Below are positions 1 to 64,000 of a stretch of 64,000 bases of DNA, one piece after another. Under the pieces are notes generated by a model. It saw only the letters and a list, made by a program, of their open reading frames with translations, was not told the DNA's origin and did not search any database. The translations under genes were made by a program, and so were the position numbers. The DNA lies in the NCBI RefSeq assembly GCF_003346775.1, contig NZ_CP031219.1, positions 744,001 through 808,000 of the forward strand, read 5' to 3'. The DNA comes from Malaciobacter mytili LMG 24559 (lineage in GTDB: Bacteria > Campylobacterota > Campylobacteria > Campylobacterales > Arcobacteraceae). Every line of letters starts with the position of its first letter. Position 1 is the stretch's first letter.

Positions 1-1
1 A

Positions 2-427
2 AAAAAAGAGTATCAACAAATAAATTCTTTAATAGAAAAGGGAGTGGTTTTAAAGGTTATAAAACCCAAAAAAGAAGAGTTTGAAAATGATAAATATAAA
101 AGAGCTTCTAAAAAATTTGAATATACATTGAAAAATAAAGGAGAAACAGAAAAAAGTAAGCTAGAAGATACTTATAAAAAATCAAGTGATTATAAAAATA
201 AAATGTCAGTTATAAAAGAAACTGATAAGAACTTGGGACGAGCAGAATTAGTTAAATTAGTAAATGTTTCAAAAGCTACTATTAGTTTAATTATAAGAGA
301 AAAATACCCTAATCCAAAAAAAATGATTGATAATATTTATAGAAAAATTAATAGTACAAAAATTATTGGTGTTGAAGCTAAAACAACAAATTTAAAAGAA
401 CTTGCAAAGGAGATTGAAGAACTATGA
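2..427 (+). CDS. Partial phage protein with C-terminal helix-turn-helix
   Basis: The reading frame is open to the window edge, so the 5' end is missing. A GTG at 44 is a poor start because GGGAG abuts it directly. The visible part is lysine-rich. Toward the C-terminus the stretch GRAELVKLVNVSKATISLII followed by REKYPNP has the spacing of a helix-turn-helix and resembles the HTH of Mu-type early regulators and the MuB N-terminus. It overlaps the next gene by ATGA. A role as early-region DNA-binding protein is inferred; the precise family is not recognised. Confidence 0.5.
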   Translation, partial: KKEYQQINSLIEKGVVLKVIKPKKEEFENDKYKRASKKFEYTLKNKGETEKSKLEDTYKKSSDYKNKMSVIKETDKNLGRAELVKLVNVSKATISLIIREKYPNPKKMIDNIYRKINSTKIIGVEAKTTNLKELAKEIEEL

Positions 428-540
428 ATACAGGAATAATATTAGTGATAAGTATATTATGCTTTATTGTTGGTTTTATATTAAATGAGGTGCTACGAAG
501 TAGAAAAGAAGATAAAGAAAAAATACCATTCAAGGAGTAA
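424..540 (+). CDS. Small single-pass membrane protein (38 aa)
   Basis: ATG overlaps the stop of the preceding gene (ATGA), suggesting translational coupling. The 38-residue product starts MNTGIILVISILCFIVGFIL, one hydrophobic segment of about 17 residues, followed by a short highly charged tail. It ends just before a strong AAGGAG that serves the next gene. No family is recognised. It is supported by the tight packing of start and stop between neighbours and by the clear membrane segment; it could be a small phage inner-membrane protein. Confidence 0.5.
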   Translation: MNTGIILVISILCFIVGFILNEVLRSRKEDKEKIPFKE

Positions 541-544
541 TTAT

Positions 545-760
545 ATGAATGATACAAAAGTATATACAAGTGAAGATGGAAGTATTGCTATCCAAAGTGA
601 AGGGCAAGAGATAAATGTATCCTATGAAGCTAGTAAGGATATACTAATAAGACTTTGCAGCCTTCATGGATGGAAAATAAAAACTGATTGTAATTTCAGA
701 TATGGTTATTTGGGTATTGCAAATAGTAACTTAGAAGATGGATTGATACCTACTAAATAA
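545..760 (+). CDS. Small phage protein of unknown function (71 aa)
   Basis: Start chosen at ATG 545 because AAGGAG lies 7-8 bases upstream; an earlier in-frame start at 485 would overlap the small membrane gene and has no ribosome site. The product begins MNDTKVYTSEDGSIAIQSEG, is soluble and has no membrane segment or metal motif. It closes the first early gene cluster; a hairpin follows at 797-839. No family recognised. Confidence 0.55.
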   Translation: MNDTKVYTSEDGSIAIQSEGQEINVSYEASKDILIRLCSLHGWKIKTDCNFRYGYLGIANSNLEDGLIPTK

Positions 761-796
761 AATCAAAAAAGAAATTTAAATGTTAAAAATTCATAG

Positions 797-839
797 AGGG
801 CTTAACTGCCTTAGATAAAGCATTGTCTAAAAAAGCCCT
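797..839 (+). terminator. Hairpin after first early cluster
   Basis: AGGGCTT (797-803) pairs with AAGCCCT (833-839), with an inner TTAGAT/GTCTAA pairing. It is followed by a short T-containing stretch. It separates the 545-760 gene from the next cluster and may be a terminator or an attenuator. Confidence 0.45.
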
Positions 840-887
840 TTATTGAGTTTTACTCACATTTTAAAAGCAAAAAAGAAAGGAAAAAAA

Positions 888-1163
888 ATGAATAGAGAAA
901 AGTTTGAAAGAGCAAAAAAAATTGATGATGAGTTAAAAAAGATAAAGAAGTTGTATGAACTACTTTATAAGTATAAAAGCTTTAAAGATAATCACTCTTG
1001 TCATGGTGTACAGCTAGTTTCAGCAAGTGAAAATAGAGGTATAGGGTTTGAAGCAGAAGGAAATATTTTTTCAAAAGAAGATATAGACAAAATTGTAAAT
1101 ACAGTTGACCACATTTTAATAGCAAAAAAAGTAAAGCTAGAAAAAGAATTTAAAGAAATTTAA
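888..1163 (+). CDS. Coiled-coil type small phage protein (91 aa)
   Basis: Start placed at ATG 888 behind GAAAGG; the frame extends upstream to a weaker start at 843 that would run into the hairpin tail. The product is lysine/glutamate-rich with predicted helices at both ends (residues about 3-30 and 70-91) and a less charged middle containing HSCHGVQL. Ends ten bases before the DUF3164 gene, so probably co-transcribed with it. Family not recognised. Confidence 0.55.
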   Translation: MNREKFERAKKIDDELKKIKKLYELLYKYKSFKDNHSCHGVQLVSASENRGIGFEAEGNIFSKEDIDKIVNTVDHILIAKKVKLEKEFKEI

Positions 1164-1172
1164 GGAGTAAAA

Positions 1173-1859
1173 ATGGCAGTAATTGTGAATGGGAAATGGC
1201 AAGACAAGGAGGGGAACTTTAAACACCCTGATATGGTTAGAGTTGACAAGCAAATAGAAGATGAGCTTGTTGAAGGGTTAGTAGAGTCTGCATTGGTTCT
1301 GCACAAACAAATGAAAGATTTTAAAATTAAAGCTTTTGCTGAGTGCTATGCATTTGTTGACTTACTTAGAAAAGAATATGAGATGGAACGAATTACTAGC
1401 ACTGTAGGAGCTGTAACTTTAAAAAGTTTCAATGGAATAAAAGAGGTGCAAATCCAAGTTGCAAAGTTGATTACTTTTGATCAAAAGCTAACTCTTGCAA
1501 AAGAAAAGATAGATGAGTACTTAACTCATAAAACAGAGAACTTAGACTCAGAAATCCAAACACTAATTACAAGAGCTTTTGATGTGAAGAATGGAAAGGT
1601 TGATGCAAAGCAGATTATAGGTCTTAAGTCATATAACATCACTCATCCAAAATGGAAAGAAGCAATGAGTATGATTGATGAAGCTACAGAGATTGCAGGA
1701 ACTAAATCATACATTAGATTTAAGCAAAGAGCAGGACTTAAAATAGATGGTGGAATGGAAACTATTGTTTTAGATTTAGCAGCACTTCCAGTTGAAGAAA
1801 GTGAAATTCAAACAGTTAAAAAAGAGCTTGTAAAAGAAAAGCAAGGAGATAATCAATGA
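1173..1859 (+). CDS. DUF3164-family Mu-like phage protein
   Basis: A 228-residue protein with the usual DUF3164 pattern: an N-terminal GKWQDKEGNFKHPDMV segment, a long helical middle, and the basic segment ITHPKWKEAMSMIDEA followed by GTKSYIRFKQR near the C-terminus. DUF3164 proteins are characteristic of the early region of Mu-like transposable phages; the molecular function is unknown. RBS TAAGGAG precedes the ATG. Its stop overlaps the amidase start (ATGA), so the two are translationally coupled. Confidence 0.8.
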   Translation: MAVIVNGKWQDKEGNFKHPDMVRVDKQIEDELVEGLVESALVLHKQMKDFKIKAFAECYAFVDLLRKEYEMERITSTVGAVTLKSFNGIKEVQIQVAKLITFDQKLTLAKEKIDEYLTHKTENLDSEIQTLITRAFDVKNGKVDAKQIIGLKSYNITHPKWKEAMSMIDEATEIAGTKSYIRFKQRAGLKIDGGMETIVLDLAALPVEESEIQTVKKELVKEKQGDNQ

Positions 1860-2455
1860 AAGTAGCAGTAATAATTGGACATAGTGAAACATCAAAAGGA
1901 GCTAGAAATAGCTCTTATGATGTAAGTGAGTTTGATTTTAATCAGAAGTTAGCTCATGATATAGAGCATAATTTTTGGAAGTTAAATCCTGAAGATGAGA
2001 TTATCGTTGTATATAGAGAAAATGGCTATAAAAATCTTCCACAAGAGATAAATGAATTAAATCCTGATTTGATTGTAAGTTTACATTGTAATGCATTTGA
2101 TACTGAAGCTTTTGGTTGTGAGATGCTTTATTACTATAAGAGTGAAAAAAGTAAAGAAGTTGCAAGACTTTTTCAAAATCATTTAGTCCAAAGATTAGAC
2201 AATAGAGATAGAGGTATTAAATCAAGAACAGTAGAAGATAGAGGAGGATATTTACTTAGATATACAAAAGCTCCTTGCATTATATGTGAACCTTTTTTTA
2301 TAGATAATGATGATGATTTTTTAAGAGCAGACGAGTGCTTCTTAAATGGTGATTTAACTAGATGGTTTTGTGAAGCAATTGACTTGAGTTTGAAGTATTT
2401 AAAAGGTCATAGAATGATAACTATTAACTTTAATGTAAGGAAAGAAAATGAGTAA
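1856..2455 (+). CDS. N-acetylmuramoyl-L-alanine amidase (Amidase_3), phage endolysin
   Basis: A zinc amidase that cleaves the bond between MurNAc and L-alanine in peptidoglycan. Visible ligands and catalytic residues of the Amidase_3 fold: His9 in VAVIIGH, Glu25, His77 in SLHCNA and catalytic Glu145 in CEPFF. There is no signal peptide, so export would need a holin or a host route. Unusually for a P2-type late module, it lies in the early Mu-like cluster, about 10 kb from the lysis-position genes at 12798-13799. Overlaps the DUF3164 gene by 4 bp and the next gene by 8 bp. Confidence 0.85.
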   Translation: MKVAVIIGHSETSKGARNSSYDVSEFDFNQKLAHDIEHNFWKLNPEDEIIVVYRENGYKNLPQEINELNPDLIVSLHCNAFDTEAFGCEMLYYYKSEKSKEVARLFQNHLVQRLDNRDRGIKSRTVEDRGGYLLRYTKAPCIICEPFFIDNDDDFLRADECFLNGDLTRWFCEAIDLSLKYLKGHRMITINFNVRKENE

Positions 2456-2816
2456 AAAAATAGAAGTGACAGTTACTTATATAGATGTTGTAGATATAAA
2501 AATTGTTTTTGATGATACTCCAGAAACGCAAAAAAAATGTCATGAAATTAATAACTTTTGGGGTGGTAGTAAAAATAGATTAGAGGATGTTGATAATTGT
2601 ATTTATAAGTGTGTATCAAGATTAATAGGAAATGAAATTATTAGGTTACATATGAAGAGTTCATTTTATTGTGGTGTGAATGCAGCAATAAAAGCTTTTA
2701 ATGAAGGAATTGAAGGTTTTCCATCAATTGATGGACAATATGGAATTAAGCTTGAATATTGTGATGATTTTGAGCTTAGTGATTTAGATGTTGATTTTAG
2801 TGTTAAAGAAAAATAG
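2448..2816 (+). CDS. DUF2528-like phage protein
   Basis: A 122-residue acidic protein. The segment EINNFWGGSKNRLEDVDNCI followed by a VSRLIGNEI helix, and the later SIDGQYGIKLEYCDDFEL, resemble DUF2528, found in Mu-like and other temperate phages; the match is from memory of the family pattern. The function is unknown. It overlaps the amidase end by 8 bp and stops at TAG 2814-2816. The same frame stays open for another 42 codons after that stop (see 2817-2945). Confidence 0.6.
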   Translation: MSKKIEVTVTYIDVVDIKIVFDDTPETQKKCHEINNFWGGSKNRLEDVDNCIYKCVSRLIGNEIIRLHMKSSFYCGVNAAIKAFNEGIEGFPSIDGQYGIKLEYCDDFELSDLDVDFSVKEK

Positions 2817-2945
2817 TTTTCAAGAAATGGAGTTTTAGCATTATTTGAAGATTTAAATCAACACTCAAAAGAGGACAATGTTGATATATATAATCAAACA
2901 TTGGAACAAATTAAAAAAGGCATAGACCAAATGGAGTACTTATAA
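2817..2945 (+). pseudogene. In-frame coding-like remnant downstream of the DUF2528-like stop
   Basis: The 129 bases after TAG 2814 continue in the same frame as the upstream gene and read FSRNGVLALFEDLNQHSKED, then an Asn/Gln/Ile-rich helix ending GIDQMEYL before TAA. There is no ATG, GTG or ribosome site that could start it independently, yet its codon use looks coding. Either the 3' end of a truncated gene, or a C-terminal extension reached by readthrough of TAG. Confidence 0.35.
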
Positions 2946-2946
2946 A

Positions 2947-3099
2947 ATGACAGTTAAAGAGTTAAAAGAGTTACTAAAAAATGCAAAAGATGAAGATATT
3001 GTAAGAGTAAGAGAAACTGATGATAAATGGGAACATCCTGTTACTGAAGTACAGGAAGAGATAGGAGATTTTATCCTTGTTTATGAGGATAATGAATAA
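2947..3099 (+). CDS. Small acidic phage protein (50 aa)
   Basis: Begins MTVKELKELLKNAKDEDIVR, a pattern common in short phage proteins (MTVKELIEKL.. type), and ends in the acidic tail VYEDNE. GGAG lies about 11 bases upstream. The gene sits between the remnant at 2817-2945 and a hairpin at 3112-3137. Function unknown; soluble. Confidence 0.55.
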   Translation: MTVKELKELLKNAKDEDIVRVRETDDKWEHPVTEVQEEIGDFILVYEDNE

Positions 3100-3111
3100 T
3101 AGTAATTTTTG

Positions 3112-3137
3112 AGAGCTTACTTTTTGAAGTAGGCTCT
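3112..3137 (+). terminator. 10-bp stem hairpin
   Basis: AGAGCTTACT, loop TTTTGA, AGTAGGCTCT form a 10-bp stem with one G-T pair, immediately upstream of the ribosome site of the 3163 gene. It has only a weak T-run afterwards, so it may be an attenuator or RNA-processing site rather than a full terminator. Similar in position to the hairpin at 797-839. Confidence 0.45.
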
Positions 3138-3162
3138 ATTGAGATTATATAAAGGAGAAAAT

Positions 3163-3369
3163 ATGGATTTTGATGATCAACTTCAAATATTAAATGGAAT
3201 AATTGAAGAATGCCAAATGACTATAAAAAAAAATAAAGAAGTTATTGAAAAAGCAAATAATGTTATAAAAAAAATCCAATCAAAATGTAAACATGACTAT
3301 GAAATCATTGGTTCTTATTCTGTAATAGTTGTAGAGTGTAAAAAATGTGGCTTTATAGGAGGTGCTTAA
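3163..3369 (+). CDS. Small coiled-coil protein with C-terminal zinc-ribbon half
   Basis: Start at ATG 3163, with AAAGGAG 6 bases upstream. The first 40 residues are a lysine-rich helix (IKKNKEVIEKANNVIKKI). The C-terminus holds KCKHDYE and then ECKKCGF, giving Cys, His and a CxxC that could bind one zinc. Stop overlaps the next start (TAATG). A DNA- or RNA-binding phage accessory role is possible but unproven. Confidence 0.55.
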   Translation: MDFDDQLQILNGIIEECQMTIKKNKEVIEKANNVIKKIQSKCKHDYEIIGSYSVIVVECKKCGFIGGA

Positions 3370-3659
3370 TGTTTACTCCAAATACAGGAAATGATAAGTT
3401 AGATAGAGCTTACAATAATTTAAGTATGCATATTAGTGCTTATAATAACTTTGAAGAGTTTTATAACTACTTTCAAAGGATAGTAAAAACAGATGATAAA
3501 GATGTATTAAATAAGTGGCTATTAAAAGTTTTATTTGTGCAGATGAAATATAACAAGCATCCATTTGATGAGTTGACAGAACTGGTCAACAATGAGAATG
3601 CAGCCAAGTTAAAAGATTGGCTTGATAATGAATTAAAGAAAGTGAGGCAAACAAAATGA
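3369..3659 (+). CDS. Helical phage protein of unknown function (96 aa)
   Basis: Start at ATG 3369 overlapping the previous stop, behind GGAGG. The product is helical and aromatic-rich (NNFEEFYNYFQRIV), with no recognised domain. It overlaps the next gene, a RecA-fold ATPase, by 4 bp. Given the tight coupling it may be a partner or regulator of that ATPase, which is an inference from position only. Confidence 0.55.
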   Translation: MFTPNTGNDKLDRAYNNLSMHISAYNNFEEFYNYFQRIVKTDDKDVLNKWLLKVLFVQMKYNKHPFDELTELVNNENAAKLKDWLDNELKKVRQTK

Positions 3660-4567
3660 TTGATTTCTTAGATGGCATTGCTCTAACTTCTGACAGATTG
3701 TATAGAGAAACAGAGTTTTTAATACCTGATTTTCTACCCAAAAGAATGATTACAATGTATTATGCAGATGGTGGTAATGCTAAGACATGGTTAAGTTATG
3801 GAGTCGCTGCATATATTTGTCAACACAACTTGGCAAAGAGAGTTTACTATATCGACTTAGATAATCCACTTGATACTCTTAAAGATAGAGGTGTATCAGA
3901 ATTACTTATGAATAGATTTGCAAATTTTAAATATATCCATAGAAGTGATTTAGAAGAGTCACCTATTGAATTACTTGAAAAATTAGCTCATAAAGATAAC
4001 TCAAAACATCATGCTTATGAAGATATGGTTTTAATCATTGATAGCTGGAGAAATGTAACTAATATTAAGAACGATGAAAAAGCTATGTATATGATGAACT
4101 TACTTATGGATATAAGGGAAGCTGGTATGACTGTTGTAGGTATTGCACACTCAAATAAAGATGGTAAGAACTATGAAGGAAGTAACAATATCAAGAACTC
4201 ACTTGATGTTATGTTTAAACAAACACTTCTTAAATCTGTAATGGGTGAGTATATTGTTGTAAACTTAGACCCTAAAAAAGAGAGGTCTGGAGTAAGAGCG
4301 TGTGATTGGAAAATCAATACTAATACTTTAGAGATGACCAAAGCTGATGCAGTGACTTCAAGAATGGATTCACAAGAGACGGAGTTTGTAAATAATGTAA
4401 AAGCACTGTTGGCTAAGCATCCAAAAGGTTTAAATAAAACAGATGTTTTAGAGGGTATTGGAACACGTAAAGATAATAAGACTGCTATTAACTTACTTAA
4501 GAAGTTTGAGGGTGAGTTTTACAAGATGGAACAAGATGGTAAGAAGCATATTTATTCTTTACTATAA
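3656..4567 (+). CDS. RepA/AAA_25-like RecA-fold ATPase with C-terminal winged helix
   Basis: A 303-residue P-loop protein of the plasmid RepA / AAA_25 type, normally hexameric helicase-like ATPases in replication. Walker A is at residues 37-44 as ADGGNAKT, where the usual Gly before Lys is Ala; Walker B is MVLIIDS (124-130). Residues about 250-303 look like a winged helix (GLNKTDVLEGIG, NAINLLKKF type). The gene sits at the end of the early cluster, upstream of the long inverted repeat and gemA. A role in phage replication or regulation is inferred. The altered Walker A is unusual but Lys and Thr are kept. Confidence 0.7.
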   Translation: MIDFLDGIALTSDRLYRETEFLIPDFLPKRMITMYYADGGNAKTWLSYGVAAYICQHNLAKRVYYIDLDNPLDTLKDRGVSELLMNRFANFKYIHRSDLEESPIELLEKLAHKDNSKHHAYEDMVLIIDSWRNVTNIKNDEKAMYMMNLLMDIREAGMTVVGIAHSNKDGKNYEGSNNIKNSLDVMFKQTLLKSVMGEYIVVNLDPKKERSGVRACDWKINTNTLEMTKADAVTSRMDSQETEFVNNVKALLAKHPKGLNKTDVLEGIGTRKDNKTAINLLKKFEGEFYKMEQDGKKHIYSLL

Positions 4568-4583
4568 AAACAAACAACATAAA

Positions 4584-4639
4584 CAACAACTACAACATAC
4601 CGTAAAATCGCTATGTTGTAGTTGTTGTAATAGTTGTAA
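4584..4639 (+). promoter_or_regulatory. Long inverted repeat and leader element upstream of gemA
   Basis: CAACAACTACAACATA (4584-4599) and its exact reverse complement (4612-4627) flank a 12-base spacer, giving a 16-bp perfect stem. It is followed by AATAGTTGTAA, which ends 14 bases before the gemA ATG. The same elements recur upstream of the portal gene (9947-10000, opposite strand). It could be an operator for a dimeric activator, a late/middle promoter element, or a leader RNA structure. Confidence 0.7.
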
Positions 4640-4653
4640 AACAAAGGGAAGTA

Positions 4654-5037
4654 ATGACTGGGAAACAACAACAATATAAAAAGTCACTCATTCAAAAGAT
4701 ACAAATCAATAAAAAGAATGTGTTTCCAGACGATGAGTCAAGGCGAGATTTTATGAAAAGTAGATTTAATTGTGTTAGTACAAAACACATGAGTATTGAC
4801 CAGCTAAATCAAATGCTTAACTTTTGCCTTAGAAAAGTAAGTGATATACCTTTGGTAGCTCCTATCACATCAGCACAAAAACAGAAGATTAAAACTACTT
4901 GGGAAGATAAAGCTAAGAAGAAAAGTACAAGTGCTATGAATGCATTTATTGAAAGAATCACTCAAAGAAGTAGTATTGAAGTTCTTACTAAGGCTGAGGC
5001 TACAAAGGTAATTATTGCTATTGATAAAATGCAATAG
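4654..5037 (+). CDS. gemA: GemA-like Mu gp16-family regulatory protein
   Basis: A 127-residue protein matching the GemA/Mu gp16 (DUF1018) pattern: a short basic N-terminal helix, then PDDESRRDFMKSRFNCVSTK and SIDQLNQMLNFCLRK, then a C-terminal helical half. GemA of Mu is linked to host gene expression and DNA topology control. AAGGGAAG serves the ATG. It is the first gene after the 16-bp inverted repeat, so probably starts a separately regulated transcript including the zinc-ribbon, MuF and gp10-like genes. Confidence 0.75.
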   Translation: MTGKQQQYKKSLIQKIQINKKNVFPDDESRRDFMKSRFNCVSTKHMSIDQLNQMLNFCLRKVSDIPLVAPITSAQKQKIKTTWEDKAKKKSTSAMNAFIERITQRSSIEVLTKAEATKVIIAIDKMQ

Positions 5038-5045
5038 GAGGGATT

Positions 5046-5255
5046 ATGTGGTGTCCTAAGTGTTGTGGTAAGACAAAGGTTGTAGGAACTACGACTGGAA
5101 CACAAAATGAGAGGTTTAGAACTTGTTTAGTGTGTAACTATTCATTTTCTACAATTGAAGCAATAAAGTTTGATGATTACTGGAGAGATTATGCAAAAGA
5201 AACTTTTGAAAGCCCTTTTGAAAGCCAAGAGCCAAGAGCAAAAGAAAATAAGTGA
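5046..5255 (+). CDS. Zinc-ribbon protein, Ogr/NrdR-like
   Basis: A 69-residue protein with two CxxC pairs: WCPKC near the N-terminus and CLVC after about 25 residues (residues 3-6 and 27-30), followed by NYSFSTIE. The layout resembles the zinc ribbon of NrdR and, more loosely, the Ogr/Delta zinc-finger activators that switch on P2 late promoters. As the phage has a P2-type late module, a late-activator role is attractive but inferred. The ATP-cone of NrdR is absent, so this is not a host-type NrdR. Strong GGAGG upstream; the downstream MuF gene overlaps it by 65 bp. Confidence 0.6.
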   Translation: MWCPKCCGKTKVVGTTTGTQNERFRTCLVCNYSFSTIEAIKFDDYWRDYAKETFESPFESQEPRAKENK

Positions 5256-6453
5256 GATAATAGATGAGTTTGTAAAGACTCAATCTATTAATGCTAAAGA
5301 GCAGCTGGAAGAGTTCTTGTCTGATATGGTAGTTTATATTAATAGAAACTATAGCAATACAGACAAAGATGCACTTCTTACAATAGTAGGAGGTAAGTTA
5401 AAAGACCTAAACATATCTTTTGATACAAAAGGGCTAGATGATATTTATAAGAAACTATCTGTTGTAAATGGTCCTAGTACAAAATTTGAGTTTGACGAGA
5501 TAGATTTAAAAGCAATAAAGGTTATGAGAGATAGTTTTTATTGGTCAGCAGATAAATATAATATTGAAACACAAAACATTCTAAAAGATACTATATCAGA
5601 TACTTTTAAAGGTGAGATTACTAGAGCAGAAGTTAGCTCTGTTTTAAAAGAGAAATTTGATGGTGTTATAAATAAAAGTGAATCATATTTTGAATTAGTA
5701 GCTGATAGTAATATATCACAAGCACAAGCAATAAGTAGAGTTAATCAAGGCTTGAAATATGGTGTTAAGCATTTTAAAGTAAGTGCAAAGATAGACAATA
5801 AAACAAGTGATTTTTGTAGATGGTTAAATGGAAAGATAATAACAGCTAATCATCTAAAAACACAAATAGATAAACTTTTGTCTTCAAGTAGTATAGATGA
5901 TAAAAAACAAGCTGCTCCTTGGCAAAATAAACCAATTTATGGAAAGCTCCCTCCTAATGTTGGATTAGCTCCCTATCATGGACATTGTAGAACTGAAAAC
6001 CTTCCTGTATGGATAAATGAAGATGATAGGCTAGATACTAAAACAGGAAAGCTGTATAAGGTTAAGAGTACAAAAAATGATAAGAAGTATAAGTTAAGGC
6101 ATATTGATAAAACTGGAATTGAAACAAAGGTTAAACCTCATATCTATGAAAAGATAGTTGGTGGTAAACATGGCTTAACAGAGAAGCAGTTAGTTGGTGC
6201 TTTGAATGACATAAAATATAAGTCTCCTCACAAAGTAAGTGGAGTACATCCTAATGAGCATGTAAAAGCAGTAGCTTTAACAAATAGTGGTTATACTTTG
6301 ATTTATGAATCTGATGAACTTATAAGTTGTTTTGTTCCCACAAGGAATGCAAACAAGTATTTTAATGATAATGCAATAGAAAATAAAATAATAAATATAG
6401 ATACTGGGCAAACTATGCAAAGGGTAAAAAAATGGTACGAACATTTAATATAG
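5191..6453 (+). CDS. MuF-type head morphogenesis protein with extra C-terminal domain
   Basis: A minor head protein needed for capsid assembly in Mu-like phages. The signature DNKTSDFCRWLNGKII, followed later by PYHGHCRTENLPV, matches Phage_Mu_F. Start set at ATG 5191 behind GGAGAG; an in-frame TTG at 5170 has no ribosome site. After the MuF core (roughly residues 130-280) a further domain of about 105 residues starts near HIYEKIVGGKHGLTEKQLVG and contains GVHPNEHVKAVAL. MuF proteins often carry C-terminal nuclease-like (PBECR/polymorphic toxin) domains, and the next gene overlaps by 22 bp and is very acidic. A toxin/immunity reading is inference. Confidence 0.8.
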   Translation: MQKKLLKALLKAKSQEQKKISEIIDEFVKTQSINAKEQLEEFLSDMVVYINRNYSNTDKDALLTIVGGKLKDLNISFDTKGLDDIYKKLSVVNGPSTKFEFDEIDLKAIKVMRDSFYWSADKYNIETQNILKDTISDTFKGEITRAEVSSVLKEKFDGVINKSESYFELVADSNISQAQAISRVNQGLKYGVKHFKVSAKIDNKTSDFCRWLNGKIITANHLKTQIDKLLSSSSIDDKKQAAPWQNKPIYGKLPPNVGLAPYHGHCRTENLPVWINEDDRLDTKTGKLYKVKSTKNDKKYKLRHIDKTGIETKVKPHIYEKIVGGKHGLTEKQLVGALNDIKYKSPHKVSGVHPNEHVKAVALTNSGYTLIYESDELISCFVPTRNANKYFNDNAIENKIINIDTGQTMQRVKKWYEHLI

Positions 6454-6755
6454 AAATAAATAAAAGTTATGGCTGGGAAATCGATATAACTGATTTTAAA
6501 GGAAGTTATGAAGATTATCAAGATGTAGCAGATGCACCATCTTCTATAGGAATATGTAAAGAAGAAAATGGAAAGTTAATAGCTTTGTATGATCCTTTTG
6601 TACCTAAAGATGAAGCTATAAAAGATGCTAATGAAATAGAGATATTTACAGAAGAATGCAAGTTCGTTCACAAAGATAATAGCTTTAAAGGTTCTTTTGT
6701 TGATGCTTTAATATATATTCAAAATTGGTATAAAGAGGAGTTTGCAGATGAATGA
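6432..6755 (+). CDS. Acidic small protein, candidate immunity partner
   Basis: A 107-residue protein with 24 Asp/Glu against 11 Lys/Arg, so a low predicted pI. The start codon lies inside the end of the MuF-type gene (22-bp overlap) behind AGGG, and its stop overlaps the next gene. Contains GWEIDITDFKGSYEDYQDVA and a C-terminal helix IYIQNWYKEEFADE. No family recognised. Small, acidic proteins encoded directly after a C-terminal toxin domain are typical immunity proteins; that role here is inferred from position and charge only. Confidence 0.55.
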   Translation: MVRTFNIEINKSYGWEIDITDFKGSYEDYQDVADAPSSIGICKEENGKLIALYDPFVPKDEAIKDANEIEIFTEECKFVHKDNSFKGSFVDALIYIQNWYKEEFADE

Positions 6756-7203
6756 TATGAAAGCTGTTAAAAACTTACTTTATAGAATAGGTGCTGAAGC
6801 AGTAAATGAAGTAAAAGAGTTAGCACCTATTGGTAAAGGTGATGGAAAATCTTATCGAGGTGGAAACCTTAAAAAAGATATTCAAGTATTTGATGACAAT
6901 ATAGATAATTTAGAAGTATCCATAGGAAACTCAAAACTAGCTCCCTATGCTAAGTTTGTTCATTGTGGTACAAAACCACATAAGATTCAAGCTAAAAATA
7001 AAAGAGCTTTAAAAACTCCTTTTGGAGTTAGAAAAAGTGTAAAACACCCAGGAACAAAAGCACAACCTTACTTAGAAGATGGGCTTAAAAAATATATGTC
7101 AAGTGGTGGACTTGATAGAGCCTTGAATGACACAGCTCATGAAATAAAAGATGAGTTTATTGATGCTTTAAAAAAGTCTTTAAAAAATGCCACTATAAAA
7201 TAA
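6748..7203 (+). CDS. HK97 gp10 / Mu gpG-like virion morphogenesis protein
   Basis: 151 residues from ATG 6748, which follows GAGGAG by 7 bases (an in-frame TTG at 6742 is less likely). The middle reads APYAKFVHCGTKPHKI and later KHPGTKAQPYLEDGL, the pattern of HK97 gp10-type neck/tail-completion proteins and of Mu gpG. It would act in head-tail joining or tail assembly. The 3' end overlaps the convergent terminase gene by 11 bp, so the two transcripts meet tail to tail. Confidence 0.7.
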   Translation: MNDMKAVKNLLYRIGAEAVNEVKELAPIGKGDGKSYRGGNLKKDIQVFDDNIDNLEVSIGNSKLAPYAKFVHCGTKPHKIQAKNKRALKTPFGVRKSVKHPGTKAQPYLEDGLKKYMSSGGLDRALNDTAHEIKDEFIDALKKSLKNATIK

Positions 7204-8779
7204 TAGCTCCACCTTTACTCTCTCCACTCTCTCCTCTGTCTAAGAAGTCTAACTTCTTAGCAGCTAATGCTAAAGACCAGAATCTATCTGCGTGTCCATT
7301 TTTATTTTCATTTGAATAATAGATCATCTTTTGTGCTCCAGCTTTCTTTTTAATACTATGTATATCAGCAATAAGATATGGATCATTTGGAATAACTATC
7401 ATCTTATCTTCAAACATCTTTTTTAAGTTTAAAGCCATAAATTCTTTAGAACTTGCAGTAAATGATATACCTTCTACTCTACTTGGATATTTTCTTTCCA
7501 TACCCTCTGCTAAATCCATACCAATACCAGTTTTATCTATTCTCATATTAGCTTTAAGATATAAGTTTAAATGTTCTCTTAATACAGTCTTTTGAGCTTC
7601 AAAAGAAGCATTTTTAAACATATCTTGAATAGCAAGAACATATTTCCCTTCTAGTTTATCAAGAGCTGATAAGACAGATAAGTGTTTTACTCTACCTACA
7701 TCATAACCAGACCATAATACGTTTTGGTAAGGTGGTGTGTAATACATATAATCTTTAACACAAGACTTAATAAGTTTGATTGGGAATAAACTACTATCAT
7801 CATCTGCAAATACACACTCATACATCATAGCCCAAGAATCTGCATCAAATAAATCTTTTAATACAGCTACATCAACATCAAGACCATCTTTTACAGCATC
7901 GTAGATTGTTGTATGATGTCTTGAGAACATATAATATTTTTCTGTGTCAACACAAAGCTTATGGAATAAACTATCTTGCTCAAACGGAGTTGATAAAATA
8001 GTAATTCTTGCTTTTGTTTCTCCAGCTTTAACTGATGTAATAGATGGAATAAATGCTTCCCATATTCTTTTAGGATTTAAATACCATGCGAACTCATCCA
8101 TCCAAACAGAACCAGAGAACCCTTGAATAGTTCTAAAGTTATTAGCAAAGATATAAATAGTAGCTCCACTTGGAACTTTTATTTCACTTTTAGAACCATC
8201 AAGTAATATACCGAGCTTCTCTGCATGTTTGTGTATTTCTTCATACCATTTTAAAGCTTGAGTTTCTGAAGCTGAAAGGATAAGCTGATCCATACCAGAC
8301 ATCGCATCTACTAAACACTCTCCAGAACATCCATAAGTTGCACCAATTTGTCTTGACTTTAGCCATACTCTAAATCTACTGTTATCCTCAATGAACTTTC
8401 TTTGATACTCATATAGTCCATAATCTGGATGTAGCATTTTGTCTCTAAATACTTTTACATCTTCAGAATAGATAATCTCCTGATTAGCTTTTTTCTTTCT
8501 ATCAATCTTCTTAGATTGCTTTTCTAATCTCTCAAGAGATTTTGTAAGCATTGCAAGTTTTCTTGAGTTAGCTTCTGTTGGTGCTCTTTTTGAGATAGTC
8601 TCAATTTGCTTTTTAATATTCTCAATAGAGCTATCATTTGTCTGTTTATCTTTAGACTTTTTAATCCAGTTGTTAAGTGTTCCTCTGTTGATATTTAAAT
8701 CTCGTGATACTTCTATGATAGGAACACCAGCTTTGATAAGATTTAATGCTTTTTCTTTATCTTCTTTAGAATACGCCAT
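7193..8779 (-). CDS. Terminase large subunit (P2 gpP-like) with N-terminal HTH
   Basis: The packaging motor: ATPase plus nuclease that fills the procapsid. The first 60 residues form an HTH (KAGVPIIEVSRDLNINRGTL), a coiled segment follows, then the ATPase with KSRQIGATYG as Walker A and VWMDEFAWY as Walker B, and a C-terminal RNase H-like nuclease starting GYDVGR and ending with DRFWSLALA. The fused DNA-recognition HTH is as in P2 gpP. It runs leftward, downstream of the portal gene, matching P2 order Q-P. RBS AAGGA on the minus strand. Confidence 0.85.
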   Translation of the reverse strand: MAYSKEDKEKALNLIKAGVPIIEVSRDLNINRGTLNNWIKKSKDKQTNDSSIENIKKQIETISKRAPTEANSRKLAMLTKSLERLEKQSKKIDRKKKANQEIIYSEDVKVFRDKMLHPDYGLYEYQRKFIEDNSRFRVWLKSRQIGATYGCSGECLVDAMSGMDQLILSASETQALKWYEEIHKHAEKLGILLDGSKSEIKVPSGATIYIFANNFRTIQGFSGSVWMDEFAWYLNPKRIWEAFIPSITSVKAGETKARITILSTPFEQDSLFHKLCVDTEKYYMFSRHHTTIYDAVKDGLDVDVAVLKDLFDADSWAMMYECVFADDDSSLFPIKLIKSCVKDYMYYTPPYQNVLWSGYDVGRVKHLSVLSALDKLEGKYVLAIQDMFKNASFEAQKTVLREHLNLYLKANMRIDKTGIGMDLAEGMERKYPSRVEGISFTASSKEFMALNLKKMFEDKMIVIPNDPYLIADIHSIKKKAGAQKMIYYSNENKNGHADRFWSLALAAKKLDFLDRGESGESKGGAIIL

Positions 8780-8872
8780 ATTTTGATTTTATTCCTTTTT
8801 CGAGTATTTATATGAATAAATCGTTTCTTTGATTTTTAAACGGGTTTTAAACGCTTTTAAACACACATTTAC

Positions 8873-9931
8873 TTATTTGTTAAAACCTAAAATCTCTTTA
8901 GCTTCAAGAGTTGTCAAAATTTGTCTATCAACTAAGTTTGAAACCAAGTCACTATCATCTTTAAAATTTGTTACATCTATAAGCTCTGGCTCATGTGTAA
9001 TTCCAATGTGAGCAAATGAATCTTTAATAACTTTTGTTTTAGGTTTGATAGTTACTTCATTAAATGCATGAAGTTGATCTATTAACTCTCTTCCTCCACC
9101 TAATCCACCAGCACTCATAACACCTACTAATCTTGGAGGTACTCCATGAGCTGCAATAATCTCATCTCTTGTTACATTTTTAAGCTTCTCAAAACTCATA
9201 TCTTCTACACCACTTAATTTCTCAAGTCTTACTTTTGCTGGGTTTGCTCCATCTGATGTTTTACCAGTATGTAGAACTAAACTCTTATGAGCATTACTGT
9301 AGCCTTTGAAGTTAGAGCCAAAGAACTGTTTAAAAGAGTTTACTTGCTCTTGATTTGGTGAGCTGTTCTCAAATACAATACCGAAGCCCGGTCTAGCTCC
9401 ATTTTTAAAAAATGAGCTGTTATATTGGTCTGCTTGTTTTGTGGTGTTGATTTGTTCTAGTGTTGTAAGATAATCTGGCTCTCCATAATATTTAGATGAT
9501 GGGGAGTGATATTTAAAATGAAAACCATCTAATTTAACTGGCTCTTCATTATTCTCTGGAATTTGATATATCTCTTTGTTCTTATTAACTCTACCTTGAA
9601 AGCCTAAGACATGATATAAGTAAAAATCACTTTTAGTTCCAGCTTGTTCTAAAAAAGCATTTCCATATATTTCCATATCCATAGTAAGAGCATATAAGAA
9701 ATAGTTTGCAATCTCATTATCTGGAATAAACTTCTCTAAGTCACTATTAGTATATTGAGATAGTAGTGCTGCTTTTAATCTAATACTTCTTTGATGATAT
9801 ACATTGAAGTAATAAAACTTTAATAATAAATCAAAGTTTATATGTGGATCAATAGTTCCATTTGAATTTTGACTATCTTTCCCAACTGTTTGCCTAGATT
9901 CTTTTGCACCTTTTAAAATTAAATCACTCAT
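8873..9931 (-). CDS. Phage portal protein (P2 gpQ / PBSX family)
   Basis: Forms the dodecameric portal through which DNA enters the head. The PBSX/P2-type signature FEKLKNVTRDEIIAAHGVPP followed by RLVGV is present at about residues 255-280, and the middle has the typical DYLTTLEQI and NGARPGF elements. At 352 residues it is of the usual P2 gpQ size. Transcribed leftward and divergent from the protease-scaffold gene. Its leader repeats the element found upstream of gemA. Confidence 0.85.
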   Translation of the reverse strand: MSDLILKGAKESRQTVGKDSQNSNGTIDPHINFDLLLKFYYFNVYHQRSIRLKAALLSQYTNSDLEKFIPDNEIANYFLYALTMDMEIYGNAFLEQAGTKSDFYLYHVLGFQGRVNKNKEIYQIPENNEEPVKLDGFHFKYHSPSSKYYGEPDYLTTLEQINTTKQADQYNSSFFKNGARPGFGIVFENSSPNQEQVNSFKQFFGSNFKGYSNAHKSLVLHTGKTSDGANPAKVRLEKLSGVEDMSFEKLKNVTRDEIIAAHGVPPRLVGVMSAGGLGGGRELIDQLHAFNEVTIKPKTKVIKDSFAHIGITHEPELIDVTNFKDDSDLVSNLVDRQILTTLEAKEILGFNK

Positions 9932-9946
9932 TAAAACCCTTTTTTC

Positions 9947-10000
9947 TTACAACTATTACAACATAAACAAAATAGCCTATCTATAGGCTTTCTATGTTGT
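9947..10000 (-). promoter_or_regulatory. Shared leader element and inverted repeat upstream of portal
   Basis: On the minus strand TATGTTGTAATAGTTGTAA (9965-9947) precedes a GGG-type ribosome site and the portal ATG. ACAACATA (9958-9965) and TATGTTGT (9993-10000) are an inverted pair 27 bases apart, enclosing a second hairpin AGCCTAT-CT-ATAGGCT (9974-9989). It is the same arrangement as upstream of gemA, with a 9-base difference in the repeat. The region also lies 145 bases upstream of the rightward capsid operon, so it could act on both directions. Confidence 0.65.
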
Positions 10001-10144
10001 CGTATCAATAACCAGCCATATTAATATAAAAAAAAATATAAATCATTCCAGATGTATGTATATGGAGTGTTTTTCATTTTGAAAGCTATTAAAATTGCTG
10101 CATCGAAACTTTAATCAGTTACCAAATCCAAAAAAGGAGATAGA

Positions 10145-10978
10145 GTGCCAAAGTTATCAAATATTGCTATTACTCATATTTCACTTGTAAAAGCTGGAGC
10201 AAACAAGAAGTCGATTATTTATAAATCTTCTGATGGTGAGCCACCTTATGCAAGAAATATTGAGATTAAGAAAAGTGATGATGAGCAAGGGATTATTTAT
10301 GGGATTGTATATGCACCAAATGAAGTTGATACAGACGGTGATTATACAGATGTAGATGAAATTTTAAAAGCTTCATATGCATTTATGAAATCAAGGTTTA
10401 CAAATAATGTTGATAAAGACCATTCATTTGAAGTTGAGAAAGCTTTTGTAGCAGAGAGTTGGATTGTAAAAGAGAATGACTCTATTTTCCCAGATGAGCC
10501 AGTAGGTTCTTGGGCTGTTGGAATCAAGCTTGAAGATGAAGAGTTAAAAAAAGGTGTAAAAGATGGAGATATTGCTGGTATCTCTATGGCTGGAACTGCA
10601 ACTAAAACAGAGGAAGAAAATCCAACTGTAAAAAAAGCAGATGAGAAAAGCTTTTCTTTAAATGATGTTTTAACAATGTTTAAAAAAATGTTCTCTTCTA
10701 CATCTTTTGAAGTTAGAGGCCATCATTACAACGATAATGTTGATAAATCTCAAAAACAACAAGGAGAAAATAACGAAATGCAAAAAGAAGATTTTGAAGA
10801 TGCTTTAAATAAAGCAATGGAACCAATGACTAAGACTATCAAAGATTTAAAGTCTAAGGTTGAATCTTTAGAAAAGAGTGACAAAGAGACAAAAGAAGCT
10901 CTTAAAAAGAGTAGACAAAATGGTGATGTAGAAATCAAAAAAGAAGAAAAAGAAGATCCATCGAAAGGAATTTTATAA
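10145..10978 (+). CDS. XkdF-like prohead protease fused to scaffold (P2 gpO position)
   Basis: The N-terminal half matches XkdF-type putative phage serine proteases: THISLVKAGANKKS, then GIIYGIVYAPNEVDTDGDY, VDKDHSFEVEKAFVAESWI and GSWAVGIKLEDEEL, GDIAGISMAG. The last 80 residues are a charged coiled coil (ALNKAMEPMTKTIKDLK..), typical of an internal scaffold that is cleaved out. It would template capsid assembly and mature it. GTG start at 10145 behind GGAG. Overlaps the capsid ATG (TAATG). Confidence 0.8.
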   Translation: MPKLSNIAITHISLVKAGANKKSIIYKSSDGEPPYARNIEIKKSDDEQGIIYGIVYAPNEVDTDGDYTDVDEILKASYAFMKSRFTNNVDKDHSFEVEKAFVAESWIVKENDSIFPDEPVGSWAVGIKLEDEELKKGVKDGDIAGISMAGTATKTEEENPTVKKADEKSFSLNDVLTMFKKMFSSTSFEVRGHHYNDNVDKSQKQQGENNEMQKEDFEDALNKAMEPMTKTIKDLKSKVESLEKSDKETKEALKKSRQNGDVEIKKEEKEDPSKGIL

Positions 10979-12138
10979 TGGAAGAAAATGCATTAAGTGA
11001 AATTTTAAAGACAGGTGGATTAACACCTCAAGAAGCCACTTTAAATGGAGAACTAACTCCAAAGCAGGGTAGAGTTTTTGTAAGCACTATTGTTGCATCT
11101 GATGCTTTACTTGGAAAAGTTACTACTGATATTACAGGAAAACTTACTAAAGAGAGAAGTGGTTTAGATGTTGCAAAAGGAATGCTAACAAGACACGTGT
11201 CTGGTGAAACTCCTCCAGATGAGAATATGAAAAAGCTTGGAAAGATTGGTTGTACTCTTGATATGACTAAAGGTGTTGAGTTAAATGCAAAAATTAACGA
11301 TGATACTTTAGAAGATGCAAAAGATAATCCAAACTTTGACAAAGAGCAATTTAATGCATTTGGTCAAATTTTCTCAAATGACTTACTATATTTAGGAGTT
11401 GTTGGAAAAGCTGATAATCCAGCAGTAGATGCTCCTTTTGATGAACTTGCAAAAGGTTGGATTACTGTAGCAAAAGAGAGTGATACAACTAATAAACCAA
11501 CATCTTCAAATGAATCTATTCTTTATAGATTAAAGCATTTAGTTAAAAATGCTCATGATGATGTTAAAGGTTCTGCTGCAATTTTAATGAGTGCAAGTGA
11601 CTATATGGATTATCAGTTTGAAATTGCTGAGAAGTTTAAAAGTCTTGCAACGCTATTAAAAGCAAAAGAAAAAGAGTTTATGGGGTTTGAAATTGAGACT
11701 AGACCAGATGTTCCAAATGGTACTTATCTTTTAACACCTCTTAAAAACATGGTCTTTGGTATATCATCAAAAGTTAAGAGAAAAAGATGGTACGACAATG
11801 AAAAAGATTGTCTTAGATATAAGTTTGTAGTTTATCCAGACTATGAGTTTGATATTCATAAGTATGTAACTTACATGACAATTGTTTCTTTAACTGTTAC
11901 TTCTTATGAAGTATCTGTTGCAGTTGGTGCATCGAGTCAAAGAACTGTATCAAGTGCAGCTGGAAATGGACTTGCTGGTGTTACTGCAATCTCTAGAGAT
12001 GAAACAGTTGCAACTGCTACTTATGATAGCTCAAATGGAAAAATTACTGTAACTGGTGTAGCTGAAGGGTCAACAACTGTTGTAGTTGATGATGGTACTT
12101 CGTACAAAGAAATTAAAGTAACAGTAACAGCAGCTTAA
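10978..12138 (+). CDS. P2-like major capsid protein with C-terminal Ig-like (Big_2) domain
   Basis: 386 residues. The first about 305 residues fit P2 gpN-type capsid proteins: KQGRVFVSTIVASDALL, helical middle, and GKADNPAVDAPFDEL with KGWI. Residues about 306-386 form a beta-rich domain, SLTVTSYEVSVAVGASSQRT, then ATATYDSSNGKITVTGVAEG and a final TVVVDDGTSYKEIKVTV, the bacterial Ig-like Big_2 pattern. Such domains decorate the capsid surface and can bind carbohydrate or stabilise the shell. Directly follows the protease-scaffold, as expected. Confidence 0.8.
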   Translation: MEENALSEILKTGGLTPQEATLNGELTPKQGRVFVSTIVASDALLGKVTTDITGKLTKERSGLDVAKGMLTRHVSGETPPDENMKKLGKIGCTLDMTKGVELNAKINDDTLEDAKDNPNFDKEQFNAFGQIFSNDLLYLGVVGKADNPAVDAPFDELAKGWITVAKESDTTNKPTSSNESILYRLKHLVKNAHDDVKGSAAILMSASDYMDYQFEIAEKFKSLATLLKAKEKEFMGFEIETRPDVPNGTYLLTPLKNMVFGISSKVKRKRWYDNEKDCLRYKFVVYPDYEFDIHKYVTYMTIVSLTVTSYEVSVAVGASSQRTVSSAAGNGLAGVTAISRDETVATATYDSSNGKITVTGVAEGSTTVVVDDGTSYKEIKVTVTAA

Positions 12139-12148
12139 GAAGTAGAAA

Positions 12149-12487
12149 ATGGAAGCAGTTAATATTGAAGATTTAAAGGGATTATTCCCTTTAAGTTTAG
12201 AAGCTAAAGCAATTACTCCTCACTTAAATAGAGCAATTTGGGATTATAACCATGTTGAGTTCGAAGATGAGATTCAACAGGTAGAAGTTATTGGATCAAA
12301 AGCTTTTTATTATCTTGCTCCATTACTTTGGGTTGATATGCAAGATAGAGTTAATGAGTATGAGGAGTCACTAGAGACATTCAAGGATGTTAAGACTTTT
12401 CAATCTTATTGGTTAGATCGTTCAAACTCTGCTTTGAATAAAACTAATAATGATGAAACGGACGAGGTATCGTATTTATGCATTTAA
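12149..12487 (+). CDS. Head completion / head-tail adaptor (P2 gpL position)
   Basis: A 112-residue helical protein right after the capsid gene. It has the short helical layout of gpL/gp6-type adaptors (ITPHLNRAIWDYNHVEF, then FYYLAPLLWVDMQDRV). No strong motif, so the call rests on size, helices and position. Overlaps the next gene by 10 bp. Confidence 0.5.
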   Translation: MEAVNIEDLKGLFPLSLEAKAITPHLNRAIWDYNHVEFEDEIQQVEVIGSKAFYYLAPLLWVDMQDRVNEYEESLETFKDVKTFQSYWLDRSNSALNKTNNDETDEVSYLCI

Positions 12488-12798
12488 ATGAAACTGAAGC
12501 AAAAACAGCAATTGAAACTCTAATAAAAGAACATGCTGGAACTGACTTTGAAGTAGTAATTTTAAGAAGAAAGCCTAAAGACCTAATTTCTAAATACGTG
12601 TTTTTTGGTTTAAAAGTTGCTTCTAAAAATAGTGAAGTTTTTTTTAATGATTTAATGATAGCTACTGCTAGTACCGATTCATTGGAAGTTATTGAAAGTG
12701 AAATTGTAGAAGAGAACAAAAAGATAAAAGACATCTTTTTGATTAGAGCTGAAGTAGAAGTTGTAAAAATTGAAGAACAAGACAAAAAGGTATTGTAA
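12478..12798 (+). CDS. Phage protein of unknown function in head-completion position (106 aa)
   Basis: Soluble mixed alpha/beta protein starting MHLNETEAKTAIETLIKEHA. No recognised domain. Overlaps the previous gene by 10 bp and the next start by TAATG, so it is a translated part of the late operon, between head completion and the lysis-position genes. It could be a tail-terminator or neck protein; this is not shown by the sequence. Confidence 0.5.
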   Translation: MHLNETEAKTAIETLIKEHAGTDFEVVILRRKPKDLISKYVFFGLKVASKNSEVFFNDLMIATASTDSLEVIESEIVEENKKIKDIFLIRAEVEVVKIEEQDKKVL

Positions 12799-13199
12799 TG
12801 GAAAAGTTACCTTTTTATGCCCCAAAACAATGGTGGGAAAATAGAGACAAAGCAATTAAAGAAGATTGTAATGGCTGTGGAAGTGAACTTGATCTAAGTG
12901 GAAAGCTAGTGCCTAATACTCTATATGGTTTAGATATTAGCAAAGAGTGTTGTTGCCCGCATGATTGGGGTTATAAGTATGGAAAAACATGGTTGGACAA
13001 AATGTTTACTGATGTGATGTTTTTATACAACATGACAGCAAAGATTATTAATACTGGTGGATGGCTAGTTATTCCAAGGCTTTTAAGAGCTACGAAGTAT
13101 TTTATTGCTGTTGTAAAGTATGGTGATAAATCTTTTGCTGATGGTAAAGAGTTTATTTCAAGGGAAAAAGAAATTACTTTTAAAGGAGAATTTCGATGA
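12798..13199 (+). CDS. Phospholipase A2-like phage protein
   Basis: 133 residues. The core holds NGCG (25-28), LVPNTLYGLDIS, and then CCCPHDWGYKYG with the His55-Asp56 pair and Tyr59 of the phospholipase A2 motif CCxxHDxxY; DKMFTD follows. PLA2 enzymes hydrolyse the sn-2 acyl bond of phospholipids with a calcium-bound loop. Similar small proteins occur in other tailed phages. The gene lies where P2 keeps its lysis genes, before a lipoprotein and a membrane protein, which suggests help in disrupting the cell envelope at lysis or delivery with the virion. Activity is not proven; the calcium loop is only partly like the classical one. Confidence 0.65.
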   Translation: MEKLPFYAPKQWWENRDKAIKEDCNGCGSELDLSGKLVPNTLYGLDISKECCCPHDWGYKYGKTWLDKMFTDVMFLYNMTAKIINTGGWLVIPRLLRATKYFIAVVKYGDKSFADGKEFISREKEITFKGEFR

Positions 13200-13447
13200 A
13201 AAGATTATTAATCTTATTTGCTGGTTTATTGGCTATTGGTTTGTTTGCTGGATGTGAGAGTATTAAAAACCTTACTCCTGAACAAAAACAAAAGATTGTT
13301 GAAACTGGATACAAAGTGGGTAAAAAAGGTGTGCAAACTTTTGTCTCTGAAGAAAAAAGAGAGAAGTATCATACTAAAGAATTTGATAATGCAGTGACAA
13401 CTGGCTATGACATCTATAAAGATGTAAAGAATAAAGAAAAAAAGTAA
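13196..13447 (+). CDS. Phage lipoprotein in lysis position (spanin-like candidate)
   Basis: 83 residues with a lipoprotein signal peptide: MKRLLILFAGLLAIGLFAGC, lipobox LFAGC with Cys20. The mature part is short, charged and helical (LTPEQKQKIVETGYKVGKKG). It overlaps the PLA2-like gene by 4 bp and is followed by a single-pass membrane protein, so a lipoprotein plus inner-membrane pair, as in spanins, is possible. Host outer membrane anchoring is likely from the signal; function is inferred. Confidence 0.6.
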   Translation: MKRLLILFAGLLAIGLFAGCESIKNLTPEQKQKIVETGYKVGKKGVQTFVSEEKREKYHTKEFDNAVTTGYDIYKDVKNKEKK

Positions 13448-13453
13448 ATTGTT

Positions 13454-13493
13454 CTATAAGTGTACGAAACAAGATGTTTTCATGCACTTATAG
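13454..13493 (+). other. Hairpin between lipoprotein and membrane-protein genes
   Basis: CTATAAGTG (13454-13462) pairs exactly with CACTTATAG (13485-13493), with a further weaker GAAAC/GTTTTC pairing inside. It lies in the 61-base gap inside the lysis-position genes and may be an attenuator or RNA-processing site. Confidence 0.45.
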
Positions 13494-13508
13494 GTTTTAG
13501 GAGTTTTT

Positions 13509-13799
13509 ATGGGTGAAATAAGTAGTTTATGGGGTATTGCTTGGGGTGTTGGAACTATCATCGCAATAATTGCAATTACAGTTTATATGACTCGAAGAAA
13601 CACCTCTGTTATTGACTCTTTAAAACAGAATGAAATTGCAGAATTGTATAACATAGTTAATAGAAAAATGGATGAAGATAAAGCTCGTAATACTTTTGTA
13701 ACTAAAGAAGTAAATACAGAGCAAATGAAACATATTGATACTTCTATTAGTGAGATAAAAGAGTATCAAAAAGAGATATTAGGATATTTAAGAAAATGA
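13509..13799 (+). CDS. Single-pass membrane protein with coiled-coil tail, lysis position
   Basis: 96 residues. An N-terminal membrane segment at about 8-27 (IAWGVGTIIAIIAITVYM) is followed by a charged coiled coil to the C-terminus. This is the layout of an i-spanin or of a small holin-associated protein. AGGAG precedes the ATG. Its stop overlaps the baseplate V gene. With the lipoprotein upstream it may form the envelope-disruption pair; this is inference from topology and position. Confidence 0.55.
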   Translation: MGEISSLWGIAWGVGTIIAIIAITVYMTRRNTSVIDSLKQNEIAELYNIVNRKMDEDKARNTFVTKEVNTEQMKHIDTSISEIKEYQKEILGYLRK

Positions 13800-14476
13800 T
13801 TTCCTTGTCAGAACTAAAAAGGCGATTAGAAAATATTGTTCAAATTGGTAGTGTACATGAAGCTAAGATTATAGAGGGACATCATTTAGCCAGAGTTGTT
13901 TTAGATGACGATGGAATTAATAAAAGAGTAAGTCCATTCTTACCTATTAAGAGTTTAGCTAATTCTTTTGGAAAAGCTTTCTTTCCAGTTCGTTCAGGAG
14001 AACAGGTCATAGTAATAAGTCCATTTGGCAATATTAATGGTGGATTTATTATTAGATCTATTTTTCATAATAAGTGTAAGGTTCCAACTGGAGCTAATGA
14101 GCACACAACAGTGATTGAGTTTGAAGATGGAACTAAAATGTTTTATGATTCAAAGGCTTCAAAATTAGAAGTAGATGCAGTAAAAACTATTAATATTTAT
14201 TGTGTTGATGTAAATGTAGAAGCTTCAAAACAAGCTTATGTAAAAGCACCTAATACGATTATTGAAAGTAAAACTTTAGTTAAAGGTACTTTAACTGTTG
14301 AGGGATTAACTTCTTTGCTTGGAGGAATGAAAGTAATTCCATCTGAAGGAGTAACAATTGGTGCAGAGTTTGATTGTGATATTAAAACTACAAAAAATAT
14401 TAGTGCAGATGGAGAGATAAGTGATAAAAAGGGTTCACTTACAAACCATACAAATAATGGATACTTAAGGGATTAA
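13796..14476 (+). CDS. Baseplate assembly protein V (spike), P2 gpV-like
   Basis: 226 residues with the gpV plan: N-terminal OB-like part (GHHLARVVLDD, FFPVRSGEQVIVISPFGN), then a repetitive beta-helix stem (NIYCVDVNVEASKQAYVKAP and following) and a short polar tip. It forms the trimeric membrane-piercing spike of the contractile tail. Overlaps the previous gene by ATGA and abuts gpW, the normal V-W-J-I order of P2. Confidence 0.8.
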   Translation: MISLSELKRRLENIVQIGSVHEAKIIEGHHLARVVLDDDGINKRVSPFLPIKSLANSFGKAFFPVRSGEQVIVISPFGNINGGFIIRSIFHNKCKVPTGANEHTTVIEFEDGTKMFYDSKASKLEVDAVKTINIYCVDVNVEASKQAYVKAPNTIIESKTLVKGTLTVEGLTSLLGGMKVIPSEGVTIGAEFDCDIKTTKNISADGEISDKKGSLTNHTNNGYLRD

Positions 14477-14824
14477 ATGAAAACAGTAAAAGTTATTTCA
14501 AGTATTACAACATCTGTTTTTTGTGTATCTATGCAAAAGAGTTTTACTCGAATGACTACAACTCCATTAAAGAGTAGAACTTTAAGGCCTAATTTTGGAA
14601 GTAGAATGCATGAACTTATTGATAAGGTTATGGATGAGAGGTGGAAATTGTTATTTAAAAAATACTTATTTGAGTGTTTTTTTGATGAAAATAATGAGCC
14701 ATGGGATAAAAGGTTTAAAGTAAGAAGTGTTGATATAGTGAGTATTGACATATTAACTGGAAGTGTTAGAGCACGTATTAATTTTGAAGGTTTTGAAATT
14801 GAAACTCAAATGGGAGGATTTTGA
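14477..14824 (+). CDS. Baseplate wedge protein W (GPW/gp25 family)
   Basis: 115 residues with the gp25 pattern: TTPLKSRTLRPNFGSRMHEL near residues 28-55, the region usually reading GER.m.P.fGs.l, and a C-terminal beta section (SVDIVSIDILTGSVRARINF). Acts as baseplate wedge joining sheath and hub. Its TGA overlaps the start of gpJ. Confidence 0.8.
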   Translation: MKTVKVISSITTSVFCVSMQKSFTRMTTTPLKSRTLRPNFGSRMHELIDKVMDERWKLLFKKYLFECFFDENNEPWDKRFKVRSVDIVSIDILTGSVRARINFEGFEIETQMGGF

Positions 14825-15927
14825 TGAGCAGTTTAAAAGAGAAGATTAATAAATTACCTAATCTTAAAATTTTTGTGGAACAAAGTGCAGAATTAATCTT
14901 AAGTGAACTTAAAGAGGAGTTCTCAATCAGACATCCTGAAGTGAACTTGATTGAATCTGATTCTATTTTAATGCAGCTTGAAAATATTGCATATAGAAAG
15001 GCTTTTCATAATGTGGCTTTAAATAATAAGATTAAGCTTATGCTCCCTCACTATTGTCAAGATGAGGATTTAGACAATTTTATTTTTGGTTTTTATGGAG
15101 GTGAGCTAAGACACCTTGGTGAAGAACCAATATGTAATTACGAGTTTAAATTAGATGAAGCATTGAGCAATAATATAACAGTTCCTAAAGGATTTATTCT
15201 AGGAGACAAAGGAACCGTACAATCATATTTAATGGAAAATGTTGTAATTGTAGCTGGTGAGATAAGTGCTCAAGGAAAAGTAAAACTTGATATGAAAACT
15301 AAGGATAGTGATATTAAAACAGAAACACCTATTTCTACTTTCCCTCATGTGATTACTGTTAAGGCTCTTGGTAAGTTTACAGGTGGAAGTAATCCTGAAA
15401 CTGATGAAGAGTTTTTTGAAAGGGCTATTTTAAGTTTAAATAAATACTCAACTGCTGGAGGGAAAAAAGCGTATGAGTATTTTTGTAAGTTAGCTGATGA
15501 GAGAGTATTTGATGTGAAAGTTATTTCTCCTTCTCCATTACTTATAGATTTATATATTTTAAGCTCTGATGAGAATGTAATTGATGATGTAATTACAAAT
15601 GTTGAAGCTGTACAAGGTAATGATAGAGTGCAAGCTTTTTGTGATGTAGTAACAGTAAAAAAAGCTATTAAAAAAGAGGTAATATTAACTCCCACAGTAC
15701 ACTTACTTGATCTATTACAAACTAATCAAGTAAATGAAGATATTCAAGAGAATTTTAATAGCAAATTTAAAATAGGTCAAACATTACCTTACTCAAAAGC
15801 TATTAAAGCTTTAGAAGTAGCAAATGTATATGAAGTAGAGCTTGAGAATATTGACTTAAGTGTACACTCAAATGAATACCTGAGCATTACAGTTAATCCA
15901 ACTTTTGTGGAGGCATCTTATGAATGA
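14824..15927 (+). CDS. Baseplate protein J (Baseplate_J family)
   Basis: 367 residues from ATG 14824 (the TTG three bases earlier is less likely). Contains the Baseplate_J core with VPKGFILGDKGTVQSYLMEN, an AGEISAQGKVKLDM strand pair and GGSNPETDEEFFERAILSL, which is the family hallmark. It makes the wedge of the contractile baseplate with gpW and gpI. Ends overlapping gpI by 8 bp. Confidence 0.82.
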   Translation: MSSLKEKINKLPNLKIFVEQSAELILSELKEEFSIRHPEVNLIESDSILMQLENIAYRKAFHNVALNNKIKLMLPHYCQDEDLDNFIFGFYGGELRHLGEEPICNYEFKLDEALSNNITVPKGFILGDKGTVQSYLMENVVIVAGEISAQGKVKLDMKTKDSDIKTETPISTFPHVITVKALGKFTGGSNPETDEEFFERAILSLNKYSTAGGKKAYEYFCKLADERVFDVKVISPSPLLIDLYILSSDENVIDDVITNVEAVQGNDRVQAFCDVVTVKKAIKKEVILTPTVHLLDLLQTNQVNEDIQENFNSKFKIGQTLPYSKAIKALEVANVYEVELENIDLSVHSNEYLSITVNPTFVEASYE

Positions 15928-16534
15928 TTTTAAATCAATCTTACCTTCGAATGAAAATTTGATTGAAAGAACCATTGAAGAGTTAGGTGCAAGAATATTT
16001 AACTTTGAAGAACTTGATTATATTACACTTGATCCAATGAAGTGTGATGCATCACTACTCCCTCATTTAGCTTTTGATTTAGATGTAAGTATTTTAGGAC
16101 TAGATGAAGATGAGGCTAGGGTATATTTAGTGAATGCTAGAGAAATTAAAAGACTTACGGGGAGTGTATGGGCTGTTAATAAAGCTGCATTTTCTGTTTT
16201 TGGAGAAAATATTAAGGTTCAACCATGGAACAAAGTTGGAACAGTTCCTGGTACTTTTAAAATTGAAGTAGATGTTACACCTCAAAAGAGTGTAACAGAT
16301 GAAAACCTAAATAAAACAATTAGATTAATTGATACAGCTAAACCTGAGAGTAGACACTTATCAGGAATAACTATAAATATGAAAAATAATGGTGCATATA
16401 AAACAAATGCAGTTACTACATCAAGTGAGGTTGGTTATGTATTTCCAAAAACAATTGAAGATATAGAAACAAGTATAAATCATAAAAGTGCAATTAGTGT
16501 TTATATGATAGAAAAAATAGTAATAAAACCCTAG
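15920..16534 (+). CDS. Tail protein I (P2 gpI-like baseplate protein)
   Basis: 204 residues from ATG 15920 behind GGAGG; the frame extends to a TTG at 15905 that is not needed. The core MKCDASLLPHLAFDLDVSIL and IKRLTGSVWAVNKAAFSVFG match gpI. It links baseplate wedge and tail fibre. Located between gpJ and the fibre gene as in P2. Confidence 0.8.
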   Translation: MNDFKSILPSNENLIERTIEELGARIFNFEELDYITLDPMKCDASLLPHLAFDLDVSILGLDEDEARVYLVNAREIKRLTGSVWAVNKAAFSVFGENIKVQPWNKVGTVPGTFKIEVDVTPQKSVTDENLNKTIRLIDTAKPESRHLSGITINMKNNGAYKTNAVTTSSEVGYVFPKTIEDIETSINHKSAISVYMIEKIVIKP

Positions 16535-16546
16535 GAGTTTAGAAAT

Positions 16547-17899
16547 ATGGAATATTTTACATTATTAACAAAAAAAGGAAAAGAAAAGATAGCTGCTGCA
16601 ACTGTAGCAAATTCAACAATAGCATTAACTCATATAGCACTTGGAGATGGGAATGGAACAGTTCCTATGCCAGATGCATCTAAAACAGCTTTAGCAAATG
16701 AAAAGTTTAGAGCACCTCTTAATGATTTAAGAGTAGATGAAAAAAATTCAAGTTGGTTTATTGCAGAAGGATATATCCCTTCAAATCAAGGTAATTTTTG
16801 GGTTAGAGAAGTTGGAGTATTTGATACGGATGGAGATTTAATAGCTATTGGAAATTACCCAGAAACTTTTAAGCCAATAATAACAGCTGGAGTTGCAAAA
16901 GATTTATATATAAAAGTAATCTTTGAAGTCTCTAGCTCTGATACAGTTACTTTACAAGTAGATCCATCTATTGTAATGGCTAGTCAAGAGTATGTAAATT
17001 CTAGGCTTATTAAAAAAGCAGATATTAGTTATGTTGATGCAAAACCTACTGGCTTCAAGAATTTTATTATAAATGGAGGGTTTGATATTTGGGATAAAGG
17101 TCTTTCTTTTCAAACTTCAAATAAATATACAGCAAATAGAGCACATACTCTTGTAGGTATTGTAGAAGCTGTTCCTTCTGAAATAAATAGAACGTATGAT
17201 TATCAAGTAACTTTAAATGATGGAGTATCAGGAAATGGAATTTATGCACAAGCAATTTTAAAAGAAGATATACAGCACTTACAGAATAAACAGATTACTT
17301 TTTCTATGAAGAGAAAAGGTTTAATAGGTTCTTTTGATGTGTATTTTATTTGGAGAGATAGTTTATTAGCTGAAATAAATCAAGTTGCTAAATCTATTAC
17401 TTTTATAAAAACAAATACTGATTGGGAAAAATTTGAAGGAACCTTGACATTACCTGAAGCAAATCCAACAAATAAATATTTAGTTGTAATTATAACTGCA
17501 GGTGCAGATTTTAATTCGACTTTTAGATTAAATGAACTTCAACTTGAAGAGGGTGAAAAAGCTACTAATTTTGAAAACCGTCCTTTATGGCTAGAAAAAG
17601 AGTTGTGTTCATATTTTTATGAGAAAAGAACTCTAAATATAATTGGACAAACAGATAGTGGAACTGGAGTAAGAGGTTTAATTGAATATAAAAATAAAAG
17701 AATTGAACCACAAATTTTTGCTTCAAATCTTGGTTCTTTTAATGACAATATTATTTCAGTAGATATTTCAAGTGTTGCTTTTTCAGAGATTAAAAAAAAT
17801 CAATGTAGATTTGATGCAACAGTTGTTTCTAATTCTTTATTAAATTTTTATCCTTGTTATGGGCAGTTAGATATTTCAATAGATGCAGAGGTATATTAA
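16547..17899 (+). CDS. Tail fibre protein
   Basis: 450 residues. The N-terminal 160 residues resemble the phage tail-collar/fibre N-terminal domain (DUF3751-type): YFTLLTKKGKEKIAAAT, ALTHIALGDGNG, WFIAEGYIPSNQGNFWVREV with GVFD. The rest is a beta-rich receptor-binding part beginning GFKNFIINGGFDIWDKG. It determines adsorption to the host surface. The following gene abuts it directly and is probably its assembly partner. Confidence 0.75.
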   Translation: MEYFTLLTKKGKEKIAAATVANSTIALTHIALGDGNGTVPMPDASKTALANEKFRAPLNDLRVDEKNSSWFIAEGYIPSNQGNFWVREVGVFDTDGDLIAIGNYPETFKPIITAGVAKDLYIKVIFEVSSSDTVTLQVDPSIVMASQEYVNSRLIKKADISYVDAKPTGFKNFIINGGFDIWDKGLSFQTSNKYTANRAHTLVGIVEAVPSEINRTYDYQVTLNDGVSGNGIYAQAILKEDIQHLQNKQITFSMKRKGLIGSFDVYFIWRDSLLAEINQVAKSITFIKTNTDWEKFEGTLTLPEANPTNKYLVVIITAGADFNSTFRLNELQLEEGEKATNFENRPLWLEKELCSYFYEKRTLNIIGQTDSGTGVRGLIEYKNKRIEPQIFASNLGSFNDNIISVDISSVAFSEIKKNQCRFDATVVSNSLLNFYPCYGQLDISIDAEVY

Positions 17900-18436
17900 A
17901 TGAAAACAATACAAAAAGTTAAATATATAGATGATAAAAATGATGGTGTGATTATAACTTTTGATGATGGTTCTAAAGTACAAATTCCAACGCAAAAGTA
18001 TAGATATGAATATACGGATTTATTAAAGAATTGGTTAGATGAGAATAGCAATAAAATTGAACCTTGGAAAACTTTAAAAGAATTAGAAGATGAAGCTTAT
18101 CAAAACGAAAAGCAACAGGCAAAAAGAGACAAAGAAAAAGAGCTCAATTCTCTTGTGATTGACTATAACACGGTTTTATATGATGCAAATGGAGAAGCTT
18201 TAGGAAATATGTCAACAGTTATATCAATTGCAAATGCTACTTTCAATAAGGCTATTTCAATAGGTATTGATGGGACTGTTATGAGTTTAGAAAATGCATA
18301 TAACTATGTGTATAAAGAGCAAACTGTAAATTGGAAAGGTGCTGACAATAAAGCACATACAGTTCAGATTGAAAGTTTAGTTGAAGCTAGTCAAAAAGCA
18401 ATGATTAAAAAAGCAGAAATTTTATTTAAATATTAA
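17900..18436 (+). CDS. DUF4376-like tail fibre accessory protein
   Basis: 178 residues, starting on the base after the fibre stop. The N-terminal part is a small beta domain (VIITFDDGSKVQIPTQK), then a charged helix (QNEKQQAKRDKEKELNSLV). Residues about 80-178 match the DUF4376 pattern (YDANGEALGNMSTVISIANA, VNWKGADNKAHTV). Such proteins follow fibre genes and probably assist assembly or form part of the fibre. Confidence 0.6.
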   Translation: MKTIQKVKYIDDKNDGVIITFDDGSKVQIPTQKYRYEYTDLLKNWLDENSNKIEPWKTLKELEDEAYQNEKQQAKRDKEKELNSLVIDYNTVLYDANGEALGNMSTVISIANATFNKAISIGIDGTVMSLENAYNYVYKEQTVNWKGADNKAHTVQIESLVEASQKAMIKKAEILFKY

Positions 18437-18456
18437 ATCTTAAAAAGGAGAAAAGA

Positions 18457-19623
18457 ATGGCAAATAATAGAGGAATCGTAACAGAGCGTTCAAGTGATAG
18501 TGCAAGGCCTATAAAAGTTAATTCTACACTTCCAATTGCATTAGTAGTAACATCAAATATTGCAGCTGGTATTTATGGTTTTGATAGTCCCGAAGATGCA
18601 ATTAATGATGATGTAATCAAAACTCATACTACTGGAAATATGATGAAATATCTACAATTAGGAGTTGATGAATTTCCTGTAATAGTGCCAACTATTATAG
18701 TTGTATGTAATGAAGGTGTAGATGATACAGAAACAAAGTCCAATATTATTACTGGAGTTAATTCTATTAAGAAAGCAGCTTCAACAGTAAATCTTGCAAG
18801 TTCTAAAGGAAGTATTATTGGATATAACCCTGACATTATAGCTGTTGCAGATTATGCGATTGGTGATATGGATGTTGCTAATGCAATGATTAGTGTATGT
18901 ACTGCAATTAAAGCTCGTACATTTATTGATTTAGATGCAGATTCGAATGGTGATGCTATTTCACAAAGAGATTTATTTGGAAGCGATAGAGTTACGCTTT
19001 CTAAGACTTCACTTGGTAAGTGGAATACTAAAACTAATAGTACAGATTACTATGATAGTGGTATTGTGTTAGCTTGGCTTAGAGCTTATGTAGATGGTAT
19101 TGATGAAATTGGTTGGTCAAAATCTATTTCTAATCAGGTTTTACCTTTCAGTTCAATCAAAGAACCTTCAGATTTTGTAGCTGGTGTATTAGATGAAACT
19201 GATCCATTAACAGAAGCTCAAATTATGAGTTATATTACTTATATGGGTATTAGAACATGGAACTACCAAACAACAGATGCAGACCCAATTTGGCAAGATG
19301 CAAGAAGGGTAAGAATAGTTGACTTAGCATCGGCTGCTGTTTTAAAAGGTATTTTCTTTGCAGTTGATGAGCCTATTGTTAAATTAAGAGAAGCAAAAAA
19401 ATCTCTTAGAGAGTTTATGAATACTCTTGTTGGTAAAAATATAATGTTGGCTCATGAAGTTAAACTTGATATGAAAAGAACTACACCTTCAGAGATTACT
19501 GCTGGTAGATTCTATTTTATTATTGATTTCCAAGAGATGCCAGTAGCAGTTAGAATTTGTGTAACGTTTAATCAAACAGATAGATTTGCACCACTTGTAT
19601 ATGAAATGCTAAATGTAGCATAA
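18457..19623 (+). CDS. Tail sheath protein (P2 gpFI-like)
   Basis: 388 residues, the contractile sheath subunit. Near the N-terminus SARPIKVNSTLPIALVVTS, later DIIAVADYAIGDMDVANAM and near the C-terminus RFYFIIDFQEMPVAVRICV match P2-type sheath proteins. AAAGGAG precedes the ATG. Paired with the tube gene immediately downstream. Confidence 0.85.
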   Translation: MANNRGIVTERSSDSARPIKVNSTLPIALVVTSNIAAGIYGFDSPEDAINDDVIKTHTTGNMMKYLQLGVDEFPVIVPTIIVVCNEGVDDTETKSNIITGVNSIKKAASTVNLASSKGSIIGYNPDIIAVADYAIGDMDVANAMISVCTAIKARTFIDLDADSNGDAISQRDLFGSDRVTLSKTSLGKWNTKTNSTDYYDSGIVLAWLRAYVDGIDEIGWSKSISNQVLPFSSIKEPSDFVAGVLDETDPLTEAQIMSYITYMGIRTWNYQTTDADPIWQDARRVRIVDLASAAVLKGIFFAVDEPIVKLREAKKSLREFMNTLVGKNIMLAHEVKLDMKRTTPSEITAGRFYFIIDFQEMPVAVRICVTFNQTDRFAPLVYEMLNVA

Positions 19624-19644
19624 TAAATTATAAAGGATAAAGTG

Positions 19645-20133
19645 ATGAAACATAGAAGTACTATTACAGGTGTAAATGTAATTGTTGATGGTATTGGAAA
19701 TATTGGTTCTTGTGAGTTTAAACAAGCTGATGTTTCTTTCTTGGAACTAGATCAAGAAACTGGTATTGGAAAGAGAACTGTAACTACACCTCTATTTGAA
19801 AGCTTGGACGTAGAGTATAAGTTTCAATCTATACCAGCAAATATCTATAAAGAGATGGCTAAATTAGATGAAGCAAAAGTTACAGTTAAAAGAACTATGA
19901 AAACTGGAGTTAGCAATGATGTAGAGGAGTGGCAATGTAGAGGTGGTATGTCAATTAAATATGGCAATTCTAAACCTGGAGAGTTTTTAGATGTAACTGT
20001 TACTCAAAAAGGTTTAAGCACATATTATCATGAGTTAAATGATGAAGTTATTACTAATATTGATCATGACAAAGGTATTGGTGAGCATGGAGGAGTTGAT
20101 CATGCTAAACATATGAGACAATCATTACAATAA
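19645..20133 (+). CDS. Major tail tube protein (P2 gpFII-like)
   Basis: 162 residues from ATG 19645 (an in-frame GTG lies one codon upstream). Beta-rich with MKHRSTITGVNVIVDGIGN, then LFESLDVEYKFQSIPANIY and WQCRGGMSIKYGNSKPGEF, the FII pattern. Forms the inner tube of the contractile tail. Between sheath and the E/E' chaperone genes, as in P2. Confidence 0.82.
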   Translation: MKHRSTITGVNVIVDGIGNIGSCEFKQADVSFLELDQETGIGKRTVTTPLFESLDVEYKFQSIPANIYKEMAKLDEAKVTVKRTMKTGVSNDVEEWQCRGGMSIKYGNSKPGEFLDVTVTQKGLSTYYHELNDEVITNIDHDKGIGEHGGVDHAKHMRQSLQ

Positions 20134-20143
20134 GGAAAAATAG

Positions 20144-20434
20144 ATGAGCAACACAGTTAAATTAAAAGCAAAATTAGATGATGTAATTATTGAGCTTGAG
20201 GGTGAGCTTAAAGTTGGTGGTAAGCCAGTATCAAAAATCATTATGAGACAACCATTAATCAAAGATATTAAATTGGTTAATCATATTGAAGATGAGATTG
20301 AAAATAATGCTACATTAATTGCAAATCTTACAGGTCATACAGTTGAAGAAATCGAATCTTTACCAACTCATATTTTTGAGGCGTTAATTGAGGGTTTGCA
20401 AAGTTTCCAATCTTCGAAAGAAGTGATGTCTTAG
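20144..20434 (+). CDS. Tail assembly chaperone E
   Basis: 96 residues, in the position of P2 gpE. A PKxxD-type N-terminus (IIMRQPLIKDIKLVNHIEDE) and a helical C-terminus (LPTHIFEALIEGLQSF) fit tail assembly chaperones. The final codons overlap an alternative -1 frame that encodes E'. The heptamer GGGTTTG at 20392-20398 in the E frame reads G GGT TTG, a canonical slippery sequence. Works with E' to guide the tape measure and tube. Confidence 0.7.
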   Translation: MSNTVKLKAKLDDVIIELEGELKVGGKPVSKIIMRQPLIKDIKLVNHIEDEIENNATLIANLTGHTVEEIESLPTHIFEALIEGLQSFQSSKEVMS

Positions 20435-20562
20435 AACATATGGCCTTTTTAGGTCATGTGTGTCATTTTTCCATAGAAGATATGGAAAATTTAAAGGTTT
20501 CTGAGTTTGAGTTTCTTGTAGAACAAGCCAATGATCTATTTAAAAGATTGAATACACAATAG
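20392..20562 (+). CDS. E' portion of E+E' fusion made by -1 frameshift (P2 GpE-like)
   Basis: The -1 frame relative to E opens right after TGA at 20389-20391, begins with the slippery GGGTTTG, and runs to TAG 20560. After the shift it reads AKFPIFERSDVLEHMAFLGH, then VCHFSIEDMENLKVSEFEFL and LVEQANDLFKRLNTQ, matching the short P2 GpE family (..W.P..l..M...EL..w...A). An ATG at 20440 could allow independent initiation but has no ribosome site. So the conserved P2 -1 frameshift arrangement is kept. Confidence 0.7.
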   Translation, partial: GFAKFPIFERSDVLEHMAFLGHVCHFSIEDMENLKVSEFEFLVEQANDLFKRLNTQ

Positions 20563-20576
20563 TAAAGGAGGATATT

Positions 20577-22589
20577 TTGAAAACAATCGGCTTAGGAATC
20601 GTTATTCAAGGTGCAATATCTTCCTCTTTTAGTTCCTCAATTAAAAAAACAAACTTTAGTTTAGTAGGTATTGATAAAAGTATCAAGCGCATGAGTAAAA
20701 CTAAGTTTGAAATGAAAGAGTTTAACAAGTTATCCAAAGATGCAACCAAGAATAAAGATAAATTAAATGGTTTATCAAAATCTCTTAAAAGAGCTGGTAT
20801 TGATACACGTAATTTAGAGCAAGATAGTAGGCTTTTACGTCTTAGTTTAGTGAACTTAAAAAAGGCTTCTAAGATTGATATTAAAATCAAAGGAGCAAAA
20901 GAGCAGTTCTCTCAACAAAAAGCACATATCCTTGGAATTGGTGCTGCTATTTATGGATTAAAAAAGACTTCAGATGTAGCAAGTGATGTTTTAAAAGCAC
21001 AAGGTGAGATTAGATCACTTGATATTAGTAAAAGAGGTATTGATGATATAACTAAAGCTGGTCATAGGATGAGTTTACAATTTGGACAAATAACTGCTCC
21101 TCAATTTATTCGAGCCAGTTATGATATTAAAAGTGGTATTGCATCATTAAGTGAAAGAGGTGTAAGAGACTTTACTAAAATGGCAGCAACTACAGCTGTT
21201 GCAACAAAAGCTCAAATTGCAGATATGACAAAGCTTTATGCTTTAGGTTACGGAATCTTTAGAAAAGATTTTAGCTCTGATATGAACTTTGGTAAAAGTT
21301 TCAGTGGTGCAATAGCAGCTTCAGTTCAAGCCTTTAGAACTGATGGAGCAGATTTAGCAGCTGGTATTTCAAATGTTGGGGCTAGTGCAAAAGCTATGGG
21401 AGTATCACTAGAAGAAGAGTTAGCCATTATTGGACTTTCTAAAAGTGCTTTTGATAGTGCAAGTGAAGCTGGTAGTGGATATAGAGGTTTTTTAAGTGGT
21501 GTAGGTAAAGCTCAAAAGAAATTAGGACTAGAGTTTACCGATAGCCATGGAAAAATGCTACCAATGGTTGAAATTCTTGGAAAAATTAAAGATAAGTATG
21601 GTGATTTAGATTTAGCTGAGAATGATGAGTTAAAAGAAGCATTTGGAAGTGAAGAGGCTATTAAAACTATCTCTGCGTTATTGCCTAAAATGAATGAACT
21701 TGAAGCAGCTCAAAAAAATATCTCAAAAGCTATGGAAGGTGGACTAGAAAAGTCTGAGAAAATGGCTTTAGCTATGGATAGTGGTTATGGCTGGGAGAAA
21801 ATGGGTAATGCTGTGTCATATGCAAGTTTTACTTTTGGAAAAGTTTTAACTCCAGTAGTAAATTTTGCAGCAACTACTTTAGGTGGATTCGCAAAAAGCA
21901 TAGCTTGGGTAGATGAAAGAGTATCTTGGTTTATACCTCTTATAAGTGGAGTGACTTTTGGAATTATTGGGTTATATACAGTAATAAAAGTGGCCACTTT
22001 AACTAAGCTTGGATTTGCATTAGCAACCAATACTGTAAGAAAAGCAATGTTTTTAGGAATGGCTCAAAACTATATGAGTGCAACTTCTTTAAATGCATTG
22101 AATTTAAGAATGAAAGCTTACTCTTTGTGGACAACAGTAGTTACTGCTAAACAGTGGCTTTTTAATGTTGCACTTAATGCTAATCCTATTGGGTTAATGA
22201 TTACTGGTGTTAGTGCATTAATTGGTCTTGGAGTTATTTTATATAAAAAATTTGAACCTGTAAGAAATCTGTTTAATGGCTTATATGAAGGTGGAAAGAA
22301 ACTACTTAGTTTTATAGGTTTTGGTGGAGAGGATGAAGAGAGTAATCCAACTAAGAAAAGTGATACTACTAAAAAGTTAGCAGCAACAGCAATTACTACA
22401 ACTGCATTAGCTACTAATCCAATTAAAACTGGAGAAGTAAAACCTCAAGCAGCTGTAACTCAACATAATGCATATACTTTAAAAGTAGATGCATCAAATG
22501 CAAGTAGTAATGTCGATGTAACAAGAGCTATTGAAGAGGCTATTGAAAATGCAGAGCGAAGAAAAAGAAATAGAAGTTTTGAGGATTAA
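20577..22589 (+). CDS. Tail tape measure protein (P2 gpT-like)
   Basis: 670 residues, TTG start at 20577 with AAGGAGG 5 bases upstream. A coiled-coil N-terminus, a TP901-type core (QITAPQFIRASYDIKSGIAS, VSLEEELAIIGLSKSAFDSA), then hydrophobic segments near residues 455-475 and 545-565 (GLMITGVSALIGLGVILY). It sets tail length and is likely ejected into the envelope. Short for a tape measure, implying a short contractile tail. Confidence 0.82.
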   Translation: MKTIGLGIVIQGAISSSFSSSIKKTNFSLVGIDKSIKRMSKTKFEMKEFNKLSKDATKNKDKLNGLSKSLKRAGIDTRNLEQDSRLLRLSLVNLKKASKIDIKIKGAKEQFSQQKAHILGIGAAIYGLKKTSDVASDVLKAQGEIRSLDISKRGIDDITKAGHRMSLQFGQITAPQFIRASYDIKSGIASLSERGVRDFTKMAATTAVATKAQIADMTKLYALGYGIFRKDFSSDMNFGKSFSGAIAASVQAFRTDGADLAAGISNVGASAKAMGVSLEEELAIIGLSKSAFDSASEAGSGYRGFLSGVGKAQKKLGLEFTDSHGKMLPMVEILGKIKDKYGDLDLAENDELKEAFGSEEAIKTISALLPKMNELEAAQKNISKAMEGGLEKSEKMALAMDSGYGWEKMGNAVSYASFTFGKVLTPVVNFAATTLGGFAKSIAWVDERVSWFIPLISGVTFGIIGLYTVIKVATLTKLGFALATNTVRKAMFLGMAQNYMSATSLNALNLRMKAYSLWTTVVTAKQWLFNVALNANPIGLMITGVSALIGLGVILYKKFEPVRNLFNGLYEGGKKLLSFIGFGGEDEESNPTKKSDTTKKLAATAITTTALATNPIKTGEVKPQAAVTQHNAYTLKVDASNASSNVDVTRAIEEAIENAERRKRNRSFED

Positions 22590-22957
22590 TGATGTTAGGA
22601 ATGATAGATGAATATGAATTTAGAATGACAAAAACTCAGTTAGATTCTATTACTGAAGAAATTGACTTTGGTATTGTAAGCTCATTTAGAATAGGTAATT
22701 ATCCTAAACATCAAGCCTCTTCAAAGGGTAAAGAGAGTTTTACTTTATCAGGTACTTTACTTATGCAAAGTATTAAAGAACTTGAAGTTTTAAAAGAACT
22801 TGGAAGAAAACAAGAACCAGTGGTTCTATCTCTTCCAAGTTTACCAACTATTCAAGTTAAGATGATGAATTTATCAATATCTAAATCTAATTTCTTAAAT
22901 ACAGGGGAACAATTGGAACAAGGATTTACATTAAAGCTTGAGAGGTATGAAAAATGA
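22589..22957 (+). CDS. Tail protein U (P2 gpU-like)
   Basis: 122 residues. MLGMIDEYEFRM at the start and the middle FRIGNYPKHQASSKGKESFT match phage P2 gpU, a tail terminator/completion protein. Two adjacent ATGs (22589 and 22592) lie behind GAGG; the second has the better spacing. Overlaps the tape measure stop and gpX. Confidence 0.78.
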   Translation: MMLGMIDEYEFRMTKTQLDSITEEIDFGIVSSFRIGNYPKHQASSKGKESFTLSGTLLMQSIKELEVLKELGRKQEPVVLSLPSLPTIQVKMMNLSISKSNFLNTGEQLEQGFTLKLERYEK

Positions 22958-23157
22958 TTGTATTAATCAAACAAGAAAATCAAACTCTTAATGATGTGGT
23001 TTTAGAACATTATGGAGACTTAACTCATTTAGATAATGTAATTGCTTTGAATCCTAAACTTCTTTCAAAGGTGGTTTTGGATTTAGGTGATACGGTTGAG
23101 CTTCCACAGTTTGAAGAAACAATTATAGAGAAAACAGTAAAAGCACTTTGGAGTTAA
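22954..23157 (+). CDS. Tail protein X (P2 gpX, LysM-like)
   Basis: 67 residues. NQTLNDVVLEHYGDLTHLDN, then VIALNPKLLSKVVLDLGDTV and ELP form the LysM-like gpX fold, which may contact peptidoglycan or the baseplate hub. Four-base overlap with gpU; one base between it and gpD. Confidence 0.8.
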   Translation: MIVLIKQENQTLNDVVLEHYGDLTHLDNVIALNPKLLSKVVLDLGDTVELPQFEETIIEKTVKALWS

Positions 23158-23158
23158 A

Positions 23159-24100
23159 ATGCAACCAATCTATAAAATAGAAGCTAATGGTGTTGATGTA
23201 ACAAAACAGCTAAATAGTGAAACTTCAGAGATTACTTTTAATGATGAAGCTGGAATTGTTTCTGATGAGATTACTTTAAGAGTGGAAGGACTACATAAAA
23301 GACCTAAAAGAGATGATGAACTAAAGTTGTGGTTAGGAACTAAAAAGACAAGTCTTTTTTATTGTGGATTATTTAAGGTTTCAAGAACACCAGTAAGTTA
23401 TGGAGAAGAGAATTTTTTACATATTACTGCAACTGCGGTTGATTTTTCTAAAAATTTAAAGGTTAAAAGAAGTCAAACTTTTGAAAAATGTTCAATTAAG
23501 CAAGTATGTCAAATTATAGCTACTAGGCATGGACTTACTTTAAAAAGTGATTTTGATGAGATATTTATTTTACATCTCGAGCAGACTATGGAAAGTGATT
23601 TACATTTTTTAAAAAGAATATCACAAGAATATAATGCACTATTCTCTATAAAAAATAATACACTTATATTCGTTAAAAGAGTGAAAGAAGGTCAAAAGTC
23701 TAATGACTTACCAAGATTTTATTTAAGTAAAACAGATATAAATAATATAAGAATAGAACCAACTAATAAAACCTCATATAATAGTTGTAAAGCTGTATGG
23801 CGTGATATTAAATCTAATAGTCAAAAGAGTCTTATTGTTGGAGATGGTGAGCCTATTTATATGTTAAGAGATGCATTTGAAAGTGAATCAGATGCAAGAG
23901 CAAAAGCTGAAGCTGCTTTACAAAAGGCAAACTCAGGAACTAAAGAAGGATCTATTAAATGTGATGGATTTGAAATTTATGCTGGAGCTATTTTAGTATT
24001 AAATGGAACCTTAGAAGATGATGATGAATATCATATCAAAAGAGTAGATCATATAGTCAATAAAAGTGGATGGCATATTACCATCAAAATAGAAAATTAA
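23159..24100 (+). CDS. Tail protein D (P2 late control gene D-like hub protein)
   Basis: 313 residues with the gpD/gp27-like hub pattern: AGIVSDEITLRVEG, LKLWLGTKKTSLFYCGLFKV, ITATAVDFSKNLKVKRSQTF and EQTMESDLHFLKRISQEYNA, then KANSGTKEGSIKCDG. It forms the hub that carries the spike. It is the last structural gene of the operon, which then runs out into an intergenic stretch of about 100 bases with no gene. Confidence 0.82.
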   Translation: MQPIYKIEANGVDVTKQLNSETSEITFNDEAGIVSDEITLRVEGLHKRPKRDDELKLWLGTKKTSLFYCGLFKVSRTPVSYGEENFLHITATAVDFSKNLKVKRSQTFEKCSIKQVCQIIATRHGLTLKSDFDEIFILHLEQTMESDLHFLKRISQEYNALFSIKNNTLIFVKRVKEGQKSNDLPRFYLSKTDINNIRIEPTNKTSYNSCKAVWRDIKSNSQKSLIVGDGEPIYMLRDAFESESDARAKAEAALQKANSGTKEGSIKCDGFEIYAGAILVLNGTLEDDDEYHIKRVDHIVNKSGWHITIKIEN

Positions 24101-24202
24101 CTACAAACCACAGCCATCTTCCCCAAGCTGACTGCATACGAATATTAACGAAAAAAGTTGCGAGCATTTAAATATGTGACTTTTTGGAACGGAGAAAAAA
24201 GA

Positions 24203-24985
24203 ATGCAGACTACAAAACTAAAAGCACCCTTTGCATGGGTAGGTGGTAAATCAAAACTAGCCAAAGATATTGTTGAGAAAATACCAGAGAAACATACTAC
24301 TTATATTGAAGTTTTTGGAGGAGCTTTAAGCGTTCTATATGCTAAAGAAAAATCAAGACTTGAAGTTGTTAATGATATAAATGGTGAGCTTATCAATTTA
24401 CATAGATCTATAAGAACTAATCCTGAGACATTAAACTTTTATTTAAATCAACTGTTGTGTTCAAGAGAGCTATTTTTTGCTATTAGAGATGGACATATGA
24501 AACCACGTAATAAAATAGAATCTGCGGCTTTTTATTTATATAAATTAAATCAATCATTTGGAGCTAAAGGTGATAGCTTTGCAATGAATGCTAAAAGTGG
24601 TCGTAAACCAAAAGATATATATAAATCATATCAAAAGTGGAGTAAACGTCTAAAAGGTGTTACTATTGAGAATATGAGCTTTAATAAGTTAATACCTTTA
24701 TATGATAAAGAAGAGGTATTCTTTTATGTAGATCCTCCTTATGTATCAACAGAGAGCTATTACAAAAATACTGGTAGATTTGGAAGAAAAGAGCATGAGG
24801 AATTAGCAACACTATTATCTCAAGTAAAAGGTAAGTTTTTACTATCTTATAATGATTGTGAACTTGTAAGAGAGCTGTACAAAGACTTTAATATAATAAC
24901 CACAAAAGAGATTAATTATACACTTGGAGCGAATATGCACAAAAAGAAAAAGAGTGTTAGGGAAGTTTTTATTATGAATTATTGA
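24203..24985 (+). CDS. Dam-type D12-class DNA adenine N6-methyltransferase
   Basis: 260 residues from ATG 24203 behind GGAG. Motif I region FAWVGGKSKL (10-19) with FGGALSV, and motif IV DPPY at 177-180, identify an N6-adenine methylase of the D12 (Dam/DpnM) class. A phage methylase at the right end resembles the position of mom in Mu and probably protects phage DNA from host restriction. The target site (often GATC) cannot be read from the sequence. No restriction enzyme gene is adjacent. Confidence 0.85.
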   Translation: MQTTKLKAPFAWVGGKSKLAKDIVEKIPEKHTTYIEVFGGALSVLYAKEKSRLEVVNDINGELINLHRSIRTNPETLNFYLNQLLCSRELFFAIRDGHMKPRNKIESAAFYLYKLNQSFGAKGDSFAMNAKSGRKPKDIYKSYQKWSKRLKGVTIENMSFNKLIPLYDKEEVFFYVDPPYVSTESYYKNTGRFGRKEHEELATLLSQVKGKFLLSYNDCELVRELYKDFNIITTKEINYTLGANMHKKKKSVREVFIMNY

Positions 24986-24992
24986 TATAATA

Positions 24993-25013
24993 CTCCAAGT
25001 TTAATACTTGGAG
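24993..25013 (+). promoter_or_regulatory. Hairpin covering the ribosome site of the 25019 gene
   Basis: CTCCAAGT (24993-25000) pairs perfectly with ACTTGGAG (25006-25013) around TTAAT. The GGAG that would serve the ATG at 25019 lies in the right arm, so folding would hide it. It may control translation of the downstream gene or terminate the methylase transcript. Confidence 0.5.
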
Positions 25014-25018
25014 ATATT

Positions 25019-25732
25019 ATGAATGAACAAAGATATGATATAGTGGATATGGCTGAAAATGCTAGTGCATTTGGTTTTTCTTTAGGGAAAGGTGCATTAA
25101 AGTATATTTATAAAGTCAGTTCATTAGAAGCTTTAAAAGATAGCTTTAATGCTTTTGATTTTGAACGTTTACTTCAGCGTTGTGAATACTTTGTATATGA
25201 GCACGATAAGATAAGTGAAAATACAAAGAAAGAATTTTATGCAGACTTAAAGCATAATACACAAAACCAAAACTTTATATATGAATTTGTTGAGAAACTA
25301 AGAACTACACCTTTTGATTTAAATGCTCGTATAGTTGCTAGATTATCTTCTGAACTAGTAAAAAATAAATCTTTAAACTATTATGAAAGTATTATTTTAA
25401 CAAATATACATATGTTTAATAATATTGACTGGCATAAAATCTACAATCATTTAAAGGATATATATAGTGGTTCTTTGCAATCACATAGTATTTCTTTAAA
25501 GACTCAAGCTAAAACTTTTCCAGTGAATGACTATAAAGACCATGTAATATTTAATAAACTAACTTTACTGGGGGTTATTCTTCCATCAACTGTTGTTCAG
25601 CAACCAGCTCAAGTAATGGAACCTAAAAATACGTTTCAATTTGAAAGTCCAACATATTATATTACTGATTGCACGGATGCTTTTTATAAAATTCTTGGGG
25701 ATGTTATAGAATATGATACAAAGCTTCAATGA
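25019..25732 (+). CDS. Unknown prophage right-end protein (237 aa)
   Basis: No family recognised. The product is soluble and helical with many aromatic residues (FDFERLLQRCEYFVYEHDKI) and no signal peptide or catalytic motif. It lies between the phage methylase and the lysogeny repressor, outside the structural operon, and its ribosome site is in a hairpin. That position is typical of lysogenic-conversion or superinfection-exclusion genes, but nothing in the sequence itself shows this. Its end overlaps the repressor start by 20 bp. Confidence 0.6.
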   Translation: MNEQRYDIVDMAENASAFGFSLGKGALKYIYKVSSLEALKDSFNAFDFERLLQRCEYFVYEHDKISENTKKEFYADLKHNTQNQNFIYEFVEKLRTTPFDLNARIVARLSSELVKNKSLNYYESIILTNIHMFNNIDWHKIYNHLKDIYSGSLQSHSISLKTQAKTFPVNDYKDHVIFNKLTLLGVILPSTVVQQPAQVMEPKNTFQFESPTYYITDCTDAFYKILGDVIEYDTKLQ

Positions 25733-26363
25733 TATTATAGAGAGACTCAAGGATATTTTATCAAATGAGATAAAGAATAAAAAGATGTATGATAAAGATG
25801 TTGCACAAGCTCTTGGAATAGAAGCTTCAAACTTCAGAAAACTAAAACATAGAAATAGTGTGCCATATTTTGAGATTATGACTTTTTTAGCCAAAAGAAA
25901 TATATCTATCAACTGGTTTTTCTTTCTTCAGCTTCCTGAGTCTTTAATTGAACCTACATCTAACTATATAATATTAAAGTATCAAAGAACAGTTACAGCT
26001 TCAGCTGGAGGTGGTGCAATTAACTATGAAGTAAATCCATCTCCTTTAATAATTGATAAGCAGCTATTAGATTATATAAATAGTAACTATAAATATACTG
26101 AAGTCTTACAGGCATTAGGAGAGTCCATGGAGCCTGATATAAAAGATGGTAGTTTATTGTTTATAGATAAGAGTCAAAGAGATATTAATAGTAAAGGTGT
26201 CTATCTTATAAATACTAATGATGGCTTATATATTAAGCGTATAGAGATTAAAGATAATAAAGTAGTATTAATGTCTACCAATAAATCATATGAAGATATT
26301 ACATTAAATATAGATGATGTTAGTATCATTGGAAAAGTAAGTGGAGTATTAATAAAAATATAG
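25713..26363 (+). CDS. LexA/CI-like phage repressor with S24 peptidase domain
   Basis: 216 residues. The N-terminal 70 residues form a CI-type HTH (KDVAQALGIEASNFRKLKHR). The C-terminal S24 domain has the cleavage pair Ala98-Gly99 in TASAGGG, catalytic Ser138 in GESMEPDIKDG and Lys175 in GLYIKRI. It should hold the prophage silent and self-cleave on RecA activation, giving SOS induction. In Mu the repressor is near the left end; here it is at the right end and runs in the same direction as the late genes. Confidence 0.8.
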   Translation: MIQSFNDIIERLKDILSNEIKNKKMYDKDVAQALGIEASNFRKLKHRNSVPYFEIMTFLAKRNISINWFFFLQLPESLIEPTSNYIILKYQRTVTASAGGGAINYEVNPSPLIIDKQLLDYINSNYKYTEVLQALGESMEPDIKDGSLLFIDKSQRDINSKGVYLINTNDGLYIKRIEIKDNKVVLMSTNKSYEDITLNIDDVSIIGKVSGVLIKI

Positions 26364-26507
26364 TTTAAAACATTTGCTTTTAAAATGTTAGTAAATGTTT
26401 GATATAGAAAAAGATAAAAGATATATATTTGGTTATAAAAAGTAAGTAAGAGTTATGTAAACAAAAGCGTAATTTAAGGGTTAAATCTTAACTTATTAAT
26501 ATGTACA
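26364..26507. other. AT-rich non-coding prophage tail
   Basis: Together with the end region and host flank this makes a 374-base gene-free stretch (26364-26737). The part up to 26507 holds only the weak hairpin and AT-rich DNA; no small gene with a ribosome site was found. Confidence 0.5.
26370..26390 (+). terminator. Possible terminator after the repressor gene
   Basis: AACATTT (26370-26376) and AAATGTT (26384-26390) form a 7-bp stem with a T-rich loop just after the repressor stop codon. AT-only stem, no clear T-run, so weak. Confidence 0.35.
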
Positions 26508-26552
26508 CACATTTCATAAGCAAATAATTCACATTTCATAAGCCGTTTTACA
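26508..26552 (-). repeat. Candidate right end of Mu-like prophage with two transposase sites
   Basis: CACATTTCATAAGC occurs at 26508-26521 and again at 26530-26543, exactly 22 bp apart, the period of abutting MuA-type binding sites at Mu ends. Reading inward from 26552 the sequence starts TGTAAAACGGCTTATGAAAT, i.e. a 5'-TG end as in Mu-family elements. If correct, the flanking target duplication is the 5 bases after 26552 (ATTAA). The left end needed to confirm it is outside the window. Confidence 0.6.
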
Positions 26553-26632
26553 ATTAAGAATAATAAAATAATATAACAACTAATTTAGTTATTTATGAAA
26601 AAATAATGAGTTTTAAATTAAAAAATATTTTT

Positions 26633-26647
26633 TTGACTAATAGTCAA
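26633..26647. promoter_or_regulatory. Palindromic operator upstream of tetR (distal)
   Basis: TTGACTAATAGTCAA is a perfect palindrome with 7-bp arms around one A. It lies 91-105 bases before the TetR start and resembles the second site at 26689 in its GACTxxxAGTC core. Confidence 0.5.
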
Positions 26648-26675
26648 TAAAAAGTTTTATTTAAGAAAAAAGTTC

Positions 26676-26705
26676 TATAATTTCATCTTGACCGACAGTC
26701 AGTCA
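26676..26705 (+). promoter_or_regulatory. Promoter -10 and proximal TetR operator
   Basis: TATAAT (26676-26681) is a good -10. TGACCGACAGTCAGTCA (26689-26705) is a 17-base dyad with one mismatched pair, of the type bound by TetR repressors. It would cover the transcription start, so the tetR-efflux operon is probably autorepressed. Confidence 0.6.
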
Positions 26706-26737
26706 TAAAAGATTTAAGATTTCACTATGGAGAATTG

Positions 26738-27334
26738 ATGCCAAAAATAGTAAATAAAGAAGAAAAAAGAAGAGAGATTGCTTTAGCTTGTAGTGACCTT
26801 ATCCATGATGTAGGAATTAAAAAAATAACTGTTTCACAAGTTGCAAAAACTGCAGGGATTGGAAAGGGAACAATATATGAATATTTTGAAAATAAAGAAG
26901 ATATTATTTTTCAAATAATAAATATTCATATAGAAGAGTATCATAAAGAATTTTCAGAAAAAATCAAAAAAGAAAAAACGACAAGAGATAAAGTATTACA
27001 TTTTTTTAAGTTTGTTATTGATAATTCTGAAGAAAATATGAAACATTTTAATAGGTTTAAAGAGTATCTTTCAATTGTACTAAGCGAAGAAAATGATGAG
27101 ATGCTTAAATTCAATTGTAGCTGTAGTACATTTTTTTATTCTCAGTTGGAGAACATTTTACAAGAAGGTATTAATAAAGGTGAATTAAAATCATGTGCAG
27201 TTGATTTAGTTGATATTATTTTGACTTATGAAAGAGGAGTTGCTATTACTAAAATGACTCAAGATAATGTTGATATAGAAATGTTGTGCAAAAAATTTGT
27301 AGATAACTTATTTGAATTAGTAGAGATTAAGTAA
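26738..27334 (+). CDS. TetR-family repressor of the efflux operon
   Basis: 198 residues from ATG 26738 behind GGAG (a TTG one codon upstream is less likely). The N-terminal HTH is typical: KITVSQVAKTAGIGKGTIYE YFENKED type, residues about 28-60. The C-terminal ligand domain is helical with FNCSCSTFF. It precedes adaptor, RND pump and TolC genes in the same direction and carries two palindromic operators upstream, so it most likely senses a toxic compound and controls the pump and itself. Confidence 0.85.
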   Translation: MPKIVNKEEKRREIALACSDLIHDVGIKKITVSQVAKTAGIGKGTIYEYFENKEDIIFQIINIHIEEYHKEFSEKIKKEKTTRDKVLHFFKFVIDNSEENMKHFNRFKEYLSIVLSEENDEMLKFNCSCSTFFYSQLENILQEGINKGELKSCAVDLVDIILTYERGVAITKMTQDNVDIEMLCKKFVDNLFELVEIK

Positions 27335-27352
27335 AGCTTTTAAGGAGTAATA

Positions 27353-28387
27353 GTGATAAAAAAAGTGTTATTTGTTGCAATTGTTGCAACATCTTTATTC
27401 GCACAAGGTGAAGCTTTAGTAAATACTGAGAGCTTAAAAAAAGGGAAAATTAATCCTTTAACAGAATTTATTGGGAGTGTTAAATTTGAAAATAGTTCAA
27501 ATTTAGCAAGTGAGAGTAATGGTTTAGTAAAAAAAATATTTTTTGAAGTTGGAGATAAAGTTAAAAAAGGACAAACTTTAATAAGTATTGATTCTTCAAT
27601 TTTAGATGCACAAATAAAAGCGGCAGTTGCAGCAGTTAAAATTGCCCAGGTAGAGCTTAAAAATGCTACTAATGATTATAATAGATATAGTGCTTTATTA
27701 AAAAAAGATTCAATTGCTCAAAAAAGTTTTGATGATGTATATTTAGCTTATGAAATGGCAAAACAAAAAGTTGAGTCATCAAATGCAAATTTAAAAGAAT
27801 TACAAATTCAAAAAGATAAAAAGAGTTTAAAAGCACCATATGATGGAATAATCGTTGAAAAAAGTGTAAATTTAAATGAGTGGGTAAGTAATGGAACTAA
27901 AATTGCAAAGATTGTAAATACAACTGATTTGGAGATGACATTTAATCTTCCATTAGAGTATGTATATCAACTTGATAAAACAAAAAAATATGAAATTTCA
28001 TTAGCTGATACAACTATTCAAGCAAAATTATACGCAGCAATTCCAAGTGGAGATACTTTAACTAGAACTTTTCCAGTTAGATTTAAAGCAAGTATAAAAG
28101 ATAAGTTTATTTTTGATGGAGCACAAGCAAAAGTAAAACTTGCTAAAAAAGTAAAAGAAGATGCTTTTGTAATTAATAGAGATGCTGTTATTAAAAGATT
28201 TAATCAAGATTTAATTTTTGTAATTGATGATAAATCTATGGCAAATATGATACCTGTACAAATTATAGGTTTTGATGGATTAAATGCGGGTATTCAAGCA
28301 CAAGGTTTACAAGAAGGAATGAAAGTAGTTGTAAAAGGAAATGAAAGAGTTTTCCCAAATCAACCAGTAAAAGTTTTAAATAAATAG
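27353..28387 (+). CDS. RND efflux periplasmic adaptor (membrane fusion protein)
   Basis: 344 residues, GTG start behind AAGGAG. A signal peptide (MIKKVLFVAIVATSLFAQ), the lipoyl half-motifs SNGLVKKIFFEVGDKVKKGQ and KAPYDGIIVEKSVNLNEWVS, and a helical hairpin between them identify a HlyD/AcrA-type adaptor. It bridges the RND pump and the TolC channel across the periplasm. Eight bases separate it from the pump gene. Confidence 0.85.
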   Translation: MIKKVLFVAIVATSLFAQGEALVNTESLKKGKINPLTEFIGSVKFENSSNLASESNGLVKKIFFEVGDKVKKGQTLISIDSSILDAQIKAAVAAVKIAQVELKNATNDYNRYSALLKKDSIAQKSFDDVYLAYEMAKQKVESSNANLKELQIQKDKKSLKAPYDGIIVEKSVNLNEWVSNGTKIAKIVNTTDLEMTFNLPLEYVYQLDKTKKYEISLADTTIQAKLYAAIPSGDTLTRTFPVRFKASIKDKFIFDGAQAKVKLAKKVKEDAFVINRDAVIKRFNQDLIFVIDDKSMANMIPVQIIGFDGLNAGIQAQGLQEGMKVVVKGNERVFPNQPVKVLNK

Positions 28388-28395
28388 GAATTTTA

Positions 28396-31300
28396 ATGGA
28401 TTTAATTAAATTTTCAATCAAAAACCCAGTTACTATTATAGTATCTGTTTTGATTGTTGTAATGTTTGGTTTACTATCACTAAATAGTTTACCCTATCAA
28501 TTAACTCCCAATGTAACAAAGCCGGAGATAAAGATTACAACATCATGGCCTGGGGCAACTCCTTATGAAGTTGAAAGAGAGATAATAGAAGAGCAAGAAG
28601 ATGCTTTAAAAAGTTTAAATAATCTAATAGAATATGAATCTTCTTCTCAAGATAATTATGGAGAAATAACTTTAACATTTAAATTAGGAACAGATTTAAG
28701 AGCAGCTTTACAAGATGTTTCAAATAAATTAAATGAAGTTAGTTCATATCCTGATAATGTTGATGAACCAATAATTGAAACTGCAACAGCAAGCCCAGTT
28801 ATTTGGATGATGTTACAAACATTAGAGGGAAATACAAGACATATTGATGAATATAAAACATATTTTGAAGATGAAATAAAACCACTTATTAAAAGAGTTA
28901 ATGGAGTTGCCGGAACTATGGGTGGTGGTGGACGAGAGCAGGAGATGCAAGTTAATCTTGATGTAAATAAGTTAGCTTCTTATAATCTAACTATTAATCA
29001 AGTAATTGATATTTTACAAAAAGAAAATGTTGATATTTCTGCTGGTGTTCAAAATATGGGAAGAAGAGCTTATAGAATTAGAACAGTTCATAAGTTTACT
29101 TCAACACAAGATATTAAAAATATAGTGCTTATTTCAAATAGAGAACAAAGAGTAACAGTTGGTGATGTGGCAACAGTTGATTTTGGTTATGAAACAGCTA
29201 GTGGTGTTGCTATGTTTATGGGGAAAGATGGTATTTTCCTAGGAGTTCAACCAAACTCAGATGTAAATACTGTACAACTTACAAATGATGTAGAAAAAGT
29301 AGTAAATGAATTAAATGAGACTGTATTAAAAGATAGAGGTTTGAAAATCAAATGGATTTATGACCAAAGACCTTATATTGTTGGTTCAGTTGATTTAGTA
29401 CAACAAAATATTATTATTGGTGGTATTCTTGCAGTATTTATCTTAATTTTATTTTTAAGAGCGGTATCTCCAACAGCAGTAGTTTCTATTGCAATTCCAA
29501 TTTCAGTAATTGGTACATTTATTGTGCTTGATTTATTGGGAAGAAGTTTAAATACTATTTCACTTGCAGGTATTTCCTTTGCAGTTGGTATGTTAGTAGA
29601 TAGTGCTATTGTAGTTTTAGAAAATATTGATAGACATAGAAAAGAGGGTATGAGTGTTTCTGAGGCTGCTTATGTGGGAGCTAAAGAGGTATGGGGAGCA
29701 TTAATTGCAAGTGCTTCAACTACTATGGCTGTATTTTTACCTATTATTTTTCTTGAAGATGAAGCAGGGCAGTTATTTAAAGATATTGCTATTGCAGTAA
29801 CAGCTGCAGTGTCTTTTTCTTTATTTGTGTCTATTGCTGTTATTCCAATGCTTTGGAAAAAGTTTGCAAGTATAAGTGGAAAAGAACCAAGGGGAAAAAG
29901 TTCTCTTACAAAATTTGGTGATAATATTGTTAAAAAATTTATGAGTATTGTTCACTTATCACTTAAAAGTACTTTTACAAAAATTGTAACAATTTTAGTT
30001 TTAGCAGTTTGATCTATTAGTATAATTTTAGTTTTATTTCCAAAGATGGACTATTTACCACAAGGTAATAAAAACTTAATTTTTAATATTTTAATTCCAC
30101 CTCCAGGATTATCATACCAAGAAAGATATGATATGGGTGCATATTTAATGAAACAAGTAGAACCACATTATAATAAAGATGTGGGGGAATACCCTGGAAT
30201 TAACAGAGCTTTTTATGTATCTTTCGGAGATTTTACTTTATTTGGTGGAACTTCAATGCATGAAAGTAGGGCAAAAGATTTAATACCTTTATTTAGACCA
30301 ATTGTAAATTCACTTCCTTCAACTTTTGGAGTAACAATTCAAAGTGGAGTTTTTGAAAGTGGAGTTGGAGAAGGTAATAATGTAAATATTGATATTAGTG
30401 GTGAAAAAATTGAAGAGATTGCAGCTGTGGGAACTCAACTTTTTATGGCAGCAAACCAAATAATACCAGGAGCACAAGTAAGACCTGTGCCTTCAATTGA
30501 GTTACTATATCCAGAAATAAGAATTAAACCAAATCAAGATGCACTAAAAGCTTTAAGTATGAGTTCTCGGGATTTAGGAATAGTTGCAGATGTTTTTATG
30601 GATGGAAGACAAATAGGTGATTTTGAACAAGATGGTAAGAAAAAGATTGATTTAGTTGTAAGGGCAAAAGATGAGCAAATAAAAACACCTGAAGATATTT
30701 TAAACTCACAAGTTGTATTGCCAAATGGTTCTTTAGTTCCTTTTAGTTCTTTAGCATCTTATGAAAGTACAACAGGTATTAGTGAAATTAGACACTTGGA
30801 TGGAAAAAGAACTATTACTCTTCAAATTACACCACCTCCTGGTATGACTATTGAAGAGACAATGACTCATTTAGAAAGTGCAATTTCAAAAATTAAAAAT
30901 GAAGGTCAAATTACAAAAGGTATTGATGTAAAAATTAGTGGTACGGCTGATAAATTATCAGAAACTATTGGTATGTTAAGTATAAACTTTATTTTAGCCT
31001 TAGTAATTATATATTTATTAATGGCAGCATTATTTGGAAATTTCTTATATCCAATAGTTATTATGTTTACAGTTCCTTTAGCAACAGCAGGTGGATTTAT
31101 AGGGTTGGCTTTAACAAATGCCTTTATTGCCCCTCAACCCCTTGATGTTCTTACAATGCTAGGATTTATTATCCTTGTGGGTATTGTTGTAAATAATGCT
31201 ATTTTAATTGTTCATCAAAGTTTAAATCTAATAAGAGAGCAAGGCTATGAGCATAAAAATGCAGTAATTGAAGCAACAAGAACAAGAATTAGACCAATAT

Positions 31301-31521
31301 ATATGAGTTCATTAACTTCTGTATTTGGTATGTTACCTTTAGTTTTAGTTCCAGGACCTGGAAGTGAATTTTATAGAGGTTTAGGTTCGGTTATTACTGG
31401 TGGATTGGCTTTATCAACAGTATTTACTATTTTTATTACTCCTGCTTTACTAATGTTCTTTATTAAATTGGAACAAAGAGTAAAAACAAGAAGTAATTCA
31501 GTTGATTTAAGTAAAGCATAA
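28396..31521 (+). pseudogene. RND efflux pump interrupted by an in-frame TGA
   Basis: One continuous frame of 1042 codons, interrupted by TGA at 30010-30012. The part before the stop (538 residues) has the N-terminal TM, porter domain (ATPYEVEREIIEEQEDALKS, PVIWMMLQT) and TM2-6 with SFAVGMLVDSAIVVLENIDR. The frame continues after TGA as SISIILVLFPKMDYLPQGNK and then the complete second half with TM8-12. Expected total length 1041 residues is normal for an AcrB/MexB-type proton-drug antiporter. TGA most simply replaces a TGG Trp codon in a membrane helix. The internal ATG at 30046 has no ribosome site. Neighbouring adaptor and TolC genes are intact, suggesting a recent loss, a strain polymorphism or a sequencing error. 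Confidence 0.8.
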
Positions 31522-31530
31522 AGGAAAAGC

Positions 31531-32769
31531 ATGATAAAAAAAAGTATATTTTTATTAAGTGCATTTGTTGCTATTAATGCTAATGCTTTAAATATAGATA
31601 GTGCAATAAATCTTGCACTACAAAATAATAATGAACTTAAACAAAAAGTTTATGAATATGATGAAGCAAAAGAGAATATAGAGTTAAATAAATCAAGTTT
31701 TAAACCAAAACTTGATTTAGCTTATACATATACAGATAGAAGTAAAGTAGCAAGTGGCTTAAAAAGAGATTCAAGTGCAAGTGCAGTTGTATCATATAAT
31801 TTATTTAATGGATTTTCAGATTATAACTTAGTTCAAAGTGCGAAATATAGTGCTAATGCAACAAATTTAAATCTTTATGCTTTTAAGCAAGATTTAGTTT
31901 ATAATGCAAAAGTTGCATATATTAACTTTTTGGATAAAAGAAAAAATCAAAAAACTTATGAAGTTGCTTATAGCTTATTTTCAAAACAATATGAAGATTC
32001 AAAAAATAGATATGAACAAGGCTTAATTGCAAAAAATGAGCTTTTAGATGTTCAAGTTAAAATGTTAGATGCAAAACAAAATTTAACAAGAGCAAATAGT
32101 GATTTACAAATTGCAAAATATGAACTAAGTAATATTCTTGGTGGAATAGATTTAGAAAAAGAAAGTATTGAAGAGTTAAATGAAAAAAAGATTACTTTTC
32201 AAGAATATAAATTGGAATTTTTAGAAAATAGAAGTGAAATAAAAGCTTTAAAAATGAGTATTGATAGTTTAAATTCTCAACTAAATTCTACAAAAGGAGA
32301 ATTTTTACCTTCTATTGATGCAAGTTTATCATATAATAAATATGGTGATGGTCCAACTGCAAAAGATGTAGAGCCAGATGATCAAAAAGTAGCACAAGTT
32401 TCATTAAAATGGAATTTGTATAATGGTGGTTCTAAATATTCCAAAATGGACATTAATAGACTAAAAGTTAGGCAAGTAAAAGAACAACTTGAAAAAACAA
32501 AACTTGATATAAAACTTCAATATCAAATTGCAAAAACAGATTTTGAAGTATCAACTGAAAACTTTGAGAGTGCTAAACTTGCTTTAGAACAAGCTAAAGA
32601 AAACTATAAAATAGTAAGTGATAAATTTGATGAAGGTTTAGTAAAATCTACTGATTTAACAGATGCAAACTATTTGCTTACAAATGCAAAACAAAAATAT
32701 TATAAAGCATATTATGATAAGTTTTTATCTTTAGCAAAACTTGATAGGGTTTTTGAAAAAGGAATATAA
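31531..32769 (+). CDS. TolC-family outer membrane efflux protein
   Basis: 412 residues with signal peptide (MIKKSIFLLSAFVAINANA) and two internally repeated OEP halves: an N-terminal NNNELKQKVYEYDEAKENIE and a C-terminal FESAKLALEQAKENYKIVSD, each followed by GL.....L-type turns (RYEQGLIAKNELLDVQ, KFDEGLVKSTDLTDA). Forms the trimeric outer-membrane duct for the adaptor and RND pump encoded just upstream. Stop overlaps the next ATG (TAATG). Confidence 0.85.
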   Translation: MIKKSIFLLSAFVAINANALNIDSAINLALQNNNELKQKVYEYDEAKENIELNKSSFKPKLDLAYTYTDRSKVASGLKRDSSASAVVSYNLFNGFSDYNLVQSAKYSANATNLNLYAFKQDLVYNAKVAYINFLDKRKNQKTYEVAYSLFSKQYEDSKNRYEQGLIAKNELLDVQVKMLDAKQNLTRANSDLQIAKYELSNILGGIDLEKESIEELNEKKITFQEYKLEFLENRSEIKALKMSIDSLNSQLNSTKGEFLPSIDASLSYNKYGDGPTAKDVEPDDQKVAQVSLKWNLYNGGSKYSKMDINRLKVRQVKEQLEKTKLDIKLQYQIAKTDFEVSTENFESAKLALEQAKENYKIVSDKFDEGLVKSTDLTDANYLLTNAKQKYYKAYYDKFLSLAKLDRVFEKGI

Positions 32770-33089
32770 TGTCTGCATGGACTTATTTAATATTAGCAGG
32801 AATTTTTGAAGTGGGATTTGCTTCCACTTTAAAACTTACTGAGGGATTTTCAAAACTTGTACCAACAGCAATATTTTTAGTTTGTGCAAGTTTGAGTTTT
32901 TATTTTCTTACAAAAGCTGCACAAACTTTACCAATAGGAACAGCATATGCTGTTTGGACAGGTATAGGTGCAGTTGGTACAATAATTATTGGAATATTCT
33001 TTTATAATGAACCAATTGGAGCTTTAAGATTATTTTTCTTATTTACTTTAGTTGCTTCCCTTGTTGGATTAAAATTAGTTTCAAACTAA
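32769..33089 (+). CDS. gdx: SMR-family exporter, Gdx/SugE type
   Basis: 106 residues, four membrane helices, the small multidrug resistance size. The conserved Glu13 lies in LAGIFEVGFASTLKLTEGFS and the signature IGTAYAVWTGIGAVGTIIIG is present. The LK.T.GFS pattern after the Glu is closer to SugE/Gdx guanidinium exporters than to EmrE-type polydrug pumps. Exports guanidinium with proton exchange. No guanidine riboswitch is visible since it is embedded at the end of the efflux operon. Confidence 0.75.
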   Translation: MSAWTYLILAGIFEVGFASTLKLTEGFSKLVPTAIFLVCASLSFYFLTKAAQTLPIGTAYAVWTGIGAVGTIIIGIFFYNEPIGALRLFFLFTLVASLVGLKLVSN

Positions 33090-33098
33090 GGATAAATT

Positions 33099-33518
33099 TT
33101 GCAAATTTTACAAAAAGAATTTTCTTTAAAAGCAAAAAAAAGAGGATTTCATCTAATTACAGATGAGGTTCTTTTTAACTTAAAAGAGATACAAAGTTTT
33201 AATATAGGAACTTTAAATTTATTACTTAAGCATACAAGTGCAAGTTTAAGTTTAAATGAAAACTGTGATAGTAGTGTACGAAGTGATATGGAAAATTTTG
33301 TAAATGATGTTATTTGCAATAAAAACTATTTTATACACACTTATGAAGGAGAAGATGATATGCCAGCACATATTAAATCTTCACTTTTTGGTGTAAGTTT
33401 AACTATTCCTATAACTAATGGAAAATTAAATCTTGGAACTTGGCAAGGGATATATCTTGGAGAACATCGAGATAATGCTCAACAAAGAAAAATAGTTGCT
33501 ACAATTATAGCAAATTAG
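33099..33518 (+). CDS. YjbQ-family protein (UPF0047)
   Basis: 139 residues, TTG start behind AAGGA. The family pattern is clear: GTLNLLLKHTSASLSLNENC, then DMPAHIKSSLFGVSLTIPI and NLGTWQGIYLGEHRD. YjbQ forms trimers and has been linked to weak thiamine phosphate synthase activity; its main role is uncertain. It follows the SMR gene by ten bases and precedes an EamA transporter, so probably part of the same transcript. Confidence 0.8.
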   Translation: MQILQKEFSLKAKKRGFHLITDEVLFNLKEIQSFNIGTLNLLLKHTSASLSLNENCDSSVRSDMENFVNDVICNKNYFIHTYEGEDDMPAHIKSSLFGVSLTIPITNGKLNLGTWQGIYLGEHRDNAQQRKIVATIIAN

Positions 33519-33526
33519 GAAAAAAG

Positions 33527-34384
33527 ATGAGAAGTTTAGTTTTTGATTTTAAACTTCTTAGTTTTATTATACTTTCATTGATATTTTTAGCTGCAAATTC
33601 TATTTTGTGTAGAATGGCACTTATAACTTCAAATATAGATGCTTATACCTTTACTTTTATTAGAGTCTTTTCTGGGGCTTTAACTCTTTTATTTTTATAC
33701 TTTATTAAATATAAAAAATTTGAAGTTAAACTAAAAACTAATTGGCTAAGTTCTTTAATGCTTTTTTTATATGCAATTTGTTTTTCTTATTCGTATTTAA
33801 ATATGCAAGCTGGAATTGGTACATTAATTTTATTTGCAATTGTTCAACTAAGTATGATAATTATTGCTTTATTTTATAAAGAAAAATTAACATTAAATAA
33901 ACTTCTAGGAATTTTTATAGCTTTTAGTGGTTTAGCTTATTTATTATATCCCAAAGAAGATTTTTCTTTATCTTTTGAACATACCTTGCTTATGGTATTT
34001 TCTGGAATTGCTTGGGGTATTTATACAGTTTTAGGTAAAAAATCAAAAGATGCTTTTTTTAATACAAGTGATAATTTTATTAAAGCTAGTTTTTTTGCAA
34101 TTTTATTTTTTATATTTTTTATTGATTTTATAAAAGTTGATAGTTTTACTTTTTTATTAGCTTTTATTTCTGGGGCTTTAACTTCTGCAATAGGGTATCT
34201 TTTATGGTATGAGGTTTTACCTAAAATGCAAATTATAACTGCAAGTATTTTACAACTTTTAGTTCCTATTTTAGCTATAGTTTTAAGTATAATATTTTTA
34301 GATGAAAAGCTAAGTTTGACTTTAGTTATTGCAACTTTTGTTATTTTATTTGGAATATTAATAACTTTAAAAAAAAGAAAATAA
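33527..34384 (+). CDS. EamA-family (DMT) transporter
   Basis: 285 residues with ten hydrophobic segments in two EamA halves. First-half elements: ANSILCRMALI and ADTFTFIRVFSGALTLL-like RVFSGALTLLFLYF; second half: FSGIAWGIYTVLGKKSK and LDEKLSLTLVIATFVILFGI. The substrate of drug/metabolite transporters of this type (often amino acids or metabolites) cannot be told. Begins nine bases after the YjbQ-like gene. Confidence 0.75.
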   Translation: MRSLVFDFKLLSFIILSLIFLAANSILCRMALITSNIDAYTFTFIRVFSGALTLLFLYFIKYKKFEVKLKTNWLSSLMLFLYAICFSYSYLNMQAGIGTLILFAIVQLSMIIIALFYKEKLTLNKLLGIFIAFSGLAYLLYPKEDFSLSFEHTLLMVFSGIAWGIYTVLGKKSKDAFFNTSDNFIKASFFAILFFIFFIDFIKVDSFTFLLAFISGALTSAIGYLLWYEVLPKMQIITASILQLLVPILAIVLSIIFLDEKLSLTLVIATFVILFGILITLKKRK

Positions 34385-34385
34385 T

Positions 34386-35144
34386 ATGCAATATCTTATT
34401 TTAGATGAAAATAATATTGAAAATGAGCATATTTGTTGTGGCTTTTCAGATAAAAAGTGTAGTGAGGGATATAAAGCAAAAAAAACTTGGCTAAAACTTC
34501 AATTTAAAAATAACTTTATTTTCCAAAAGTTAGATAAAAGAGCAAAGGTTTTTATGGAAACTATACCTTTAAAAGATGCTTGGGTACCACTAGAAAATAG
34601 TAATTATCTTTTTATTGGCTGTTTTTGGGTTAGTGGTAAATATAAAAATCAAGGACATGGAAAAAAACTTTTACAAGAGGCTATAAAAAGAGCAAAAAAA
34701 GACTCTTTTGATGGTTTAGTAACAATTGTAGGTAAAAAAAAGTTTCATTTTATGAGTGATACAAAGTGGCTATTAAAAAATGGCTTTGAAGTTGTAGAAG
34801 AAACAACTGATGGTTTTGTTATTTTAGGTTTGAAAATAAATAAAAAACCTTTTAATATAAAAATTAAAGAGTGCGTAAAAAATAGAGAAATTACTAAAAA
34901 AGGAGTTGTAGTATATTATTCAAATAGATGCGTATATTCAGAAGTATATATTTTAACTTCTTTAAAAGAAGTTTGTAAAAAAAATAATATACCCTTAGAA
35001 ATAAATAAGCTTGATACACTACAAAAAGCTCAAAACTCTCCAACTTTAGCAACTATATTTTCACTTTTTTATAATGCAGAGTTTATTACAACTGATATAA
35101 GTGTTTGCCTTGAAAGTAAATTTACAAAACTTTTAAAACTTTAA
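34386..35144 (+). CDS. GNAT acetyltransferase with C-terminal YoaP domain
   Basis: 252 residues. Residues about 70-150 are a GNAT domain with the acetyl-CoA loop YKNQGHGKKLLQEAIKRAKK. Residues about 170-252 match the YoaP domain, a thioredoxin-like module (KKGVVVYYSNRCVYSEVYIL). YoaP-type proteins are putative acetyltransferases of unknown substrate. Lies directly after the EamA gene. Its 3' end overlaps by 4 bases a convergent small gene. Confidence 0.75.
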   Translation: MQYLILDENNIENEHICCGFSDKKCSEGYKAKKTWLKLQFKNNFIFQKLDKRAKVFMETIPLKDAWVPLENSNYLFIGCFWVSGKYKNQGHGKKLLQEAIKRAKKDSFDGLVTIVGKKKFHFMSDTKWLLKNGFEVVEETTDGFVILGLKINKKPFNIKIKECVKNREITKKGVVVYYSNRCVYSEVYILTSLKEVCKKNNIPLEINKLDTLQKAQNSPTLATIFSLFYNAEFITTDISVCLESKFTKLLKL

Positions 35145-35293
35145 TCAAAGTATTTAAAATCTTTATCTTCACTTCCATCTTTTTTTCTATTTTTAAATTT
35201 ATACATAGTTTTTGTAAATTGATATGTTTTATAACTTAGTATTATTGCCAATAAAAAGATTATAATTGAAAAAAGAGTATATATAAATTCCAT
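35141..35293 (-). CDS. Small membrane protein (50 aa) downstream of suf cluster
   Basis: Minus-strand ATG at 35293 to TAA at 35141. The product starts MEFIYTLFSIIIFLLAIILS, one membrane helix, followed by a basic then acidic tail ending DFKYFD. Third in a row of short membrane protein genes after the SufT-like gene. Family unknown. Confidence 0.5.
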   Translation of the reverse strand: MEFIYTLFSIIIFLLAIILSYKTYQFTKTMYKFKNRKKDGSEDKDFKYFD

Positions 35294-35313
35294 AATAAAC
35301 CTTTTAAAAAGAA

Positions 35314-35523
35314 TTATTTATTATCTTTAAAGGAATCTTTCCAATTGAGTTTTTGAGGTGTATGTTCATTTATTATAATTCCTTTTTCTTTTTTACCTGA
35401 AAAAATCCCTTCTCCAAGACTACTATTATTTTCATAAAAGAAAATAAAATAAATAAAAAAGCAAGTTAATACAATAATCAATCCTATTATAAAAGTAGGA
35501 TTATTTTTTTTATTAGTTTCCAT
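35314..35523 (-). CDS. Small membrane protein, paralogue of the 35567 gene
   Basis: 69 residues with one membrane helix (FIIGLIIVLTCFFIYFIFFY) and then a periplasmic tail SLGEGIFSGKKEK, IIINEHTPQKLNWKDSF. The tail aligns with the neighbouring gene (GFGTSIFSPDIKG, VNEHIPAKLRWEKAF), so the two are tandem paralogues. Function unknown. Confidence 0.6.
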   Translation of the reverse strand: METNKKNNPTFIIGLIIVLTCFFIYFIFFYENNSSLGEGIFSGKKEKGIIINEHTPQKLNWKDSFKDNK

Positions 35524-35566
35524 TTTTTTCTTTTTATAGATATTTTATCTATATAAAGAGTCAAAG

Positions 35567-35845
35567 TTATTTATTTTTATTTTTTTGACTCTCATATTGT
35601 AGAAAGTTTTGGCTTGATGACTCTTTTGAATCATCACTTCCACCTGTGTCAAATCTAAAAGCTTTTTCCCATCTAAGTTTTGCAGGTATATGCTCATTTA
35701 CAGAGCCACTTCCTTTTATATCTGGAGAAAAAATGCTTGTTCCAAAACCACTATTATTTTTAAAAAATATAAAAGAGAAAACCCCTATAATTACAACTGT
35801 TATAATTAGAAATAATGGACTGCTTTTTTTCTTATTATTTTTCAT
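35567..35845 (-). CDS. Small membrane protein with conserved NEHxPxKLxW tail
   Basis: 92 residues: basic N-terminus, one membrane helix (PLFLIITVVIIGVFSFIFF), then GTSIFSPDIKG, VNEHIPAKLRWEKAFRF and a polar Ser/Gln-rich end. Paralogue of the 35314 gene. It lies 70 bases downstream of the SufT-like gene on the same strand and may be a separate transcript. Family unknown; membrane topology is the only firm statement. Confidence 0.6.
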   Translation of the reverse strand: MKNNKKKSSPLFLIITVVIIGVFSFIFFKNNSGFGTSIFSPDIKGSGSVNEHIPAKLRWEKAFRFDTGGSDDSKESSSQNFLQYESQKNKNK

Positions 35846-35915
35846 AAACTCTCTTTTTTTTAGTGATGTGACTGATTATTTTATTATCACATAAACTTAA
35901 TTAAGAGATTATTAT

Positions 35916-36266
35916 TTAAATTAATGTTCCATTCATCATAAGATAATCTCTTCCTTCTTCAGAAATCATATTTTTATCCCAAGGTGGATCAAATACCAAA
36001 TGAACAAAAGCTTCATCTACTAAATCAACAGCAAGTGTTACATATTTTACTTGTTCTAATAAATTCTCTGCAACAGGGCAAGCTGGACTTGTAAGAGTCA
36101 TTGTAACTATTGCGTGTAAATAAGGTTCTTTTTCTTCAAATTCTATTTTATATACTAATCCTAAATCATAAATATTTACAGGTATTTCAGGGTCATATAC
36201 TTGTTTTAAATTAAATATTATTTTTTTCTCTATATCTTCTAATTGTTCTTTTGTAAAATTATTCAT
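35916..36266 (-). CDS. sufT: SufT-like MIP18/DUF59 Fe-S assembly protein
   Basis: 116 residues of the MIP18 (DUF59) family: VYDPEIPVNIYDLGLVYKIE, MTLTSPACPVAENLLEQVKY and HLVFDPPWDKNMISEEGRD. SufT assists Fe-S cluster maturation or delivery. The conserved DPEIPVN and TSPACP motifs (with Cys) are intact. Last of the core suf genes, ten bases after sufE, RBS AAGGAG. Confidence 0.8.
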   Translation of the reverse strand: MNNFTKEQLEDIEKKIIFNLKQVYDPEIPVNIYDLGLVYKIEFEEKEPYLHAIVTMTLTSPACPVAENLLEQVKYVTLAVDLVDEAFVHLVFDPPWDKNMISEEGRDYLMMNGTLI

Positions 36267-36275
36267 ATTTTCTCC

Positions 36276-36683
36276 TTATGCAAAAGCTTTTGCATACTCT
36301 TTTATTCTTTTTATCATTCCTTGTACACCACTTTGTCTATTTGGTGTAATTATCTCTTGAAGATTTAGTTTTTGCAGTATTTGTGTATCAAAATCTAAAA
36401 TCTCTTTTGCTGATAGATTATTAAAAATTGTTAGTATTATTTTTACTAAACCTTTTACTATTGCTGCATTTGAATCTGCTTTAAAAACTAAAATATCATC
36501 TTTTTTTTCACAAATTAGCCAAACTTTTGAAGTACATCCTTGTACTAAATTTTCATCTTTTTTATGTTCTTCTTCTAAGTTTGGTAAACTTTTACCTAAA
36601 TCTATAATATATTCATACTTTTGTAAATCATCATCAAAAAGTTCTAAATCATCTTTAATAGAATCTATTCTACTTTCTATCAT
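36276..36683 (-). CDS. sufE: SufE-type sulfur acceptor
   Basis: 135 residues. The acceptor Cys is in NLVQGCTSKVWLICEKKDD and the fold continues with ADSNAAIVKGLVKIILTIFN and NRQSGVQGMIKRIKEYA, as in SufE. It takes persulfide from SufS and passes it to SufBCD. One base separates it from sufS. Confidence 0.87.
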   Translation of the reverse strand: MIESRIDSIKDDLELFDDDLQKYEYIIDLGKSLPNLEEEHKKDENLVQGCTSKVWLICEKKDDILVFKADSNAAIVKGLVKIILTIFNNLSAKEILDFDTQILQKLNLQEIITPNRQSGVQGMIKRIKEYAKAFA

Positions 36684-36684
36684 T

Positions 36685-37869
36685 TTAATCCTTTAGCATT
36701 GTTATTGCTTTTTTTAAGGCCTTTATAAATATATCAATATCCTCTTTTGTATTATAAAAAGCAATACTTACTCTTATTGTACCATCAATATTTAATTTTT
36801 TCATTATTGGTTGGGCACAATGATGTCCTGCTCTTACAGCTATATGCATTTTATCAAGTAAAATACCAATATCTTCACTATTTATATCTTTTATATTAAA
36901 GCTTTTACTAACTATTGAGTTTTCCACATTATTGTATAAAATTATATTTTCTATTTTTTTTAGTTCATTATGTAAGTAGCTATAAATCTCTTCTTCTATT
37001 GTATGAATAGTTTTGTACCCTATATTTTTTATATATTTTAAAGCTTCTTTAAACGCTATCACATCAGCAATATTTTGTGTTCCAGCTTCAAATTTATAAG
37101 GTGAACTTAACATAAGGCTTCTTTGAAAATTTACATCATTTATTGTAGCACCACCTGTTTGGTAAGTTTTTAATTTTTCTAATAACTCTTGCTTTACATA
37201 TAATGCTCCAACTCCTGTTGGTCCATAAGTTTTATGGGAAGAAATTGCATAAAAGTCCACATCTAAATCTTGTACATCAATTTCAAAATGTGCTAAGCTT
37301 TGAGCACCATCCACCATAAGATAGCTATTATATTTATGTGTAAGTTTTGCTATTTTTTTTATATTGTGTTTTACTCCAAAAGCATTTGAAACATGAGTAA
37401 TACTAACAAATGAGTTTGGATTAGCTTTAAGTAATTCTTCAAAATGCTCAAAATCAAACTCTAAATTTTCTTTTATATTAACAACTTCCAAACCTTGATG
37501 TAAAGTTCTATTTTGCATATGCCAAGGAGTAATATTTGAATGATGTTCAATAGAAGAGATAATTATAGTTTTAAACTCTTTTGCAAAAATAGAAGCAACC
37601 ATATTTAAGCTTTCTGTTACTCCTTTAGTAAAGATAATTTCACTTTCATCTTTCGCATTTATAAACTCTTTTAGTATAGTTCTTGTCTCTTCAAATTCTT
37701 TAGTTGCTTTGTTTGCATCCCCATGATTACTTCTATGTGTATTTGAACAGTAGTTTGTATAATACTCTAAAATTTTATTTAAAACAGCTTGTGGTTTTTG
37801 AGTAGTTGCTGCATTATCAAGGTATGTAACACTACTATTTTTAAAAAAAGGGAAGTCATTTTTATACAT
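36685..37869 (-). CDS. sufS: SufS cysteine desulfurase
   Basis: 394 residues, PLP enzyme releasing sulfur from L-cysteine. Signature elements: YLDNAATTQKPQAV, THRSNHGDANKATKEFEETR, the PLP lysine in ISSHKTYGPTGVGALYVK, and the active Cys in RAGHHCAQP near residue 350. That group-II arrangement (RxGHHCA) distinguishes it from the NifS at 43170. Overlaps sufD by 8 bp. Confidence 0.9.
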   Translation of the reverse strand: MYKNDFPFFKNSSVTYLDNAATTQKPQAVLNKILEYYTNYCSNTHRSNHGDANKATKEFEETRTILKEFINAKDESEIIFTKGVTESLNMVASIFAKEFKTIIISSIEHHSNITPWHMQNRTLHQGLEVVNIKENLEFDFEHFEELLKANPNSFVSITHVSNAFGVKHNIKKIAKLTHKYNSYLMVDGAQSLAHFEIDVQDLDVDFYAISSHKTYGPTGVGALYVKQELLEKLKTYQTGGATINDVNFQRSLMLSSPYKFEAGTQNIADVIAFKEALKYIKNIGYKTIHTIEEEIYSYLHNELKKIENIILYNNVENSIVSKSFNIKDINSEDIGILLDKMHIAVRAGHHCAQPIMKKLNIDGTIRVSIAFYNTKEDIDIFIKALKKAITMLKD

Positions 37870-38989
37870 GATTTATCCTTTTTATATCTTTTATATATCT
37901 TCTAATAGCTTTAATGTCTATTTTTCTAATAACTTTTAATTCAATTGATTCTATAATCATCTGCTTTGCTTTATTTTTACTAATACCTCTTGAGCAAAGA
38001 TAATATAACTCATCTTCATTTAGTGTTCCACAACTTGCCCCATGACTTGCTTCAAGTTCATCAACATAGATTTGTAACCTTGGGTTTGCATTAATTTTTG
38101 CTTCATCACTTAAAAGTATAGTTTGACTATTTTGAAAAGCTTTTGCAAATTTAGCACTATTTTGTACTGTTGAACTTATATCGAATAAAGCTTGAGCTTT
38201 TTTATCTAAAAGATGTTTGATTTTAATATCACTTATTGTACTTTCTTCAAGATGTTCAATAAAAGCAATATTTGCACTTTTCTCTTCATTAAAGTTTTTT
38301 ACAATTGCATCTATATTTAAACTAGAGTTTTTACTTTCTAATTTACTATCAAAAATATTTAATGCTAATGTTGCTTTATAATCTAAACTTACAAAATTTA
38401 AAGTTGAGTTTTCTTTTAAAACTGTTTTAATATTTGTAATAATTGAAGCATTATTTAGTGTTTGAATTCTACTAATATTAGCAGTTATATTCTCTTTTAA
38501 TTCGTATTTTCTATTAAGATTTAATACACTTTGTTTTAAATCTTGATTTTCAAAAGTTTCAATAATATAGTTATTTGCAAATATTTCTATATTTAAACTT
38601 TGTGCTATAAAAGAGTTTTCTGCTTTAAAAATATTAATAATATTTAAAGGTTTATCTAAAGGTTTTAAAAGCTTTAAAGTTAAAGTTTTATGACTAAAAT
38701 AGCTATTTAATTTATACAGTTTATTAAAACTTTCTTCAAAATCCTCTTCTTGTATATTTATAGCTTCTTTTAAAGTTTCATCTTCTATTAAAAGTTTATT
38801 ATTTACAAAATAGATATTATAAAAGTAGTCATTTTTTAAATATTCAAACTCTTTAATATCTATATTTTCTTTTATTTTAAAATCTAAATCTTTTTCAAAT
38901 ATACTATAAATATCAAAATGTCTAAACTCTTCTACTTTTTTAGTTGGCAAGATAGTTTTATCTAAATTATTTATTTCTACTATTTTCAT
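37862..38989 (-). CDS. sufD: SufD Fe-S scaffold subunit
   Basis: 375 residues. N-terminal part variable; the C-terminal half is the SufBD beta-helix with YVDELEASHGASCGTLNEDE and LYYLCSRGISKNKAKQMIIE, the hallmark of SufD. Works with SufB and SufC as scaffold for new clusters. Between sufC and sufS in the operon. Confidence 0.88.
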   Translation of the reverse strand: MKIVEINNLDKTILPTKKVEEFRHFDIYSIFEKDLDFKIKENIDIKEFEYLKNDYFYNIYFVNNKLLIEDETLKEAINIQEEDFEESFNKLYKLNSYFSHKTLTLKLLKPLDKPLNIINIFKAENSFIAQSLNIEIFANNYIIETFENQDLKQSVLNLNRKYELKENITANISRIQTLNNASIITNIKTVLKENSTLNFVSLDYKATLALNIFDSKLESKNSSLNIDAIVKNFNEEKSANIAFIEHLEESTISDIKIKHLLDKKAQALFDISSTVQNSAKFAKAFQNSQTILLSDEAKINANPRLQIYVDELEASHGASCGTLNEDELYYLCSRGISKNKAKQMIIESIELKVIRKIDIKAIRRYIKDIKRINHV

Positions 38990-38992
38990 AAT

Positions 38993-39733
38993 TTAGCTCC
39001 CAACGGCTTCAAAACCATTTTTTTGAACTTCTAATGCAAGATTATAATCTCCTGATTTAATAATTTTTCCATCTTTTAAAATATGAACAAAATCTGGTCT
39101 AATTAACTCTAATAATCTATCATAATGAGTAATCATTAAAACTGATCTTTTACCATCAAGCATAGAATTAACAGCCTTTGCTACAAGTTTAATTGCATCT
39201 ATATCAAGTCCTGAGTCTATCTCATCTAACATAATTAAATCAGGTTTTAAAACAAGTAGTTGAAGCATCTCATTTTTTTTCTTTTCTCCTCCACTAAAAC
39301 CTTCATTTACATTTCTTTTTATAATTTCATCACTTAAATTATACTCTTTAATAATATCTTTAACTTCTTTTAAAAATTGTGCTGAGTTTACTTCTTCTTG
39401 ATTTTGATATGCTCTTTTTTCATTTACTGCTGTTTTTAAAAAATACATATTATTAACTCCATGAACTTCCACAGGATTTTGAAAACTCATAAAGATACCT
39501 TCATTTGCCCTTTGGCTTGCATCAAGTTCTAGTAAATCTTTTCCTTTAAACTCTATTTGTCCACTATGCACTTCACAGTCATAATGATCACTTAAAGTTT
39601 TTACTAAAGTAGATTTTCCTACACCATTTGTTCCCATAATTACATGTATTTCACCTTCATTTATCTCTAAATTAAAATCTTTTAATATTTGTTTATTTGA
39701 AATACTTACATTTAAATCTTTTATTTTTAACAT
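38993..39733 (-). CDS. sufC: SufC ATPase of the Fe-S scaffold
   Basis: 246 residues, ABC-type ATPase. Walker A GTNGVGKSTL, signature NEGFSGGEKKKNEMLQLLVL, Walker B LIMLDEIDSGLDIDAIK and the switch His in VLMITHYDRLLE are all present. Drives structural change in SufBCD. The GGEKKRNE-like stretch is typical of SufC. Confidence 0.92.
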   Translation of the reverse strand: MLKIKDLNVSISNKQILKDFNLEINEGEIHVIMGTNGVGKSTLVKTLSDHYDCEVHSGQIEFKGKDLLELDASQRANEGIFMSFQNPVEVHGVNNMYFLKTAVNEKRAYQNQEEVNSAQFLKEVKDIIKEYNLSDEIIKRNVNEGFSGGEKKKNEMLQLLVLKPDLIMLDEIDSGLDIDAIKLVAKAVNSMLDGKRSVLMITHYDRLLELIRPDFVHILKDGKIIKSGDYNLALEVQKNGFEAVGS

Positions 39734-39754
39734 TTTTCACCTCTTTTTGGAAAG

Positions 39755-41188
39755 TTATCCAACACTTCCTTCTAATGATATATCTAATAAAGCTTTTGCT
39801 TCAACTGCAAATTCCATAGGTAATTCTTGTAAAACTTCTTTACAAAATCCATGAACAATTAATGATACCGCATTTTCTTCACTAATTCCTCTTTGTTTCA
39901 CATAAAATAGTTGTTCATCTGAGATTTTTGAAGTTGTTGCTTCATGTTCTATTTTAGCACTTGAATTTTTTATATCTTGATATGGATATGTATGTGCAGA
40001 ACAATTTGAACCAATAAGTAAAGAATCACAAGAAGAGATATTTCTTGCATTTTTGGCACTTTTTGCAACTTTTACTAAACCTCTATATGCATTTGAACCA
40101 TTTAGTGCTGAAATACCTTTTGAAATAATAGTTGATTTAGTGTTCTCTCCTATATGTATCATTTTTGTACCTGTATCTGCTTGTTGAGATAAAGAAGTAA
40201 GAGCAACAGAGTAAAACTCTCCTACACTATTATTTCCTTTTAAAATACAAGAAGGATATTTCCAAGTAATAAGAGAACCAGTTTCTACTTGCGTCCAAGA
40301 GATTTTTGAATTATCTCCTTTACAAATTCCTCTTTTTGTAACAAAGTTTAAAATTCCACCATTTCCATCTTTATCCCCTGGATACCAGTTTTGAATGGTT
40401 GAGTATTTAATATGTGCATCTTTTAAAGCAACAAGTTCAACCACTGCTGCGTGAAGTTGGCTATTATCTCTTATTGGTGCAGAACATCCTTCATTGTATG
40501 AAACATAACTTCCTTCATCAGCAATAATTAGTGTTCTTTCAAATTGTCCTGTATTTAATGCATTTATTCTAAAATATGTTGATAATTCCATTGGACACTT
40601 TGTATTTTTTGGGATATATACAAAACTTCCATCTGTAAATACTGCACTATTTAATGTTGCAAAATAGTTATCACTATATGGAACTACTGAAGCTAAATAT
40701 TTTTTTAAAAGCTCTGGGTATTTATTTGCAGCTTCTGAAATTGAACAAAAAATTATTCCTAACTCTTCAAGCTCTTTTTGAAAAGTTGTTTTTACTGATA
40801 CTGAATCAAAAACAGCATCAACTGCAACTCCAGCTAATTTTTTTTGCTCTTCAAGTGGAATTCCTAATTTTTCATAAGTTTTTAAAATCTCTGGGTCCAC
40901 TTCATCTAAAGAATCTATAGGCTTCTTTGGTGCTGAAAAGTATGAAATATCTTGATAATCAATCTTTTCATAACCTAATTTTGCCCATTTGGGTTCCTTC
41001 ATAGTAAGCCACTTTCTATAAGCTTTTAATCTAAAATCTAAAAGCCATTGTGGTTCTTCTTTTTTTGTTGAAATTGCTTTTATAACATCTTCATTTAAAC
41101 CCTTTGGAAAAGTTTCACTATTTACAATAGTTTCAAATCCAAGGCTATATTCATTGGCAATTACACTATTTATTTTTTCGTTTTTCAT
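39755..41188 (-). CDS. sufB: SufB Fe-S scaffold subunit
   Basis: 477 residues from the ATG at 41188, which has AGGAG upstream; an in-frame ATG at 41209 overlaps the regulatory site and lacks one. Typical elements: [60 protein letters not shown] and [36 protein letters not shown]. First gene of the leftward suf operon; the 21-bp shared Fe-S element lies directly upstream (41199-41219). Confidence 0.9.
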
Positions 41189-41198
41189 ATAAACTCCT

Positions 41199-41234
41199 AA
41201 ATAGGACATAATTTGTCTTATTTAAGAAATTGTA
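41199..41234 (-). promoter_or_regulatory. suf promoter with Fe-S operator-like element
   Basis: On the minus strand a -10 TACAAT (41234-41229) is followed by AAGACAAATTATGTCCTATT (T) at 41219-41199. The + strand shows an inverted repeat AATAGGACA/TGTCTTATT (41200-41222). The same 21-bp element is at the nifS promoter with 18 matches. It sits between promoter and ribosome site, a position fit for repression. Confidence 0.6.
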
Positions 41235-41269
41235 ACATATTTAACTTTAGTTGTAAAGGGCTAGTTTAA

Positions 41270-42058
41270 TTATTTTATGTTTTTTTCTAAGCTTTTCGTA
41301 TAATATGAAATAGGATAGGTCAATATTAAATATCCAATAGCTAAAGGTATATAGCTTTCCAAAGTTGAGTAAGTATAAGCATTTACTTCTTGGGCATTCA
41401 TAGTAAATTCTGAAATAGAAATAATAGATAATAAAGAAGAGTCTTTTATAATAGATGCAAATTGTCCTGTAAGTGAGGGAAGCATTCTTTTAAAGGCTTG
41501 AGGGAAAATTATATATTTATACATTTGATAATTGCTCATTCCTAAACTTAAACTTGTTTCATATTGTTCAAGCTCAATAGATTCAATTGCTGCACGAATT
41601 ATTTCACATACATATGCCCCTGAAAAAATAGCAAGAATTACAACTCCAACTATATATCTATTTTCAAAACCTAAGTTGTTTGCAAAAACATAAAAGAAAA
41701 TCAAAATTTGCACTAGTAGGGGAGTTCCTCTAATAATTTCAATATAAAATCTTGCAAAAAATCTTAAAAAAATTAATTTACTATTTTGAGCATATGCAAA
41801 AAATAGTCCTATAATAAAACTTAAAATAAGTGCAAAAAAAGAGATAATAATAGTCATAAAAAAGCCATCTATAAACTTCTGTTTATATTCATAAACACTA
41901 TGCCAATTAAAATCATAAGTTAAATTTGAAAACATTATATAAAAGATAAAAAAAATAAAAGTAATAAGAAGAAAAGCATTAAAAAGATAAACCTTTTTTT
42001 CTATTGGTTTATCTTTTTTTATTGAAAGTTCATTTATAAAAAATTTTTTTAGTTTGAT
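41270..42058 (-). CDS. Amino-acid ABC transporter permease (HisM/GlnP family), ATC start proposed
   Basis: Permease with EAA-type loop (EIIRGTPLLVQILIFFYVFA, SLGMSNYQMYKYIIFPQAFK). The first ATG is at 41935, without a ribosome site. The frame stays open upstream to a TAG at 42064-42066 and encodes a convincing extra membrane helix (VYLFNAFLLITFIFFIFYIM) preceded by a basic stretch. No ATG, GTG or TTG exists there; the only good candidate is ATC at 42058, six bases after TAGGAG. With it the protein has 262 residues. Follows the binding-protein gene by ten bases; no ATPase gene is adjacent. Confidence 0.7.
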   Translation of the reverse strand: MKLKKFFINELSIKKDKPIEKKVYLFNAFLLITFIFFIFYIMFSNLTYDFNWHSVYEYKQKFIDGFFMTIIISFFALILSFIIGLFFAYAQNSKLIFLRFFARFYIEIIRGTPLLVQILIFFYVFANNLGFENRYIVGVVILAIFSGAYVCEIIRAAIESIELEQYETSLSLGMSNYQMYKYIIFPQAFKRMLPSLTGQFASIIKDSSLLSIISISEFTMNAQEVNAYTYSTLESYIPLAIGYLILTYPISYYTKSLEKNIK

Positions 42059-42067
42059 GTTTATCTC

Positions 42068-42868
42068 CTAAAAAAAGAACTCAATATTTAGTGAATCAAA
42101 AGTCTGTTTTGCATCTTTTAAGTATTTATATGCAAAATCATCAAAAGTTCCATCTTCTTTTGCTTTAGTAATAAACTGATCAATTTGATTTTTTAATTCA
42201 GTATTATCTTTTTTTAAAGCAACTCCCCAATATTCAAAATCTTTTTGAAAAGGCTTTAAAAGAGCTACTGTTGTATCTTTATGATTTTGATGATTTCTAT
42301 ATATAGTTAATTGGTCATATAAAAATCCATCTGCTTTCCCTTGAACTACTTCAAGGACACAAGCACTCTCTTTATCAAATACTAAGATATTCCCATTTGG
42401 AAAGTTTTCTTTTGCATAAATATGTCCTGTTGAACCTTTTTTTACTGCAATAGTTTTTTCTTTTAAATCTTCAATTGAATTTATATTTGAATTTTTATTT
42501 GCTAAAATAGCAAGTGCAGATTTTGCATAAGGAATTGAAAAATCTATTGATTTTTTTCTCTCATCTGTTATTGTCATAGAAGAAATTATTATATCAATTT
42601 TTCCTGTTTTAAGTGAGGGGATTAGTCCATCCCAAGCTATATTTTCTATTATTAATTCTTTATTCATAGATCTTGCTAACATTTTTGCAAAATCCACTGA
42701 AACACCCGTAGGATTACCTTCTTTATCACTCATTTCAAAAGGAGGATAAGCTAATTCCATTCCAACTTTTAAAACCTTTGACTCATTATTATTAGCTTTT
42801 TCATCATTACAGCCAATAAATAAAAAAGTCAAAAGTAATATTAACATCCCTTTTATTACTTTTTTCAT
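42068..42868 (-). CDS. Amino-acid ABC transporter substrate-binding lipoprotein
   Basis: 266 residues of the SBP_bac_3 family. A lipoprotein signal (LLLLTFLFIGC, lipobox FIGC, Cys20) is followed by KVGMELAYPPFEMSDKEGNP, VDFAKMLARSMNKELIIENI and DIIISSMTITDERKKSIDFS, and then GSTGHIYAKENFP. These polar amino acid binding signatures suggest cationic or polar amino acids; exact ligand unknown. Transcribed ahead of the permease. Confidence 0.85.
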   Translation of the reverse strand: MKKVIKGMLILLLTFLFIGCNDEKANNNESKVLKVGMELAYPPFEMSDKEGNPTGVSVDFAKMLARSMNKELIIENIAWDGLIPSLKTGKIDIIISSMTITDERKKSIDFSIPYAKSALAILANKNSNINSIEDLKEKTIAVKKGSTGHIYAKENFPNGNILVFDKESACVLEVVQGKADGFLYDQLTIYRNHQNHKDTTVALLKPFQKDFEYWGVALKKDNTELKNQIDQFITKAKEDGTFDDFAYKYLKDAKQTFDSLNIEFFF

Positions 42869-44363
<1,495 letters not shown>

Positions 44364-44389
44364 TAAGAAGTTAGCAAAGGAAAACAAAA

Positions 44390-45370
44390 ATGGCAAAAAA
44401 TGATTTAGTAAGCGGTTCAATTTGGGATGAATATTCAAATCAAGTTATCAATAGAATGAATAATCCTCAACATCAAGGGGAGATTACAGAAGAAAGAGCA
44501 AAAGAGTTAAATGCAAAACTTATTGTTGCAGATTTTGGAGCTGAATCTTGTGGTGATGCTGTTAGACTTTATTGGGCAGTTGATGAAGCTACAGATAAAA
44601 TTTTAGAATCAAAATTCAAATCTTTTGGTTGTGGTACTGCAATTGCATCTTCTGATGTTATGGCTGAGTTATGTGTTGGAAAAACTGTTGATGAAGCTGT
44701 AAAAATTACAAATATTGATGTTGAAAGAGCATTAAGAGATAACCCAGATACACCAGCTGTTCCTCCTCAAAAAATGCACTGTTCTGTTATGGCTTATGAT
44801 GTAATTAAAAAAGCAGCAGCAGAGTATAAAGGTGTTGATATGGAATCTTTTGAAGAAGAACAAATTGTATGTGAATGTGCAAGGGTTTCATTAGCAACAT
44901 TAAAAGAAGTTATTAGATTAAATGATTTAAAAACTGTTGAAGAAATTACAGATTACACAAAAGCAGGGGCATTTTGTAAATCATGTATTAAGCCTGGTGG
45001 GCATGAAGAAAAAGAGATATATTTAGTAGATATTTTAGCAGATACAAGAGCTGAAATGGATCAAGAAAAACTAAAAGTTGCTGCTGATGCAAGTGCTAGC
45101 GGAACTCTATCTTTTGATAAAATGACTTTAGTTCAAAGAATCAAAGCAATTGATACTGTATTAGATGAAGATATTAGACCAATGCTAGTTATGGATGGTG
45201 GAAATATGGAAATTATTGATATTAAAGAAAATATTCCTCACTATGACTTATATATTAGATACTTAGGTGCATGTTCTGGATGTGCATCAGGAAGCACTGG
45301 TACACTTTATGCAATTGAGTCAGTATTAAGACAAAAAGTTGATGAAAACATTAGAGTTTTACCTATATAA
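44390..45370 (+). CDS. nifU: NifU Fe-S scaffold protein
   Basis: 326 residues in three domains: N-terminal IscU-like (DFGAESCGDAVRLYWAVDEA, SKFKSFGCGTAIASSDVMAE, KMHCSVMAYD), central [2Fe-2S] BFD-like (VCECARVSLATLKEVI, GAFCKSCIKPGG) and C-terminal NfU domain (MVMDGGNMEIIDI-type, YLGACSGCASGSTGTLYAIE). All expected Cys residues are present. Coupled to nifS by a 26-base gap; terminated at 45381. Confidence 0.9.
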   Translation: MAKNDLVSGSIWDEYSNQVINRMNNPQHQGEITEERAKELNAKLIVADFGAESCGDAVRLYWAVDEATDKILESKFKSFGCGTAIASSDVMAELCVGKTVDEAVKITNIDVERALRDNPDTPAVPPQKMHCSVMAYDVIKKAAAEYKGVDMESFEEEQIVCECARVSLATLKEVIRLNDLKTVEEITDYTKAGAFCKSCIKPGGHEEKEIYLVDILADTRAEMDQEKLKVAADASASGTLSFDKMTLVQRIKAIDTVLDEDIRPMLVMDGGNMEIIDIKENIPHYDLYIRYLGACSGCASGSTGTLYAIESVLRQKVDENIRVLPI

Positions 45371-45380
45371 TTTTTTAAAA

Positions 45381-45403
45381 TAAAAGAGGAAACACCTCTT
45401 TTA
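45381..45403 (+). terminator. Terminator after nifU
   Basis: TAAAAGAGG, loop AAACA, CCTCTTTTA form a 9-bp stem with T-rich end just after the nifU stop. A further palindrome TGATTATAATCA follows at 45405-45416, possibly part of the hemerythrin promoter. Confidence 0.7.
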
Positions 45404-45474
45404 TTGATTATAATCAATCATTATCTATCTTTTTTTATGTACAATTCCTAGAAATATAATAATAAGGATACATA

Positions 45475-45921
45475 ATGAGTGACACTATTAAATCTTTTCT
45501 AACACAAGACCATAGAGATTGTGATGAAGAGTTTGCAAATATGGAAAATGCAGTAGCAAGTGGAAATTGGGAAAAAGCAAAAGAGACTTTTGATAAATTT
45601 GTAGCTGATTTACAAATGCATTTTGATATGGAAGAAAAAGTAATGTTTCCAGCTTTTGAAGAAAAAACTGGAATGTGTGGTGGGCCAACACAAGTAATGA
45701 GAATGGAACATGCACAAATGAATAGTGTAGTTACACAAATGAGAGAAGATATAATCTCTAAAAATAGTTCACACTTTTTTGGATTAAGTGAGAGCTTAAT
45801 GATGTTAATGCAACAACATAATATGAAAGAAGAACAGATGCTTTATGCTATGGCAGATGCACATTTACAAGATGAGTCTTCTTTTATTATTCAACAAATG
45901 AAAGATTTAAAAAGAGTATAA
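45475..45921 (+). CDS. Hemerythrin-like HHE-domain protein
   Basis: 148 residues. Iron-ligand pattern of hemerythrin: His in TQDHRDCDEEF, HFDMEEKVMFPAFEE, RMEHAQMNSVVTQMRE and QQHNMKEEQMLYAMADAH. Binds a di-iron centre; relatives sense or store O2 or repair Fe-S/NO damage. AAGGATA precedes the ATG. Four bases before the NnrS-like gene, so the two form an operon next to nifSU, which suggests NO/oxygen stress. Confidence 0.82.
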   Translation: MSDTIKSFLTQDHRDCDEEFANMENAVASGNWEKAKETFDKFVADLQMHFDMEEKVMFPAFEEKTGMCGGPTQVMRMEHAQMNSVVTQMREDIISKNSSHFFGLSESLMMLMQQHNMKEEQMLYAMADAHLQDESSFIIQQMKDLKRV

Positions 45922-45925
45922 ATAG

Positions 45926-47197
45926 ATGTTTAATCAAGGGTTATCATTAGACCAAGCGCCGCCTATATCAGTGCCATTTAGGTTTTTTTTAACTGCACCA
46001 ATTTTTGCTATATTAATTGGAGTATTGTTTTTAGTTTATCCAGCAGAAGTTATTACAAATAGATTTTCAAATGAAACTATTGCAATCGTGCATTTATTTA
46101 CTTTAGGTGTTTTATCAATGATAATTTTTGGTGCAATGCAACAAATGATGCCTGTTCTTGCCGGTGCACCTATAAAAAGGGCTAGACTTTTTGCAACAAT
46201 AGTTCATAGCTCTTTAACTATAGGAACTTTATGTTTTGCTTTAAAGTTTTTATTTAATTTAGATAAATTTTTTATAGTTGCAATTATATGCTTAGCTATT
46301 TCTTTTTTAACTTTTTTTAGTGTGGCAATATTTTTACTATTTAAAGTTAAGTATTTAACTTCTACTGTTAATGTAATGCGTCTTTTTGCAATAGCAGGTA
46401 TCTTAACTGCTTTATTGGGTTTACACCTTGCAGGTGCACATTTATCTGGAAATATTGCCTCAAATCACTATACATTTGTAAATATTCATATACTTTTAGG
46501 TATTTTTGGATTTGCTGCATTGCTTATAATTGGAGTATCATTTCAAGTGATACCTATGTTTTATGTGGCTTTAGATTTTCCTAAATCTGTTCAAAATAGA
46601 TTACCTATTTCTATTTTTATACTTTTAATTTCTTATATAGCTTTTGCATTTTTAGAACTTGATTTTTATATTTATAAGATTTTATTTACTATATTTTTTA
46701 TTATTTTTGCTTTTCATGGTTTAAATTCATTAAGCAATAGAAGAAGACCTGTTGATGATGTTACTCTTTGGTATTGGAAAGTTTCTTTATATTCTTTAAT
46801 TGTAGCAATGTTAAATTGGCTTTTTGTACCACAAGACTCTTCATACTTTTTAACTATTCTTTTTGCTTTTGGATTTTTATTTTCATTACTTCAAGGAATG
46901 ATTTATAAAATAATACCTTTTTTATGTTGGTTTCATTTAAGTTCAAAGGGATATTTCCAAATACCAACTATAAAAGAGATAATAAATGAAGATTTAATAA
47001 AAATACAGTTTTATATTTATATAACTTCTTTAGTTTTTTTTATTTTATATGGATTTTTTACTGAAATTTTTATAGATATTGCAGCAACTTTATTTATACT
47101 TTCAAATATCTTATTTTTTATTAATTGCTTTTTAGGGATGAAAAAATATGAAACTATCTCTAAAAATGACCCAATGCAAACTTTCATAAAATCATAG
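45926..47197 (+). CDS. Multi-pass NnrS/heme-copper-oxidase-like membrane protein
   Basis: 423 residues with about 12 hydrophobic segments. Conserved-looking histidines lie in helices: AIVHLFTLGVLSMIIFGAMQ, LGLHLAGAHLSG, FVNIHILLGIFGFAAL and CWFHLSSKG. The overall layout resembles NnrS-like heme/copper membrane proteins and the core of heme-copper oxidase subunit I, but catalytic ligand assignment is not secure. Downstream of hemerythrin; a role in NO or O2 stress is inferred. Confidence 0.6.
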   Translation: MFNQGLSLDQAPPISVPFRFFLTAPIFAILIGVLFLVYPAEVITNRFSNETIAIVHLFTLGVLSMIIFGAMQQMMPVLAGAPIKRARLFATIVHSSLTIGTLCFALKFLFNLDKFFIVAIICLAISFLTFFSVAIFLLFKVKYLTSTVNVMRLFAIAGILTALLGLHLAGAHLSGNIASNHYTFVNIHILLGIFGFAALLIIGVSFQVIPMFYVALDFPKSVQNRLPISIFILLISYIAFAFLELDFYIYKILFTIFFIIFAFHGLNSLSNRRRPVDDVTLWYWKVSLYSLIVAMLNWLFVPQDSSYFLTILFAFGFLFSLLQGMIYKIIPFLCWFHLSSKGYFQIPTIKEIINEDLIKIQFYIYITSLVFFILYGFFTEIFIDIAATLFILSNILFFINCFLGMKKYETISKNDPMQTFIKS

Positions 47198-47234
47198 TTA
47201 TGTTATAATATCCCAAATTAAAAAAGGGGATATT

Positions 47235-47420
47235 ATGACTGCTCAAGATAAAGAATTAGCACAATTACACGATACTATTGTTTCTGATGTAAACTCTTTA
47301 GTTAATAAATATATGGCTATTGTTGGATGGGATGTTCCAGAAAATGATGAAGAAGAAGCAAAAAGAAAAATCTTAGCAATTATAAAAGATACACTAGAAA
47401 AAATTGAGGAAGAGAATTAA
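47235..47420 (+). CDS. Small acidic conserved protein (61 aa)
   Basis: Starts [20 protein letters not shown] and includes [20 protein letters not shown], acidic and helical. GGGG lies upstream of the ATG. Its stop overlaps the argH ATG, so it is probably co-translated with argH. Function unknown. Confidence 0.55.
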
Positions 47421-48811
47421 TGTCAAATCAAAATAATCAAATTTTAAAAAATACAAATGCACAAATCTTAGATGAATTTAATGCTTCTGTAATGTTTGAT
47501 AAAGAACTATATTCACAAGATATTAAAGGTTCAATGGCACATAGTCAAATGCTATATGAACAAGGGATTTTATGCTTAGAAGATAAAGAGGCAATTCATA
47601 AAGGGCTTTTACAAGTAAAAGAAGAGATAGAAAGTGGTAAATTTGAATTTAAAATTGAGCATGAAGATATTCATATGGCTGTTGAAAGTAGATTAACACA
47701 AATTATAGGTGATGCAGGAAAAAGACTTCATACAGCAAGAAGTAGAAATGATCAAGTGGCGACTGATTTTAGATTATATGTTCAAGAAAAATCTTTAAGT
47801 ATAAAAGAGCAACTAAAAGAGCTAATCTCTACATTTGTAGAAGTTGCTTCAAAACATACTTCAACTTTAATTCCTGGAATGACACACTTACAACATGCAC
47901 AGCCAGTTAATTTTGCATATCATATGCTAGCATATGCAAATATGTTTAAAAGAGATTATGAAAGATTTGAAAGTTCATATGAAAGAAATAACTACTCTCC
48001 TTTAGGAAGTGCTGCCTTAGCAGGAACTCCACATAATATTAATAGAGAAACAACTACAAAACTTTTAGGCTTTAAAGCTCCAACTGCAAATGCTATGGAT
48101 ACTGTAAGTGATAGGGATTTTGCATTAGAGATTTTATTTAATATTAGTACAGCAATGATGCATATTAGTAGAATCTCTGAAGAGCTTATTTTATGGTCTT
48201 CTTATGAGTTCCAATTTGTAAGAATGAGTGATGAATATGCTACAACTTCTTCAATTATGCCACAAAAGAAAAATCCAGATGTACCTGAACTATTAAGAGG
48301 TAAAACAGGAAGAACATATGGAAATTTAATCTCTTTATTTACAGTAATGAAAGGTTTACCTCTTGCATATAATAAAGATACACAAGAGGATAAAGAGGGA
48401 GTATTTGACTCTGTTAAAACAATAGAAATTTCATTAAAGATTTTAAATGAAGTAATAAAAACTATGATTGTAAATGTTGATAAAATGCAAAAAGCTTGTA
48501 AAATTGGGCATTTAAGTGCTACGGATTTAGCTGATTATTTAGTTCAAAAACAAAATTTACCTTTTAGAACTGCATATTATATTACAAAAGATGTGGTTGC
48601 ACTTGCAAATAGTTTAAATAAAGATATTAGTGAATTAAATATTGATGAAATTAGAAGTGCAAATGAAGAGATTAAAAATATTGATGAAGAGATAGTAATG
48701 TATCTTGACTTAAAAGCTTCAATGAATGCTAGAACATCATTTGGTGGAACTTCTACAAAACAAACAGAAAATCAAATTGAAGTATTTAAAACTTGGCTAA
48801 CTAGAAATTAA
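47420..48811 (+). CDS. argH: Argininosuccinate lyase
   Basis: 463 residues. Splits argininosuccinate into arginine and fumarate, last step of arginine synthesis. Signature [20 protein letters not shown] is present, with the active region [20 protein letters not shown] and [20 protein letters not shown]. Full family length. Ends within a 22-bp palindrome. argC is encoded about 2.2 kb away on the same strand. Confidence 0.95.
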
Positions 48812-48868
48812 TTTCTAGTTACTAAGTATTTTAGTTACTAGGTACTAGTTTTAGAACCTAGCAACTAA
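48799..48868. terminator. Palindrome and bidirectional terminator between argH and cheV
   Basis: A perfect 22-nt palindrome AACTAGAAATT/AATTTCTAGTT (48799-48820) spans the argH stop. Then TTAGTTACTAGGT (48831-48843) pairs with ACCTAGCAACTAA (48856-48868) with one mismatch. The two genes converge, so the hairpins can end both transcripts. Confidence 0.6.
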
Positions 48869-48872
48869 TAGC

Positions 48873-49781
48873 TTATTTTAATAAAAACCTTTTTGTTGCT
48901 TCATATAAAGCTTGAACATCAGTTTTTCCAATAAATCCATCAACTCCAATAGCATGCATTTTATTTTTAACAGCATCAGTTGTCATAGATGAATTTACAA
49001 TAACAGGAATATGATTATAAGTGTTATTTTCTTTTATAAATGTTGCCACTTGGAAACCATCTGCTTCTGGCATTTCAATATCAGTAATAATAAGTCCAAT
49101 TTTATCAGGATTTATCTCTTTAACTCTTTGCAATAATAATGCACCATTATTATAAATTTCAAAATTTATTTTTGCTTTTTTAAAGAATTTACTTAATACT
49201 TCCCTTGCTACTCCTGAATCTTCAGCAGCAAGAACTAATTTTTCTGAAATTAGAGGAGAATCAACATATTTATTTACAGCATCTTCACCATCATCTGTCC
49301 ATCCAATATCTTTTAGAAGTTGTTCTGCATTAAATACTGTACATAATTCATTTTTATCATGAACTTTTACATATGTTGTATAAGTGATTTTTGAATTTGT
49401 CTCTTCTGTATGTCTTAATTCATCAGTAGTTTTTTCAACAATATCAAGCATATCTTTGATTAGAAAACCTACTTTTTTATGGTTAAATTCACAATATATA
49501 ATAAGCTTATATTGATCCATCTCCATCTTTTGTTGACCAAGCCATGCATCAAGATTTACTAAAGTTACAGGTTCCCCTCTAATTGTAGCAATCCCTGCAA
49601 TAATCTTTGAGTCACTTGGCGTGTCATTAATTGTTACTTCATCTTTAATAACAAAGGCTTTTACTTTTGCGATATTAATTGCATAAATATTATTATGACT
49701 AGTATAAAATACAGCTAACTGCTGAACATTTCTTCTATGTCCTTGAGTCATTTGTTCAACGCTACTACTAATGCCACTCAT
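48873..49781 (-). CDS. cheV: CheV chemotaxis adaptor (CheW-receiver fusion)
   Basis: 302 residues. N-terminal CheW domain (FYTSHNNIYAINIAKVKAFV, IIAGIATIRGEPVTLVNLDA) links receptors to CheA. C-terminal receiver domain from about residue 180 has the acidic pair in LAAEDSGVAR, phospho-acceptor Asp in IGLIITDIEMPEADGFQVA and Lys in FIGKTDV. Both domains look intact. Single-gene transcript on the minus strand. Confidence 0.9.
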   Translation of the reverse strand: MSGISSSVEQMTQGHRRNVQQLAVFYTSHNNIYAINIAKVKAFVIKDEVTINDTPSDSKIIAGIATIRGEPVTLVNLDAWLGQQKMEMDQYKLIIYCEFNHKKVGFLIKDMLDIVEKTTDELRHTEETNSKITYTTYVKVHDKNELCTVFNAEQLLKDIGWTDDGEDAVNKYVDSPLISEKLVLAAEDSGVAREVLSKFFKKAKINFEIYNNGALLLQRVKEINPDKIGLIITDIEMPEADGFQVATFIKENNTYNHIPVIVNSSMTTDAVKNKMHAIGVDGFIGKTDVQALYEATKRFLLK

Positions 49782-49853
49782 ATTATTCCTTTTTCTGTGA
49801 TGTATAAATTATATATATTTTTTTCTTATAATCAACTTTTTACAAATGTTGTT

Positions 49854-50498
49854 TTATTTCTTCTTTAGCAATTTCTGAACTGTAACAGAAGCCATCATAA
49901 GTCCAAAAGAGCCTGTAACTCCTTCAAAACTTCCTTTTTCAAGGCATTTTGGTTCTTCTGATGAAAAAATAACTTTAAACTTCTTTTTAAACCCTTGAGC
50001 TTTTAACTCTGTTCTAATTTTTCTAATAAAAGGATCATTATATGTATCCCAAATTGATTTATATTCAATTTTACTAGGATCTATTCTTTTTGCTCCACCA
50101 CTTGTACTAATTACTTTTGTAAAGTACTTTTTAATTAGGTGAACCTTTGGTGTTACATCATCAATTGCATCTAAGATATAATCATAAGAACTAAAATCAA
50201 AGTTATCAATCCACTCTTTTGTTATTTTAACATGAATTGGTGTCACTTTTGGATATTTTTCTTTTAAAGCTTCAACTTTTACTCTTCCTATGTTACCTTC
50301 ACTACCCATTTGCCTATTTAAGTTAGACTCTTCATACGTATCAAAATCAACTATTGTAATATCTGTAATTCCTGTTCTATACAAAGCATCAAGGGCAAAG
50401 CTTCCAACCCCACCAACTCCTAAAAGAATAAGTTTTGCCTTTGTAAATTTTTCAAAATTTTCTTCACCAAATAGTTTTTTTGTTCTGTCATATCTCAT
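49854..50498 (-). CDS. tcdA: TcdA/ThiF-like E1 enzyme
   Basis: 214 residues. ATP-binding loop AKLILLGVGGVGSFALDAL, ITIVDFDTYEESNLNRQMGS and the Cys in EEPKCLEKG place it with TcdA/HesA adenylating enzymes. TcdA makes cyclic t6A at position 37 of tRNA. Slightly shorter than E. coli TcdA, C-terminus partly missing. ThiF cannot be excluded, but no thiamine genes are near. Confidence 0.7.
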   Translation of the reverse strand: MRYDRTKKLFGEENFEKFTKAKLILLGVGGVGSFALDALYRTGITDITIVDFDTYEESNLNRQMGSEGNIGRVKVEALKEKYPKVTPIHVKITKEWIDNFDFSSYDYILDAIDDVTPKVHLIKKYFTKVISTSGGAKRIDPSKIEYKSIWDTYNDPFIRKIRTELKAQGFKKKFKVIFSSEEPKCLEKGSFEGVTGSFGLMMASVTVQKLLKKK

Positions 50499-50558
50499 AT
50501 AATCTACTCTTTTAAAAATTTTAGGTATTATACCATAAAATAATTAATGGAGTTGTTG

Positions 50559-51044
50559 ATGGAAAAAGAACCAATGACAAGAGCTGGATATGAAAAAATC
50601 ACTGGCAATTTAGACTTCTTAAAAAGTAAAGAAAGACCAGAAACGGTTATTGCTTTAGATGAAGCAAGACAATTAGGAGATTTAAAAGAAAATGCAGAAT
50701 ATCATGCTGCAAAAGATAAATTAAAACTTATTGATTCTCAAATTGCAGAACTTAACAACATTATAAGTAAGGCAGTAATTATTGATCCTTCAACACTACC
50801 ACATGATAAAGTAAGCTTTGGCTCAACTGTAAATTTAGTTGATGTTGATACGGATGAAGAGTTTACATATACAATAGTTGGTGGAATTGAATCAAATGCT
50901 GAAAATGGAATGATTTCATTTAATTCACCTTTAGCAAAACAGCTAATGGGAAAAGAAGAAGGAGATGAAGTTCAAGCAACACTTCCTGGGGGAGTTAGAA
51001 CTTTTGAAATATTAGAGGTTTATTATAAGGAGATTGAACTATAA
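50559..51044 (+). CDS. greA: Transcription elongation factor GreA
   Basis: 161 residues from ATG 50559, with GGAG six bases upstream; an in-frame ATG at 50547 lies before that site. Coiled-coil N-terminus with LGDLKENAEYHAAKDKLKLI (the acidic tip D-x-x-E), C-terminal FKBP-like domain ending VEILEVYYKEIEL-type. Rescues backtracked RNA polymerase. Stop overlaps the argC ATG. Confidence 0.92.
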   Translation: MEKEPMTRAGYEKITGNLDFLKSKERPETVIALDEARQLGDLKENAEYHAAKDKLKLIDSQIAELNNIISKAVIIDPSTLPHDKVSFGSTVNLVDVDTDEEFTYTIVGGIESNAENGMISFNSPLAKQLMGKEEGDEVQATLPGGVRTFEILEVYYKEIEL

Positions 51045-52048
51045 TGAATATAGCAATTATTGGAGCTAGTGGATATACTGGTTTAGAATTAATTAAAATT
51101 TTAATTAATCATCCAAAATTTAATATTACATATATTGCAAATTCAACAGGTGAAATAAATGTGCAAGAGTTACATCCTTGTTTAAAAGATGTGATTAATA
51201 TAACTGTTGAAAATGCAGATGCAAAGGAAGTATCAAAAGTTGCTGATTTAGCATTTTTGGCTCTACCTCATAAAACTTCTATGGCTTTTGCTAAAGAGTT
51301 ATTAAAAGAGGGGGTAAAAGTAGTTGATTTAAGTGCAGATTATAGACTTGAACTTGACACTTATGAAAAACACTATTGTGCACATGAAGATAAAGAAAAT
51401 ATAAATGATGCTGTATATGGATTGCCTGAATATTATAAACAGAATTTAAAAGAAGCAATTTTAGTTGCAAATCCAGGATGTTATCCAACTGCTTCACTTT
51501 TAGCACTATTACCTTTTGTAGATTTTATACAAGAAGAAACACCTATTTTTATTGATGCAAAATCAGGAGTTAGTGGGGCAGGTAAAAAATTGGCAGAGAC
51601 AACACATTTTTGCCATATAAATGAAAATATTCATGCTTATAATCCTTTAGCTCATAGACATATGCCTGAGATTGAAGAAAAAGTAAGATTAGTTAAAAAT
51701 AAAGAATTTTCTATAAACTTTGTACCTCACTTAATTCCTGTTACAAGAGGAATGTTAGTTTCAGTTTATGCAACTTTAAAAGAAGAAATTGATGTGGAGA
51801 GTATTTTAGAAGAGGCATATAAAAATAGTGAGTTTGTAAGAATTAGAAAAACTCCTGTTGATATAAAATCAACAGCAGGAACAAACTTTTGTGATATTTT
51901 TGTAAAAAGAAATGGTAAAGCTTTATTTATTAACTCTTCAATTGATAACTTATTAAGAGGTGCTTCTTCTCAAGCAGTTGTTAATGCAAACTTAATGTGT
52001 GGATATGAAGAGGGTCTTGGGATCCCAAAAATTGCTTATGTTCCTTAA
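51044..52048 (+). CDS. argC: N-acetyl-gamma-glutamyl-phosphate reductase
   Basis: 334 residues. NADP-binding IAIIGASGYTGLELIKIL, active Cys in VANPGCYPTASLLALLP, and later HRHMPEIEEKVRL with FVPHLIPVTRGMLVSVY. Third step of arginine biosynthesis. Its end overlaps the start of the phosphatase gene by 11 bp. Confidence 0.95.
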   Translation: MNIAIIGASGYTGLELIKILINHPKFNITYIANSTGEINVQELHPCLKDVINITVENADAKEVSKVADLAFLALPHKTSMAFAKELLKEGVKVVDLSADYRLELDTYEKHYCAHEDKENINDAVYGLPEYYKQNLKEAILVANPGCYPTASLLALLPFVDFIQEETPIFIDAKSGVSGAGKKLAETTHFCHINENIHAYNPLAHRHMPEIEEKVRLVKNKEFSINFVPHLIPVTRGMLVSVYATLKEEIDVESILEEAYKNSEFVRIRKTPVDIKSTAGTNFCDIFVKRNGKALFINSSIDNLLRGASSQAVVNANLMCGYEEGLGIPKIAYVP

Positions 52049-52736
52049 TATTAAAGAAAATGCGATTTTTGTAGCTGATTCTCACTATAATGAGAGAAAT
52101 CAAGAGTTTTTAATCTTTTTAGAGAAAGTAAAATCTAAAGAGATTAAAGCAGAGCAACTTTTTTTTATGGGTGATATGTTTGATTTTATTTCAGAAGAGA
52201 GTAAATATTTTGTAAAAAGAAATCAAAAACTACTAAACCTTATAAACGAACTTTCAAAAACTATACAAATAGTATATTTAGAAGGAAATCATGACTATAA
52301 TCTTAGTTCACTTTTTCCAAATGTATTAGTAGTAAAAAGAGAAAACCAACCTTTAATTGCTCTATATAAACATAAAAAAGTAGCTCTTTCTCATGGGGAT
52401 AACTTTACTCCGAAATCTTATGATATTTATTGTAAAGTTATAAGAAATAAACCCCTTTTAAATTTTTTAAATTTTATAGATTTTAATAATTTTATTTCAA
52501 AAAAAATATATTATACTTTAATAAAAAAGACTATTTGCTCTGATTTTAAAGGTTTTGAAACTTTAGCAAAAAGAAGAGTAGGGTATTTTAATAGTGATAT
52601 TGTAATTGAAGGACATTTTCATCAAGGAAAAGAGTTTTTATTTGATAATAAAAGATATGTAAATATTCCTTCTTTATGTTGTAGTAAAGAGTATACAAAG
52701 CTAGAAAATGAAAAGTTTATAAAAGTAAAATTATGA
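52038..52736 (+). CDS. LpxH-like UDP-2,3-diacylglucosamine diphosphatase (metallophosphoesterase)
   Basis: 232 residues from ATG 52038 inside the argC end; an earlier frame to 51999 is not needed. Metal motifs: VADSHYNERN (DxH), FFMGDMFDF (GDxxD), LEGNHDYN (GNHD), LSHGDNF and VIEGHFHQG (GHxH). This is the LpxH-type pattern, which cleaves UDP-diacylglucosamine in lipid A synthesis. Exact substrate is inferred from the family. Confidence 0.65.
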   Translation: MFLNIKENAIFVADSHYNERNQEFLIFLEKVKSKEIKAEQLFFMGDMFDFISEESKYFVKRNQKLLNLINELSKTIQIVYLEGNHDYNLSSLFPNVLVVKRENQPLIALYKHKKVALSHGDNFTPKSYDIYCKVIRNKPLLNFLNFIDFNNFISKKIYYTLIKKTICSDFKGFETLAKRRVGYFNSDIVIEGHFHQGKEFLFDNKRYVNIPSLCCSKEYTKLENEKFIKVKL

Positions 52737-53278
52737 ATTATACTTTTTTATTTTTTATTGCAATTATAGTTTTATTTATCCCTATTTTCTTTTATAGAAA
52801 AAAAAGAAATAAACAAAAAATGCAAATAAAAAAACATAAAATAAAACAACATATATATATAGAAGCTATCTCTTTACCTTCAAAAATTGAAGATATGCAT
52901 ATTAGTAAAGTTTTGGAAATTACAAAAAAAATATTTCATACTTTTTATATTTTAGATTTAAAACACTTAAGTGAAAAAGAGTTTGATAAAAAAGAGTGGC
53001 ATACTTGGCAAATCTCTATTTTATTTAAATTATATAAATTAAAAAAAGAATTTTTTATTGTAAATAAAAAAGAGATTTTTCATCCAATTATTTTACAATT
53101 GGATAAAGAATCTTTACATAGTTTGGTTCAAACTATATTATTAAAATATAAAAACTATGTAAATATTAATAAAACAAAAGATTTTTTATCAAAAGAAGTA
53201 ATTTGGTCAAATAAAGAGATTTCAATTTTATTTTATTTTTTAAGTTCAAAGGATATGTTATCGCAAAGTTTAAAGTAG
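52733..53278 (+). CDS. Membrane-anchored protein of unknown function
   Basis: 181 residues. One N-terminal membrane helix ([18 protein letters not shown]), then a basic linker ([19 protein letters not shown]) and a helical cytoplasmic part rich in Lys, Phe and Ile. No recognised family. The stop region overlaps the uvrB start by about 19 bases, and it follows the phosphatase with a 4-bp overlap. Confidence 0.55.
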
Positions 53279-55233
53279 TAAGTGAATATGAACCATCAGG
53301 GGACCAGCCACAAGCAATAGAAGCATTAAGTAGTTCTATTCTTGAAGGAAATAAGTATCAAACACTTTTAGGTGTTACAGGAAGTGGTAAAACATATACA
53401 ATGGCTAAAGTGATAGAAAAAGTACAAAAGCCAACACTTATAATGACACATAATAAGACTTTAGCTGCACAGTTATATAGTGAATTTAAAGCATTTTTCC
53501 CAAATAACCATGTGGAGTACTTTATCTCTTATTATGATTATTATCAACCTGAAGCATATATTCCAAGAAGTGATTTATTTATTGAAAAAGACTCTTCAAT
53601 TAATGAAGAATTAGAAAGATTAAGACTTAGTGCAACTGCTTCACTTTTATCTTTTGATGATGTAATAGTAATTGCTTCAGTTTCAGCTAATTATGGATTG
53701 GGAAATCCAGAAGAATATAAAGCAATGGTTCAAAGAATTGAAGTTGGTTTTGATTACTCTCAAAAAGAGTTTTTACTAAAATTAGTAGAAATGGGATATA
53801 AAAGAAATGATAAATTTTTTGATAGGGCAGATTTTAGAGTAAATGGTGATGTAATTGATATTTTCCCTGCTTATTATGAAGATGAGTTTATTAGAGTGGA
53901 ATTTTTTGGTGATGAGGTTGAATCAATTACTAAACATGAATATCTAACAAATACAAAAGTAAAAGAGTTAAATGAAGTAATAATTTATTCAGTTAATCCT
54001 TTTGTTGTTTCAAATGATAAATTAGCAATTGCAGTTAAGCAAATCGAAGAAGAACTTCAACAAAGATTAGAGTTTTTTAAAGCTGAAGATAAATTAGTCG
54101 AGTATCAAAGACTAAAACAAAGAGTTGAGTTTGATTTGGAGATGATAGAAAGTACAGGTATGTGTAAGGGAATTGAGAATTATGCTCGACATTTAACTGG
54201 ACAAAAAGCTGGTGAAACACCTTATTCTTTAATGAACTATTTTGAGCAAATGCAAGAAGAATTTTTACTAATTGTTGATGAGTCTCATGTTTCACTACCA
54301 CAATTTAGAGGAATGCATGCAGCTGATAGAAGTAGAAAAGAGGTTTTAGTAGAGTATGGATTTAGGCTTCCTAGTGCACTTGATAATAGACCTTTAAAAT
54401 TTGATGAATTTATAAATAAAGCACCACATTTTCTCTTTGTAAGTGCAACTCCAAATGAACTTGAACTTGAAAAAAGTTCAGTTGTAGCTGAACAAATAAT
54501 AAGACCCACAGGTTTACTTGACCCAGTTATTGAGATAATGGATAGTGAATATCAAGTAGAAAAACTTTTTGATGAAATAAAAAGAGTAGTTGCAAAAAAT
54601 CAAAGAGTTTTAGTTACTGTTTTAACTAAAAAAATGGCTGAGGAATTAACTTCTTATTACAGTGATTTAGGACTTAAAATAAAATATATGCATAGTGAAA
54701 TTGATGCAATTGAAAGAAACCAAATTATTAGAGAGTTAAGACTTGGGCAATTTGATATTCTTGTGGGAATTAACTTGCTAAGAGAAGGTCTTGATATTCC
54801 TGAGACTTCTTTAGTTGCTATTTTAGATGCAGATAAAGAAGGATTTTTAAGAAGTAAAACCTCTTTAATTCAAACTATAGGAAGAGCTGCACGGAATGAA
54901 AATGGAAAAGTTATTTTATTTGCTAAAAGAATAACTGATTCTATGCAATTTGCAATAGATGAAACAAATAGAAGAAGAGAAATACAAGAAAACTATAATA
55001 AAAAACATAATATTACTCCAAAATCAACAAAGAGAAAACTAGATGAAAATCTAAAAGTTGAAGAGTATGATGATTTAGCTTGGAAAAAACAAAAACTAGA
55101 AAAAATGCCTGCAAGTGAAAAGAAAAAGTTACTTGTGGAATTAAATAAAAAGATGAAAAAAGCTGCAAGTGATTTAAACTTTGAAGAGGCTATTAGACTA
55201 AGAGATGAAATAGAAAAGATAAAAAAACTATAA
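53260..55233 (+). CDS. uvrB: Excinuclease ABC subunit B, ATC start proposed
   Basis: 657 residues if started at ATC 53260, the length known for this group. The N-terminus then reads [20 protein letters not shown] after the start codon, followed by the Walker A GVTGSGKT at 38-45. The first ATG (53401) would remove Walker A, so it cannot be right. No ATG, GTG or TTG exists in frame between the upstream TAA and 53401; ATC is 6-7 bases behind AAAGGA. Other parts are normal: [12 protein letters not shown] (beta-hairpin), [12 protein letters not shown]-type helicase motif and the C-terminal UvrC-binding domain ([19 protein letters not shown]). Acts in nucleotide excision repair. Confidence 0.85.
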
Positions 55234-55246
55234 GTTTTTTATCTTT

Positions 55247-57403
55247 TTAATTTGAAATTAGTTTTTTATTTATATGAGAAATAGAACTAAATTTTTCACC
55301 ATTTAAAACTTTTGTAATTCTATGAATATATATTTTACTAATATATGGATTGAACTTTGAGTTTGTATCTAAACTTTTAAAAAGTTCTAAAGCTTTATCA
55401 AGTTGTCTTTCTTGGTATAAATTTACAGCTTTTTCAAAAAGTTCAATTTCTTGTTTTTCTTCAGGTTTTGGTAAACCTTCTTTAAAAACTTCATAAATTT
55501 TAAAAGCTTCTTTTGTTCCATCAATTAAGATAGTATCAATATATCTTAATGTGTAATCTTTTTTTAAATTTTCTTTTACACTTTGAGAGATAATGCAAGA
55601 GGCTTTATAAAATTTACAAACTTGTTCTAAAATAGCAGCTTTATTTACTTCTTTTCCTATTGCTGTATAATCATTTCTATCATCAGCACCCATTTCTCCC
55701 ACATATGAAATACCACTATTAATTCCAATTCTAATTTGAATTAAAGGTAAAGCATTTTTTAAATATTCTTGATTTAGGTTTTTTAAATATTCCAACTGCT
55801 TTAAAGCAGAACTTAATGCTAAGTCTTGATGATTTTTAACATTATTTGGAGCATTCCAATAAGCCATTATTGAATCTCCTATAAATTTATCAACTGTTCC
55901 TTTATTTTGCATTATTATTTTTGTCATAGGATTCATATATAAATTTAAATAGTTAGTAAGTTTATCTGGGTTGTCAATTTTATTGGTAATTTTAGTAAAA
56001 CCTATAATATCAGAAAAAAATATAGTAATCTCTTTTTTCTTAGTAGTAAAATGTAAAGAACTATCACTTTTTAATAAATCATTCATTACATCTTTTGAAA
56101 CTTTTGCAGCAAATTTATTTTTAATAGTTTTTAACTCTTTTCTCTCTTTTAAAAATATTAAAACTGAAGTTATAAAATATATAAAGATTAAAGTTATAAA
56201 TACATATCCAGCATCTATTATTAATCCTTTTTTATAAAATAAATACCATAAAGTTAAAGTAAAAGTTAAAAATGAAATAAAAGCAAAAAGAGTAGTAATT
56301 AAAAAATTGCTAAAAAATATAGAACTTAAAACTACTGCAATAGTAAAAAATAAAAAAGCAATAATAAGATTTTTTTCCCAAATTGGTTCATAAACAAACT
56401 TTTTAGTTAAGATATTTTCTAAAATTGTTGCTTGAATTTGTGTACTTGTTAGATATTGATTTAAAGGAGTTTTATTTAAATTTACTATTCCTGAAGCTGA
56501 ACTTCCTATTAACACTATTTTATTATTTAAAATCTCATTTAAATCTTTTTTATTTTCAAATATATCAATAAAAGAGATACTATTAAAAAATTCAAGATTA
56601 TAGTAGTTTATATTTATTAAGGCATTATTATCAATGGGAATTGAGAAATCATTAAAAACGATTTTATTTATTCCTACTGTACAATCTTCAATTCTTACTT
56701 CTTTTAACTTATAAAAAGTTCTAGCAATTTCTAAAGCTAAAGAAGGATATAACTGATTGTTATAAGAGATAAGTAAGGGCATTTTTCTAATTGTTCCAAA
56801 AATATCAGGTGTTGAGTTTAAAAAACCACTAGAATTTCCACTATCTTGAATAATAGGAATATTTAAATTTATATCCTTTGCCTCTAAAAGTTCTAATTGT
56901 ACTTCTTTTACTGGATGGTATATTGCTGGAATATATGGAGTTTCAAAATTTACAATTTCTAGTTCTTTATTTAAAAATTGGTATCCTAAAACAATTGGAA
57001 ATTTTGATTGTTCAATACTTGAAGCAAAAATTTTATCATAATTGGGAATATCTTGCATATCTAAATCTAGTTTTTCTAAAAGTTTAGAAGGAGAGCTTCT
57101 ATCCTCTTCTGAAAAAACTATATCTATTCCTAATGTTTTAATATTATATTGTTGTAGATTATTTATAAGTTTTGCAACTATATCTCTTGACCAAGGCCAT
57201 TGACCTAATTTATTTATACTTTTATCATCAATATCAATAATAACTACATTTTTACTTTTTTCACTACTATTTTTAAAAATATATAATAAATCTTCAATTT
57301 GATTATCTACTATTTTTAATAAATTAGGTTGTTTAATATAGATAAAAACAATACTACTAAAGATTAAAACTAACATAAATAGATATTTAATAATATTTTT
57401 CAT
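55247..57403 (-). CDS. CHASE2-class III adenylate/guanylate cyclase
   Basis: 718 residues. N-terminal membrane anchor, extracytoplasmic CHASE2 domain (about 40-330, KNVVIIDIDDKSINKLGQWP with WSRD), three membrane helices (350-420), then a class III cyclase from about 455: KEITIFFSDIIGFTKITNKI, FIGDSIMAYWNAP, GINSGISYVGEMGADDRNDY. The two metal Asp are present (FFSD, GDSI); the usual GxxVNxAxRLE loop reads GKEVNKAAILE. C-terminal TPR-like tail (KAVNLYQERQLDKALELFKS). Makes cAMP or cGMP on an unknown periplasmic signal. Divergent from the FecR-like pair. Confidence 0.8.
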   Translation of the reverse strand: MKNIIKYLFMLVLIFSSIVFIYIKQPNLLKIVDNQIEDLLYIFKNSSEKSKNVVIIDIDDKSINKLGQWPWSRDIVAKLINNLQQYNIKTLGIDIVFSEEDRSSPSKLLEKLDLDMQDIPNYDKIFASSIEQSKFPIVLGYQFLNKELEIVNFETPYIPAIYHPVKEVQLELLEAKDINLNIPIIQDSGNSSGFLNSTPDIFGTIRKMPLLISYNNQLYPSLALEIARTFYKLKEVRIEDCTVGINKIVFNDFSIPIDNNALININYYNLEFFNSISFIDIFENKKDLNEILNNKIVLIGSSASGIVNLNKTPLNQYLTSTQIQATILENILTKKFVYEPIWEKNLIIAFLFFTIAVVLSSIFFSNFLITTLFAFISFLTFTLTLWYLFYKKGLIIDAGYVFITLIFIYFITSVLIFLKERKELKTIKNKFAAKVSKDVMNDLLKSDSSLHFTTKKKEITIFFSDIIGFTKITNKIDNPDKLTNYLNLYMNPMTKIIMQNKGTVDKFIGDSIMAYWNAPNNVKNHQDLALSSALKQLEYLKNLNQEYLKNALPLIQIRIGINSGISYVGEMGADDRNDYTAIGKEVNKAAILEQVCKFYKASCIISQSVKENLKKDYTLRYIDTILIDGTKEAFKIYEVFKEGLPKPEEKQEIELFEKAVNLYQERQLDKALELFKSLDTNSKFNPYISKIYIHRITKVLNGEKFSSISHINKKLISN

Positions 57404-57463
57404 AGGACAAATGTTAGCTAAAAAATGTTAATATAAATTTAAATAACTACAGGGAGTTTTTCT

Positions 57464-57883
57464 TTGAAAATAATATTTTTATCTCTTTTTCTATTATTTA
57501 ATATATTTGCAAAAGAAGTAGGAAAAGTTGAAAAAGTTATAGTAGATGAAGAAGAAAAACTTGTTGCTTTAGTTCAAAGGGATAATGAAGTTCTAAACTT
57601 AAAAGATGTGGGCTTTGTTGTTCATCAAAATGATATTATTAAAACTTACAAAAAATCAAAATTAAAAATTAGATTTTTAGATGATACTATTATTTATATA
57701 GGTCCTAAAACTACTTTAGAAATTGCAAAATATTATTATGATAAAGAAAATAAAGAAAATAATGCAACAAACTTAAAAATTTTAAATGGTTCTTTTAGAT
57801 TAAAAACTGGGAAAATTGGAGAATTGGCTCCTGAACAATTTAAAATTGATACAAAATTCTCTGTGATAGGAATAAGAGGATGA
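57464..57883 (+). CDS. FecR-like domain protein, N-terminal half
   Basis: 139 residues, TTG start with GGGAG 7 bases upstream and a signal peptide (MKIIFLSLFLLFNIFAKE). The domain NDIIKTYKKSKLKIRFLDDT, ILNGSFRLKTGK and FKIDTKFSVIGIRG matches the FecR fold, but ends exactly at IGIRG, where FecR proteins normally continue (GIRGT..). FecR-like proteins next to CHASE2 cyclases are a recurring pairing. The missing second half appears to be in the next gene. Confidence 0.65.
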   Translation: MKIIFLSLFLLFNIFAKEVGKVEKVIVDEEEKLVALVQRDNEVLNLKDVGFVVHQNDIIKTYKKSKLKIRFLDDTIIYIGPKTTLEIAKYYYDKENKENNATNLKILNGSFRLKTGKIGELAPEQFKIDTKFSVIGIRG

Positions 57884-58326
57884 AAAAATCTTTTTTATTA
57901 ATTACAATATTGATAAATTTTTTACAAGCGGCAGTTATTGTAGGTGATCAAAATAAAATTTCTACATTAGATGGTCAAATAAGTGTAACTTCAAATGGTG
58001 CAACAAGAGATTTAAATACTGGACAAGTTGTAGATATAGCAGAAGATAAAGAACCAAGTGAAGTTAGAAATTTACAAAAAAATGAATTGAATAATATTTT
58101 AAAAGATACTACAACTAAAGATTTAAGTAAAAAAATAAATATTAGAGTTGGGCTTTTTACAAAAGATGAAGCTTTATTCAGATACAAAGAGTTAAAAAAA
58201 TATTTTGATCCTAAAAGTATAGTTATAAAAAGAAATGGGGAAAACTATCTTATGACTATTGAAGATGTAAGATATAATTATGCTCAAAAAGTATTCCCTC
58301 AAATAAAAAAGTATTTAAGGAAATAG
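57880..58326 (+). CDS. Second half of FecR-like protein with SPOR-like C-terminus
   Basis: 148 residues overlapping the previous stop (ATGA). N-terminus looks like a signal peptide (MKKSFLLITILINFLQA). It continues with NKISTLDGQISVTSNGATRD and LNTGQVVDIAEDKEPSEVRN, the usual end of a FecR domain, then a SPOR-like part (INIRVGLFTKDEALFRYKEL, SIVIKRNGENYLMTIEDV). So the FecR domain is split between two genes. Either a true two-protein arrangement or a frameshifted single gene; the alternative frame at 57876-57930 reads DEKIFFINYNIDKFF, which would join the halves. Confidence 0.55.
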   Translation: MKKSFLLITILINFLQAAVIVGDQNKISTLDGQISVTSNGATRDLNTGQVVDIAEDKEPSEVRNLQKNELNNILKDTTTKDLSKKINIRVGLFTKDEALFRYKELKKYFDPKSIVIKRNGENYLMTIEDVRYNYAQKVFPQIKKYLRK

Positions 58327-58971
58327 ATGAAAAAAGCTACAAAAGCTGATATTGAAATAATTAAAAAAGCCTTTGTTGAAACCTATTCAGGTGCAGTTAC
58401 AGAGTTAAATTATACAAATGATTATGAATTATTAATTGCAATTATTTTAAGTGCTCAATGTACTGATAAAAGAGTAAATATAATAACTCCTGCACTTTTT
58501 GAAAAATATCCAGATGTTTTTGCTTTAGCTGATGCAAACTTAGAAGATGTAAAAGAGCTTCTAAAAACTTGTTCTTTTTTTAATAATAAAGCAAAAAATA
58601 TTATAAAAATGGCACAAAGTGTAATTGCAAATTATGATGGAAATATTCCACATAATCAAAAAGAGCTTGTAAAACTTGCAGGAGTAGGAAATAAAACAGC
58701 AAATGTATTTATGATTGAGTTTGAGGGTGCAAATTTGATGGCTGTTGATACTCATGTTTTTAGAGTTTCTCATAGACTTGGACTTTCATATGAAAAAACT
58801 GTTGAAAAAACAGAAGCTGAACTTGTAAAAAAACTAAAAGATGATTTACATATTTTTCATCAAGCTATGGTACTTTTTGGAAGATATACTTGTAAAGCTT
58901 TAAATCCTGATTGTGATAATTGTCTTTTCCCTCATATTTGTAAAACTAAACAATCTTTTAAACCTGCATAA
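58327..58971 (+). CDS. nth: Endonuclease III
   Basis: 214 residues. Helix-hairpin-helix LAGVGNKTANVFMIEF with catalytic Lys, catalytic Asp in MAVDTHVFRVSHRLGL, and C-terminal [4Fe-4S] loop CKALNPDCDNCLFPHIC (C-x6-C-x2-C-x5-C). A DNA glycosylase/AP lyase removing oxidised pyrimidines. Abuts the FecR-like gene; terminated at 58974. Confidence 0.93.
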   Translation: MKKATKADIEIIKKAFVETYSGAVTELNYTNDYELLIAIILSAQCTDKRVNIITPALFEKYPDVFALADANLEDVKELLKTCSFFNNKAKNIIKMAQSVIANYDGNIPHNQKELVKLAGVGNKTANVFMIEFEGANLMAVDTHVFRVSHRLGLSYEKTVEKTEAELVKKLKDDLHIFHQAMVLFGRYTCKALNPDCDNCLFPHICKTKQSFKPA

Positions 58972-58973
58972 AA

Positions 58974-59006
58974 AATAAAAGTGGTTGAATATAAACTACT
59001 TTTATT
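58974..59006 (+). terminator. Terminator after nth
   Basis: AATAAAAGTGGTT and AACTACTTTTATT form a 13-bp stem with one G-T pair around GAATATA, ending in T-rich DNA. Confidence 0.7.
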
Positions 59007-59075
59007 ATTTAAAGAAAAATTAACAATTAATTAACAGCTTAATAATAAAATTTCCAAAAATTATAAAGGGAAATA

Positions 59076-61052
59076 ATGAAAAAAATAGTAACACTATCTT
59101 TAGTTACGGTTGCATTATTAAGTGCAAATGAGCAAGTTACTTTAGACTCTATTATTATAAAAGAAAATTTACAATCAAAAATTGTAAATGATGTAAGTAA
59201 TGAAAATCTAAAATCTGCTGATTTAGCTGAAGCATTAACAAAAAATATTCCATCTGTTTCATTAGTTAGAAGAAGTGGTATTGCAAATGATATTATCTTA
59301 AGGGGACAAAAAAAAGATAATATAAATATCTTAATTGATAATGCTAAAATTTATGGTGCATGTCCAAATAGAATGGATCCAGCTACTTCTCATGTCTTAT
59401 CAAATAATATACAAAGTGTTGAAGTAAAAGAAGGTCCTTTTGATGTGGAAAATTTTGGAACATTAAGTGGAGTTGTAAAGGTTAATACTAAAAAACCTAA
59501 AGAGGGAATAAATGGGGATATTAATATAAACTATGGAAGTTTTGGTTATAGTAAATACTCTGCAACTGTAAGTGGTGGAACAAAAAATATAAAAGCATTA
59601 ATCTCAGCTTCAACTGAAAGTAGTGATCAATATGAAGATGGGAATGGAAATACATTAGCCCAACAATTAGATAATAAAGCAAAAAGCAATGATCAAAAAT
59701 ATGCAAATGATTATAAAGATATGGATGCATATAAAAAGAAAACTTTTATGACAAAGTTATATTTTAATTTAACTGATAATCAAGAGATAAACTTTTCATA
59801 TACAGCAAATAGAAGTGATAATATTTTATATCCAAATAGTGGGATGGATGCTATATATGATGATTCTGATATTTATACATTAAACTATATTGCAAATGAT
59901 TTATCAAGCTTTTCTAAAAGATTAGAATTTAATACATACTATTCAAAAGTAGATCATCCTATGGCAACAACATATAGAAATAACGGTGCTTTAAAAATGA
60001 CAAATCATATGAAATCAAAAATTAAAGGTGCTAAGCTTCAAAATGATACTGAGATTTTACAAGGAATTTTAACTTTAGGCTTAGATACAAGTAAAAGAAC
60101 TTGGGAAGGTGAATATAGTAATAAAATAAAACCTTATATAAGAGATAGTATTAGTAAAACAGATACTAAAAATAAAGCTTTTTTTGCAAAATACAATAAA
60201 GATATAGGAAACTTAAATTTAGAACTTGCAACTAGATATGATAGAACAGATATTACTACTCAAGCAAATGCAAAAAATAATGATTATAATTCATTAAATG
60301 GTTATTTATTAGGAACTTATAAAATTGATGAGAGCCTTAATATTTTTGCTGCACTTGGTAAATCAAGTAGAGTACCAGATGCAAGGGAATTATATTTTGT
60401 AAGTAGTACAGGTTCTGTTGTAGGAACTGAAGATTTAAAACAAACAAAAAATTATGAGTTTGATTTAGGTTTTGAAAAAATTATAGGTGATTTTAAAGTT
60501 AAAACAAAATTTTTCTATTCTGATTTAAAAGATTATATTGCTTTTAATAATTCAAAAACAACAAATAAATTTGAAAATGTTGATGCAAAAATTTATGGAT
60601 TTGAAGTAAGTGGAGAATACCTAGCAAGTGAAGAACTTACTTTTGATTATGGTTTAGCTTATCAAAAAGGTAAAAAAGATAAAGCATTAAGCGGTCAAAC
60701 AGATAAAGACTTAGCAGAAATCCCACCATTAAAAGCAAATCTTGGTGTAAATTATGAAAAAGGTATAAATAGAATTAGAGGTGAAGTTGTTGCTGCTAAG
60801 GCTTGGAGTAGTATAGATAGTGATAATGGTGAACAAGATATTGGTGGATATGCGGTTGCAAATTTAAAATATGAAAATAGATATATTAAAAATACTGTAT
60901 TAACAATTGGAGTTGATAATATCTTTGATAAAACATATGCTACAAGTAATACTTATAAAGATTTAACATTAGTTACAGCAAATAGTGATGAGGTGATGTT
61001 ATTAAATGAACCTGGAAGATATGTATATTTTAACTTAAAATATAGTTTTTAA
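59076..61052 (+). CDS. TonB-dependent copper receptor (OprC/NosA-like)
   Basis: 658 residues. Signal peptide, plug domain (residues about 25-140) and a 22-strand barrel ending in aromatic YFNLKYSF. The plug has GACPNRMDP with Cys96 and Met100 (CxxxM), and DHPMATTY gives His294 and Met296 (HxM); these are the residues that bind copper in OprC. Hence copper uptake across the outer membrane is likely. A single-gene transcript with terminator at 61057. No clear Fur box was found. Confidence 0.78.
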   Translation: MKKIVTLSLVTVALLSANEQVTLDSIIIKENLQSKIVNDVSNENLKSADLAEALTKNIPSVSLVRRSGIANDIILRGQKKDNINILIDNAKIYGACPNRMDPATSHVLSNNIQSVEVKEGPFDVENFGTLSGVVKVNTKKPKEGINGDININYGSFGYSKYSATVSGGTKNIKALISASTESSDQYEDGNGNTLAQQLDNKAKSNDQKYANDYKDMDAYKKKTFMTKLYFNLTDNQEINFSYTANRSDNILYPNSGMDAIYDDSDIYTLNYIANDLSSFSKRLEFNTYYSKVDHPMATTYRNNGALKMTNHMKSKIKGAKLQNDTEILQGILTLGLDTSKRTWEGEYSNKIKPYIRDSISKTDTKNKAFFAKYNKDIGNLNLELATRYDRTDITTQANAKNNDYNSLNGYLLGTYKIDESLNIFAALGKSSRVPDARELYFVSSTGSVVGTEDLKQTKNYEFDLGFEKIIGDFKVKTKFFYSDLKDYIAFNNSKTTNKFENVDAKIYGFEVSGEYLASEELTFDYGLAYQKGKKDKALSGQTDKDLAEIPPLKANLGVNYEKGINRIRGEVVAAKAWSSIDSDNGEQDIGGYAVANLKYENRYIKNTVLTIGVDNIFDKTYATSNTYKDLTLVTANSDEVMLLNEPGRYVYFNLKYSF

Positions 61053-61056
61053 TAAA

Positions 61057-61080
61057 CTAAAAGAGGAACTCCTCTTTTAG
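61057..61080. terminator. Bidirectional terminator
   Basis: CTAAAAGAGG, loop AACT, CCTCTTTTAG, a 10-bp stem with T/A flanks, between the convergent receptor and HD genes; overlaps the HD stop codon. Confidence 0.75.
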
Positions 61081-62309
61081 TCAAAATCCATAATTACTTG
61101 AGTTTGTCCTGTACTTCCAAACTCAATATCTATTAATCTTGCTAATTCTTTAAAATCAATTCCTTCAACAGTTTTTAGTGTTTTTAAAATCTGTTTTTTA
61201 CCTGTTTGAAGCTCTTTTGACTTTATTCCATGGGAAATTGAAAGACTAGCTTCTATAAAAGCTGAAAGCTTATCACACTGCTTTAAAGCTTCCCCATCTA
61301 TTGCATTATATTTATCAAGATTATATTTACTTACTTCTTCAACAATTTGTATTTTTTCATTATTATATACTTTATTTAAAAATTCATCTTTTTTATTATT
61401 ATCATAAAGTCCAAGTAAATATGAAAACTCCTCTTTTATATCTTCTGGAATAAAAGGTAAAATTTCATCTTCAATTTTTATAATTTCATACTCTGCAATA
61501 ATATCTGATAACTCATCAACACTATATTTTACAGGGGAGATTATATCTCTTGTTAAAGCTTCTGGCAAATCATGAAAAAGTGCTGTAAAAAAATTGTTTT
61601 GAAGTCTTTTTTCACAAGCATTTACTTCAATAGAATAAAAATATCCAAAAATTGCAACAGTTAGCATATGTCCTAATACAGAAGTTTCAGGAATTCTTGG
61701 TGTTTGAGCCCATCTTTTTTGAAATCTTAATCTTCCACTTAAATCAATAATTCTTGAAAGTTTTTTATTTAAAGCTATTTTTCTAACACCTATTAACTCA
61801 TAATAGTCTTCTATTTCATCTTCAACACTTCTTTTAACATTTTCAATATCTGTTAAAAATTTTGAAGTTTGATAAACAATAGAAAATTCCCATTTAGTTG
61901 CTAAATATGAAGCAGCTTTTAGTATAAATCTCTCTTTTTTATACATAGATGTATCATTTAAATACTCTTCAAATTTTCTTAAAAACTTACCATTTTCTAT
62001 TGGTTCAAGGGAGTCTTTTAATTTTTCAATAACCCAAGAGTTTATCTCTTTTGATTTTTTTTGAATAGCTTTTCTAAATACATCAGGCCTAATATCTGTT
62101 ACAACTATTCTTCTTAAAAATTCAAAAATACCTGCTTCTATTAGGTGTGTATAGTTTATATCTTTTTCTAGTTTTGCTATAAAGTATGCAATTATAAATT
62201 TATGTGCTTGCTTATCTAGTTCTACTAGTTCTACCATTCGTGGATAATCATTCCATCTTTGAATAGATGCAGATGAAAAAATATAATCAATAATCTTTGG
62301 ATTTATCAT
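61077..62309 (-). CDS. HD-domain phosphohydrolase (YfbR-like)
   Basis: 410 residues. N-terminal half contains a partly degenerate HD-like region (WNDYPRMVELVELDKQAHKF), and the second half from about 205 holds the functional HD motif: ETSVLGHMLTVAIFGYFYSI and FFTALFHDLPEALTRDIISP, with HD and DLPE as in YfbR-type 5'-nucleotidases. Substrate unknown. Follows a 35-residue microprotein with TAATG overlap. Confidence 0.75.
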   Translation of the reverse strand: MINPKIIDYIFSSASIQRWNDYPRMVELVELDKQAHKFIIAYFIAKLEKDINYTHLIEAGIFEFLRRIVVTDIRPDVFRKAIQKKSKEINSWVIEKLKDSLEPIENGKFLRKFEEYLNDTSMYKKERFILKAASYLATKWEFSIVYQTSKFLTDIENVKRSVEDEIEDYYELIGVRKIALNKKLSRIIDLSGRLRFQKRWAQTPRIPETSVLGHMLTVAIFGYFYSIEVNACEKRLQNNFFTALFHDLPEALTRDIISPVKYSVDELSDIIAEYEIIKIEDEILPFIPEDIKEEFSYLLGLYDNNKKDEFLNKVYNNEKIQIVEEVSKYNLDKYNAIDGEALKQCDKLSAFIEASLSISHGIKSKELQTGKKQILKTLKTVEGIDFKELARLIDIEFGSTGQTQVIMDFD

Positions 62310-62416
62310 TATTTATCCTTTTTTTCTTCATCATTGGAAAAGAACATCATTTTTTTTCCTAGCATCATTAAAGATACAATTACAAACATCATTAAATATA
62401 CTTGCCAGTCTTGCAT
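62309..62416 (-). CDS. 35-aa methionine-rich membrane microprotein
   Basis: ATG at 62416 behind AAAAGGAAAA, stop TAA overlapping the HD gene start (62309). Sequence starts MQDWQVYLMMFVIVSLMMLG and ends with a charged tail; 8-9 Met in 35 residues. One membrane segment. Coupling to the HD gene suggests it is real. Too short for standard gene callers. Confidence 0.5.
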   Translation of the reverse strand: MQDWQVYLMMFVIVSLMMLGKKMMFFSNDEEKKDK

Positions 62417-62554
62417 TTTTTTCCTTTTTAGCAGTTTTTAAATTATCCCATAACATTGATAAATTGGTGCTTAGAACTAAATTTTTTAATTTTTGATGCA
62501 AAATGAAAAAATAGGAGTATAATTCCGCAAATTTTATTAAGGATAAAGAAAAAA

Positions 62555-63535
62555 ATGTCAACATTGACAGTAAATAATTACACATTAAAACACTTTGATT
62601 TAAAAGCAAAAGAGGTAATGACACATTACTTAAAACAGATTAATGTAGATGTAAGTGATTATACTTTTGCAGGTAATTATATTTGGTTATCAACTGCAAC
62701 TGGATTTTATACAATTGTAAATGATACTTTTTGTCTATTTATATTAAGTTCAGGAGAACTTTCTATGCTATTGCCTCCAATTGGAACAAAACAGAATACA
62801 TATGAGGCAATATTAAAATGTTTTGAAATTATGAACTCACATAATAGTAATAGAAATTATTCTAAAATAGAGTATGTGCATGAAAATATACTTGAAGAGT
62901 TTGTTGATTATTTAGAAGAGGGTACTTTAATATATGAGATGTTAAAGGATTTTATTATTGAGAAAAAACTTGTAGATTATATTTATAAAGCTGAGGATTT
63001 AATAGAATTAAAAGGTGATTCATATAAATCAAAAAGAAATGAAATAAATAAGTTTAAAAAAATCTATCCAGATTTTAGAATAGAGATTTTAGATAAACAA
63101 AAACATTCAAGTGATGTTATGAACTTATTTAATAAATGGGTAAAAGATAGAACAACTTATATGCCAAAAGAAGAAGTTGAAATTTTCTTAGATGGTATTT
63201 ATTTTGAAAGATTTGCCATTAAAAGATTAATAAATGACTATGAAAATTTAGATGTTATAGGTTTAGTTATTTATATAAATGATGAAATAAAAGGCTTTAC
63301 AGTTGGTGAAAAAATAAATGAACAAACTGCAAGTGTAATTATAGAAAAAACAGATTTTGAGATTTTAGGATGTGCTCAATATATATTTAGAGAATTTACA
63401 AAAATTTTAAAAGATAAATATAATGTTGAATATATAAATGTTGGTGATGATATGGGATTTGAAAATCTTAAAAAAGTTAAAATGTCATATAGACCTTATA
63501 AATTAGTTCCAAAATATACAATTTATCAAAAATGA
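62555..63535 (+). CDS. DUF2156/LPG-synthase-C-like protein
   Basis: 326 residues matching DUF2156 (LPG_synthase_C, a pair of GNAT-like folds): NYIWLSTATGFYTIVNDTFC, LLPPIGTKQN, IELKGDSYKSKRNEINKFKK and IGLVIYINDEIKGFTVGEK. Members may transfer aminoacyl groups or acetylate. Overlaps the following GNAT gene by 4 bp, suggesting linked acyl-transfer functions. Confidence 0.75.
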   Translation: MSTLTVNNYTLKHFDLKAKEVMTHYLKQINVDVSDYTFAGNYIWLSTATGFYTIVNDTFCLFILSSGELSMLLPPIGTKQNTYEAILKCFEIMNSHNSNRNYSKIEYVHENILEEFVDYLEEGTLIYEMLKDFIIEKKLVDYIYKAEDLIELKGDSYKSKRNEINKFKKIYPDFRIEILDKQKHSSDVMNLFNKWVKDRTTYMPKEEVEIFLDGIYFERFAIKRLINDYENLDVIGLVIYINDEIKGFTVGEKINEQTASVIIEKTDFEILGCAQYIFREFTKILKDKYNVEYINVGDDMGFENLKKVKMSYRPYKLVPKYTIYQK

Positions 63536-63948
63536 TACAAGTAGCCACAATAAAAGATATTAAACCTCTTTTTAGCATAGAACAAGAGGTTTTTAAACAA
63601 GAGGTATTTGCTTTAAGTCTAAACTCTTTTCGATACCATTTAAAAAGAAATACTATTTTTAAATTGGAAATTGATAAAAAAATAGTTGGATATTGTTTAT
63701 GGCTTAAAAGAAAAGAGTATTATAGACTTTATTCTTTTGCAATTTTGCAAGAGTTTCAAGGAAGAGGTTTTGCTTCGCAACTTTTAGAGTTTTCAATTAA
63801 TAATTTAAATAAAAGTAAATTTGAATTGGAAGTTAGAGTATCTAATAAAAATGCTATAAAACTTTATGAAAAATTTGGATTTAAAATAGTTAAAACTTTA
63901 GAAAATTATTATGAAAATGAAGATGGTTATAAGATGGTAAGAGTATAG
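63532..63948 (+). CDS. GNAT acetyltransferase (RimI-like)
   Basis: 138 residues. Acetyl-CoA loop in LQEFQGRGFASQLLEFSINN and C-terminal NAIKLYEKFGFKIVKTLENY, the RimI-type N-acetyltransferase pattern. Substrate could be a ribosomal protein or small molecule. Follows the DUF2156 gene with 4-bp overlap; hairpin terminator follows. Confidence 0.75.
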   Translation: MIQVATIKDIKPLFSIEQEVFKQEVFALSLNSFRYHLKRNTIFKLEIDKKIVGYCLWLKRKEYYRLYSFAILQEFQGRGFASQLLEFSINNLNKSKFELEVRVSNKNAIKLYEKFGFKIVKTLENYYENEDGYKMVRV

Positions 63949-63963
63949 GAGTTTCCTATACTC
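63941..63963 (+). terminator. Terminator after GNAT gene
   Basis: GAGTATAGGA, loop GTT, TCCTATACTC: a perfect 10-bp stem that begins in the last codons of the gene. Weak T-run after it. Confidence 0.6.
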
Positions 63964-64000
63964 TACAGCTTCCCATTTTACCTAAGGCATTTATTTTTTC

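Follow-up and report, generated by a model that had tools for sequence, protein, structure and literature searches.

Phages without a recognisable spanin make up about 13% of 677 surveyed phages, and their way through the outer membrane was stated to be an open question (PMC6139136), which a 2026 study likewise leaves open (PMC12819732). Thirty-one spanin-less genomes encode a lipoprotein without an i-spanin (PMC6139136), and this is the pattern expected of the phospholipase A2 (PLA2)-lipoprotein pair described here. PLA2 and DUF1353 proteins are already known as enzymes, and for phage WO a lysis role has been proposed for a patatin phospholipase gene (PMC9203015). The DUF1353 protein TtaP acts as a PLA2 and requires its distal Asp, the D85A variant being inactive, and its expression in the natural host gave no envelope phenotype; the TtaP islet also holds TtsA, described as a phage muramidase homologue (PMC11525133). 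Prophage DUF1353 proteins were noted in the same work without a proposed role in phage lysis (PMC11525133). In the open-licence literature we found no earlier paper that assigns a lysis role to a histidine PLA2 or to DUF1353, and none in which a histidine PLA2 with a lipoprotein serves as the outer-membrane step in phage lysis.

The window, by which we mean the whole stretch of 64,000 nucleotides of Malaciobacter mytili LMG 24559 that was analysed, carries a prophage with PLA2-like and lipoprotein genes embedded in its late genes, between the head and tail modules. We propose, with a probability of roughly 0.7, that the two together disrupt the outer membrane enzymatically, in place of spanins, in this prophage, both the replacement and the activity being inferred. 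The relevant features are:

1856..2455, plus strand: N-acetylmuramoyl-L-alanine amidase, the prophage endolysin, unlinked (phrog_435 endolysin, E 7.7e-38)
10978-12138: major capsid gene, left of the two small ORFs
12149..12798, plus strand: two small ORFs after the major capsid gene, left border of the lysis slot
12798..13199, plus strand: putative PLA2-like lysis protein, 133 aa; no signal peptide; NGCG 25-28 (N25-G28), C52, H55, D56, Y59, distal D72
13196..13447, plus strand: lipoprotein, 83 aa; lipobox LFAGC; ATGA overlap with the PLA2 stop
13509..13799, plus strand: N-terminal-TM coiled-coil protein, 96 aa, probable holin; holin position; weak PHROG bacteriocin/holin matches
13796..14476, plus strand: gpV-like baseplate assembly protein, right border of the lysis slot (phrog_9992, 9e-15)

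The gene order of the original prediction, a lipoprotein and then an N-terminally anchored coiled-coil protein behind the PLA2-like gene and an amidase about 10 kb away, was confirmed, the amidase gene lying about 10.3 kb upstream. The phage had been called P2-type, which holds for its head and tail genes; however, a Mu-like transposase A/B pair 0.5-3.3 kb upstream of the window start makes it a transposable phage with P2-type head and tail genes and not a plain P2-type one, so that the prophage combines Mu-like replication with P2-like morphogenesis genes. Its terminase and portal genes (7193-9931) are on the minus strand and the remainder on the plus strand. The major capsid protein has a Big_2 immunoglobulin-like domain at its C-terminus. 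An inverted repeat at about 13454-13493 (CTATAAGTG...CACTTATAG), between the lipoprotein and N-TM protein genes, is possibly a regulatory hairpin separating two lysis genes. At the end of the prophage (24158-24985) lies a gene similar to a DNA adenine methylase-like gene that, in six loci (L037, L044, L050, L054, L069 and L086), recurs within a few genes of the PLA2 cassette.

Besides NGCG, the protein encoded at 12798-13199 carries CCCPHDWGYKYG with H55-D56. As a single query it had no match in Pfam, PHROGs or the PDB and passed no Pfam cut-off, so its likeness to PLA2s is revealed by the family profile only. Relatives were drawn from viral and genome collections, part of the sampling using a His-Asp-containing pattern, to give 72 non-redundant sequences, all of which have C27, G28, C52, H55, D56, Y59 and N78; the distal D72 is conserved in 71. 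When 399 genomes were searched with a profile, without any His-Asp requirement, every member recovered also retained the pair. In an hmmsearch against the PDB the family profile matched the Streptomyces PLA2 (1faz/1kp4, 4.6e-8) and three other group XIV-like PLA2s (4aup, 1.7e-5; 7ygk, 4.2e-5; 8k1w, 1.3e-3). With residues kept in 72 relatives and a profile E-value of 4.6e-8, the observation is not due to chance. PF09056 (Phospholip_A2_3) is matched at E <= 0.1 by 43 of 63 family members, not by the window member alone, and at the same threshold none of the 63 matches a patatin profile. An AlphaFold2 model of the window protein (pLDDT 87.3, pTM 0.80) has group XIV PLA2s as its top four VIA-align matches (Z 10.4, 8.5, 8.2 and 8.2; next row 4.8), and PLA2s take ranks 1-4 in Foldseek, but with weak E-values (0.011 to 1.2). 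NGCG is conserved, but the loop after it is modelled with low confidence (pLDDT < 50 at residues 31-34).

Membership of the group XIV-like histidine PLA2 superfamily is well supported by these comparisons and the predicted fold, while enzymatic activity is inferred. The original prediction of a PLA2-like gene was to stand or fall with the fold and the conservation of the His-Asp pair; it held on both, and the proposed search against PLA2 families succeeded through the family profile, not the single sequence. It had also named His55-Asp56 and NGCG as the PLA2 core. His55 and Asp56 are indeed invariant and NGCG is conserved, but the Asp of the catalytic dyad is the distal D72, D56 beside the His being the adjacent, metal-site Asp. 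Elsewhere, a PLA2-like C-terminal domain stands behind an Rhs-repeat protein (L098; G366:C1:2253060-2253335), where the fold apparently serves as a polymorphic toxin domain. A stand-alone gene beside non-phage genes (L099, reverse complement 1387-1803), with CCVAHDYAY and a distal ADHA motif, looks from its motifs like a further distant PLA2-like family.

By sequence, the family appears related to DUF1353 (PF07087) without being a member, DUF1353 being a diverged cousin. A weak match to DUF1353 was obtained for 53 of the 63 family members (best 2.9e-5) and none at E <= 1 for the window protein; D72 of the window family corresponds to D85 of TtaP. A DUF1353 search of the host's own genome found none. 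In Campylobacterota phages, DUF1353 genes pair with the same lipoprotein and endolysins. One such cassette, DUF1353-lipoprotein-LydA-GH108 (L142), is that of the isolated Nitratiruptor phage NrS-3. Locus L067 has a homologous lipoprotein-holin-endolysin set (66% DNA identity to L142), but with a PLA2-like gene, and just upstream of this gene is an ORF of 54 aa, of which the first 30 residues match the beginning of the L142 DUF1353 protein at 67% identity. The PLA2-like gene in L067 has displaced DUF1353 in place, leaving a 30-aa remnant, and such an exchange argues that the cassette needs the shared activity. The PHROG family phrog_1158, labelled 'tail assembly chaperone', is matched by 48 of the 63 members, and many DUF1353 genes in phage records bear the same name; given the activity of TtaP, the label looks wrong for these. 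Of the phages on the spanin-less list, Pseudomonas phage Lu11 carries a DUF1353 gene, not beside recognised lysis genes. The spanin-less Helicobacter phages KHP30, KHP40 and 1961P were considered as DUF1353 carriers and are not among the matches listed; other H. pylori prophages do carry DUF1353.

A recognised endolysin was found within 6 kb in 32 of 72 PLA2-family loci, the other 40 having none in that range. In 29 of the 32 it lies at most 1 kb from the PLA2 gene and on the same strand, many of the genes abutting (binomial 8e-20), and the linked endolysins are of five unrelated types (GH24, GH108, two M15 types and Amidase_3). The loci were sampled unevenly, some being near-identical across records. 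The cassettes include PLA2-lipoprotein-LydA-phage lysozyme (L075), PLA2-lipoprotein-GH108 (L092), PLA2-lipoprotein-LydA (L094) and Phage_holin_4_1-PLA2-lipoprotein-GH108. A second locus in the host genome has a compact PLA2-lipoprotein-LydA holin-M15 endolysin cassette. It belongs to a second phage-derived stretch, running from 16071 of L157 (G000:C1:625000-644999) to 2997 of L158 (G000:C1:645000-660000), with a repressor, tail-fibre-like genes and the full cassette and without visible head genes; this stretch is either a remnant or a lysis/tail element that stands alone. Across the family the gene is physically linked to those of holin and endolysin, while the amidase of the window prophage lies 10 kb off. 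From gene neighbourhoods, the case that the PLA2-like gene belongs to phage lysis cassettes is strong, and the lysis reading is much better supported than the window alone could have told.

The lipoprotein encoded at 13196-13447 has the lipobox MKRLLILFAGLLAIGLFAGC. In 19 of the 72 loci an ORF with a lipobox begins at the PLA2 stop, an arrangement seen for 7 of 631 other genes. A scan of the collection with the lipoprotein alignment was unproductive, no stretch being conserved enough, and a whole-genome profile search was used instead. With the lipoprotein profile only, 397 genomes yielded seven strong matches, all immediately behind a PLA2-like or DUF1353 gene. A single genome holds two of these matches (L163/L182), with the order DUF1353-lipoprotein-N-TM coiled-coil protein-GH24 lysozyme, which reads as the trio of the window with an attached endolysin; recurrence of the same three genes in relatives had been proposed as a check. 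The linkage supports the lipoprotein as a constant partner of PLA2-superfamily genes, as far as gene order can indicate.

Prophages of the same order as the host were located through the baseplate gene gpJ, and in each the slot immediately before gpV was examined. In the host's own family (L136 and L137) this slot contains, directly before gpV, an i-spanin-like gene overlapped by an o-spanin lipoprotein gene, and a holin gene; L124 and L133 have a spanin pair and an N-TM coiled-coil protein, and in L131 a spanin pair is accompanied by an endolysin and a holin-like protein, the assignments in L124, L136 and L137 having PHROG support. The same slot in the window is occupied by PLA2, lipoprotein and N-TM coiled-coil protein. 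The lysis position assigned from the window alone is in agreement with these spanins in sister prophages and with the holin-endolysin cassettes of relatives. A rule-based detector found a spanin pair in 0 of 21 loci with PLA2 or DUF1353 plus lipoprotein, against 7 of 16 slot loci without them, and by the same lipobox/TM rules none was found in the window. The rules can miss odd pairs, as in L151, where a pair was missed and seen by eye. Within the window, the prophage encodes no short membrane or lipobox proteins other than the lipoprotein and the N-TM protein, if one antisense ORF, judged implausible, and a lipobox-like string inside a tail-tube-like gene are set aside. Strict exclusivity of PLA2 and spanins is rejected: Thiohalocapsa phage MD03 has a PLA2 of this family and, 3.4 kb away, a separate annotated spanin pair, and the DUF1353 loci L151 and L153 have spanin-like pairs. 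In some phages PLA2 therefore adds to spanins, and replacement is not universal.

The 13509-13799 protein has a single N-terminal TM helix followed by a charged coiled coil, and positive residues just after the helix predict a C-in topology by the positive-inside rule, on sequence grounds only. It is 34% identical to the protein in the same slot of L138 (E 1e-13), and an N-TM coiled-coil protein recurs upstream of the GH24 lysozyme in L163/L182. Homology with the N-TM coiled-coil protein of L124 was considered and was not supported by comparison. Given the same-slot homologue in L138 and a position taken elsewhere by LydA-type holins, it is the best holin candidate and probably the holin, an identity that is inferred.

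One lipoprotein and one N-TM coiled-coil protein are also the parts list of a spanin, and the two are neighbours here. They could accordingly be an ordinary two-component spanin (o- and i-), the PLA2 being an accessory that weakens membranes, and in some phages PLA2 or DUF1353 is indeed kept together with spanins. We consider this unlikely, though it is the most serious of the alternatives. In the window the lipoprotein precedes the TM protein, whereas Rz1 normally comes after Rz or is embedded in it, and the positive charges behind the TM helix suggest a C-in orientation, the opposite of an i-spanin (N-in/C-out). Moreover, the same kind of lipoprotein accompanies a LydA holin with no N-TM coiled-coil protein in L009, L067, L075, L094 and L142; it tracks PLA2 and not the TM protein.

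Where the original prediction left a lipid-degrading step in either envelope rupture or virion entry, rupture is now supported, and entry, not excluded, is less favoured. An entry enzyme like the PLA2 domain of parvovirus capsids would suit Vibrio phage 1.097.O, whose PLA2 gene lies between the terminase gene and a head completion gene, and a viral structure search of the model returned densovirus and parvovirus VP1 matches, all of them weak. We nevertheless hold it improbable, as the gene repeatedly adjoins endolysin and holin genes in unrelated phages, is exchanged with DUF1353 inside a lysis cassette, and shows no clear fusion to structural proteins in the PLA2 family. Still less probable is a role in lysogenic conversion, as a moron gene directed at other cells. 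A precedent exists in the PLA2s secreted from some Gram-positive prophages (cited in PMC11525133), but the window protein has no signal peptide, its gene is coupled by ATGA to a phage lipoprotein gene in the late region between head and tail modules, and the family is linked to an endolysin in 29 of the 32 loci where one is recognised. A PLA2 fold that has lost its enzymatic function for a structural role is equally hard to credit. It would agree with the 'tail assembly chaperone' label of phrog_1158 and of many phage records, but the label is a name and not a test, the catalytic residues are conserved across deep divergence, and TtaP, a DUF1353 member, is active in a D85-dependent manner (PMC11525133).

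Under the preferred reading, an enzymatic step in place of spanins, PLA2 would accumulate in the cytoplasm alongside the amidase endolysin; this storage, like that of a holin-dependent endolysin, is inferred from the lack of an export signal. Low free calcium and reducing conditions in the cytoplasm would keep it inactive, as inferred from PLA2 biochemistry, and the C27-C52 disulfide might be unformed there, adding to the quiescence. The holin, most likely the 13509-13799 protein, would then open the inner membrane, letting endolysin and PLA2 reach the periplasm, where cutting of the peptidoglycan by the endolysin would give PLA2 access to phospholipids from the periplasmic side. PLA2 would hydrolyse those of the outer membrane, an inferred target, to lysophospholipid and fatty acid until the membrane breaks, and the outer-membrane lipoprotein may dock or activate it, a role that is likewise inferred. 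The pair would in this way stand in for Rz/Rz1 spanins in this prophage.

More broadly, a histidine PLA2 with a dedicated lipoprotein could be a third, enzymatic class of outer-membrane disruptor besides spanins and disruptins, widespread as the window family and DUF1353 and explaining part of the spanin-less phages, and the muramidase and PLA2 of the typhoid toxin islet could be a domesticated phage endolysin-PLA2 pair; to this wider proposal we give even odds. If true, it would assign a function to many of the phage proteins currently named DUF1353 or 'tail assembly chaperone', give a directly testable answer to the question of how spanin-less phages breach the outer membrane, and offer a clue to why the typhoid toxin islet pairs a PLA2 with a phage-type muramidase; the role of this PLA2 was left unassigned by the authors of PMC11525133.

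Among known systems, DUF1353/TtaP, of the same superfamily, shares with the window family the His-Asp core and distal Asp, a similar size and the lack of a signal peptide; TtaP, however, lacks the conserved cysteines of secreted PLA2s, whereas the window family has CNGCG and C52. The group XIV secreted PLA2s (Streptomyces violaceoruber 1faz/1lwb, Tuber borchii 4aup; PF09056) are the best sequence and fold matches and have the same dyad. Bacteria or fungi export these with the help of signal or propeptides, while the window protein is unexported and encoded in a phage lysis cassette. LysB of mycobacteriophages is a mycolyl-arabinogalactan esterase acting on mycobacterial envelopes, and its fold is unrelated to that of the window PLA2. 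The likeness is that of a lipolytic enzyme of a lysis cassette handling an outer lipid layer (PMC5707550).

Rz/Rz1 spanins resemble the pair in genomic slot, in the lipoprotein component and in the presumed outer-membrane step after peptidoglycan cutting (PMC6139136), but they fuse membranes without enzymatic activity, whereas here a lipid hydrolase is proposed in place of the i-spanin. The disruptin of phage phiKT is also a phage-encoded, non-spanin outer-membrane disruptor (PMC12819732); unlike the window PLA2, it is a short amphipathic antimicrobial peptide and not an enzyme. Wolbachia phage WO has a proposed lysis module of a phospholipase and a holin-like N-TM coiled-coil protein beside tail genes (PMC9203015). 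Its enzyme is of the patatin family and not a histidine PLA2, and is not known to have a lipoprotein partner, and the module is without an endolysin in a host without detectable peptidoglycan (PMC9203015). Colicin release, finally, combines a small lipoprotein with a phospholipase A to permeabilise the envelope and release a cytoplasmic protein (PMC9517006), but there the phospholipase is the outer-membrane enzyme of the host, whereas in the window both components would be phage-encoded and the PLA2 is soluble.
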